The position numbers and the translations under genes were made by a program. The notes below the pieces were generated by a model, which made no database searches, was not told the origin of the DNA, and saw only the letters and a list, made by a program, of their open reading frames with translations. Positions 1 to 64,000 of a stretch of 64,000 nt of DNA are shown here, in pieces. Every line of letters begins with the position of its first letter. Position 1 is the stretch's first letter. This DNA comes from Tubulanus polymorphus (Eukaryota; Nemertea; Palaeonemertea; Tubulaniformes; Tubulanidae), in contig NC_134031.1 of assembly GCF_964204645.1 (NCBI RefSeq), forward strand, positions 19,589,307 to 19,653,306. Reading direction: 5' to 3'.

Positions 1-1015
1 CCCCCAATGTCTGCCTTAGAGATAGGGAATATCTGCGTGTAGTCATTCGTATTGCCCACAATGGCCCAAATCAACAGATGCCCTTCGCGTACTCAAACTG
101 GTGAACCCACGGAAACTTGGATCATCCCTCGCAGGCTCGATTCGGGGCACCCTTATTTATAGTCGCGATATACAAAACAATATTCGGCGATTATATAGAA
201 AACTGCACGAAATGATAAATATAGAGAGGTTCGTAATTACCCCAACAAGTCAAACCGAATTGTTCCGTTGGGGCCGATAATTTGAGTATATCGTGTCTAT
301 TAGCTGCATGGACGTGAAATCTATGCCTTTAAATCTAATATCGTTTCCATCATTGAGCAACATTAATATGGTTCTGGTTCTCGTGATGATTTGTGTTTTG
401 TGATCGTCTATTCCGGCGTGTTATATGTAAAAGCTGCAATAAATTCCCAGTTACAATTTTTCCTCCTCGTTTTATATACATGTATACATAGGACGATAAT
501 CACCTATGTTTCGCGTTGTCTTGAAACGATTCTCTTTAAATATATTCCAGTCGCGCGCTGCGCGGGTGGCTGCAATTTCGGGTTAAAACTTTATCACTAG
601 AATTATTTGATTACTGATGATTGATGATATGTGATTCCCCTGTCGTTAGGTCGCGCCTTCCCGTTATATAAAGTATAATTCAAAAGGTTCCTTCCATCAC
701 ATTTACATCGAGTTTTCTCTTATGAGGCGCCGAGATGGAATCCAAATTAGTCGATATTTTGCGGAGAAATATGGTCTCAGATGATATATACACATATACA
801 ACAAATCTATCCGCTTTTCGCTCTTTTTACTGAATATGAAGTGGCGATAAAGCTGAACGCAACGAAATCAATAGAAGTTTCAAATGACTAGATGAAATAT
901 TGATGGGATACGAAGCGGAACACAAATAAACTTCCATGCGTATTCTACCAACCCAGTCGACTCCACATTATCGGTTCTGCCATGGAATCTAAAGCCCGCC
1001 GCGCACACGGCAAAA

Positions 1016-1114
1016 CGTTTTTTTTCACCAAAACAGAAAACACACACACAAAACGTTTTATCGTTTGAGGGTAAAAAGTTTCGTGTTTTCTGTTTTGGTG
1101 AAAAAAAAAAAACG
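1016..1114. repeat. Long imperfect hairpin (inverted repeat)
   Basis: The left arm at 1016-1043 (CG, T-run, CACCAAAACAGAAAACAC) is matched by its reverse complement at 1083-1114. The only difference is the length of the A/T run, which is longer in the right arm. The spacer is about 39 bases and includes a short CA run. Transcribed, it would fold into a stem of roughly 28 bp. It may be a small MITE or a decayed foldback element; no target-site duplication is obvious. Confidence 0.6.
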
Positions 1115-1136
1115 TCTGCGGCCATGGTTCTGTATG

Positions 1137-1144
1137 TGACGTCA
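1137..1144. promoter_or_regulatory. CRE-like palindrome TGACGTCA
   Basis: A perfect TGACGTCA palindrome, with further TGACGT half-like sites at about 1213 and 1235. This matches the CREB/ATF consensus. It lies about 1.2 kb upstream of the LRR gene. A link to that gene is inference, and an 8-bp motif can occur by chance. Confidence 0.25.
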
Positions 1145-2372
1145 CAAAGCGTCTTGTCCGCCAAGTGCGGGTCACTCGCACTTATACTTAGTAACTGCAC
1201 ATCAGAGAATGATGACGTATATGGACAATAGGCGTGACGTCGGTGCAGATTTAGGACCCTGTTAAAGGACCAGGCCCGGTAGACACCATTTCAATCAAAG
1301 TGTTCTATCGTGAAACCTTCATTCAAACGCGTTATGGTCAGACTTTTGCTTTAGGGCGATACAGAGCAGCAGAACTGGTGCCATCCAGGTTCGGCTGGCA
1401 TAACATTTCAGACAAACGCTGAAAAATTCGTATGAGCCCTTTCCATAATGATATAACTTCGAATAGTATTTTTACATAAGAAAGTCATTTGTTATAGAAC
1501 AATGTACATTGAACTAAATAGACATCTTAATTCTTCTCATTTCAGACCTTAGAAAACAAACACCTGATCCGATGAATGAAAACTCGATGAAGAACATTTT
1601 TCTGGCGACGCTGAATCGGTAGTTTAGAGATAGGTGGACAAATCCATGTACGCTGATCAAAGAAACTGTCGATCGATACGGTGAAGATGGCAGACGATTG
1701 AATCGATAAAATATCAATAATTACTGAATTACTGCGCATTTTTCTCCCGATTGGACCGAATCACTCAGCTTCCTTTTAATCAGCGGAATAATATCCTGAT
1801 CTAGTGGAACTATTTCTATACAAGATGTCTTCGTTTGTTTGATTGATACATCGACTCGCCTGCCGCCGCCCGAGGGAGGAACAGATCAGACCGAGTTAAA
1901 ACAATCCGTTTATTTATATATATTTATTATGCATGTAGGCGTAATTAATGAATATTTCAGTTTCTGCTGCAAGGAATAAAATTCGTTTTTTGTTATAGAT
2001 AAATTGCCGAAGCGAAAGCAACCCGATTGTTTCCATGGAAATGATCGGTCGTAAAAATCAGGAAACGTAATCAATTTAGATTTTTCGGAGTTTCCTCCGT
2101 TCTGTTACGTTCACATCGTTGTATCCGAATGCGAGCAATTTTTGTGATCGGGATTATGTATATCTGATCAGCCCGACTGTCTTCAAGAAACGATAAAACA
2201 TTTCTCTCGAGGCCCATTTCGGTGATTGTACACGCAGACATATAGACTACAGTGAATTCGTTCAAAGCGTTTTGTCCGTATTTACATGTATAAGTATGTA
2301 AGATGGTCGCTAGTCGCTAGTCGCTTTTCGTGATTTCTAAACTTGAAAAAGTTCGTAAACGAAACGCCCGAG

Positions 2373-3659
2373 ATGGATATGTACGCGCGGATTATAGTCC
2401 TACTATGGATAAGTCTAGTCGACGGATTTCGGACTCACGGCAAGTCGATCTGTCCGCAAACGTTCGTGTGTATTTGTATCAGTAGCCGCAAATACGACCC
2501 GTACGGACCCGAGGAAGCTCTGGTCGACTGCTCGAGTATGAGTCTGATCACCGTGCCGCCGTTCCGCGATTTCGAAGGAATCGTCATCAAGGAAATTCTC
2601 TTCAATAACAACAAGATTAAACACATCAATGCTCGAGCGTTCGCCGGTTTAAACATTTCGCTGATCAGTTTCTCCAACAACCCGTTATCGCACATCGCTC
2701 CGAACTCTTTCGAAGGTATTCACGGCTTGACGACGCTGATGTTCGGCGGATGCAGTTTGTCAGATTTTCCGAACATTTTTCGCTACACGCCCGAAATCGT
2801 CGATTTGTCGATCGACAGGAACAACATCACGTACATCAGTCCGGGCACGTTCCAACCGCTCAAAAAACTGCACTTTCTCGACTTGAGTCGAAACCCGGTG
2901 CTATTTCACGATCATATTTTCGGCGGTTTGGAGGAGTCGCTTCGAGACTTGAAATTGAACGGTATGGGTCTCAAATACATTCCCGTGAACGCCATCAAAC
3001 GTTTGAAGCACATCGATAATCTAGAACTGCAGGACAATCTGTTCACTAAACTGACCAAGGATACGTTCAACGGTTTACCGAAAAATCGTTTCACTCATTA
3101 CATTTTCGATCGTAACGGAATCCGACATATCGACCCGGACGCGTTCCGGGATCACCCGACCCCGATCTATCTCGACCTTCACGGAAATAAACTAAAACGC
3201 CTGGATTTTATCGAGGAGCCGTGCCATTTTCAGTCTTCCGTTATTCACCTTCACGGAAACCCGATTCACTGCGACTGTAGAATCTACAACCTGACCAAAT
3301 ACCAACAAATAACTCTACACGGCGACTGCGCCACGCCCACTAAATACCGGAAATTACCGATCGCTCACGAACCCGAGTTACACGGTAAACACGGCAGCAG
3401 GCGCTCGTTCGCATCGTTCGCGGCCGCTGAATGCGGCGACCCTCACCCGGAGGAACGCATTCGGTGTCCGTGCCACCACGAAGAACCGATCGAACTACTC
3501 GACGAGCACGACAAACAACATATGCATCAAATGTCGTGTAATAATTACGTACTAGTGGAAGCGAACGAACAGAGTTTAAACCGGGCTGGAAACAACTATG
3601 TTTTCTCTATGGCAGCGGTGTTGGTATTACTGGCATCGATGTTAGCGACCACCAGTTGA
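2373..3659 (+). CDS. Secreted, probably GPI-anchored leucine-rich-repeat protein, intronless
   Basis: A single open frame of 428 aa. An in-frame TGA at 2331 precedes it, and the first ATG is at 2373 (another two codons later). Residues 1-18 form a signal peptide with a VLLWISL core. A Cys-containing N-cap (C27, C33, C35, C53) is followed by about nine LRRs (roughly residues 72-300) with LxxLxLxxNxI spacing. A partial C-cap follows (NPIHCDC and later Cys), then a His/Glu-rich segment with several Cys. The C-terminus is hydrophobic (about 409-428, FSMAAVLVLLASML) and has no cytoplasmic tail, as in GPI-anchored proteins. It resembles the connectin/chaoptin class of cell-surface LRR adhesion proteins, but I cannot assign an orthologue. 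It has no introns, unlike every other protein gene recognised here. Role inferred: extracellular recognition or adhesion. Confidence 0.88.
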   Translation: MDMYARIIVLLWISLVDGFRTHGKSICPQTFVCICISSRKYDPYGPEEALVDCSSMSLITVPPFRDFEGIVIKEILFNNNKIKHINARAFAGLNISLISFSNNPLSHIAPNSFEGIHGLTTLMFGGCSLSDFPNIFRYTPEIVDLSIDRNNITYISPGTFQPLKKLHFLDLSRNPVLFHDHIFGGLEESLRDLKLNGMGLKYIPVNAIKRLKHIDNLELQDNLFTKLTKDTFNGLPKNRFTHYIFDRNGIRHIDPDAFRDHPTPIYLDLHGNKLKRLDFIEEPCHFQSSVIHLHGNPIHCDCRIYNLTKYQQITLHGDCATPTKYRKLPIAHEPELHGKHGSRRSFASFAAAECGDPHPEERIRCPCHHEEPIELLDEHDKQHMHQMSCNNYVLVEANEQSLNRAGNNYVFSMAAVLVLLASMLATTS

Positions 3660-5033
3660 GACTATATGTGTGTACTGTGATGTAACTGGATTAAACGATT
3701 TACAATTCATTCTCAGTAATGGTATTACATACGTCGTCTTCAGTATACAGAGATACACGTACATTATTTCTCTTCATAAGATGGTCTACACGCGGGATTA
3801 TGGTATAAACATCGTCTGATAAGTCCCGAGTTGGGCGCAATGTCTATAATAGACACGAGCGATTTATGCGCAGTTTTAGCGTCGCTCTGCGATATCACAG
3901 TAACGAGAAATGAAATAACCGTTTAATTCCGGTGCTATTCCCTTGTCTCCTAGGATGGACCCGGGCGCATTTTGCGGTTAAAGTAAGCCGTGTATTTTTG
4001 TCGTCGCCAACTCTAGGAAACTGGCACCGAACGAATCTGCCCCGAGTGTTTTCGTGATTGAGAGGAATTAAAAAGTGTCCCAGTTCACGTTGAGCATCGA
4101 AAATCGAATTGAAGTGTAGCTGAGCCTGTGCGTGTTTTATGTGAGTTTGATATTCCTGAACAGATGTATACACATTGTGCATAGCTCGGCCTTATAAAAC
4201 AACTTAAACAGAAATCTAACATTGATAACATGTAATAATTTCGTGAGTTTCTGTTCGTTTTTTTTTTGTTAGTTTGTGTAAATGATATGTGTATTTACAG
4301 CGATTGTATTGGGGCAAATTGAAGTAAACCTTGAATCAAAATTGATTATGATGTTACCGTGTATCGGTTGAGAATTTACGAAGGGTCGATCTTTATAAGT
4401 AATTGCGACGGAGTTTATCAGATCGATTCGGACACAAGGAAGGGCTTTCCCTCAATCCGGGGTGCTCATTGATTCATTGATTTATTTGCTAATATATTAT
4501 TAATGGTGTGTATAGAGTTTCTGTTTTTGGTCAATATGCCAAAAATACAGTCATATTCAATGTGTGTGTGATTGAAATCATTGTAAATAGAAGAAGATAA
4601 AATAGATTGATTGAAATAATGTCAAAATAATCCAAGTGTAAATAGCGTTTCGATGATATCAATCTTTTGGATTTTGTTTTTAACGATGGTCTTGGGACCA
4701 AAGATGTGTGTACGCTTTTTTATGTTGATGTATGGGGATGAAATTGCAAGCTCAATCCTAAATGTAGCAAAATTAGTCCGCAATGTACATGTACTAATTA
4801 GACCAAGTAGGACCTTTGTCTCATTTCGCAAAATGCGGCGTTTTCTTACCCAAACAATTTGAATTCCTTATCGTCAATGAAGAATGGTTTTTAATATGTT
4901 AGTATGATGATAAGCGTTCCAATTTGATCGTTTTAGAATATTTCCACGATAATAGTATTTTTGTACGGACGCGCGTAGCCAAAGATCACTTGTATGAAAT
5001 ATGCAAATTCAACTCTAGTACAAACCGATGCAT

Positions 5034-5047
5034 ACGCCATCTGTCGG
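5034..5047 (-). promoter_or_regulatory. CTCF-like motif (weak)
   Basis: ACGCCATCTGTCGG matches about 12 of 15 positions of the CTCF core consensus read on the complementary strand (RGCGCCMYCTRSYGG). It is the weakest of four similar, same-orientation sites within 3 kb. Confidence 0.3.
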
Positions 5048-5939
5048 AATACAAGCCACCGTCTTCATTATTCGCAAGAAAAGCCGTTTCTACGATTCAA
5101 AATCAAGAATTGATAAAGCGTTTGAATTATATGATTCATAAGGCTTTATGTTCATAAATTTTGTACATAATCAAAATTGTGCTTTCTTTATTTTTAATAT
5201 TGACATGTACGGTTTTAAATCTTCTAATCAAGAATGGTTTCATTCACGATTTTAAAACGTTCGAATCGATAGAAATGACGTATAGGTCTGAATTACTATC
5301 GGTTCGTCAGTAACGATGTAAATAATGGTTTCATAATTAAGACTTTATTAAGGGTTATTGCGGATTTGTTCTTTGAAATCAGACATCCATTCAATGACCT
5401 GAAAGACACTTTGTCGTACATGTATAGATGATTGCTGTAAATACGCCCTAAGAATGACGCCTCCTAGCTATTAACTTTTGTACACATAATAACTTTAGAT
5501 TATGTTAAAATTGTAATAAAAATAAAATTCGATGTATCCGTCTTAAATAAAAAAGTTTTTTGTTACTATTTCCCTGGGATAAAGAATCTCTGCTACTTTG
5601 AGCGTTTATGGATATTCCATCGTTAAAAGCGGCTCATTTGGTTTTTCGTAATGCGGAGGTCCAAGTCCACACAGACCTGAAGTAGTCCACGGTGCTCTTC
5701 GAGGATCCACCAGCTTCGCTAGTCTTCATCCGAACAACGATTCCGAATTTCTTCTCACATTAGATTATAATCTATCCATGATGACTCGATTTCTACGAGT
5801 GATGAATAACAATTCTGCTATATTCGAACCCTAAAAATCACTCCGAATCTATCAGTAGTGTCATCAAGAGACGTGATTTGTCGATGTTTTATGTTGAAGG
5901 CTAAAACGAGTTTCAAGGATGCTGATTGAGTTGATGCAC

Positions 5940-5954
5940 ACGCCATCTAGCGGG
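5940..5954 (-). promoter_or_regulatory. CTCF-like motif
   Basis: ACGCCATCTAGCGGG matches about 13 of 15 positions of the reverse-read CTCF consensus, including the whole CCATCTAGCGG core. Function is inferred from the motif only. Confidence 0.4.
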
Positions 5955-6194
5955 ATAGCTGGTGGTACGGGGTCTCATCAGCTTTGTGAATTTAACCTAG
6001 ATAGGATGTGTTGAAAAATTCACGTTCGAAAGAATAAACAACTTCATGAACGGATCTAAGCTAAGGGGTTTTCAGGGGAAGGGTATTTTTTCTGGTGTCT
6101 GGGCCCTGTCTTTCCATTGCTCTCGGAAATTGCATATTTCTTCAAACGTTCTTGCTCCATAAAAACTAGCTAATGTCTGGAATGACAAACACGT

Positions 6195-6208
6195 TCGCCA
6201 TCTACCGG
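6195..6208 (-). promoter_or_regulatory. CTCF-like motif
   Basis: TCGCCATCTACCGG matches about 13 of 15 positions of the reverse-read CTCF consensus and has the same orientation as its neighbours at 5940 and 8061. Confidence 0.35.
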
Positions 6209-8060
6209 AAAATGACGTCTCTATCTAATTCATTTTTCTTTATTGACCAAAATAATAAAAGAACTTGAACAAAATCGATAAGAAAATCAAAATATCGAAA
6301 TCCCACATTTTTGTAGTAATTTAATTGCTTCAATGGTGCAAACCAAAGAAATGAAAATGTTCGCGAAATGAAAAAAGAATTGGCTAAGTATATCTTACCT
6401 TGAGAAGATCTTATTCAGAATATGGAAAACGATTCTAGATGTATTTATACATATATATAGAATAATGCTTAGATTCAATAATGCTTGAATTTTTATTGTA
6501 GTCCATCGTGAGGGGCGGAATATAGGTACAGGTCTAGACAGGAGAGGGAGGGGTGAAGAATTGGTCGTTCGCGCCCAGGTCCCCCTGTCCCTATTGAACC
6601 TATCCAGGATCAGTATGAATATTGCGATACTGTTGTTTATATGTTGCCGATGGCGGCGACTCATCGCCATCCTGGTGTGTGTGTCGATTATAGCTGTCAC
6701 GCTAATATAAACACGCTTTGACATCTCGGCTAAACCCGCAGATGATGCGAAGCGCTTCTGAATCATAATTAGATTCGAGTGAGGTCGGCAATAATAGCTA
6801 CGATAATGAGCTACTTCGTTATATGAATGGGTTATTAATGCGGTTTATTTGATGTAATTCTCGTCGCGATTGCGGCCAAATTACCGCCAATATTACGGTG
6901 AGGCCAAGCGGAAGAATACAACATTCGGTGACGTTGGTTAGTTTTCCGCGCTGTACCCCCGTCATACCGCATCAATCAGAGAATCCTCTACGCATTATCA
7001 CGGTTGTTAATAACATCAAGGGCTGTTAGCAACTTGAGACGGTCTTAATTGTACGAAAAGTTCGATCGTAACTGTTCTCAAATCTTATATCTGGTTTCAA
7101 AAAGCTAAATTCCTCGCGAATTTGGCAGGGATTCAGAATTTCGAAATGAATACAGGCATGAAATAAGGGCCACGGAAAAATGAAGTACGATCTTATATCC
7201 ATCTTATTCCGTTGTTTCTGAAAAGAATTTTAGTGCTCTTCTATGGACAGGATTCTGAACATTATGACATACATAAGATATCAACTGGGAGACCTAGATG
7301 AGAAAAAAAAACGATTTATAAACGTAGATTAAGTCTTTATACGTGGCTTTCATTTAGAAAACCCGGCTGTAGACAATCTGTTGATCGGGTATCTGCGAAA
7401 ATGAAAACATTTGGTGCCGATGTGAGATTCGAGTTTAGATTACAAAACTCACGCTTCAAGACAATCGACTCTCGGCGCAGTCGTTTCAATATCGCGATTA
7501 CAAAACAACACGAACTACGATTCACCTAAACCCACGCATGCCACAGCTGCTGTCTCGCTATATGTCGTCGTGATTTGCTTGTGTGTGTGTGATTAATTTA
7601 AGATTTTTCAGATATATGTACAATTTCTATTGAGATGGTTTGATAAACGTTCCATATTGAAGAACAATAAACAGTTTTCCTGTTACGAACACCCTGCGCA
7701 AAACTGCCATTGTTTTATTCACTGGTGGTGCACCGTGGATTCTTATGTTAGCTGGCTGTTCATCTAAATATTTAGGAGTTCAAATTATTTTGTCGAAACC
7801 GATTTGGTCTAAATTGTAAAATTGGTGGTCTGTTGTTTTTTTTTAAAGAGCTAAGTGAGAAATAAAAAAAAATTAAAACTTGAGTTTCCAAAAGTATTTA
7901 AATTTGGATGCTTTTCGCCTTGAGGTCAGTAAGTATAAAAAAAATCAATCTAACAGAAAATTCGTACCTAAAAATATTGCACGTGGGGCAATATATTTCA
8001 ATTCAGGTTTAATGAAGGTTTGATAGGTTATTAGTGGGTAAAACTAGACGGTTATAAAAC

Positions 8061-8075
8061 AGCGCCATCTAGCGT
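8061..8075 (-). promoter_or_regulatory. CTCF-like motif (strong)
   Basis: AGCGCCATCTAGCGT matches 14 of 15 positions of the reverse-read CTCF consensus RGCGCCMYCTRSYGG; only the last base differs. It is the best of the four sites between 5.0 and 8.1 kb. Confidence 0.45.
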
Positions 8076-8254
8076 TCATATCGTGAACCACAGTCCTCCG
8101 CTTGCTGCTTGTAATTTCTAGTCACGTGTGATAGCCATCGGGAAACAAGCGGAGCGCTTACAGCAGCGTAAAACGATTTAAAAGCATCATTACTGGACTG
8201 ATTTGCCTCGTCGTCTAAAATTCCCGAACATTGCAGACCGTCTGTTTGCGCCAA

Positions 8255-8267
8255 GGGGGGGGGGGGG
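8255..8267 (+). repeat. Mononucleotide G run (13 bases)
   Basis: An uninterrupted run of 13 G followed by TGGTGGGG. It is G-quadruplex prone and also prone to assembly length error. Confidence 0.8.
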
Positions 8268-9120
8268 TGGTGGGGACTAGGGTCGTATGTCTATCTCTTC
8301 CATCCGGAACGTCATAACAAGAAATATCATTTCATACTTTACCACACAAATATAAAAAGTGGTCATGGAAGCATTGAAGCAAAGGTATTTCTAGGAGATG
8401 TCGAATGTGTTACGCACTAAACAATGATTGCTGTAATTGTGTATGAAGCTCATACGTATTCATTCATCAGTGCAGTAAATAGACTCCTATTGCATATGGA
8501 AACTAAATCGCCCTCCCTTTGAACGCTTTGCGAATGAATTATGCCGCTAAGATGCGCTCGTTTGCCACTTTAAATTTCCCTAACGAACGTGACCTGCGTG
8601 GAAACGTCTAAAACGAGAACTCATGAAATATTGAACAGGAAAAACTGCCACGACGACGCTTGCGTGAGAAAGGAGCGCCGTAACGGAAAGTATTACCGTC
8701 ATTTAGTCGTCTGAAAGACGTAGAACTCCGTCACACCGGAACGAACAAATGGAGTTCGCTTAATTCGATCTGGAGAACACCTCCTCGTGGGCTCATTACA
8801 GCAATTATCATGCTTAATCAGTCCGACGGAAAAGACATGTTAATTGACCCAGGGGAATGATGGAAGAAACTTCAATACGTAGAAAAAGTCGTGTCAGTTT
8901 TGATGACTCCGTTTCATGGCTGTCGTCGTCATCGTGTTCATTAGTCAAAAGTTGATACAAAACAAACACAAGTTGATGTCATTATTGACATGTATACTTA
9001 ATACATTAAATACACACAAGAACCTACTGTAGAAAACTGTTTAACCTTTATTAGAGTACAAAAGTAAAATTTAATGCATAACTGCTTCGGATTTTGAGTA
9101 AAATCCATAAGATCCACAAA

Positions 9121-9294
9121 CCACGATCACACGGAGACGAGTTGTCGCGGGTCAAATCGGAAACGGATCAGCTGGTCAAATTTGGCTCGGGCCTGGTTCA
9201 AAGGTTTTGGTCGGGAGCCCATTGGCACCGGTGTAAACAGTTGTTCCGGCCCAAATTTGGCACGGGCCTAAAAATGCTGGTGTGATCGCGGCTA
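9121..9294. mobile_element. MITE-like element with short terminal inverted repeats
   Basis: The segment begins with ACCACGATCACAC and ends with GTGTGATCGCGGCT, an imperfect terminal inverted repeat of 13-14 bases. Inside are two diverged direct copies of CAAATTTGGCTCGGGCCTG (about 9177 and 9251). Length (about 175 bp), end structure and lack of coding capacity fit a miniature inverted-repeat element. No clean target-site duplication was identified. Confidence 0.4.
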
Positions 9295-12200
9295 TAAGCA
9301 CCTATAACAACTAGTTATCCAGAAGTCCTAACGCTATCACAGGGGAATCGTTTGATGAAGAACTAACTCGGTTTCATTGTGTAAATCTCGGTTAGTTAAT
9401 AATGGTTGGTTTTATCATGGTTTTATCCACTTAACGTCGTGTGAGCGCGATCTTCATTATCTCGTTGTTGAATCAATTTATCAGACTCAAGGCGCTAATA
9501 ATCGAATTCATCTCCATTAATCTAAAACCAGTCACACACACACACACAGCGCTCGTAACGCGTTATTTCAATGCAGTATCTCTCAATATCGATGCCGATG
9601 ATCGTTTTTCAACCGAGCTCTCGTTGATTGTATCTTATACTTCGTCATTTCGCGTCGTTACTTCGTCTCGGTAATTTTTCTCTCGATCGTTCGAAGGAAC
9701 CTCGCTCCGTATCCATTCTCGTTAACCTCATCTACATTTATAGGAACCTCAACGCGTAATCACTGTGAAATTGACTCCGCAATCAACCCCTCTCTGCGCC
9801 TCGGATAGACACCATTTCAACGAATACAATTTGTAATACATCTCTGAGATAAAAGAGGTTTTATTTTCTGCTTTCGCCAAAGAAGAACACTGGTAACAAT
9901 CTCGATTTCTCGAAACTTGATTAGGTTTGTTTGTTCAATTTGACGCATTTATCACAGATTTCCAGTTTCAATTTGAACCGTTAAACCTCAGGAAATCGGC
10001 TGACGTATTGACGTAGGCGGCCATCAGAACTATCGGCGGAGTCGTCTACAGACTGTCAAAACATGAATAGAACGCCACTCGTTCGCACGAAAATTATTCC
10101 GAATTTCCTCTAGTTTCAATCGAAGGTTTTATTCTAATGCGTATATCAATGACACGCAGAACAGGAACTTCAGGATTTCAATAATTCGCAAATGATTTTA
10201 AAATAGGCCAATATGACGTGTCGGATTAAATACTACGGTTTCGTTGTTGATGTGAACATCTGACGGTGTTTTAAGAGATACGGTTGTTTCGTTTTTGACA
10301 TCGACACTGGAATCATCTCTTGTTTCGCTGATTAAATCGAGCCGCGGGATCCGCCGCTAAAAGCTGCTTTGTAAAAAATCGCTCTTCGGCGCTGTATGAA
10401 TTTTAATCTAATAAAGGGTTATCGGTCGGTGCACGAATAGCCCTCTGTACATACGCTTTCCTTTCACACTCTTTCAAAAAATTCCCCCGTTCGAAAACAA
10501 AGGCATCCCTCGATGATACGAAACAAATTGAAATTAAATCCTATTTTCATTTGAAATTAATTTCTGTAAAGGGGAAATTACGATCACTTATGAATTGCAA
10601 CACGCGAAGTCAATGAAGCGCCATCGTCGACTATTGTCGGCGGTCCTTGTCCAAACAACGTCAATAATCTCGTTGACGTTTCATTGTTTGTCGTGATGCG
10701 AACGACAGAGCGCCGGCCGCCTCCGATGGTCGTTTGTTGAATATGGACGGCTCCGTGCCGGATTTTCCGAACGCAGGTTTAACCGTCTAATTTATCGGTC
10801 ATTAATACGAGATTTCGACTAATTAAGAACGAATATGATGTTTGACGACGGCTACCGTTCACACGAGAACTCGATCCTGAACGGAAACTGTTGAAGGCTG
10901 ATTCTCAAAAGCTAGAAAGCATGATCGTCGCAGCCTTCTACATGGGCAGTAAGCCTATAAACCACCCATACAGTCAAAGTCCGTTATAACGCTACCATCC
11001 TTTTTAATGCCACTGCTTTCTTAATGCCAAATGTTTTTTCTTCAGAAAACAAATTTGTGCTCAATCTAACTTAAATTCAATGAAAATATAAGTCTTTATA
11101 ACGATGCAAATTTCGTTTTAACGTCATATTTTTCATTGATCTTAACGGTTTAGCACTATAAAGCACTTTACTATATGAATTGAAACACAGTATTAGTCAA
11201 TTTATGCAGGGATGTACTAACAACAAATTAGTGTTTGCAGATTCAATATATTTGACAAATTGAAATAAAAAGTGCTAAACAACTATGCATGAGCGGACAA
11301 TGATTTTAATGCTATCGTTGTTGCTTGTTTTGAGGGATTTGTTCCTCATTCTATTCATAGATTGGTTAGGTAATGATGATTGTGTGAATACATCGCTTTT
11401 CGCGGGAGCAAATACAGAATAATGAAGTTCAATTTATTCCGAAGAAAAGAGAAAATCTCCAAGTTTGAACCTCGATGTTGAAGATAAACATTTATTTATT
11501 GTATTGAAACAGATTCGGTGGAATTCCTTCAACTAGTATCTAATCATCAAAATCTATTTGGAAGGTTCAAAACCTGTTCAATCATGCATCTAGACGTTAG
11601 TTTAGGAAATCTGTTAAACCTCGAAAAATCAATGATTCGAAAATGATTCATTCGGTCTAAACGTCACTTAGGCCTATACTCTCTTATTTTTGAAAATGGC
11701 TCATAGAATTGAGTACTTCAATATTGTTGTTTTTTCATCAATTGAATTGTATAGACAGTCACTTGCCTACGGAAACCAACACGAATTGACGAGACGTTGA
11801 TATTTTTTCATGATAAAAAAAGCAATAAATCGATGTCGATATCGGAGACTTTATTACACCAATGTATACGCATATTGTGATGAAATGTACACGTCGTATA
11901 GCAGTGGCACGTATGATTCACTGATGCACGAATGAGCAGCAATAAATATATTGACACTCATGTAAATTATATGTACGTGTTTTATGATTAACAATGAATT
12001 AGAGGGCATCCATCCACCCTTCTTTAGAGGGTATTCCCTCTATCTCTTAGGGCTCGGGCTCCTCGTCAAATATGTAAATTTTCAATTAATATGTAGTAAT
12101 CAAAATGCTCATGTTCATATATTTGAGTTAAATAAATTCATTCGTCAAATTGCATCGAATTGAATTCACTATTGTAAGTTCTAACGGATGGATCGGTGTA

Positions 12201-15200
12201 TACAATAAATTGTATTGAATTGACGGCGCATTTTCTGTCGAGATTGCTGTCAGTATGACTCTGATTTCGCCGCGACTATTTCCGAAGATTTCTTTTGTTT
12301 TCAGTTTTACATTTCTCGAGGTTTTACAAGATCGAGAACACGTTGCGGAAAATCTGTGGCACACAACACTCCGATAGTGAACGCATCTGTGACAACGTCA
12401 CTTTTTGTCATCGGAATAAATAGAAAAAAAGACGACGTTAGAAACATATCAGTCAAAATACCGCAGCTGTTCTGAAGCGAATAATTTGATCAATCTTTTT
12501 CTAATAACGACCCACGTGCCGGTGTCTTTCAACATCACGTTTCGCACAAAATAGAGAGCGCGCTATTTCGTTAAGATACTGCCCCCAGACACGCTCGTTC
12601 TGTTCGACTGAAATTAGCCGCGGGCTTTTCGGTTCGAGGCGCTTCTGAGCAGACAGTTATTACGAGCTGTGACCAGTTACAGTAAAATCACAAATCATCC
12701 GCCCTGGTAAAAATGCACGGCGCGTCCCGACCCAATTCCGTCAGCCATATAAGTTGGAGGCCGAGTTACGGTCGTGACTTCCAACGGTGGTCTTGTATTT
12801 TAAGTCCTGTCTCAAGTAGTTAGATCGTCTATAGAACCAAGATAGTCTTAGACTCAAAGCCTTGCTTGTGCAACTGGCCAAAGGTGCCCAAATATTCAAT
12901 AGACCCACGTCTATAGTTGTGATTTGACTCTAAGCTATACAAGAAAATTCGAAATGGACTTATTTCAAATCTAGCACAACCGTTCATTTGCTTGTGAAGA
13001 TATGTGTATCGTATTCTTAGATATTCTCAGATCTTGGGTTCTTAATCATCGAAAATACCTTGAATTCAAGATTTGGTGAACATTTCCTTTTCGACCTTAT
13101 TAAACCTGAAGATAAGGAAGTCGTTTGAAATCTGTAATTCCGTGCGAATTGGTCGTCATTTAATAATGAATCAGTAGGACTTTGTCTTCATTCTGTGACG
13201 GTGCGTGCTAACTGCAATCCGGCAAACTATAACACTGCTGAGCGTTCGTCAGACTTACTTATTCATGATCACAATAGACGATTAAACTGCTGGAAATTTT
13301 CTTTAATTAATAACATATGACGTGTTTTAGCTTTTTATTCGGTGAGAGTTGATACCTGTGCTGTTTTCTCTGTTGGACTGTTTTGTATATATAAAGGTAC
13401 CACCGCCCACACTGATCGAGTATGTTTTTAAATGTGAAATGTATTTCTGGCTTTTATATTTTCTTCACACCTTTAAAAGGCAGAGAGAAGCTCTTTCCGA
13501 CGCGGTTTTATGAAGGCGTGGGACGTTCCCATTGCTCGTCGGTACTGAATCTGATTCCACTTCGCGCAGGTAGAAATTGCCATGACAGATGTTGTACTAG
13601 CGTGTCAAGAGGCGACCATGCGTGATCAATAACAAGTCGTATTCAGTTTAACTACCATACAGCCCTATACAATATTAATTAAAGGATTTCTAATTAACTG
13701 ATCGACCACAAATATCCGAACAGCGTATGATCATAAAACAAGTAGCACGTAGACGGGATGGATGCAGAACATGCGAATATATGAGGCGTGTGCTTTTTTA
13801 TTTATCCTTCCATACGTTCAAAAAGGCATAAAGAAATATTCGTGAAAGAGTGGTGTTAACCAGGTGTAGAATAGATACAACGACGAAGGTTAACTACGTA
13901 GTTTATCAGACGCACGAGCTTTCGCTAATAATGTCTAGTAGCTTAATCGGGTGAATGAGTGGAAATAAAAATACGAATTGAAACGTGTGTGAATTAGAAA
14001 ATTCTTATTAGTAGCCCTACGTATATCGGCGGGCATAGTTTAATGATTGATCTATATACAATTTCGCAGGAGCCTCGTGGCGTCTGCCGTCATTCCTACT
14101 ACTCGATATAAAGCGCCAATGCGCTTCAAAAAACTAACGTAAGTTCATCAAAATAATATATCTTTTCTTTTGTAAACAAAAAGAATTGAAAGATGAAACG
14201 CCAGCAGCTATTTCCAATCTTCATAACGCAAAAAACCTTCGATACAAAAATGACGGCGCCACGCTCCTTTTTAAATACGACAGGCGGCTGTATGTGTGTT
14301 TTATCCAAATGACGTTTAGATTTTTGTCATTTGACACTTCGGACACGTGTCCGGGCCTACGTCCGTACAGTATAGAGGACTACGAATGCCGCGTGGCACG
14401 CATTAGATTTTTCGGTAACAGCCTCGAAATCGTCACCAGGTTCAACCAAAAATAAACTCAAACGCGTGTTGAACATTTATGTTCTTAACTCGTCCATCAT
14501 TTTTGGAGTTCATGGTCAAAAGAGATACTCAATTCTTATTCCTTCCCCATTAGGCTTTTTGTTTTAAGTATACCACCTTTATTCATATTAGGGGATTATA
14601 TTTTCCTTTGTAATTTTATAATTTTGTAAATTTGAATGTGTGAATGTGTGCATGATTGATGAATATTTGTGTTTTGACCGCGTGTGAAGGATAGGTGTCT
14701 CATACCCGACAAGTAACCCTTGCTTTAAATGAGCACCTACCACTGATATTGGAACATCCTTTATAAATATAAAATTTGTTACAATTTCTTGCGGAAATAA
14801 ACTATTATTACTCGAAAAAAACTATTATTACTCCTTTGGGAAAATGTTCGTCCTTTTAATCTTCCGCCGCTGAATACTGAATTATCACGATTATATCAGA
14901 ACTATTGGAAATCATTGATATTGATATATTTCATGGTATGATATATTCACATATTGTAATATCACAAACAGCAGCTGTAAGTGCTAATACACGTTCACAG
15001 TTTCACGGTCACGGCGATCAGAGTTCGCGTATTTATGTAATAAGTCGTAAATGGCATCCATTAATATACAAAACGGACCGATTTATTCGATCAGATTTCA
15101 GATCAGTTTCTCCTAATCTGTCGACGTCATCGATGGTCACGTAACCGTGTCTGAAACGAAAATAACTATAAGCGCTTTCGCCCAGTAATGATTTCCGTAG

Positions 15201-16141
15201 TTCATGTCTGAGGTTCCCGGTTCCCGATAACGAGGTATAATAACGACCCTCGCTTTACGAAATGGTTCCCTATGTTGAACGGATACGCAATATGGCGCGT
15301 TGTGAATATCAGCTCGAATGATTTTTACGATTTCTGACGCTCGCTTGCCCTGCACACACGGCCAATAATAATTAACACCTCGCTTTTTGTAACAGTTATC
15401 AATAAAATGCCAGTTTCCGCGCTCGCGAGTAATAATAAGATTTTTTATTCGTTTTAAGTTTACGAGGTTAATATCTGTGTTCGGAATCGAGAACGAATTC
15501 GCCGGGGTCCTGGTCTTGTCAGACGATCCGTCGCCTATCAGGAAAACGCTCGCTCGCGTGATCTCATTGTATCAAACAGCGGCCGCCATTTTCTGGGAGA
15601 AAGTCTGCGTCAATCCTGGTGAGAAAAATCCATTCGTACTTTCGCTGTATTTCCTCTATGAAGTCCGACGTGCTGGGTTTCTATTTACGGCACCGGATCC
15701 ACGCAATTACGAAAACCAAGCGGTTTCTCGCCTAGAAAACCACTTAATAACAAAATAATTATCGAATTCATTGATTCGGTTGTGTTTGTCTGTGTGAGAA
15801 ATCTAAGGGTATGCGTCGTAACTTTCTATTTTGATTCGATGTCGAAGTACGAACTCCAAATACGGGCAGATCTATAGTAGAACCCACGAGCCAACAGGCC
15901 GGGTTGAGATTGATTTTATCCATGGTGATCTAAGTTATATAAGATAACAGGGTGTTGTATGTAATGTAAAGTGCCCCGATACCCTATGTAAAAATTCACG
16001 TCACAATGTATCGACGCAATAGTATAATAGGAATTTAATTTCAATGGCGTACTTTTCACTGTGATACAATGTTCAACCTTGGAGTAATCATTTGAGATGA
16101 TTACTCGAATGATTACTCCAAGGTTCAACGGCGCTTTCGAT
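9295..16141. other. Gene-poor stretch
   Basis: No gene recognised. There is a short CA run (9533-9548). The sequence is AT-rich with many short open frames of non-protein-like composition. A frame at 15477-15758 ends one segment with a GTGAG donor-like site, but it has no supporting acceptor or domain. Close to the right end is a perfect 20-bp inverted repeat (16071-16129). Confidence 0.45.
16071..16129. repeat. Foldback repeat, perfect 20-bp arms (family copy 1)
   Basis: The left arm at 16071-16090 (GTTCAACCTTGGAGTAATCA) is the exact reverse complement of 16110-16129. The 19-bp spacer itself contains another GATTACTC unit. Related imperfect foldbacks lie at 35706-35750 and 56393-56480, so this is a dispersed family, probably a tiny MITE. 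Confidence 0.65.
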
Positions 16142-16149
16142 TAATTTGT

Positions 16150-16386
16150 TATAATCACCCCCAGCCTATAACTCTAGCCATTTATCAGTCATCTCTTCCT
16201 GGAGAGAAGTAACATCCGGGCAGCTGCTAGGGCGCTCAGGAGTCATGTATCAGGCCACGTGTCCCATTTACTCCTGGGTGGAGTGAGGAAATGAAGATAA
16301 GAGTCTTTGCTAGGGAACAAACACTATTGTACGGAGGTCGAACCCACAACCTGGCTTCCCAGAGTCTTTCGCCCGCACCGCTCGTT
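16150..16386 (-). mobile_element. tRNA-derived SINE fragment, 5' truncated
   Basis: On the minus strand the element starts inside a tRNA-like head: a GTGCGGG segment, then AAAGACTCTGGGAAGCC, then a good pol III B box (GGTTCGACCTCC; plus strand 16333-16344). A non-tRNA body of about 170 bp follows. The A-box half of the head is missing, so the copy is 5'-truncated. I see no clear target-site duplication. Identification rests on the B box and the tRNA-like head followed by an unrelated body; the family is not named. Confidence 0.5.
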
Positions 16387-17561
16387 CAAATATTATTTGA
16401 ATTGAATTGATTCTTCTCGTCGGTCGGTTTGAACTTCAGGGGCAACTGCGGCTCAGCAGTAGACGATGCGCTGAAACGCGCGCACCGTGAAGAGAAATCG
16501 GTCCGATTTATTCGACGATGCGCTGATGTTGATTGCATTACTAACCGATGAAACCAGTTTGAATGAGAAGCAGTCATGGAGAAATTCGCGCGAAGTACTC
16601 GTTAATGGCTTATCTATTGAGGACGCGACGACTGCGACGAAAGGGCAATATGGTACGCTTACGGCGTTGACGCCTGCGAACGCAAATCTAATAGCAGTTT
16701 ATGTTGGAAATTAACTTAAACAAATCGCGTTACATCCTCGCACGACGTCGATATTATTAACGAACGCCGAATCGCAATTCGATGACGGTTTGAGAAGGCT
16801 TTTAAGTCGGTGATAAGTGGGCTAAATCTATTCTTTGACAAAAGCGACGCTGATTGGATCTGCGACGGTTGCCGATTGTGGCGACAATTTGCGACGATTG
16901 ATGTACAATGATTGTCGAATAGAATTAATAGCTAATACCTGATATACATTGATCGGTCGTCTCATCTCAGGCGATGCGATAATAATACGCTATCTATTTG
17001 TTATCGAATATAATTGTCTTTCCTCTGCAAACTGTGAACACTTATCCTTTGAATAATATCACTTTCTTCAGTCGTTTTATACTCATAAAACAAATCTGAT
17101 TATGAATTCTTATCATAGATATCGGGATAAGATTTTCACAATTTCATACATTTCGTATTAGACGACAATGTTCTGATGCTCTCCGTGATCTCTTCCTGAT
17201 CTGTCGAGACCCATTTTCGGTAATTCATTTATTCCATACGCATTGGGTGGGGGTGGGGGTCAGTGCAATTGCGTACCCTAATTGCGTACCCTAGATTTAT
17301 GTGAGAAAATGGCCGGCAAAAGGGAAGGGGGATGAGAAATTCAAAATAATTGAATTATCCTAAAGTATAGAACGGATCGCTATAATCTCAGCATTAACAC
17401 AAATATAGAATATATTGTATTCCTCGAAATCCTGTATAATTTGGTCTTTATCGAATCTGGGAATATCATTTTGGTTAACAGTGTCTTTTCTACGCTTATT
17501 AAGATCTTGGTTACCACTGGGATAGGCTCTTAGACAGTATTGTCAAACCACAGCTCGGTAA
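16387..17561. other. Non-coding stretch
   Basis: No gene seen. It contains a G-rich tract (GGGTGGGGGTGGGGGT at about 17246) and an adjacent short direct duplication of AATTGCGTACCCT (about 17269-17293). Confidence 0.45.
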
Positions 17562-17746
17562 TCACGATTGATAGAACACTATATCCGTGTTGACGCGATG
17601 TAGAGAGAATCCCACAATGATAAGGAAAAAGTCCGAAAATGTAACTTTGAGATAGTAGTTTATTCAACGTTTCGACTATATCCTAATAGTCATCTTCAGG
17701 AATAATGAATAATCTTATTCGTGAAGATGACTATTAGGATATAGTC

Positions 17747-17961
17747 GAAACGTTGAATAAACTACACTAGCTCAAGGAATACAGTATTCCTGAAGATGGC
17801 TATTAGGATATAGGCGAAACGTTGAATAAACTACACTAGCTCAAGGAATACTGTATTCCTGAAGATGACTATTACGATATAGTCGAAACGTTGAATAAAC
17901 TACACTAGCTCAAGGAATACAGTATTCCTGAAGATGACTATTAGGATAAAGTAGAAACGTT
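17747..17961 (+). repeat. 69-bp tandem repeat, three plus-strand units
   Basis: The GAAACGTT element recurs at 17747, 17816, 17885 and 17954, an exact 69-bp period. Each unit reads GTTGAATAAACTACACTAGC ... TATTCCTGAAGATGACTAT ... ATAGTCGAAAC. The units differ by only a few substitutions, so the expansion is recent or homogenised. Confidence 0.85.
17819..17891 (+). ncRNA. Candidate type III hammerhead ribozyme (best copy)
   Basis: Read as a hammerhead: the stem III strand ACGT (17819-17822) pairs with ACGT at 17888-17891. The base before the predicted cleavage point is T17823. Stem I is GAATA (17824-17828) with TATTC (17854-17858). The conserved box CTGAAGA (CUGANGA) is at 17859-17865. Stem II is GACTAT (17867-17872) with ATAGTC (17879-17884), closing a 6-nt loop. 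GAAA follows at 17885-17888. One extra T (17866) sits between the core and stem II; an extra nucleotide at this place is known from a natural viroid hammerhead. The units at 17750 and 17888 have one or more stem II mismatches, and the unit ending at 17754 has GTGAAGA, so those copies look weakened. Confidence 0.6.
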
Positions 17962-18026
17962 GAATAAACTACTATCTCAAAGTTATATTTTCGGACTTTT
18001 TCCTTATCATTGTGGGATTCTCTCTA

Positions 18027-18611
18027 CACAGCTCGGTAACTTGCATCCTCCGTAGATACAACGAAAAACAAAGGAAAATCCAAAAGATAATATTCCATAT
18101 CATTTCGTTCATTTATTTTCGTTCTCATAGAATATCTACAATATTTTTCTTCATATATTTCACTTTATATATTTTCACATATACATATATTACTTTTTAC
18201 ACGACACATACCGGGGTTGTGAACCCACTATGTAACTCTATTATGCTTTGTTCACACAGCGGCCAGCTCATGTTTATAAAACTAGCACCAAATGCACAAA
18301 ATACACAACAACAACAAAAGAATAAACGCGGCAGTGATTCTTTCGGAGTTATTTCTTATTTCTAAAAAGAAACTGAAAATTCTAATTTCTGTTTAAAATC
18401 GTGCCCTATTAGTTCATTAAGACTCGCATTGGGTAACGAGCCAGAATTTGGGCCATGATTTTCATGATTTTTTTCGTCGCTGTAGTTATGATATATACGC
18501 AAGTTTGTACAGATAAAATGCAAAAGACGTGAAGAGAACAACGCTGTATTCATTGTCCGTGCCCGATCTACAGATATAGACCCACTCGCGGATTGTTTTA
18601 CGAAACTATAG
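18027..18611. other. Non-coding, probable barhl 3' flank/3'UTR
   Basis: AT-rich stretch just downstream (in gene sense) of the barhl stop codon. No coding feature and no clear polyadenylation signal close to the stop on the minus strand. The open frame at 18012-18365 (+) is low-complexity and starts within the repeat element. Confidence 0.4.
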
Positions 18612-27988
<9,377 letters not shown>

Positions 27989-28309
27989 TTGATATTTTTT
28001 CACCGTTTATCAAATAGGTATATAGCCTAGAATCTCTTTAACAGTTCCTTCGACTTAGAGAAATCTATCAGTGATGTCGATTTCTGGTATTGCTGTGCAT
28101 GATTATTCTAAATGGAAACAGTAAATATTTGTTCTGAAAAGTCTAACGCAGAAATTTCCGGTTCTTGTGCGTCGGTGAATTTGATATGCGATTAACGATG
28201 AAAAGATCTACCAAACTGCAGGTTCTCCAAACTCTATTGACCGAGTATCAAATCTCAACTGTGACTTTAAAGTGTCGTTTTACGACAAAATATCAATTTG
28301 CGTTCCGGC

Positions 28310-28352
28310 CATTCACCGCGGCGCCCCTCCCATCCGACGCGCTGATTGGTCG
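28310..28352 (-). promoter_or_regulatory. Candidate barhl promoter: GC-rich patch with CCAAT box
   Basis: On the minus strand this reads CGACCAATCAGCGCG, with the CCAAT box at 28345-28349, followed by GGGAGGGGCGCCGCGG. It is an inverted-order GC-box and CCAAT arrangement about 325-360 bp upstream of the barhl ATG. The patch is far more GC-rich than its surroundings. The transcription start is not directly visible. Confidence 0.4.
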
Positions 28353-31300
28353 AAATCGTCGCCGAATACTATCCACGTGACCGATTATCGCTCAATCGAA
28401 GCCCGTTGCAGACGATATTCGCGGCGTTGTCACAAATTAGATTATAAATCATCGAATAATGCCTTGCTTTCGAGCGTCGCAATTTTCCTTCATAGAAATC
28501 GTCAGGTATTCAACGCTTGTCGTATTAAAGCGGCCCGGGTAATGAATGCTAAATCCTGTTTATTTTGATGATATCACGTTTGTATTAAACGTATATAATG
28601 CCGAACCATAGAAAGTCGACGAACGGTTTAATCATGAATTTTGTCTCGGGTGATATTCATTTTATTTATTCACGCCTAGGAGAAATTATAACATAATATC
28701 GTACGGACTGTTAAACGAGCGCCGAAAAACTATCGCGTAGGATTTCTACAAAATCATCACAAGTTATTTCACTATTGAAAACGATATCTTCTCTCATATC
28801 ACGAACCTATCCGATGAACTCTAGCATAACTCTCTATTGTTAAACACTGATTCGGAGATTTCATGATATATCGAAAGAAAACAATCGCTATAGTTCCTCC
28901 GTCGCGGAAAATGGATTAGAATGATTCATTCTCGATTATTTTGAAATGAAAATCTAATATTGACAGTCGGCAGATGGCACCAAAATGAAGCTATATGTTT
29001 ATAAAGTTCTGTGTGTATCAAGAAGAAAGATTTAAAGATCGCTTATCCAAGATTAACTAACCACACTAGTTAAGAGAGTTCACCTGAATCCAGTTTTAGA
29101 ATTGTGAATTAGATTTGACTTTCAAGTTTTAAAATCAGTTAATTTTCAGTGAGTTACGCATAAGTCAAATCTAGTATCAACTAAGTCAAGGATTCACCCA
29201 GAACCGTGGAACCTAACCATTCTTGCCAAAGAGATGTGCTAGGGCTTTGGTCTTTCTGATGTGTCCCTATGAATTTAAGTTAAAGTCTATAACAGGCGAT
29301 CTTTCCACAGAAGACCACTGTTCACGTGCGATATCGCAAAATCGCATCATCAATCGCCATATAATAAATTAATTAGCATTCTTGAGTCGTAAAGGCGTAA
29401 AATTTTCCGTTAATTCCGCGCCATCGTCCAACAAAACATTAATCTACTCACGAGCGCTCTAATCAAAACATATTGTGGCTGCTAATTAAGCCGAAACTGC
29501 GCTGGAACTTATAATGAATTGGCGAACGCGTTTTTAGAAATCTGCCACATTAGTAAGTCACTGGGGACCGATTATAGCTCGATTGAGTGTATATTAATAA
29601 CTAAACCTGCACTATTTGATTAAACTTCCTCGCTTAATTGCTCGGAATTGAATTGTAACGAAGCCATTGCCGCCAAAATGAAATGTATCCAATTCATTTT
29701 TCATTGGTTGCGCGTTGTAAATATGCGTTTGAATAATGTAAGGTGCTTATGTTGAATAATGAAATCGCTGGAAGAGTCTTTAAGTCAAGGCGTACGAGGG
29801 TCATTAGGGATCATGCAATTCTATCATTTGCTAGACTCTCGCTAGTCGAACCATACGGTAATTACGATCTTTTATTCGAACTTGTATGAAATTGGAAATG
29901 TCAATGATTAAAAATTTTAATGACCGTTATTTGATGAAGGGTTTCCCAGCGTCACGACCTCAGTCAATCCATACGACACTTCTGTTCACACATTACCACG
30001 CACTGCTGTAACATTCAGAGCTGATATAACGGTATTAAACTCGGTAATTGATTAATTAATTAACGATCTTTTCATTGCAACAATTTCCTGTCATGTTGTG
30101 GAACCAGTAAAACACATTCATTGCTATACAAAGACTTAATACTGTCTCAAATTGATATTTTCCTATGATAGCGTTGTTCATCAATATTACTGCTGGTGAC
30201 GATTTGAAAATGAATTTCAACTTTTTATGATTAGATCTAACTAAACCGAGGCACTGGGTGCATTCGTTGCATAAAAAACCGTCCCGATTTTTACCTACAG
30301 CGATGATGAGAATTTAATGAAGTTTTTGAAGTAGTTGTTCGATAAAGACTTGATCATTTTGACACGTTGTTTTTTAGCGACGAATTGGCAGTTTTGACAT
30401 GTAACATCCGTCGATTGTCACTAACGCTACGTTTCGCTTTTATATACGCGTCTAAGCGGCCCTTCCCTGGCAGTATTTCACCACCGTCATCAAATACCCC
30501 GATTCAGACCCAACAAATTAAACATTCTTTTGCCGAGCAGCTGCGATATTTAGCCGCACAAAGCGAGCAATGATTGCCGGTTTAAATCAGGGACACCCCC
30601 GAATATTGGGATTCATTCAGGCGAACAGGACGCAGGCTTAACCGAAAGCCTCCCTTTTCACCAGTTTCTCAGATGCTGGCAAACTCTCTCCTTTGACCGG
30701 TTATTCACGTTTCTCGTCTCGATTAACTATCTATTTCGTTTCTAAACACGACCATTCACGTGAAAGGCGGATTTCGTGAACAAATTTAGCGATGAGTGGA
30801 AAATCGAGGATAAATGTTTATGTTGTGAATTCGTCGTTTGTCAAAAAGCGGGTGCAAACGTTTGCACAAGGAAACGAAACGTGGTATTCACCATAACGAT
30901 ACACTTATCCGATCACTCTATTCAGAATGTGTTTAGAAAACAGATTTCTAATTTACGAAACACATTGGAATCGATTTACTGCCGTTTTAGTATAGATTTC
31001 AAAGCGATGCAACACGTATAACACGGCTTTCGTTGCAACGTGATTTTGACTGAATTCTGAACTCAAGCGTTTGGCAGATGAATGGGAAACAACTCCTGCG
31101 TGTCCCCAAGGGGTTCATGGGCGCCCCCTTTTGGGCTATAATGCCCTTTCGGGGTTTGTTGAAAAATATCTGTAGGCTACTTCATGACTACGTCCGCTCC
31201 AAACTTCATCAACCCAAGATCTATATCCCGCGGCGTCAAGCAGTCATTTCTTTTTCATTTTCTCAAGAGAAATTCGACCCCTCGCGCCAACTTAAAAAAT

Positions 31301-32312
31301 CCTAGGGCCGGTTCCGGTTAGTCAGAGCTTGGATTAAGATCAATCGAAGGCCACCTTAGTTCTATAGAATGGCAACAAACAACTTAAGACCAGTCTTAAG
31401 ATTAAGTCTTAAGACGGCTTTTTGACTTTAGTCTCGACTATGGAACCAGATCATGATCTCTAAAATCATAACCCATAACTAAAATGAACATCATAGTCCT
31501 GATTTAATTTCTTTACCGATTTCAATATCATATCGGTTGAAAAGACTGAGAAGCCAGCATCGAATTCTATTCGCCTTAAACTCATTAAAAAACAGACTTC
31601 AAATCTAGCGACGATATCGGATTATATTTAGTTTGATTATTGGTTTAACTTCTGTCGTATTTGCGTCCATTTATCTTGATACTTTGATTAAAGTCTTAGC
31701 CAACGGCGATCCTCAAGGCCTGTGGACCCGGCAAACAAACTACCAACAGATTTCGATTGGGCTCGGGTTTATTTTAAAACAGCTACAATAGCTCAGTCGT
31801 TACGGCCAACAATATCGAATTTATCTAGCTTACCATCTTAAAATGATTGACATAAAGGCTCAATTACAAGTACAATTAGACCTTGTAACAAGATTGTCTT
31901 TCTTTGCTTTATGCTGTGATCGGCCAGACGGCATAGAGGGAAAGGCTTACCACGCCCACTTTCTTCTTGTATTACAACTTAAAGATGAATAGTGTTAGTT
32001 TAATCGGTTTACACGGATTACCCTCGCAAAAATAGCCCTGGGAAAGGTTTTCGACTGCACGGGAATTCAAACGCAGTTTTGAATTTAGGAACACCACACC
32101 GATCGCAGTAGAGCTTTCAGTTATGTGTTTGTACATTTCTAAAACTGGTTTTTCATGAACTTTCTCTAGGAAATGCTGATTTGTAAACAAATTGAAATAT
32201 AATGTCAATGGATCGAATGATTACCCCAAGAATCGTCATTGTAAAGATATATCCTATATTCGAGTGATCAATACGGTATCGATTAGAGATCAATCTGTTC
32301 GGTCATTATCGA
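28353..32312. other. Non-coding stretch upstream of barhl
   Basis: No gene recognised. AT-rich, with homeodomain-type TAATTA clusters (for example about 30047-30065). A small inverted cluster of CTTAAGAC/GTCTTAAG units lies at 31382-31421. Short open frames have no protein character. Confidence 0.45.
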
Positions 32313-32384
32313 GGGGTTGTAGCTCAGTGGTAGAGCGTCCGCTTTGCATGCGGAAGGCCCGGGGTTCGAAACCCCGCAACTCCA
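32313..32384 (+). tRNA. tRNA-Ala (anticodon TGC)
   Basis: 72 nt forming a complete cloverleaf. The acceptor GGGGTTG pairs with CAACTCC and includes the G3:U70 wobble pair that identifies alanine tRNA. The A box is TAGCTCAGTGG. The anticodon arm TCCGC-TTTGCAT-GCGGA carries TGC at 32345-32347. The B box is GGTTCGAAACC and the discriminator base is A. A TTTT pol III terminator follows at 32397-32400. No intron; CCA is not encoded, as in eukaryotes. Confidence 0.97.
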
Positions 32385-35300
32385 GTACGATGTACCTTTT
32401 ATGCTCGATGTTGATATTTCATATTTCTTTTGATCGGATGATAATTATTTGCATATGGTCAACTATTTACCTTACATAAATAAACATTGCTAGAAAATGA
32501 TATAATCGCAAATCCGAGCGAAAGTTATTTTTATACGACACTGGGAATAATGAATTATGTTATGGCTAATTATCTGGCAGACACTGATAGCCATCTCAAA
32601 TAGGGGATCATTGCTTTAACAATGTCGCCGGACGACTCTGAAAGGCTCGCTACACCTTCCTGAGTCGCGATAAGCTGCCATCTCATAGCACCGGCTTCCG
32701 TCGATTGATGCCGCAATATGTTTCCTGTTTTCTCTGTAATTACGAACATGGCCCGGTGCAGATAGCATTATAGCAGCGAAAATAAGCGCCCGAAAATCGC
32801 GACTAATACTGCTTTATGATCGGTCCATTCGCTTATCGCAGTTTGACATGACTTGCGCAGAATTGAGTTGTCGTTTCGTCGGCGGATTAGCGTTTTACTC
32901 GATGCAGTTGTAATTAGCGGCAGACGGGTACGACGTTATTTCCGCTGTTATAACGTCATCGCGCGAATTATGCGTCGATGCCGTCGACGACGACGTTACA
33001 AACACATCAATGTCGGATCAACGCTTTCACCGCCGGGTCACGGAGTTAACGCTGATACCGTTAATTTGAAGTTAATCATTCTCATTTCTACGGTATATTG
33101 AAGATAATCCTCGATACTTATCTGGATTTGTCTATTACTGGAGCGTACACGAGCGTCGAGACAGCGACACAAATAATTGAAAACAATAAAAGGCGATCAG
33201 AGAAAATTGTTTTAATTCTGTTATTTGCATTGTCAGCTTCTGGCAACTGGCGATGATCGATTGAGCGCTAGAAACTAAACCATGAATAAACGCATTATCC
33301 GTGGTTCATAATTCCTGCATTAGTTCCTATAGTTTATTCATTATTTGAAGTTGAAACCAATTATTCGATTCTGACTTTTTAAAGTACTAATTTCTCTCTG
33401 TCTGTCTATAGTGGCGTCGCTTAGGGGTTCGGGAAGGCACGAGACACACTACGGTGTTGGTTGCCCCACGCTGCGCCAACTCCGTTAACACTATCACCAT
33501 CGTATCTGTCATTCGATTTTTTATTAACTTATTTAAAAAATGTTCTTTATGGGTTATCTAGTTTGAAAATATGCTTCTGTCATCGCCCGAGCAGTCGATT
33601 TAACGTATCCCCGCTGGGAATGTTAACCAAGTTGGTTGATGCACGCGATATTCGGACCCAATGATGAATAACAATCGTGTATGTATCAGATGGCGGATTG
33701 TGTCGTCACCTTACAAAGCCCTGGAGAAAATAATGTCTTACTCCATGTAATATTTGCGTTGATTATGGCGGAGACGGCTTGTTAAAAATGAAAACAGCTT
33801 TTATATGTTATTTTTATGAAGGGCGGAGATTCTAAATCGTTTCTACCACGCGGAATACGATATAATGTCTATCCGTTAAAAAACTAAATATTCAAAAAAT
33901 AAAAAAAACTCATTTTCACTTCATTGAATGCGATCAACCGATATGAAACAATAAGCCATGTTTACCGCTCGACGGTTGAAAGGTCACGTGGCGCAGTTTC
34001 CCATCGGCACGTGCGCAGTACACAGACGAATTCTCACTTCCGGTAAACATTAAATGTAACGGTGCTTTACTAGCCATTAAAACGAAATCATAATCGGGTT
34101 TACAGCAAACAAATGAATCGAGTACGAAACAATATGCGATATTGTCGACAGTATTCGCCGGAAGAGCGGTCATCGCTTGAACCTTTTTTGTGAAACGGGC
34201 TTTTCTCACGCATAGGTGCGTTTAATGCCGGGCATCGACGGTTGCTCATAAATAACGAACAAAAAAGCGGACTTTGCACGCGAAGCGACGATTTCCCCTT
34301 AAGATAATTCGGATGGGTCGTATCGACGGGAAACTGATCGCTATCATAGACGCCCAATCTTCGTAAATTATCGTCAGTTTTTTTGGTAATACAATATAGT
34401 TGACTATTGACCCCGGTTGAAAAGGAATGCCGAAAGATATGTATAGAGTTTACGACTGATCGCTGCGGTAAACACAGAACAATCTACTGTTTGAAATATT
34501 TAAGAAACATGGTTCATTTTGATTGTAAACGCGATTGGATAGTTAGCTGTGGCATGCGTGGAACCCATATCGGTTGAATAAATTACTTAATCGATGGTTT
34601 CCAATCGATGTTTTACAAAAGTTCACCCTGTTTCAAAGTATGTGCACACATATACAGTTAAATGCGTTTTGAAGTTTCTCTATTTTGGGCAATCTTTAAA
34701 ACAACCGCTTCCTATTCCTCAGCGGTTAATTAAGGATCCGCTACTATTCTTCTTTCCATTCTGACAGAAAGCTTTTTGTGCAATTCGCCGACAGTCGTTA
34801 CCTGTTCAGATTTCATCACCGACATCCATTTGTCTGTGTAAAATCAGTCGTCAACAAAATCGCTACAATGAAGATCGTCATTAGACCCGAGAGACTGCCT
34901 TATCTTCACTAATATCTGCTGTTATATGGTACACATTTCGCAACGCCTAATTACCCCCTTAGCGGAATATTGAGTGCGCTTTTCGCGTAGCCATCAAACT
35001 GTCATTATTGCTAAAAACAGCGCCTTTTCCCGCACGTTAAATTACTAGCTGCAAATTTGCGGCTTTTACTTAGCCGGACGTTTACCGAGTCGGACGACAC
35101 CGTCGGGAATCGTAGGAACTTTCTGGCAACGACAACCGCAGTCGATTCAACGTCCCGCGAGTCTCGGCGACAAAGCAGCGAAATCGGAACAAATCTTTCT
35201 CGCCATCGGCTACAGCCCCCAAAAGAAACATCCGATTGCGCGGCAGATTATGTCAGTTTTACCTCCGAGGCCAATTGACGACGAGGCTACAATGCATTAG

Positions 35301-35705
35301 ATGAGAGACGATTGTCGTTATGTTCTCATAAAAAAGAGACGCCGATCCGGAACGTCGATAAATAATTCATGTTTAAATAGGATACGATAGCGATAACAAT
35401 TTACCTCGCAGCGATTTCTCTCCACGTTTACAAATCTTTTCTTGTTTTAAAGTCATTACCCGAATAAATTCGGATATTAAATCGTAAATTGTAGAGAGAG
35501 TTCAGGGAACCGACGAAAAAATCCATAGAAGCGATAAAAATATTAACCTCATTTTCTGATTAGAAAAAATATTTTTCAAATATGGATTCACAAACTGAAT
35601 TGAAACATGATAAGACATGTTCACTGATTTAATCAGATATTCATCTTTATTCCATTGATATAAGAAAAAATAAACCCATTCTATAGTCAATCATGAGATA
35701 GTGAC

Positions 35706-35750
35706 TTGAACCTTGGCGTAATCATTTGAAAGATTACTCCAAGCTTGAAC
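35706..35750. repeat. Foldback repeat (family copy 2, imperfect)
   Basis: CTTGAACCTTGGCGTAATCA and, after a short spacer, AGATTACTCCAAGCTTGAAC form imperfect inverted arms. The sequence is clearly related to the perfect foldback at 16071-16129. Confidence 0.55.
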
Positions 35751-36316
35751 ACTACTGCATCAGACACGGATTTCAATTATATCAGGACCCATTATTTAAA
35801 ACTCTGTCTTCGTTCTGCTCATTCCAGTGAAACTGTATTTGACTAATACGAAACCTAAACAACGAGGTGTCCACGATACTATATGTGGGGGCACATTTTG
35901 TACAATGATTCTCATTCACCATGGACATACCCCAATAGGGTGGAATGCAAACAATGACAGACAATAGCATCATTTTGGAAACAATGAAACATATTGGTTT
36001 TACTTCATGATTTTAGTATGGAGTTGTTGAATTTGAAATCTGGTTTGATTTGGCCCATTAAAGCGAAATTCGACCTCGTCCCCCTATTTAACAATCCTGG
36101 GGAGGCCCTTGCATATTGTCATATTAAATAGAGTCTCTACCGATCGCAGTCATTACAGATCAAATCGTATTTGTTTCAGAGCGCGAGCAGCGCGAACTGA
36201 AGCCGTCATGTTCTACTATTAGTAAACATTGTCAGTAGTCAATAGTGAATCTCTTGGGTATATCTTCGCTGAAACCAGGCGGAAAACCTCATCAGATTGC
36301 AGATAATTTTACACAG

Positions 36317-36483
36317 ATTTCAATTCCGCACCAAATACCGACATTCACATCAATTTTTCCGTTTTGTCGGGCACGAGTCACGTGCCCCGGGTTACAGAGG
36401 TCCCGACGGATCTGTTTTTTGATTTGCGTCAGTCGACGCAGATGGATCGTTACAGCAGCGCGTATCGGCGAAACAAGTCCGGC
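36317..36483 (+). CDS. Exon-like open segment of unknown gene
   Basis: A TTTTACACAG acceptor-like site precedes 36317 and a strong GTAAGT donor follows 36483. The 167-nt segment is open in one frame: FNSAPNTDIHINFSVLSGTS ... VPTDLFFDLRQSTQMDRYSS ... RRNKSG. It is richer in GC/CpG than its flanks, like the other coding exons here. No domain is recognised and no partner exon was found, so this may be an internal exon of an otherwise unseen gene or a chance open frame. Confidence 0.25.
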
Positions 36484-39400
36484 GTAAGTAACCTGATAAT
36501 ATTCACCACTAGGGTTAATGCCGGTTTTACCGACGATTCGGGTCGATCGACGTTTCCGACTAATGAGTGTATAATGAATATGTTAGAACGGGAATTACTG
36601 CTGTTTGATACGTGTTGACGCAGATGCTGGCAAGCGGAAAACCCCATGATGAACACGGGTTTGCCAACTCTTACCGGCTACGTTTGTTCAAATCGATGCA
36701 GAAATCGCCCGCCGCATATAGAAATATTTTCGATCATCGCGATTTGAATGATAAGCACAACTCGGCTGCACACTGGGAACCAACAGCCGCTTTTTGAATT
36801 TTTAATCTTAAACATCAATTTACACTCTTTATTTTCATCTTATAATATTGGGGATTGACCTTGTTACTTGATCGGTAAATTTCGTTTGATTTTTTTTTTG
36901 ATTAAGTGTCCCTTAAGAAACCCATCACACCTACCGGGAGCGTAAGATTGATTTTGAAATAAACAATCTTCCAACCAGCCTGAACCGTCAGGTGACTGAT
37001 TGGGGTTAATTTTGAACACATCGACACATCAAGTTTATTAATGGCATAGTATGAACTTATATTAATTTTGAATTCAGTCTATGAACATAAATAATCTCCA
37101 CATACTAATTCTCAATGTCTTAAGAATTTATTTTGCGTTCTCAAAATAATTAAGGCTTCGAAGTATATTTGATCATAAAACAAATCATTCGCGAATCGTT
37201 TGAATACTTGTGTTTTATCGGCTCGCAGTCACGTGACTAACACGTGACTGCGCCGGCGACGTATGGCGTATCGATGTAGTTGGATGCGATGTTTCGGTTT
37301 GTGGAGTGGGTTAATTAGTCGATCGTTTAGAGATGAGCACGTGTCGGTTCATTATATCTTCCGTATAAGAGTCGATGGTGACACTCGATTGCATTCGATC
37401 AATGATGAAATCTAAATCAACAACGAATTGAACGTTTGTTTCTGAAGTAGGTTTGTAGATAAGATTAGATTGTTCTTTATTGCTCCAATTTATACATAAT
37501 TTTTCGAGCACAAAAACCAAAGTAAATACATGGAAATATAAGTTTACATACTCCTGCACAATATCTTAACATACAATGCAAGTTTTCTTAACACATTTCT
37601 ATCGTTTGAATCAAATAATTTACTAAATTTGTGAATAGTTCAGTTTACTGTGAAAAATTACATTCCAAAACATGATGTACATATCATTGACGATGGCGAT
37701 GAAATGATTGCCACGCTATTCCTCAAGCCACGGCACCTATAGAGGTACCTCCAGTGTATGGGCTATTCTAAGGTTTTTACATGATCTGGACACGGATGCA
37801 AAGTTATGGGTTAAGATTGATTCTTATGTTAGCACACTGAAAATCAACTAGTCATAACTCTGATAGTTCAAAGGAGAGACGATGAGCTTACAAGCTTTTC
37901 CAGACTTCCAGGTCCCACGATATATGAATAGAAGAGATGACTAAAGACTGAAATTGGATAATGGACGTCTGTTCTTGTTTACAACAGTGTGGCCTGTTAC
38001 CGTACTGGGAGAAATAAGTATCCCTATTGTATTTAAAGGGACACTTTCTGAGAACAACGAGAAGCATAAAAACATCAATTTGATATCGTGTATTTCATCT
38101 TCAACATCTGCGATTAGTTAAAAAAAACCCCTGAAAGTCTGTATAATGATTGCTTAGATAGCTGTCACTCACGTAGGAACCTCACGATATCCGTATGACA
38201 GACCTTGCACACAAAATGTATCGAAGATTTCTTTTTATGAAACAAAAGCTACGTTTGAAATCTACAGACTACACCCGTCGGGTCTTGTACAATGTTACTT
38301 TATAGGACTAACCACCTGTGTCCTAATGCACAATGATAGATGACAATCAAGAACCGCGTGGAAGTATTGTCAGTTTTTGTCATTTCATCTTTTTCTTAAT
38401 TATCGACGTCTAAAACATAATTGAATCGTCATATACCGATTGACTTCTCCAAAGACTTGGTGACATATTGCGCCACTGCGTCTCTCCTGGATAAAAACAA
38501 CTGATTCTTAACTCGGAAAATCTGTTAAAAAGAAATCGAAGCTATACGTTTCTGTGTTTTGTGATGTTGAATGAATACATAACCTCAACTGCTGTTGCCC
38601 CGACAAGTCGTGTCAGTCACGCAGCAATTCAACAGTTGTCATTGTCAACGAATGAATTGGTATGGAGATATTTTCAGAACTTGCTCGAAACAGGTGCTCA
38701 AATGGAAAATATGTTTTCTTCAATTACATATGTCTCATCATATGTTATACTTGTGGGTTCAATATAGATTTTATGAAGAAATATCGAAGAAAATCTGTTT
38801 ATAAATGTTAGTTATTTTGTTGTCACTTTCTTACTCTCAGCCGTAGTGTGTACATTTCCCAACATCCGCAAGTCTTCAAAAACCTCACGATCGATTCATT
38901 GTCCGATCTTTCGTGTGAACTACTATTAATTAAAATTCAAGGATATCGCGACTAGCAAAGGTCCTGGGAACCGTCTCATCGCAAAGACAAGCGCTTTCAA
39001 CTTAAATGACAGATTCCAAAATGTTCAGTCCAGCTTGCGCGACCAGAGCCAATTCAAATCAAATACATTTAATGCTCGGTAGTGTATTATATTTTTTCAA
39101 CACCGGAGCCGCTTTCTCAAGAGTTTGAAAGATCGATGAGCAGTTTCTATTCATTTACGTGTCGTGGGTCGTGCGATTTTCCCAAAAGTGAACAATAATT
39201 CGGTGACAAACACCTATGTATTTAATAGCCACGCTGTCACCACCACCAGAGTCAGGCCGTAAAAATTACCGCGCAGTCAATACGCTGGATAAAATATAGG
39301 CGAATTTTGATTGTCGAGAATCACATGTTTAAAAAACCCGATGATAATGGATAAATTGAAAAGCCTGTGTAAATATTAGTATTTCGGTATTCAACTCGAG

Positions 39401-40451
39401 TTGTTGAATTACTATAATCAACCCGATGGTTTTCACGTAATTTATCAACGCAATTCATTCGCCTTTTACGAGCGAGCGATGAAAAAGATTTCATTGTAAA
39501 TCCTAAACAAATATTAGTTTTCGACAAGAATACGCGTTTGAATAGAGTAACATCTTCCAGTGTTCGGATTGAAGGGAAACTGATCTTGTTTCTCAAGAGA
39601 AGAGATACTAAAGGTGTGGGAGCCGGCGAGGAGATTTAAGGCACCGAGGCCGGAATTCTTCTTTTAACATCATCAACAAAGTGTACAGCCATTGGCTTGC
39701 CGGGGTCCTTCATTGTGTCAAAATTCATTGAATATCACTGTTTATATTTATATTATAATATTGATATGAAAAGATGAAATGCATTAATTAATTCATATTG
39801 ATGGCCATTACCTATCTACATTAGAGCCTTTCTTCGAAATGTTAACTGAGTTGATGATAGTTGATCCAATTCAAATGCAAAATCTTTGAATATTGAATTC
39901 ATCAAAATCTGATGAATATTTCGACCAAAAAACCAGTGCTTTTCTTGTAGGTGATAAAACATTGGAATGTTTTCGATCTATACGGATAAGAGCTTTTCTT
40001 CGGTCTTAAATTATTGAGATAACCGAATATATCATTCTGGGGTCCTCGAGGAAAAGAAAATTGAAAATCGTCGCAACTGCGGATGTGTCCTGTGATGTGA
40101 GATGTTCTTTATGTGTTTCAATCGTTTTTGTCGCTACCGGTGTTTATTGTAGCACATAATGCGTGAAACTAAAACAGACATTTCTAAAGAGCGGCGAGAA
40201 TAAAGATGGTGACGACAATATCGATGATTTAAAGGTATATGACAATATTATATTGCCCAAAATTATATAGTTCTATAGTAGGCTTTCGAGTTTTCATGAA
40301 TATATCAACAGTTTCCGGGTAGAGAAGATGTTTTTTAATGGATTTTGAATTGGAACGTACTTGGCAACATCCCAGCTCGTGAGCTGTGTAACTAATTTCT
40401 AACAAAAATTTAGAAACGAGGAAATTTTGGGAAAAAATAACTTTTAAAGAT

Positions 40452-40655
40452 ATCACCATTGATAAGACACTATATCTGTGTTGTGATGATAATATAAAGA
40501 GAATCCCACAATAATAAAGAAAAATAAACTCCGAAAATGTTTCATTGAGCATGTAGTTTATTCACGTTTCGACTATGTTCTATAGTCATCTTGTCGTTCC
40601 GGGAGATTATTATTAAGATATAGTGGAAAGGTTGAATAAACTACTAGCTCATTGA
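40452..40655. mobile_element. Decayed copy of the hammerhead-bearing element
   Basis: It starts TCACCATTGATAAGACACTA, matching the left extension of the 17.6-kb element (TCACGATTGATAGAACACTA), then GAGAATCCCACAATAATAAAG. On the minus strand a remnant core has stem II GACTAT-AGAAC-ATAGTC followed by GAAACGTG. The plus-strand half is diverged (ATATAGTGGAAAGGTTGAAT). This defines the shared left end of the family. Confidence 0.6.
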
Positions 40656-42020
40656 AATATTTGCATATCATTTTTCAGGATATGTTGATGCGGCAATACA
40701 GTGTAGGAAAGTGTTGTTCAGATCAGCAAACATTTCACATTTCAGGTGCTTCTTAAATTTATGAGTGGATGAAAGGAGGCTAAACCGACTAAAAGAAATG
40801 GATTGAGAGAGAAATGATTGACTGATCTGTCGTTCAATTTCTGTATAAAGCAGATATCCGCTCTATAATAGAATTGCGTGTCGAAAGCGATAACCACTGA
40901 TCCAGACCGGCTAAAATATACCTAACCGATCGTCAATTGACGTAATTAGCATAGGTGGCAACGCGGAGATTGGTCTGACCATGAAATTAATTAAAACCGT
41001 AATGAAATATTCAACGTTCCACAAATGCCGTATCGTGACTGGAAGACATTGAGAATCATGAGGCAAACGGCTTGTCGACTCGGCGTTCACACCAACCGGG
41101 ATTGGTTTTAATTAGTAGAAATTAACGTTCGGTTTATATCACAGTGCAAGCTTTATAAAAGTTCATTAATTTGCGGATGGCGTGTTTTGATTCGATATTC
41201 AGACTAATTTATCAACGATTTTATTTATTCAAACATCAGTCTCTCTTCCAACGACGACAACAGCAACAACAACCTTAACGAGACCGAACAAGCCAACGCG
41301 GCTTGTTAGCGCGCTATACATGGTTAATACATTCAAACTGCCAGACTACATCTTTAAAAAAAGGTTCCCAACTCATTTTCATTTTCATTGAATTGGACAC
41401 GACGTCGTATATATGAAAATATTGGATAGCCATTTTACCATAAATGCATCTCTATGGTATTTATTTTTCACATGTCCCTCCAACGTGTAACACTCTCTGG
41501 TGATGTTTATAAAATTCAAGGCATCATGTCGGTTGAAATGTAAGAATATATGCACGATAGAACTTTGAAAATATCTTATAAGATATTGTAAATGCAATGG
41601 ATTGGAATTCAAGGAGTCATATTGGAAATATTGTAGTGCACCACTTTGTCTAGTCTTTATGGGGATATTCATAACACTAGTGCGTCAAAGTCTGCTATAA
41701 AATATATATGAGCAGATAATTTTGAGAAGTTGGTAGCGTGACTGAAGCTATAGCTGTGTAACAGTAAAGCGCCAAAGTTTGAATGGGGTTTAACGTTTGA
41801 TTAGTGCATATGTTAATGACTACAACGCACGCGAAATAGCGATTCATTGAGGGCTCGGGTATAAATCGTATTCGTATCGTGAACACCTAGAAGCGACTGA
41901 GTACGGTGAAAAAAATGTTGACCTTACAAAGATCAAGGCTGATTTCGCGTTTAGGTACATGTGGAGCGAGAAGAAAGTAATGAGAATCTGACGAGAGGGT
42001 TAAAAACATTGAAAAAAGGT

Positions 42021-42092
42021 TAGCAGAGCGTAGTTTCGATCTACGGACCTCTGGGTTATGGGCCCAGCACGCTTCCACTGCGCCACTCTGCT
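42021..42092 (-). tRNA. Initiator tRNA-Met (anticodon CAT)
   Basis: 72 nt on the minus strand. The acceptor AGCAGAG pairs with CTCTGCT, giving the A1:U72 end pair. Three consecutive G:C pairs close the anticodon stem (GGG-CCCATAA-CCC). The T-loop begins ATCGAAA rather than TTCGA. These are eukaryotic initiator hallmarks and exclude elongator Met. The anticodon is CAT, the discriminator base is A, and a T-run terminator follows on the minus strand (42012-42017). Confidence 0.96.
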
Positions 42093-45000
42093 CTTGGTTG
42101 GTGTGTTTGGCATCGACACGAAGCTTCCAACCCTCCATGGACACGTTTCTGAGAAGAATGACAAGCGATCGTGATGAAAACCTTTCCCGGCCAGACGGTT
42201 CTTTCTGCGAATAATTTCAGCATTATTAACGCACAGTCGGATGAATAAATAAGCCTCAGCAACACGACGACAGTAACATAAATTATGATTTTATACCATT
42301 GATTACGACTGACAATCATTCAGTAAAGAGGGTAACATTCATAACGCTAATCCCGACGCGAAACGAAAACGTGCTTTAGTTAAGCCGATTGCTGAGAAAA
42401 CTTTCCTTCTCAAACGAGTTTCCGTCTTCCAAGTCTCCAAATTTCCTCGCGCTTCCTGTCGTATTATGCGGGCTATTGTGGCGGCGAGAAGTATGCAAGA
42501 GGCATCAAATGACGTTTCTCTGTACAAAACCGCCATATTTACGGGAAACCGCCGACAATTTATGGCGGCTTTTCAGCGGTAATTGCTGCAGCGGACGATC
42601 CATCATCGGTCGGGTGTCAGACGAACATTGGTCGTCAGCGTCGACTCCACAGCGCGGACATGTCGATTAAAATACGCCTGAAATCTGTCCTATTCAAACC
42701 GTAATGGCCAAGACGGATAAAAAGGAAAGACCCTAATGGAGTCAGTCACACGCTCCGTTAAGCCAAGACTCCTATACCGGATAAATATCAGATATCGATT
42801 TAATCGATCATCGGATTCGATTCTATATAATATCAGCTTCGGGTTACAAATACATAATGAATTTAAACACGATGAAAGACAATCAAGTAATCATTCTCAT
42901 TACGTTTTCACAGTTAAACCTTTTACTCAGAAATCATCTCTCAAATAGGTCAAGCTTATTTACATATTGTCAATACGCAGGCGCAGTATATCACGTGTGC
43001 CGATCGCTAAAACCGTTTCCGGTGTTCAATTTACCAAAACGACGCTAATGGGTATCATAATATTGGCAAATCGCTCTAATGATAGTTTTTTTCCAATTTG
43101 TCCTTAATTCAAAATTTATTCAGTTAATAATCACGATTGCGACTGAATAACAGTATATACGATTCTATATAACGAAATGTTGAAAAAAAAACATTGTTAA
43201 ATATTAAATACAGATTGAGATGTAGAGATATGACATACAGAAACAAGTGAACAGTAAAATAAGTGCATGCAAACGAAGATGGAACATTAAACTAATATTT
43301 CACCCATAATCTAAGATATATGTATGTATAGGACTATGAAAGTCATTATCTGAGGTGTCAATGAATATGGGGAATAAAGTTGGGGATATATAAAACACGT
43401 ATTTCATCAGATTTGGCCTAATTTACCTCTCATCGACGATCACTTATTCACGGGATATTTTATGTTTGTCATTAGGGGCAAATTACTCGCGTATTAATCT
43501 AACTATCCGGTAAAAGTGTTTTCGTGTCGGGCGAATTATTTTTTCTACAGTATCGATTTTAGATTATACGCCGCACGCCGTTAACAACGTGATTTATAAC
43601 CGTCGCAGGCCGCATAAAAGTTTGCATAAAATTGTCCATCTAATTTCCTATCTGCACTGCTATAATCCAAATGATACCAATCGGATATGTCTATAGGTAA
43701 ACAAATTATTGAAATGTGTGAACTAATTAAGATATTTGAAATAGACCGAAATTTCAATAACGATGATAATGATTTATTTTCATATAACTACATTTCGAAA
43801 TAAGATCATTTTTCATAATTGGGAATAATAAATTAGACTTTGGTGTTTGAAATTCTACGCTCTCAGTTTAATCAATTCAATCTTCGGATCATGAAATGGA
43901 ATCCCGTTCCCCTCGCGTTGTATTGGACGCGTAGTATGTCGGAAAGGTAATAACTAGTTGGGGTCGGTCATGAATTTAATAGCCCCGTGAGTAATTGCTT
44001 CTCGAGTACCGGACATTGTCTCACGAACCGCGATTAGAACCGATTAAAATCATTTACCAGTTCATCTAAATTCAACATTCAGCGACCACGCTTTATTCTA
44101 GTTTAAGTGACATGTTACATTGGTTGTGGTTTTATGGCGTTTTATGGTATTTTATATGGCCCCAGTAACGGTCACTTTACCGTTCGGGACATTTAGCGTT
44201 CTTTGTTTAATTAAGTTCCCACAATTTAAGGTCTATCAAAGACAGTTACGACGGTCTATATATTCACAATAGCGAGCGATTTGAAATCAAGTTGAAATCA
44301 GTACGAATGAATAAGAATATAACTAGTGTACAGTGTCACAGCTCAAATGCGTTATATCTAGAACGAATAGTAAGCATTTTTTTCCATTCGGGAGAAATCT
44401 GCGTCCTTCTTCTTCCATCACTTACACCTCGGATCTACTATGGAAAAGATCGCTAAGCATTTTGAAGTCAAATTTTGGAAAACTGTGTCACTGCCGATTG
44501 TTGTTCGAAAGAGCAATAGGGCAGGTGGGGGACATCTTGACAAGTCACTAAATGAATTATCACCACTGTCTGTTGAAGACGTGTTAGATACCCAAATGAT
44601 CAGATGAATCGCGACGAACCCGCATCTGTTAGCTGTTTGGTCATCCGTATGCGATTTGTGATACCGTCTTATTGTAGACCCGTTTCTTATAACGGGCACC
44701 GACGGTTTTCAAGGGTGCACGTGCGAAAAACTCCGCAGCTAATAAATTACCGCAGTCGTCTGTCATCAATGCTCGTGAAAAACGAGGGTCGGTAAAAAAA
44801 TCGCCACCGATGGCGAAAAAATCACGGTTCCTTCGACGTCAAACGTGACCGCATAATAGATGCGGGTCTGTAGCTTACATCTTCGATAGCAGAAGTTTGG
44901 AAACAAAGACCTGACGAAAATCACAACAAAACGGTAAAAATCACGATTGCATTTATTCACTGTTTAGAGATTCATTTCATTTACACTTCTTAGAATGTCT

Positions 45001-45805
45001 CAAGACTTACCGAAGCCGCCGTTTATTTTACATCGCATGAACAAAGTTTTGGTGACTCAAGATTCTGATGTTGATAGTTTTATATTTTCGACGGATAATG
45101 AGCTCTGATTTTTAATAAATTACCCATTTCACACGTCGTCAATTGAACAATCAAAACCACTGCACTCTTTTATACCATGTAAGTTCCTAAGATAGTCACG
45201 TTCTCGTCATAAAACCTACGCGGAACGCGCAGAGGAAATGGAATTTGTGATACAGTCGTTTCTCCAGTGGCACCCGTCTATAGACAGTTATTACTTAATC
45301 GAGTGGCGGTCAGCTGGTTGCAGGAAAGCCCAGAAATTTTTGGAAATTCCGGACAATTTTTTTTCAGAATATCCAGCAGAGCTGATATCAGAGATTAGAG
45401 TGGTAGATAGAATGGCGGTAGTTTTTTTCCATGAATTCTGAATTTTTCCAATATAAGTTTTATATCGATTCCGTGGAGTGTTTTCAATATGAACAAGAAA
45501 CATGTGGCCAATGATAGCATCTGTATATTCCGCTCCTCGCTTTTTCCGCTCCTCGCTTTTGAAAATATATGTAAAAACAAAAACAATAACAGTTACAAAA
45601 CCTGACGTTTTTATTTTCGTTTTTTTTCAGTTAAGGTTCACAAAACAAAAACACACCTGTACAATTTCAAGACAGAAAATCTATCACAATAAACAAAGTC
45701 GTTTTTTATCAGCCTTTTACAAAGTACATTAACTAAAATGATTGTGTATCACTCATGATTTAATAATAAATAAAGATTGCTTAATAACTGCTAATTCGCA
45801 TTCTA
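42093..45805. other. Non-coding stretch
   Basis: No gene recognised between the initiator tRNA and the minisatellite. AT-rich; the open frame at 42389-42670 and others nearby lack protein-like features and splice context. Confidence 0.45.
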
Positions 45806-45807
45806 TG

Positions 45808-46097
45808 TATTATTACTGTAGACTAACAGCTTTTCTGTATTACTGTAGACTAACAGCTTTTCTGTATTACTGTAGAATAACAGCTTTTCTGTATTACTGT
45901 AGACTAACAGCTTTTCTGTATTACTGTAGAATAACAGCTATTCTGTATTACTGTAGAATAACAGCTATTCTGTATTACTTTAGAATAACTGACTGCTATT
46001 CTGTATTACTGTAGACTAACAGCTTTTCTGTATTACTGAAGTCTAACAGCTATTCTGTATTACCGCAGAATAGCTCACTGCTATTCTGTATTACCGG
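45808..46097 (+). repeat. 27-bp minisatellite (about 10 units)
   Basis: Tandem units of TATTACTGTAGACTAACAGC plus TTTTCTG, period 27 bp. Variants alternate GACTAAC/GAATAAC and TTTTC/TATTC. The array becomes irregular toward 46097 with insertions. Because 27 is divisible by three, one plus frame stays open as a nine-residue repeat (YYCRLTAFL). I regard that as a by-product, not a gene. It lies just beyond the 3' end of the TMEM201-like gene. Confidence 0.9.
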
Positions 46098-46282
46098 GTA
46101 ACTCTAGAATAAATGCGCAACGAAACACTTCCTTTTAATTTTCGATTTTAATTAAGAGCCTCACTGCATCCTGTGTTCTTACTTTTTTCCCTTCCTACCA
46201 GGTGAGAAAATTAAAGCAAATAAAATCCACTAATTGAGTATTTGTTTCGTTCGTTTGACTGACAGCAAATTCAGTGGGTATT

Positions 46283-48855
46283 TCACGAGAAATCGAACAG
46301 TGAATTGAAGTTTTTCGAGTTATGAAAAATGAAATATCCGGCGATACTGAAATTAACACCGATACTAACTCCTAGCAGTATCTGTATAAATGTGCTCTTC
46401 ATCCATGAATTCGCTTCAACTGAAAATACAAAATATCAAACACGTCAGATAAAACCAAAAATATTTAATAGGTCTCAGTAAGGGGATCAAATTGCCACTT
46501 GACACGGTTTGGTAGTTACACTAATGCAATACATATAGGAATGAATATAGAATCCACAAACATTTCCCGAATTTGTGGTCGATTTCATAGAAACTTTGCC
46601 ATTTTGATAGAAAAGAATTCAGGAGGAGACATTAAATTACTCACGTGAAGTGATTCTAGAATGAACTGATGCTAATGATTCGTCTAAACTCGGTGAAGTC
46701 GTGTGAACTGCTTGAACTTGCGTCGACCGCGAAGAACTCGACGAACTTTCGCTGTGATTCTCGCCGAACGAATGATTCTCTAAATATTGACAAACTTTAT
46801 TCCGACTCATTTCCCATTTCGTCGCTGTAAAAACATGAAATGTTCAGTTAGAAAATGGCCATGACTGATAATGAATGGATGACAGAGTTGTTACAGAGAA
46901 TCAGAAATTGCCCGATATTTCTAAGATTGAAATATAAGTATTTTCAGTGTGGGTTGTTTCTTTTCAAGAGGTTCCTTGTGCCACTCATCACCAGCAATAA
47001 CGACATAACACAGAATAATCAAATTCCCTGAGTTTCAAATTGAGTTAGAATTCCCCGTTAGAAAATTAAATCCGGAATTTCTTGATCTCTAAGGGACGTA
47101 GACGAAGGGTTCTATAAATATGATCGTGGTTACCTGAGCGTTTTGAACTGGTTACACTAGGAGCGCCACCTATAAACCGCGCTGGTCTCAGGATACCAGT
47201 CGTCGATGACGGATTGAACACCGAAGATGATGAATTACTGATATTACTTTGATTGGAAAACGAACCACCTGAAAAATAATACATCACAGACATATATTAC
47301 AGATATTACATCCGACTTACGAATGGTTTACTGTATATTCAGTAATCAATAAAAGCTTCTATGTATAAATGAATGAATTACCGAGGTTTGATTTCGGATA
47401 TGGTATTGTATTTGATGTTGTTGATGACGGCCGACCGAGGGACATGGACTCGAAATATCTCGCCACAGAATTCGAACCAGATTTGTCTGTAAAATTGCTG
47501 TGATGATTGTTTTCTGTTAATAGAGGAGCCGCTGCAGCTGCCTGCTTGAAAGAAAAAATATAAACAGTCGGTAAATTTTAGCTGATGAAACCATATACAA
47601 TTTACCGACGTAACAAACTTCCTATTTGAAGTTGAACTTACGTTTCCAAACAAATTCTTGCGCAAGATTTTATCCTGAGAATCAATTTCTTCTTTCACCA
47701 GTTCCCTGCACATGCTACACAATTCATAGCTCTTTTCGATTTGCATCTGGAATTTTTGTATCTCCAAATCATAGTTATCCTGCAAGATCATCATTTGAAT
47801 TCTATATCACTAGTGTAGGGATGAAGCAGTAAAAAATCAATCCAAGACTCATGTGTTTGAATGTGGCTAGAGTTTCTTTCTTGATTAAAAGTACAACTCT
47901 GACCTCTCTCCCTTTGGTCAAGACAAAGAGCATAGCTCTGTGGTTTGAGGGGAAAAGAATCACTGAATCTGCTAATAATGCTTGTAGTAACATTCAGCCG
48001 ATTGAGCAGATGAAAAGAAGAATTGCTTGGTATAAAAACCACCCAGAAAAAACTCAATGAAACTAAAAGATTACCTCATTGTAAGGAACATAGTTCGCTA
48101 ACTGTCGAACTTTCAGCGTTTGTTTCTGATTACAGCTGTGACAAAGCTTCTTCGCGCACGTGCTAAATTTATCTGATGATCGACAAGAAGAAGGCGGAGA
48201 CTGATGATTGACAGACGTAAATTCTTTGAACTGAGCCATAATCGGCCGGTTATAATCACCATCCTGAATCAGAAACAAATATAGTCAATGTCATACTTAA
48301 GCAGGTCCGTACCTGTGGCTAGCTCATTAGTCTAGTATCTAGCCGTTGTTCCTCAAACAGTTGTAGGAGACCGTAACAACATCTGGTATTCAGACAAGCT
48401 AGCTGATAGCACCAAGCTTCACTTTAATAGACTTTGAACTACTCCCTAAAAAAGATTACCTAGAACAGAAAAACCACATCTTAAAAGGATTTTGAGTTTA
48501 AGAGATATGTTTTACCTCAGTAAAGCCATTATATTGATTGCATGAAGGACAATTCCAACTGTTGATGTTACTGTATAAAACAGTGGTGTCTTCCTGGCAA
48601 AACCAACAATTCACTTCAACTTGACGTCTCGGCCTAAAAGTGGTAAACAAAGAAATATTACTGAGGAAATATTAATTTTCATTGAAAATTGAATAAAATC
48701 CGCGGGTCCGCAGGCGTCGTCGTGCTGCTCTTATTTTACCTGATAAAAGTGACATAAATCAAACGAATGAACGTCATCGTAATTCCTAAAATACACGTTA
48801 ACGCCAACGAAGCGAGTAACATGTGAGAATAGTCGTTAAAATCGACAGAAAACAT
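46283..48855 (-). CDS. tmem201: TMEM201/Samp1-like inner nuclear membrane protein, eight exons
   Basis: Exons on the minus strand: 48855-48740, 48633-48516, 48263-48075, 47779-47642, 47541-47382, 47268-47134, 46824-46645, 46419-46283. All have GT..AG borders and join to 1173 nt, 390 aa. Residues 11-36 form a membrane segment. Then comes the Ima1-type Cys domain with four CxxC pairs (C48/C51, C67/C70, C119/C122, C162/C165), including VNCWFC and NCPSCNQYNGF. A Ser-rich linker (about 205-345) follows, then a C-terminal membrane segment (355-377) and a 13-residue tail. The family (Ima1/Samp1/NET5) couples centromeres or LINC complexes to the nuclear envelope. Vertebrate members are longer and have extra membrane segments after the Cys domain; none is seen here, although all junctions are in frame. 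Gene identity is firm; exact 3' exon choice is slightly less so. Confidence 0.88.
46945..47050. repeat. Dispersed intronic repeat, copy in TMEM201-like intron
   Basis: The TTCAAGAGGTTCC ... CCACTCATCACCAGCAATAACGA segment is shared with 51605-51745 (FTSJ1 intron 6) and, inverted, with about 52185-52225 (FTSJ1 intron 8). No coding capacity. It is part of a local repeat family. Confidence 0.5.
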
Positions 48856-49498
48856 GATTTTGGACTGATTTTAAAATTCTTCGTGCCGGTGAATAATCGA
48901 CCGCATCACCACCTGGTGGCGGGAATCAGAAGTTGATTAGGTTCGAATCCTGCAAAATCCACATGAACATCATAACGTTCACTCTCTTGATAACGTATTT
49001 ATTAATTCAAGATTCTAATCAAGTTGATGAATTGATTTTATTCTTAAAATATGAATATTTTTTCTTTCACGATTTGGAATATTTTTCGTGAAACATTCTG
49101 CGCTTATGAAAAAGGTCAATGTTCCATGAATAGACGGGAGTGAAATAATTAAGTTTTATTAAAATTATTGCTTAGATAACGAACTGTACGGGTAATAAAT
49201 CCTTTCAACATCTAAATATAGGTTATCGTTTTCTATAGAAAAGGTTTTTTCGTGAAGACAGCTCAATTTCTGGGCAAAAATGCCATAAATCTATCCACGG
49301 AACCCAAAAAATTCAATCCAATTCCAAATGTAGATAATTTATTACGCACTTTTTCAATTTTATTCGTACATGGAAAAAAGTGTAATAGATTCTCAAAAAC
49401 ATCCGATAAAATGTTAGTCTCCGGTTTTTCTGATGAATAATTAATTGTTATCCGCTATGATTTGTAGAAGCGTAGAAAACTGATTGCGTTAAGAAATA
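48856..49498. promoter_or_regulatory. Shared divergent promoter region of tmem201 and ftsj1
   Basis: 643 bp separate the start codons of two genes transcribed away from each other, an arrangement typical of bidirectional housekeeping promoters. It contains a CTCF-like CACCACCTGGTGGCGGG at 48907-48923 and a B-box-like GGTTCGAATCC (about 48935). No TATA box stands out. The open frame at 49252-49440 is low-complexity and not supported as a gene. Confidence 0.5.
48907..48923 (+). promoter_or_regulatory. CTCF-like motif in the divergent promoter
   Basis: CCACCTGGTGGCGGG matches about 12 of 15 positions of the CTCF core consensus (CCRSYAGRKGGCGCY). It lies about 55 bp upstream of the tmem201 start codon. 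It is also a near-palindrome containing an E-box (CACCTG), so an E-box factor is an alternative reader. Confidence 0.35.
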
Positions 49499-52400
49499 AT
49501 GGGTAAATCATCGAAGGACAAACGAGATGTTTATTACAGGTTGGCTAAAGAGGAAGGATGGAGAGCTAGAAGTGCATTTAAATTATTGCAAATTGATGAA
49601 GAATTCAATATTTTCAAAGGTAGCTTCTATTTTTGAAGAAATAAATGAATCATTAAAATTGCTTAACTACAATTAATGTTTCCTGATTTCCTAGGTGTTC
49701 AGAAAGTTGTAGATCTGTGCGCCGCCCCGGGAAGTTGGAGTCAAGTACTTGCAAGAAAAATACGGTAATTCATCTGATTGATGTGAAAAATTGAGAGAGA
49801 TGAAAACGTGCCAAAAATTCAAGAGAAGTGTCTAAAAATATTATGATCCCTATTAATGCCATGAAAAAATATGGTAAAGTATTTTGTTGTAAAAAAATGT
49901 TCAAATAGCCAATTTTAATGAATTAAACAATATGAAAACTACTGAGGTCATTAATTTCACCCCTGCCTCAAGTGCGTGAGTGTGTGTGTGTGTGTGACTG
50001 GTTGCAAAACTGTGGAACTTAATCCAGAACCATAGAATTGGGTCCAGAACTGTGGAACCGAATCCAGGAATTGGGTTCATAAGTGTGGAATTGAATTTCT
50101 TATTTCATGATAGTAAACTATTTTCTAGGGGTGAAGGTAGCAGTGTAGATGAAAATGTGCGAATTGTTGCAGTAGATCTACAAGCGATGGCTCCAATTCC
50201 AGGAATCATACAGATACAGGGTGATATAACCAAGGTAGGCCTTTCTTTTCCTTATATATATATATACCATAAAATCCCGCACACTAAGAATGCAAAAAAG
50301 GGCCCTAAATATTTCCATGAGCTAGTGTAGGAATACCTATTATTCCTGATATCAAGCAATGAACTAATGCCTTATACCAGGTATTCCTGAAAATGACGTA
50401 GTAGGGTATGGTCGTAAAAAGATTGAATAAACAACTATCTCAGGGAAAAATTTCGAACTCATGTTTCATTATGATTGTGAGGCTTTATTTTGTCATTACA
50501 ACATGGACAGTGTTTCATTAATGTCTAGTTACTACAGTCAACATCAGGGTTGACTGTACCGGTATTTCTATTTTTATCTGCTATTCAGTAATTCGATCCT
50601 CTTTCTAATAGATATCTATATTAATTAATTAGGTGTCTACTGCTTCGGAGATAATTAGTCAATTCGAAGGAGATCATGCTGATCTGGTAGTCTGTGACGG
50701 TGCTCCTGATGGTGAGTTAGAGTATTGGGGATTCGTGGGGAATGCAAGAATTGACCAGGTGTTGCTAGTACACATTCGGACAACAAAGCCAGATTTCTTC
50801 TCGGATTCAATTGAAATTTATCCACAATTTCCCAACTTCTACAAATGATGAAAAGAAATGCGTTATAAAACCCTAAAAATCACTCAGTTTATAAAGCCCG
50901 ATGTTTTATGCGTAAGGATAAGGTAAATTAGATTATGATTGAACTGTCCTATGCACACAGTGGCATAGCTTAGCCGGTGCATTTCAGGATTCTCATTTTA
51001 CCATTTATAAAACCAGTTTTCAAATCATCTTCAGTAATAGTTGTTTGTGAATTTGTTTTTTAGTCACTGGTTTACACGATATCGATGAATATATTCAAGC
51101 TCAGTTGCTGTTAGCTGTAAGTTTTTCTCCACTACTTGCCTTCTGTTACCTTCAAAGCACCAAGTCTATATCAGCGAACTCATTCAGTCTTATTCTCGGC
51201 CTGAACCAACATTTCAGCTACCCGGTATCCAATTTTAGCGTGAGAAAATTTTCATGGATTGCTCCTAGACTTTGGAATAAGCATATTGACTCTCCACAAC
51301 TTTGTTTTACATGGAACACTGTGCTATACAAGGACTATTATTATTATCATTATAATTATTATTGTTATTGCTTTTAGTATTATTACTGCAGAATGAAATA
51401 TTTCTATTTCAGGCTTTAAATATCACAACACATGTATTAAAACCTGGTGGAACATTCGTCGCGAAGGTACGTTGAATTCATTCACTAACTCCCGATTCTT
51501 ACTGATCAGGAAATCCAAAATTTTCTGATATTTCCCTAATTTTCTTTGATCCTCGACCAAAAATCAGATTACATTAATTATATCTATCTACTTAATAACC
51601 CAAGTGGAGGCTGTTCCTTATCAAGAGGTTCCTTTTTCCACTGATCACCAGCAAGAACAAGACATCGAAAATTCAAATTCACTGAATTTTCCCCCGATTT
51701 TCAAGAAAACAGACAGAATTCCCTGATGTCATGCAGTCTGTATAGATATTATATTAAACTTTCGTGTAACTTGCAATGATTTTCAGATATTTCGCGGTAA
51801 AGACGTCACCCTGTTGTACTCGCAGTTGAAAATATTTTTTCCATTGGTCACGATCGCAAAACCGAGAAGTAGCCGAAACTCGAGTATAGGTAAGTTATAC
51901 GCAGTGTAGTCATTTCAGTTGAAACCTGAGGATTGAAATTTTTTCTATTTGGAATTCAAACCTTCTTTTCGCTTTAAGGAATTTATTGTTCATTTCAGAG
52001 GCTTTCGTCGTGTGTCAGAATTATTCCCCGCCTGAGGGGTACGTGCCGAACATGTCTAATCCACTGCTCGATAATCATTACGGTATGTTTTGATTTATAA
52101 CTACAGGGTTCTTACGGATCAGGGATTATCTGAGAATTCTGACTTGGTTAATCGGGCAAAAATCCTGCAATTTGAATTTCTGGTCTATTGTTGTTCTCGT
52201 TGATGACGAGTGGCACGAGTAATCATCTGATTTCAGAAGCAGCCTCGATTGAAAATATCTTATGATTTAATCAGACAATTTTTTGTCAATGATCAGGGAA
52301 AATCAAAGACACATCAGGGAATTTTGGTTTACTGTAGCTTCCTGTATTATATCAGTATTTCTACTTTGTCATGATTTCCTAGTCAGTAATTGTCGGTAAT

Positions 52401-55400
52401 TGTTGCGTATTCGATGCACACCTATAACCAGTGATTTGGATGACGTTTTGTATTCGGATAGTACGATCGGTACCCTTCAGTTTATTTCTTGATTATCTTT
52501 AAAAAATCCTAGACATCCCCGACAACTGTAGATGAATTCGGATTTGCTTGCCATCCACTTATACTGGAGTATACTACTTTCATCGAGCTGAACTTCTTTG
52601 ACTTATGTTATTTTGGGTTTCGATTTTCGTATCGGTAATAAATCTCTACGTGTGACAACAGATGTGTAAAGTCTCAGGTCTCAGTTAGTAATATGATACC
52701 ACTTTCCTGTATGTCAGACGAGAGAGTGCGCGCTATGAAATATCAGTAGGATAGGATTCGTCATTGAAATACTTACAGTATTACCAGTTATATGTAGTGT
52801 GAATGAGTGAGTGGTGCTAATCTATACAATAACTGTTGACATTTCCCTAGTTTATGATTGTGATATTCTCGTCACGTATAAACACAGCACAGTCCAGTTT
52901 CATCTTACAGTTAAAATCTCATTTTTTGGGGGTTGGGCTGTTCGTTAGTAGGTAGGTCAACCGATATGACCGATCAATTGATGCATTATTCTCAACGATG
53001 AGCACAATGATTAATCATAATAAATAATCATAATGAATAATCACGATAAAATGATGATATATCAGTCTATTCAGTCTAAAAGTTCTTAATTTTCTTCGAA
53101 GATGGAATTCTGATAAATCTGGAATCTTTTGAAATATCATCCGAAGTAATTCCTTGCACAATTTTGCCGATTTTTAGCGAAGTTTTATTGGTTACTTCAA
53201 GATTGTAATATGCACAACAATCAATACCTTAAACTCTTAGTTAAACTGGATCCATTTTTGAACAGTTTTACGCAAGAACTTTTTTCATTGTCAAGTTTTT
53301 TAAAGCGAAGTGCTGATTTATTTCAGATGCTGATTTCAACCAACTCGAAGGCGTCAATCGAGTGATCGTCCCGTTTTTAGCTTGCGGGGATCTGAGTGCT
53401 TATGATTCGGATAAGACTTACCCACTGGAGGTATGTACGCCTATAATTTCTAACTACAGATAAGTAGAACCTACTGATGCTCGTCTAGTCGGGATCAGAA
53501 ATGAAAAATGGTCGCTCAGCAAACAATGAACTGTTTATTTATTTTTGATTATTGGTAGAACGGAAATTAGAAAAAAAGTCTGGATGAATTTTCTTTGACC
53601 GAGGAAATTCTAGGATTTCAGGAAATTAATTGGCTATCACCAGCGGTTGCATGAGGGGGTCGTGTTAAAGGAGGTTATGGGCTGATAAAACTTGGCCTCG
53701 CCTTAATAAAGTGGAATAGTAAATCACATTTTCGTTGTACGAAATTTGATTTTGTCTCCAAATTTAATTAATTGGAATTCATTCTCGAAAAAAATGAGGA
53801 AACAAATTTACGAGATCAAAGGATTTTAACGGATGATTAATTTTCTAGAGACAAAAGAAAAATCTTGAAATTCAGTTTTTAAGCGATGGTTTTCCAAAAT
53901 GTTACGGGCTCGGATTCATTGGTTTCAAATTCCCGTCGCGGTTTCCTAATACTGCAAGCAGATCAGATCTCGCAGGCACACGATTTAGATGATTAATTAA
54001 TGCGATTATTTGCGAAAGAAATTTCAATGTTCGTTTCCAGTTTCGATCGATTCGATTACGCAATTCGCCTGGATCGCATTGTCTCGTGTGCAGCGCGGTG
54101 AATGGAACTGGCGGTAAATCCTCGCGTAATCGTTACAACGATTCGAACCTCAGGGGACCAGAAAATATGCTTTTTGTTTCTTAGTTTGATTTCGCTTTAT
54201 TTCGTGTGGATGTTTAGTTTTCCAGAAGACTAACCCGATGAATTGTTCCTTGTCTATAACCTACGTTGTCTCTTCGTTTTAAAGACCGTGTTGTAGCCTC
54301 TAGTTCAATATGTCCCGTATGAAATTACTGAAAATTGTCCTATTAGAGACGAACTTTTGGTTCGTAATAACCGATAAATCTTTATATCCGAGGTCGTTTT
54401 AACGAGGTTCCACCCGACGACCGTAATTCTCGATTCGATCATATCTAAATGAAACTGAAACTTATTCCAGAATGCGTGCTTATGTGTGCACCATAGCGCG
54501 GGCTTCCGTATCCGTCATCATCCACTGGCGGTTATCGGATGACGAGTAGGCTTTAGAATCGTCGAGTAGACCTGCGGTGAATCATCTAGACCGACTTAGT
54601 TATTCGGTACTTCGGGTCATGTTTTCTTCCTCGAATGACCGTTACGTTAAAAGGAGTGGTGGTTTCTTCCAAGTCGAGATGAACTACATGTATTTTGAAT
54701 AATGCATCAATCAGTGAAATCATATCTGGTTTCGTCGAGAGAAGTTCGTCTTACCGTTTTATGTACTTTTTCGACGTTGACTCCATTCGTCATGTTGCGC
54801 TAGTTTCCTATCAGACGTTACCGACCTCGAACACTGTTTCATAACCTGCAGTGCCTGCTTCATCCGGTTCATTTCGGGCCATTGATATCTCGGGGTGGCC
54901 ACTTACCTGGTAATCCGGGAATTTTCATTTCTTCAAAAAAGTCGGGGAATTTTGTTAAAAAAAAGAGCTAGATGTCAGGAAAATTTGTTGAGATAACTAG
55001 ATCGCACGTGATATCAAACAGTTTTAGTCCATGTCTTATGTATTTGACTGTATTAATTGATTGGATCTATAGTAGATCAAGTCAGGGAAAACGACGTGCT
55101 TGTAAGGGTATAGTCAGGGAAAACGCAAGTCGAGTGAAAGTGGCTACCCTGAAGTAATCCGATTTATGAACAACACAGATCACATATACATGTACCATGT
55201 ATTTTAGATGCAGATTAATTAATGATATTCGGATAAGATCGGGGATACGGATTAAAAAGATCTGAATTAAGCGCGTTTGAAATTCTATGTGAGGTTTATG
55301 TTTGAATTTCGTAATTTGTTTTGTTTCAGCTGGAACCCGGTAAATCGTACACGTATCACCCACCGACTCAGGAACCGATTACTCCGCCGTATAAACAAGC

Positions 55401-55569
55401 GTGTCACCTGCGGAAACACGATCAACTCGTAAAATCGAGCAGCGCATCTCCCCGAACTCAAACCATCTCGACAACAGCCAGCGAGCCGTCGCAACTCGCT
55501 GATATCACCGAGGACTCACTAGAGGGAGCTGTCGGAGGCGTTGATAGTATTACAATATCTAATGATTGA
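49499..55569 (+). CDS. ftsj1: FTSJ1/Trm7 tRNA 2'-O-ribose methyltransferase, ten exons
   Basis: Exons: 49499-49619, 49695-49764, 50129-50234, 50633-50711, 51064-51116, 51413-51466, 51787-51889, 51999-52082, 53327-53430, 55330-55569. They have GT..AG borders and total 1014 nt, 337 aa, close to the family's usual length (about 330). The start [20 protein letters not shown] is family-typical. The SAM-binding motif is [13 protein letters not shown]. The FtsJ catalytic tetrad is intact: K28 (RSAFK), D121 (VVCDGAPD), K161 (GTFVAK) and E196 (EAFVVCQ). The enzyme methylates riboses 32 and 34 in the anticodon loop of specific tRNAs, working with partner proteins in the cytoplasm. The last exon encodes a Ser/Thr-rich tail. 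Introns 3, 6, 8 and 9 carry repeat copies. Divergent from tmem201. Confidence 0.95.
49981..50094 (+). repeat. GT run and short degenerate tandem repeat in ftsj1 intron 2
   Basis: A (TG)n run at 49981-49996 is followed by about four diverged copies of an AACTGTGGAACCGAATCCAG-like unit (50003-50094). A similar single unit (CCAGAACCGTGGAACCTAACC) occurs at about 29199, in the stretch upstream of barhl. Confidence 0.55.
50341..50520 (+). mobile_element. Decayed copy of the hammerhead-bearing element in ftsj1 intron 3
   Basis: TATTCCTGAAAATGACGTAG ... TATGGTCGTAAAAAGATTGA resembles the ribozyme unit plus its GTTGAATAAACTA follower. CATTATGATTGTGAGGCTTT and ACATGGACAGTGTTTCATTA then match the reversed outer arm and left extension of the 17.6-kb element. 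The ribozyme core (CTGAAAATGA, CGTAAAAA) is mutated. Confidence 0.55.
51605..51745. repeat. Dispersed intronic repeat in ftsj1 intron 6
   Basis: TATCAAGAGGTTCC ... CCACTGATCACCAGCAAGAA is shared with 46945-47050. The preceding segment (51491-51545, GATTCTTACTGATCAGGAAA) matches the end of the inverted-repeat element at 63245-63426, so the two pieces may belong to one family. Confidence 0.5.
52100..52330. repeat. Dispersed intronic repeat in ftsj1 intron 8
   Basis: It begins AGGGTTCTTACGGATCAGGG, the same terminal motif as at 51491, 61972 and 63245/63425. It also contains an inverted relative of the CCACTCATCACCAGC segment (about 52185-52225). Repeated short GGGAATTTT-type stretches are characteristic of the family. 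Confidence 0.5.
54890..55045 (+). repeat. Dispersed repeat, copy 1 (ftsj1 intron 9)
   Basis: AGTCGGGGAATTTTGTTAAA, AAATTTGTTGAGATAACTAG and GATATCAAACAGTTTTAGTC are matched in the same order and orientation at 63876-64000. The two copies share roughly 100 bp with many substitutions and small indels. No coding capacity. Confidence 0.6.
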
Positions 55570-57003
55570 CGGGACCTTAAATTGTCGTCTGGGAATCTCT
55601 GTCAAGTTGGTGAACCTTGTTTCATTAGAGCCAAGCGGTAATCCGTGTTGCACGCCCCGCTACCGGTGTCCTGTGTTGTAAACAATGATGTTCAAGTTAA
55701 TTTTCGAATTATTCGATGTAGATTGTCTAAAACTACGTGAATCGTATTAGGCTGAAAAATGATATTGTATGAATGTTAAAAGAAAAACAAGATTTCTGAG
55801 AATTATATAGAATAATTCTTTTGAAATGAATGTTGTTTTTGTTAGTGGTGCTCGGTGATACATTTATATCGATGAAATAGAGATCTACTCTACAGATATA
55901 TCGGACCTAGTCAGAAAGCCCTTTTCCAGGTAGAATAGACCATCGATCGTTTATCGTTGATAACCGCGATGAAAGCGAGATCCCAGCTCTCTACCGTCCT
56001 ACGCTGTAGGTGAAAGACTAACACTGCGGGTAAATCACAGAAATCCAATCGAACAGTTATATTTTACCAAGAAAATATCAATTTCATTGGCCGATAAGTT
56101 TTTAGATAAATGTTCGGCAAATGGTCTCCGTGAAACGACGACACCTCACCATACGGAGCGACCCACTCTCACTATCGTGTTCAATTTCCGTCGACGTCTC
56201 AGCTTTTTCAGAATTTTTGTCTCGTACGTCTGAGAAAAAGAACAAACAAAATACATCTTACATCATAGTTCATGAAACAGTTGAGATTAAAGCAGATAAT
56301 CTATATTAAAAGTAAAATTTACGTATTCGAAATAGAGATAACGTTTGAGATTCTAATGAGTACTAAAACCTTCGACCGTTAAATTCATTCGACTGATCAT
56401 CCAACCATGGAGTACATCTAATTCAATGATGATCATCCAACTTTGGAGTTGTTCAATGATTACTCCAAGACCTAACTATCTGCATATACAATCTACACTT
56501 CGATTTCAAAATCAAACTCCCCTCAGTTCCCGACGAGATGTGATGAATTCGTAAGGAGCACCTAATCAAATCCTAGGGACATTCATCCCTTTATTTCAAG
56601 ATAGACACAAAACCTATTTCACTTCATCTCTGAATTTACACAACTGAGCATTCGATAATGAATAAATACAACGTGTGGGCGATGAATTTAAACTTAAAAA
56701 TGCACCTTATTCATATAACATACCGTGGTAGAATTACAGCTTCAATAGCTAGAAGTGAAATAGGGAAATAAGTTGCCTGCAGGATAAACCACACCTCTTA
56801 GTAGTTCACATATAAAAAGAATTATAAGAATTCAGTGTATATACACAAAGTATATCCGGGTGTATTTAAAAATAAATAATTCAGATAAAAAACAATGCAC
56901 TGAATATCTATATGGAATATGAATACGTAGGAAACGCCTTCAATTTTTTGTAGATTCAATAAAAACTGAACTTCACCGGTTTTTTTTCTATTTTCGATAT
57001 TAC
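55570..57003. other. ftsj1 3' flank with a possible minus-strand exon
   Basis: The first part is presumably ftsj1 3'UTR. On the minus strand, 56229-56150 is an 80-nt open segment with a good acceptor (TTCTTTTTCTCAG) and a GTGAGG donor. It translates as RDKNSEKAETSTEIEHDSES and may belong to the Cys-rich gene upstream, but the phase does not join directly to the exon at 57132-57004. A decayed foldback repeat is at 56393-56480. Confidence 0.3.
56393..56480. repeat. Foldback repeat (family copy 3, decayed)
   Basis: It contains CATCCAACTTTGGAGT and ATGATTACTCCAAGACC units related to the foldback family at 16071 and 35706. The arms are rearranged and partly duplicated. Confidence 0.45.
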
Positions 57004-58221
57004 CTCATCGCAGTAGGTCAACGGGCCAATGATCTTTGGATAGGACACTTTTTGTATATAACCCGGGCAGCACGGGGCGTCGCAGACAGTGACGTCACGG
57101 AACTTCTTCCATCCTCGCATGCAGCATAGAAACTGAAATGAATATTGAAAAGGGATCATCTTTCATCGGCAGTTCTGTAGCTACTTTTTGTAGATATACG
57201 AATGAAATTCAGCAGTTATACAGAAAGCTAGCTGATTTCTTGAGCTATATCTTATCATCATATTCAGGAATGCCGAATATTCCTGATGATGACTTAAGGA
57301 TAAAGTCCAATGAAATATAGGCTGAGAAAACTTTTCGGATTCGTATTTCTTTTTTATTATTTTTGGTTTTGTCTTTCATCACGGTTTGTAACCCGGTAAG
57401 AGTCGCGTTTCACCGAGATTCCATTAGAAAATAGAAAAAATGACCCGATTATGATTTTAACTTGGCACCTTTCTGGGTGAAATTTCTCTTCCTGAGGTAT
57501 AGACGAGAAATGTGGCGGCGGTGGCGGCGGCAATCAACGACGAGAAAAAAGGTGAATCCATCATGAAACCGTGGATTCATTGTACCCGAATCATGCATTG
57601 ATGATCCCTGTCGAGTGCCATTCATTAGTGAGTGACGAAATAAATGACTTGTATCGTCAATAATCGTCACTGAAAGTCGATGGTTTTGCGGAGGAGGAGA
57701 TCAACTTGCATCTCAAATCATCGGACTATTTAACTGATGTCATATTGTCCACAAATTTACTCAAATATTCTAAAACGATTTAGTTTCTACTGTGTTAATT
57801 TGGGTATGATCGACTAAATTTGAGATTGACGTCGACTAGCTTTATTGGTTGCAAATTGAAATTAGATATATATTACACTATACTAATACGATATTAAAAT
57901 TTGTAATATTATAAAGAAAAATCTGAAATATTACAACAATAAACAGAATGTGATATGTAATGAATGATTCTAATACGACAGCAACGATCGAAAAACTTCA
58001 TGAGACGAACTTTTAATTCATTTCAGTTAAGGAACAAAATATTATTGCACGCCAAAAATCCACGTACAAAACTGATATTTGATCGTTTGATCTGACGCGA
58101 AAAATTAACAAATGTATGATTTATTTACCTGGTCGTCCGCATTGGCATCGTTCCAGGTGAAGACAACGAGGAAAGAACAGAATAAAATCCAAGTCAATTT
58201 GCTGCTTCTTCTGGAAAACAT
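57004..58221 (-). CDS. Small secreted Cys-rich protein, first two exons (3' end not resolved)
   Basis: Exon 1 (58221-58129) encodes MFSRRSSKLTWILFCSFLVV ... NDANADDQ, a signal peptide with cleavage probably after ANA, and ends at a GTAAAT donor. Exon 2 (57132-57004) follows a TTCATTTCAG acceptor in phase 0 and encodes FLCCMRGWKKFRDVTVCDAP, then CCPGYIQK ... LTYCDE, before GTAATA. The CC-x3-W ... C ... CCPGY pattern resembles the end of EMI/EGF-like regions, but the family is not recognised. If exon 2 is instead terminal, the frame runs VISKIEKK ... to a stop at about 56956. A candidate last exon (LCKFRDEVK, stop, then AATAAA) begins near 56647, unproven. Confidence is in the two exons, not the gene end. 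Confidence 0.5.
57227..57335 (+). mobile_element. Decayed copy of the hammerhead-bearing element
   Basis: GAATATTCCTGATGATGACT retains a perfect CTGATGA core. It is followed by the stem II-like GACTTA ... TAAAGTC, then CCAATGAAAT where GAAA should follow directly, so the core is interrupted. An inverted GAGCTATATCTTATCATCAT arm precedes it. It lies in intron 1 of the secreted Cys-rich gene. Confidence 0.5.
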
Positions 58222-60521
58222 CACTTCCCGGTCAACTAAATTAACTAATCGTCAATGTCAAATTCGAAGTATTCCTTCAAATACTAATTTACGGTGTTCG
58301 CAGCAGCTGCAGTACTAACACTTATAATTTCGGACGGACCATCGTGAGGCGATTTTCTCAGAATAATTGGCGCAACGCGACCGCCGACCACAATTCGTGT
58401 GTCGTCGATTTTCAGTAGTGCTGCGTGGGAACGAATACCGCGGTAGCGGTGTGCGCGGGACCGTCAAGAGAGTCACATATCACAACTCTAGCGACTGTAC
58501 TATAGTATTCGTCATCAATAGTTCCCGCGTGATGCAATCCGTGATAACTCCGAGCTAAAAATAATGCACCGGGCAACAAAACGATGGAAGTACTGTTTAA
58601 TGGCACGCTGCATTTTCCATTGATAAAACCAGACGTTTAGTTTCCGGTGATACAATCAATGAGGATGATCATTTACAATATTCCCCGCCCGTTAATGGGA
58701 AATAGTATTTACACACGATTACGATGGCATATACCACGGCTATCACACAAACAAACTACTATGAATAGAGGTAGCCACTTTGCGCTGCTTTTGATCAGTG
58801 AGAGATCGATTGATATTTTAACTGCTAGAGCATGCTAGATTCAAAACCGTTTTAGATTTGCCGATGGGACACTCTGAGCGGACACAGCGCTGTTGAATTG
58901 GGCCAATGCGGTTGGGGATTATGTGGCAGTATGGCTTGGTCCCTGTTGAGTAGGAGGGGGAGGGGGTCAAATCCCGGGCATGACTCGAGCTGAAGACTAT
59001 TTTTGATCCAGTGATGATCATCACCATGTCTCTCCTCAATTGAGTAAGAGTTTTTTTTATGAAAATCTGTCTATTGACGGGGTTTTATTCTTCGACCATG
59101 CACTAGACTCCGCACTCGAGTCGGATCTGGGACCGTTAAGCCATGACTGGACTTAGGACTCGAGTTGGAATTCAGCTGGCTACGTATGGACGTATTAACT
59201 AGTTTATACGTACCATCCATGATAAACTCTAATGTAATTCCATTCAACAATAGAGAGACACAATGCGGTTTTTCAGAGTTGTTTATATCATTCGCACGCG
59301 CTATTAATCACAACTGGAATACGAAACCATCGGCCACAGGGGCCTGACACAAAAGGTTTTTGACCTCAGTATCCTAGGTACTATATATAAAAAAAAACGA
59401 CGAGACTGAAACATCCATCGGGCTAACCAGGATACAAGAGAGTTATCTTTACTTTTGCAGCGAGAGATACTTAACAAAGAAACTCCATCGACAATTTCCT
59501 TGCCTGAGGAATCTGAGGAAACCACCAATTGAGTATTCAAAACGCGAAGAAAGCCTGGGCAGACAAAATCGAAAAGTCTGCATGCAAACCCAGATGAAAT
59601 TTGGTCAACCTTCCGAACAATGACCAAACAACAGTCTAAGACGAAAGACCGCAGTTCATCAAAAATCTTTTTAATGAATAACAACCAGGGCCCATAAACA
59701 TAACATTGAAATACAAATTAAAAGATATCTTATAGAGAATTGAACTAAGTCTAGCTTGTTTGCACGAAATCGTTTCAACCCAAAAATTATCTACTTCTCT
59801 TTTTCAACCCAAAAAATAATCCCACCAACTGGTCTGCCGAGGACAAGCTTTTACTGCGATTATATCAACGGCACAAAACCAATACGACACCGGACGCTTT
59901 ACATTGTGCCGTTGTTGACAGTTTTTTTGACGCTCAATTAGCTACTATATTTAGTAACTGGTAATGTCGCCGCCTCAGGGCTTCCATAAAGAATTAAGAA
60001 ATGCAATTAATGATGTACTAATTCTAACGATGATGAATAAATATGAAGGCTTTCGTTTTGCCCCATCTCATGATCGTTGTAGTTCTAACTTTAATGAGGC
60101 TGCAAGTGAATACTGCCCTTATGTGAATATTCTGAGTCTCACCCAGGCGAATAATGGATTTCTGAGTCTCCCAGGCGAATACTGCCCCCATTTTGGATAT
60201 TCTGAGTCTCCCCAGACTCTTGGCCCGGCTCGGTTTTTTATTTCAATGTCTCCCGGTTGACTGCTGCTCTCATTTGGATATAATGAGTCAAAAGTGCCAT
60301 TTGTATATAATTTGTTTCGTCGAATAGTGCGTTTGATAAAGCGTTTTAGCGATTAAATTGAATAATGATAATTCCCAGATATGGATCGCGGCTCCTGCCG
60401 CAACACGGATCCCCGATATGAGAGCACTGCCAAGATATGGATGCCCAGATTTGGATATTCTCGGAGCTACCCCTTTGTCGGGATACGAGTAGTGTGAAAT
60501 ATCCGCCAGTAACTGTCAACG
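58222..60521. other. Intergenic stretch before dnajc16
   Basis: No gene recognised. The left end is the likely promoter of the minus-strand Cys-rich gene and the right end that of dnajc16. It contains a tRNA-like or SINE-like B-box remnant (GGGTCAAATCCCGGGCATGA at about 58964) and a degenerate repeat at 60107-60290. Confidence 0.45.
60107..60290 (+). repeat. Degenerate tandem repeat upstream of dnajc16
   Basis: Three to four imperfect copies of GAATACTGCCC ... TGGATATTCTGAGTCTC with CCCAGGCG between them. The spacing is irregular (about 35-45 bp). Related GATATGGAT/CCCAGAT fragments continue to about 60465. Confidence 0.6.
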
Positions 60522-63500
60522 ATGGATGTGAGAAGATGCAGTTGTTTTATCGTCGCCGGTTTGTGTTTGATATTCGGATATTTAACCGCATCAGTAGCAG
60601 CCGAAGATGATCTGTACAAACGAATCGGAATCCACAGAACTGCGACCACACAGGAAATCAGAAAGGCTTACAAGAAACTGGCGAGAGAACTGTAAGAATT
60701 CCTCCGATCTGTCGTCCATCCAATCCATCTCGATCCTCCTCGCATCCCAGTCCCAGCCTCCTCGCTCTTACTCTCAATTATTATCTTCTCTGCATCATCA
60801 TCAACAATGGTCACGGCTTTTCATGATCTGCACTTTTAGGGCAAATAAATGAGAACCATGGTCTTTTCAGCTGTGGAACCCTTTAACCAAGGAAGGAATG
60901 GAGCCAAACAATTTTTGACAAAATTGTAACTCACTGCAGTTTTAGCTCACTTTTCCACTGTGTGGCGCTAGTTTTGTGGTTATGTTAGGGACATAACCAT
61001 TTAGGACACATAAACTGCGGGCGCTCCAATTATACATTTTTGGGCCCATTTTTTGTACACCTACGGCCCTTTTTGTACCCCTTTTCAGATTTTTGTACAT
61101 AAGTGGCCCTTGTAGACAGGCATTTATGGATGGATACTCAGCCAGCCAAGCCCTTCTGTTCTAATGAATAGATGAAATATTATAGTGTTTGGGAAGGTAG
61201 TAGGCTGAATGCCCTGCTGGTTCTAAGGATGAAGAGAGTTTGGATTATGTATTCTGTTAGGGTTTTTAGGGAGTTCAACCTGATGTCTTTATTTTCAGGC
61301 ATCCAGATAAGAATCCAGATCCCGACGCTCATGACAGATTCACGCAAATCAATGAAGCTTATGAAGTAAGTCATCAGTCGTAATTAAGACCCATAATGTT
61401 TAATTTTTGACTGCGGGTTATTTTAACAAATTTACAACGTTTTAGTGCTTGGAAAAAATTTTGAGAATAAACCATGAAAATTGGGATTTTAACACGCAAG
61501 CTCTTCCGTGCTCAACACAGGGCTCTTACTATAAGAGCCAACAAGACCAGCTGCCTGCTCCAAACAGGCCTACTGCTAATGATAGCCTAACCCTCGGGAA
61601 CCTTAATCCTAACCTTCTAGACCCTTAACCTTGAACCGAGTCCAGTTAAAATGAATATTGAAGAAGAGCTATAAGAATAGCGATGAAGCTTTTCTAATGG
61701 GAAATCTAAAACGTAGCCAATCATTATTGATAACCACTTTTTCTAAACGTCGTAATTTTTTCCCTTTGTAGATTTTAACGGACGCCGAAAAAAGGAAAGA
61801 ATACGATAATTTTGGCCACGTGAACGTTCAACAGGGCGGCGATCGTAGACAACACTTTCAAGGGTTTCATCATCAATTCAATGAATTCTTCGGCGGTTTT
61901 AACTTTAATTTTGGCAGCCGTAATGAGGCTACGGAAAAATACCGAATCACCCACAGGTAAATACTCGCCATTCTTACAGATTAGTGAATACCGGTAACAC
62001 AGAATTTTTCCTGCAAAGAAATTCAGGGAATTCTGACAATTCGGATTGTGTTTTGAGGAAAAGAAACTGATACCTGGAAATCAGGGAATTTTCTTTTCTT
62101 TAATAAAAAAAGAAGTCTAGATCACGTGTAAATTCGACTTGTTTCTCAAATAAGTTTATTTCCTAGCAGTTTCGGGATTAACTCATAAGAATTAACCTCA
62201 TCTTCAGAGGAACACAATAATACAATAATGAACATTAATATGGCCACCATGAAGATAAATTCTGAACATGATATTTTTGGCGAAATTCTGACCAGTTGAT
62301 CTTTACTCCAAGTAATTAAAAAGTCCTCTATGCGCTGCAGCTGCTGCTGCTGCTGCTCATTCATCTAAACGAGAAATATCACACAAACTCAAGGACCGGA
62401 CCCTTTCTCTAATTTCAGGATGTATAAGATGACGATTTTACCGAAAAGTTTCGAAAAGATTCACATCATTTATATATACGAGAGCATGTGTTTGATTTGT
62501 ATGAGATTGGAAACGATTTGGGAACGCTTTACGAAAGATCTCGAAGTCATAGGTTCGTTTTATTCACTATTATTGGTAATGGTGACAATTTCATTACATT
62601 TACTGTGGAAAGCGGGCTTCAATTTCTTCTACGTTATGATTGAATGGGGAACCGGCACACCAGCTATCCCGTCAGATGGCGCCACTGTGAAATCAGACGC
62701 ACATGATCAAAATAAGTTCATTTTCAAGTAACTTTGATATCAATTTTCGGTCTTCCAATTCAAAAATTTGCAAATCACACATTGAAATAAACTCTGATTA
62801 GTTCATATGTGCCACGATTTTCATATATCATACATAGAATTTGAGAAATTATCGTTAGATTTTAATTGAGTTGGAGAAGAAATCCAGCGTCGACGTATTG
62901 TACACTAGCGACACCTGGTGGAATTCCGCTTGCCACAGTAGCGTTGCCGGTAACTTTTGTTGATTTGTAAATCTATAAGATATTTTCTAATTGTTCAGGT
63001 GTTGGTATAGGATCGTTTAATTTGGATCGAGAAGGTCAACTAGCGAATCAAGTGAAGGTGCACCACGCTCCTGCTATAATCGGTGTTTATAACGGTAAAA
63101 TCAGTTACTATCGCGGAGACGTCGGAATCAATGAACTTCGTAAATTTGTGCGCAGTTTATTCCCGAAGAAACTTGTAACGCAGGTACGTCGTCATCGGTC
63201 CTCGAAACAGTCGACTTTTCCAGTTACCAGTTATAATGTTCATGATTCTTACAGATCGGGGGCCATTTGCTCAAAAGTTGGTGAAAGATAACTGTATGAA
63301 TACCATAGTAACCATGAATTTTTAATTGTTACTATGTCAACTATCCACTGGTTAACTCTTGAGCAACCAGCCCTGGGAATCGGCGAAATATCAGCGAATT
63401 TTGGATTCCTTGATCTGTAAGAACCCTGTATCAATCAATGTGTGAGCACCAATATCCTAACTGCCCATACCCAATATTTCTTGGTATTCAGTCAATGTAC

Positions 63501-63796
63501 CACTCATCACTAACTTTCATCTCTGTGTATATCAGGTCGATGATTTGAACTACGTGAAGTTTCTAGACGGCTGGAAAGACAATCGAATGCGCGCGTTATT
63601 CTTCTCGCGACAGGAAGTCGTACCGCTGCGGTATCTGGCGGCGTCGTTCCGCTATAAAGAACGAGTCGTCACCGGTTTCGTGCGACTCGGTTGGTCGCGA
63701 ACGCGTGAAATGGAAGCGAAATTCGGCATCAATTCGCAGCGAGAGTCGTTGTTGATGTTCAACGAGGATTTTACGACTCCAGTCGCAATAGCATCG
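60522..63796 (+). CDS. dnajc16: DNAJC16 (ERdj8)-like ER J-protein with thioredoxin-like repeats, 5' part
   Basis: Exons: 60522-60691, 61299-61365, 61772-61956, 62419-62552, 62999-63183, 63536-63796. All have GT..AG borders and give 334 residues with an open donor at the end, so the gene continues past the window. Residues 1-27 are a signal peptide (CFIVAGLCLIFGYLTASVAA). The J domain spans about 30-95, with the HPD motif at 58-60 (ELHPDKNPDPDAHDRF). A Gly/Phe stretch follows (FFGGFNFNFG), then a first thioredoxin-like fold with CLIC at 165-168 (a CxxC variant) and GKISYYRGDVGINELRKFV. A second thioredoxin-like region begins NYVKFLDGW. In vertebrates the family is an ER membrane J-protein linked to autophagosome size control. 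A C-terminal membrane anchor would lie outside the window. Confidence 0.93.
61970..62150. repeat. Dispersed repeat in dnajc16 intron 3
   Basis: It starts CATTCTTACAGATTAGTGAA, the terminal motif seen at 63245, 51491 and 52104, and contains TTCAGGGAATTCTGAC and ATCAGGGAATTTTC. No coding capacity. Confidence 0.5.
62336..62360 (+). repeat. GCT microsatellite
   Basis: A short (CTG)n run, GCAGCTGCTGCTGCTGCTGC, in dnajc16 intron 3. The Gln repeat it gives on the minus strand is not part of a supported gene. Confidence 0.75.
62907..62921 (-). promoter_or_regulatory. CTCF-like motif in dnajc16 intron 4
   Basis: AGCGACACCTGGTGG matches 14 of 15 positions of the reverse-read CTCF consensus RGCGCCMYCTRSYGG. 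It is one of the two best matches in the window. Confidence 0.4.
63245..63426. mobile_element. MITE-like inverted-repeat element in dnajc16 intron 5
   Basis: It starts ATTCTTACAGATC and ends GATCTGTAAGAA, terminal inverted repeats of about 12 bp. Inner arms are also inverted (TTGCTCAAAAGTTGGTGA against CCACTGGTTAACTCTTGAGCAA). At about 180 bp with no coding capacity it fits a miniature element. Its end motif recurs at 51491, 52104 and 61972, making it the best-preserved member of the intronic family. Confidence 0.55.
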
Positions 63797-63875
63797 GTAA
63801 CTATTTAATGGCAGTAAAAGATCCATCGTATTATGATTTAACCCGACTACGACTGCTATTTGAGAAGAGTCATTC

Positions 63876-64000
63876 AGGGTAGCCATTTAAACCTAGAAAT
63901 CAGGGAATGGTCAGGGAATTTTGTGAAAAGCTAAAAGTCAGGTAAAAGTCGGAGAAATTTGTTGAGATCGCTAGATTGGGCATAAAATCAAACAATTTCC
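63876..64000 (+). repeat. Dispersed repeat, copy 2 (cut by window end)
   Basis: GTCAGGGAATTTTGTGAAAA, AGAAATTTGTTGAGATCGCT and AAAATCAAACAATTTCC match 54890-55045 in order and orientation. It lies just after the last visible dnajc16 exon, that is, in the next intron. Confidence 0.6.

Follow-up and report, generated by a model that had tools for sequence, protein, structure and literature searches.

The 465-bp stretch at 17562..18026 of the window (the whole 64,000-nt stretch of Tubulanus polymorphus DNA analysed here) is a short and only partial insertion of a Penelope-type retrotransposon, or Penelope-like element (PLE), a known kind of element. It consists of two copies of a PLE 5′ end joined head to head between direct repeats, with one hammerhead core on one arm and four on the other (Table 1). 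The inverted arms (17599-17710 and 17917-18028) proved longer than the 104 bp originally predicted, with 112 nt and 96% complementarity, and the predicted 13-bp flanking repeat is exact. The predicted 69-bp tandem period was recovered by TRF between 17716 and 17972 (period 69, 3.7 copies, 94% matches) and is also apparent in three 119-nt copies spaced 69 + 69. The left PLE match, which shares 90% identity with the PLE unit of locus L064 across ref 1-104 and 100% across ref -42..0, stops at 17708-17710, and the right PLE match starts at 17715 (ref -39). Folded as RNA, the element forms a long hairpin (-230.6 kcal/mol). No ORF lies between the arms, so that the copy has no reverse transcriptase (RT) of its own and is a non-autonomous fragment.

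Elsewhere in the window, 40452-40633 carries the remnant of an old PLE 5′-end insertion with head-to-head arms (~70-77% like PLE), 57278-57310 is a degenerate short stretch that resembles the PLE hammerhead region (85% over 34 bp) and has CTGATGA, and 45811-46094 is a separate tandem repeat with a period of 27 (9.2 copies) and an 81-bp higher order.

Table 1. Features of the PLE insertion, in window coordinates
Feature	Position	Strand	Remark
Target-site duplication, left copy (CACAGCTCGGTAA)	17549..17561		Exact 13-nt direct repeat; 13 nt is the mode among pairs
Left arm, minus-oriented PLE 5′ end, tailed	17562..17710	-	Matches L064 PLE unit from ref 104 to ref -42
Tail, unique to left arm (about ref 67-104)	17562..17598	-	Right arm ends at ref 62
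Left-arm hammerhead core	17666..17699	-	Zero mismatches to PLE core
Head-to-head junction of two cDNAs	17711..17714		Few bases belonging to neither cDNA
Array core 1	17721..17754	+	Catalytic C3 changed to G
Inter-core segment 1	17755..17789	+	Stem I strands and 19-nt linker; palindrome AGGAATACAGTATTCCT at 17775-17791
Array core 2	17790..17823	+	Two stem II changes, giving a G-G mismatch
Inter-core segment 2	17824..17858	+	Palindrome AGGAATACTGTATTCCT at 17844-17860
Array core 3	17859..17892	+	Only array core with undamaged core and stem II; single change in loop II
Inter-core segment 3	17893..17927	+	Palindrome AGGAATACAGTATTCCT at 17913-17929
Array core 4	17928..17961	+	Two stem II changes
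Right arm, plus-oriented PLE 5′ end, short (ref 1-62)	17962..18026	+	92% over 63 bp
Target-site duplication, right copy (CACAGCTCGGTAA)	18027..18039		Identical to left copy

PLE families and their hammerhead motif

The search for the repeat unit and for a neighbouring Penelope-type RT that had been proposed with the original prediction was carried out on the 268-Mb genome assembly and found both. The core pattern (≤3 mismatches) occurs at 2820 places, against 0 for a reversed control, and the arm pattern at 848 places, against 0 for its control. Some of these places recur every 2.86 kb (L061, L062 and L064) and are tandem Penelope-like elements, each with an ORF of 833 aa that contains RVT_1 and GIY-YIG domains. 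The window arms correspond to the stretch immediately before this ORF, comprising the hammerhead core and part of the pseudo-LTR; the left-arm tail extends almost to the PLE start codon, and the right arm has no tail. An RT and GIY-YIG ORF is thus joined to the terminal sequence of the window element elsewhere in the genome, which bears out the prediction of a mobile element linked to Penelope.

A genome search with the 833-aa protein gave 56 listed matches (54 of 2457 candidates scored), ten of which are near full-length, stop-free and 99-100% identical, indicating that this PLE family moved recently; a protein search listed 1755 relatives among 7984 candidates scored. Given such near-identical ORF-bearing PLEs in the same genome, the window element need not belong to a separate family; the predicted lack of autonomy holds for the copy. 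ORF copies beside array-type arms (L137-L139) match at most ref 1-918, 1-306 and 1-1155, and all are broken. Two further PLE families, with ~68% and ~59% protein identity (L148, L149 and L150), carry this hammerhead motif too, in the corresponding position ahead of the ORF, and one of them has stop-free 817-aa frames (68% identity). In the L150 family, the direct hammerhead copy is without C3 and G12, and the adjoining inverted copy is intact. In a search of IMG/VR for PLE relatives, 69 stretches fit a peptide pattern and none encodes a relative; the hammerhead pattern had 0 matches there. At L063:3266-4000, a PLE 5′ end continues in frame into a different coding sequence, a fusion that may be a chimeric insertion or a capture.

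Judged by its sequence, the motif is a minimal PLE hammerhead. A strict descriptor (CTGANGA, optional N, 4-bp stem II, GAAA) matched twice in the window, both times inside this element, compared to a mean of 0.08 and a maximum of 1 match in 50 block-shuffled windows. The hammerhead letters are as first described; however, the four plus-strand cores are unequal, three of them being damaged in the core or stem II, and a CUGANGA...GAAA core with an NUH cut site is found in the left arm and in the core at 17859. Numbering by hammerhead convention, we take T17823, the last T of array core 2, to be the cut site of the hammerhead made with core 3. The covariation in stems I and II proposed as a check was observed across the three PLE families, with two-sided changes at 7 of 12 pairs and 91.8% of stem cells paired versus 28-41% with slid partners, in an alignment of six distinct rows only, two of which come from the window. 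The other proposed check, a covariance-model search with Rfam, gave no hammerhead match at gathering score or at E≤10, in a search run without a known PLE hammerhead as positive control; the refuting conditions set out with the original prediction thus gave a divided result. Matches at E up to 10 to microRNA and other names, strongest on the inverted arms, lie below gathering scores and were taken as by-products of hairpins.

An extra T that follows the CUGANGA box, and that had been seen as a threat to activity, is unpaired and present in all rows of the three PLE families. An extra U at this place reportedly accelerates a viroid hammerhead, a finding of De la Pena and Flores from 2001. The printed template of an anole PLE also has this U, as CUGAGGA-U-G, and its hammerhead is described as cleaving only when the PLE protein is added (PMC11167929). 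Because the extra T occurs in all rows and in the cleaving anole hammerhead, it is no defect. In the single-copy PLE motif, the minimum-energy fold consists of stems I and II; in the second PLE family it is a variant that keeps 3 bp of stem I and has additional pairs within the core. The palindromic ACGU means that stem III requires a second copy of the motif, as in the dimers reported for hammerheads of PLEs (PMC7761336, PMC6155905). Ancestrally, the motif is a minimal PLE hammerhead, and the type III architecture originally assigned to this hammerhead-type motif arises only across neighbouring 69-bp units.

Insertion footprints and cDNA ends

The hundreds of PLE 5′-end copies in this genome are a natural record of how such elements insert. 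Arms were sampled by intact core (L001-L030, a choice biased against core-less starts), by likeness to the window element (L031-L060) and by arm alone (L077-L136). The outer ends of 162 arms fall at ref 49-82 in 73 cases and at ref 90-109 in 79 cases, with 5 beyond and 5 left out as cut at their 3′ side by the locus edge. A short end is combined with a tailed one in all 42 head-to-head pairs for which both outer ends could be measured, with 21 pairs in each orientation; three further pairs, which continue into the ORF, were left out of the 45 for this comparison. Target-site duplications (TSDs) of 10-16 nt, with a mode of 13, flank 36 of the 45 pairs, and none of 217 shuffled pairings gave a match longer than 7 nt. 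The flanks of these 36 sites are symmetric, AAA-rich before the TSD and TTT-rich after it (nine pairs were left out of the target-site table). The window element, with its ends at ref 104 and ref 62, displays the same inverted pseudo-LTRs with a one-sided tail and a short TSD, here of 13 nt.

For the anole PLE, the tail is described as lying between two RT start sites, and both target strands as being cut and extended (PMC11167929). The simplest reading of our pairs is that the two DNA ends were primed at different RT start sites. We propose that the two RT start sites are each used once per PLE insertion, on opposite strands of a symmetric target, in an obligate asymmetric twin-priming. Every pair measured here shows this asymmetry, whereas the anole in vitro report mentions no strand difference in start site (PMC11167929). 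This rule of one tail per insertion, followed in 42 of 42 pairs, narrows the models of PLE integration.

Paired arms also share variants, with a mean of 0.62 differences within one insertion (34 pairs, 11 with missing anchors being left out) against 1.78 between insertions, and therefore both arms usually come from one source. This similarity would also be expected if a single cDNA folded back and primed its own second strand, giving inverted arms with no second priming at the target, and junction palindromes of rotifer PLEs have led to a proposal of self-priming (PMC3846280). An arm copied back in this manner should nevertheless end like the first, which is contrary to the one short and one tailed end of all 42 pairs; moreover, the inner 5′ ends of paired arms often differ, and the window arms hold one core versus four. 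We thus regard such a snap-back as unlikely.

The inner ends point to the RNA that was copied. Among 109 uncut non-array arms (27 of 136 were left out as cut at the 5′ side), 30 start at ref -42..-38, more than in any other 5-nt window, and only 3 at ref -2..0, beside the hammerhead cut; in all, 79 start outside -42..-38, these 3 among them, the rest being scattered or extending further upstream. In the arm-alone sample, the corresponding figures are 14 and 2 of 53. No excess above background of copies beginning at the ribozyme cut was found among the arms. For the window element, the corresponding limits are ref -42 in the left arm and, in the right half, ref -39 at the first core. The sequence TATATATA begins 31 nt before the A at ref -40 (the A of TCATT), which makes this position a plausible TATA/Inr transcript start; PLE pseudo-LTRs with TATA and Inr-like sequence have been described (PMC3846280). 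The transcript is consequently predicted to open with the hammerhead. Since the cDNA 5′ ends cluster at this predicted start and rarely at the cut, the RNA that was copied seems, from these DNA ends, to have been mostly uncleaved at the ribozyme site. This interpretation fits the cleavage-independent insertion observed in vitro, where cleavage was unnecessary for PLE insertion (PMC11167929). The in vivo role of PLE hammerheads has been called a mystery in a review (PMC7761336).

In our favoured interpretation, the window element is probably a PLE insertion comprising only the 5′ end, moved in trans by PLE protein, with an array that would behave mostly as satellite DNA. Its arms and cores are PLE sequence, and its ends, tail and duplication fit the PLE insertions of this genome. 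The PLE endonuclease/RT would make cuts staggered by ~13 nt in the two strands of a target flanked by A/T. Reverse transcription would then be primed by one 3′ end at the near start site of the PLE RNA (ref ~62-68) and by the other at the far start site (~103), with a short ACAC/GTGT stem-loop between both sites. Both cDNAs would extend to the 5′ end of the RNA, which would start at the hammerhead, and would be joined head to head, one bringing a single hammerhead and the other a row of four. Several observations count against this interpretation: the absence of an Rfam hammerhead match, the 79 of 109 non-array arms that begin outside ref -42..-38, the 238 of 285 array units (see below) in which every catalytic letter is preserved, and the confinement of arrays to a single arm in most array-bearing pairs.

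The 69-bp array

The array unit comprises 50 bp of PLE sequence and a 19-bp linker. Its spacing is strict: among 308 pairs of neighbouring cores, 285 are separated by 69, 14 by 70 and 6 by 67, with 66, 68 and 72 observed once each. The linker gives rise to a palindrome (AGGAATACAGTATTCCT) whose pairing includes C3 and U4, and the competing hairpin predicted in each unit is accordingly present, the hammerhead fold having an energy of -7.3 kcal/mol compared to -14.6 kcal/mol for the best fold and a model probability of ~1e-6, in a model that ignores tertiary contacts and protein. Because this hairpin would hide C3-U4, the repeated units would behave mostly as satellite DNA rather than as working ribozymes.

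Variation across 285 array units amounts to 1.8% at the 11 catalytic positions, 1.2% in the linker, 0.7% in stem I and 5.5% in stem II, or 2.5% in stem II after omission of one position that is A in 108 units. All 11 catalytic letters are kept in 238 of the 285 units, 130 of which also keep all six stem II pairs. No special conservation of the catalytic positions was found across the 285 units, whose linker is conserved at least as well. The array has therefore not decayed throughout, yet the ribozyme receives no special protection. At positions 26-27 and 31-32 of the array core, the two CpG sites of the unit, the changes are mostly C to T and G to A (12, 12, 8 and 12 of 285), as would be expected with DNA methylation.

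Satellites often cluster near contig ends. The array loci lie ≤3.3 Mb from contig ends in 39 of 40 cases, versus 19 of 62 plain-arm loci, the two lists coming from different searches: the 40 were hand-read from the core matches listed, best-scored candidates only, and the 62 were hand-reduced from 100 listed of the 848 arm places, with partners merged and array loci left out. Of eight contig-end stretches, one has TTAGGG repeats and one reads N throughout. At one locus (L065, G000:C6:433500-442600), two 69-bp arrays of 22 and 40 units lie on one strand, 3.7 kb apart. Considering both the absence of special ribozyme protection and the position of the loci near contig ends, the array looks like a satellite-like expansion of the ribozyme motif, and its repeated ribozymes are probably mostly inactive. 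The self-cleavage contemplated in the original prediction is therefore weakened for the array by the linker hairpin, the damage to three of its four units and the lack of extra conservation at catalytic sites, while the intact sequence of 130 units speaks for it. Although paired arms share variants, 11 of 12 array-bearing head-to-head pairs carry the array on a single arm (L031, L032, L034, L035, L037, L039, L040, L041, L046, L054 and L136), most of these loci having been chosen because they resemble the window element. Such a pattern could arise if a large palindrome lost one of its arrays, or through conversion from another array.

Two other readings would give the array an active role. In the first, the array would be switchable: the linker hairpin would hold each 69-nt unit off until PLE protein opened it, by analogy with the protein-dependent cleavage of the anole PLE hammerhead, and arrays at the transcript start would then be cut into 69-nt RNAs. 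We consider this reading quite unlikely, and it is less well supported than asymmetric twin-priming. In the second, which we hold to be very unlikely, array transcripts would self-cleave per unit in the manner of retrozymes, the 69-nt or multimer RNAs would circularise, and PLE protein would copy the circles, so that arrays spread and lengthen. Tandem hammerheads, co-occurrence with PLEs, low GC, the strict spacing (285 of 308 at 69) and the 130 units intact by sequence are consistent with this scheme, as are the RNA circles formed by metazoan retrozymes of 150-450 bp (PMC7229834). On the contrary, the 69-bp unit is far below known retrozyme sizes, the hammerhead fold is disfavoured, the catalytic sites are without special conservation, cDNAs start at the cut in only 3 of 109 arms, and array loci cluster near contig ends, as is frequent with satellites; in addition, the arrays lie within PLE arms instead of being free repeats that end at the cut site. 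A MITE-like DNA transposon with the arms as terminal inverted repeats of a transposase-mobilised element, suggested by the 112-nt inverted arms and the direct flank, can hardly be entertained given that the arms are PLE sequence, that the ends are unequal (a 38-nt tail on one side only in the window; 42 of 42 pairs) and that the TSD length varies from 10 to 16 nt. Read as satellite DNA within a PLE 5′-end insertion, the 69-bp arrays illustrate how a ribozyme motif may become a satellite.

Relation to known elements

Tandem minimal hammerheads in PLEs are already in print (PMC7229834, PMC7761336); a limited literature search, based on parts of the sources, found neither a 69-bp satellite of PLE hammerheads nor a strict rule of one tail per insertion. 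With the minimal (dimeric) PLE hammerheads, also described in tandem (PMC7761336, PMC6155905), the motif shares its catalytic core, stems I and II and the absence of a stem III of its own, and with that of Anolis the extra U after the CUGANGA box. It differs from them, as far as described in these sources, by a 69-bp period resulting from a 19-nt linker with a hairpin over C3-U4, and by arrays of up to 40 units. Metazoan non-LTR retrozymes (PMC7229834) have in common with the array their tandem hammerhead repeats, low GC and co-occurrence with PLEs; however, the repeats described there are of 150-450 bp and not 69 bp, their hammerhead is of canonical type I and not minimal, and the flanks formed by PLE arms are particular to the array.

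The closest known systems are the Penelope/Poseidon-type PLEs, as portrayed in the reports on Anolis PAc (PMC11167929) and Adineta Pen2a (PMC3846280), which also name D. virilis Penelope. They share with the Tubulanus elements an ORF with RT and GIY-YIG, a hammerhead before or at the ORF start, an inverted pseudo-LTR containing TATA/Inr, a tail of 30-40 bp on one side, a short TSD and two RT start sites. Unlike in these systems as described, most copies here are 5′ ends without the ORF, and the tail, optional in both reports (PMC11167929, PMC3846280), is found on exactly one side in each of the 42 measurable pairs.
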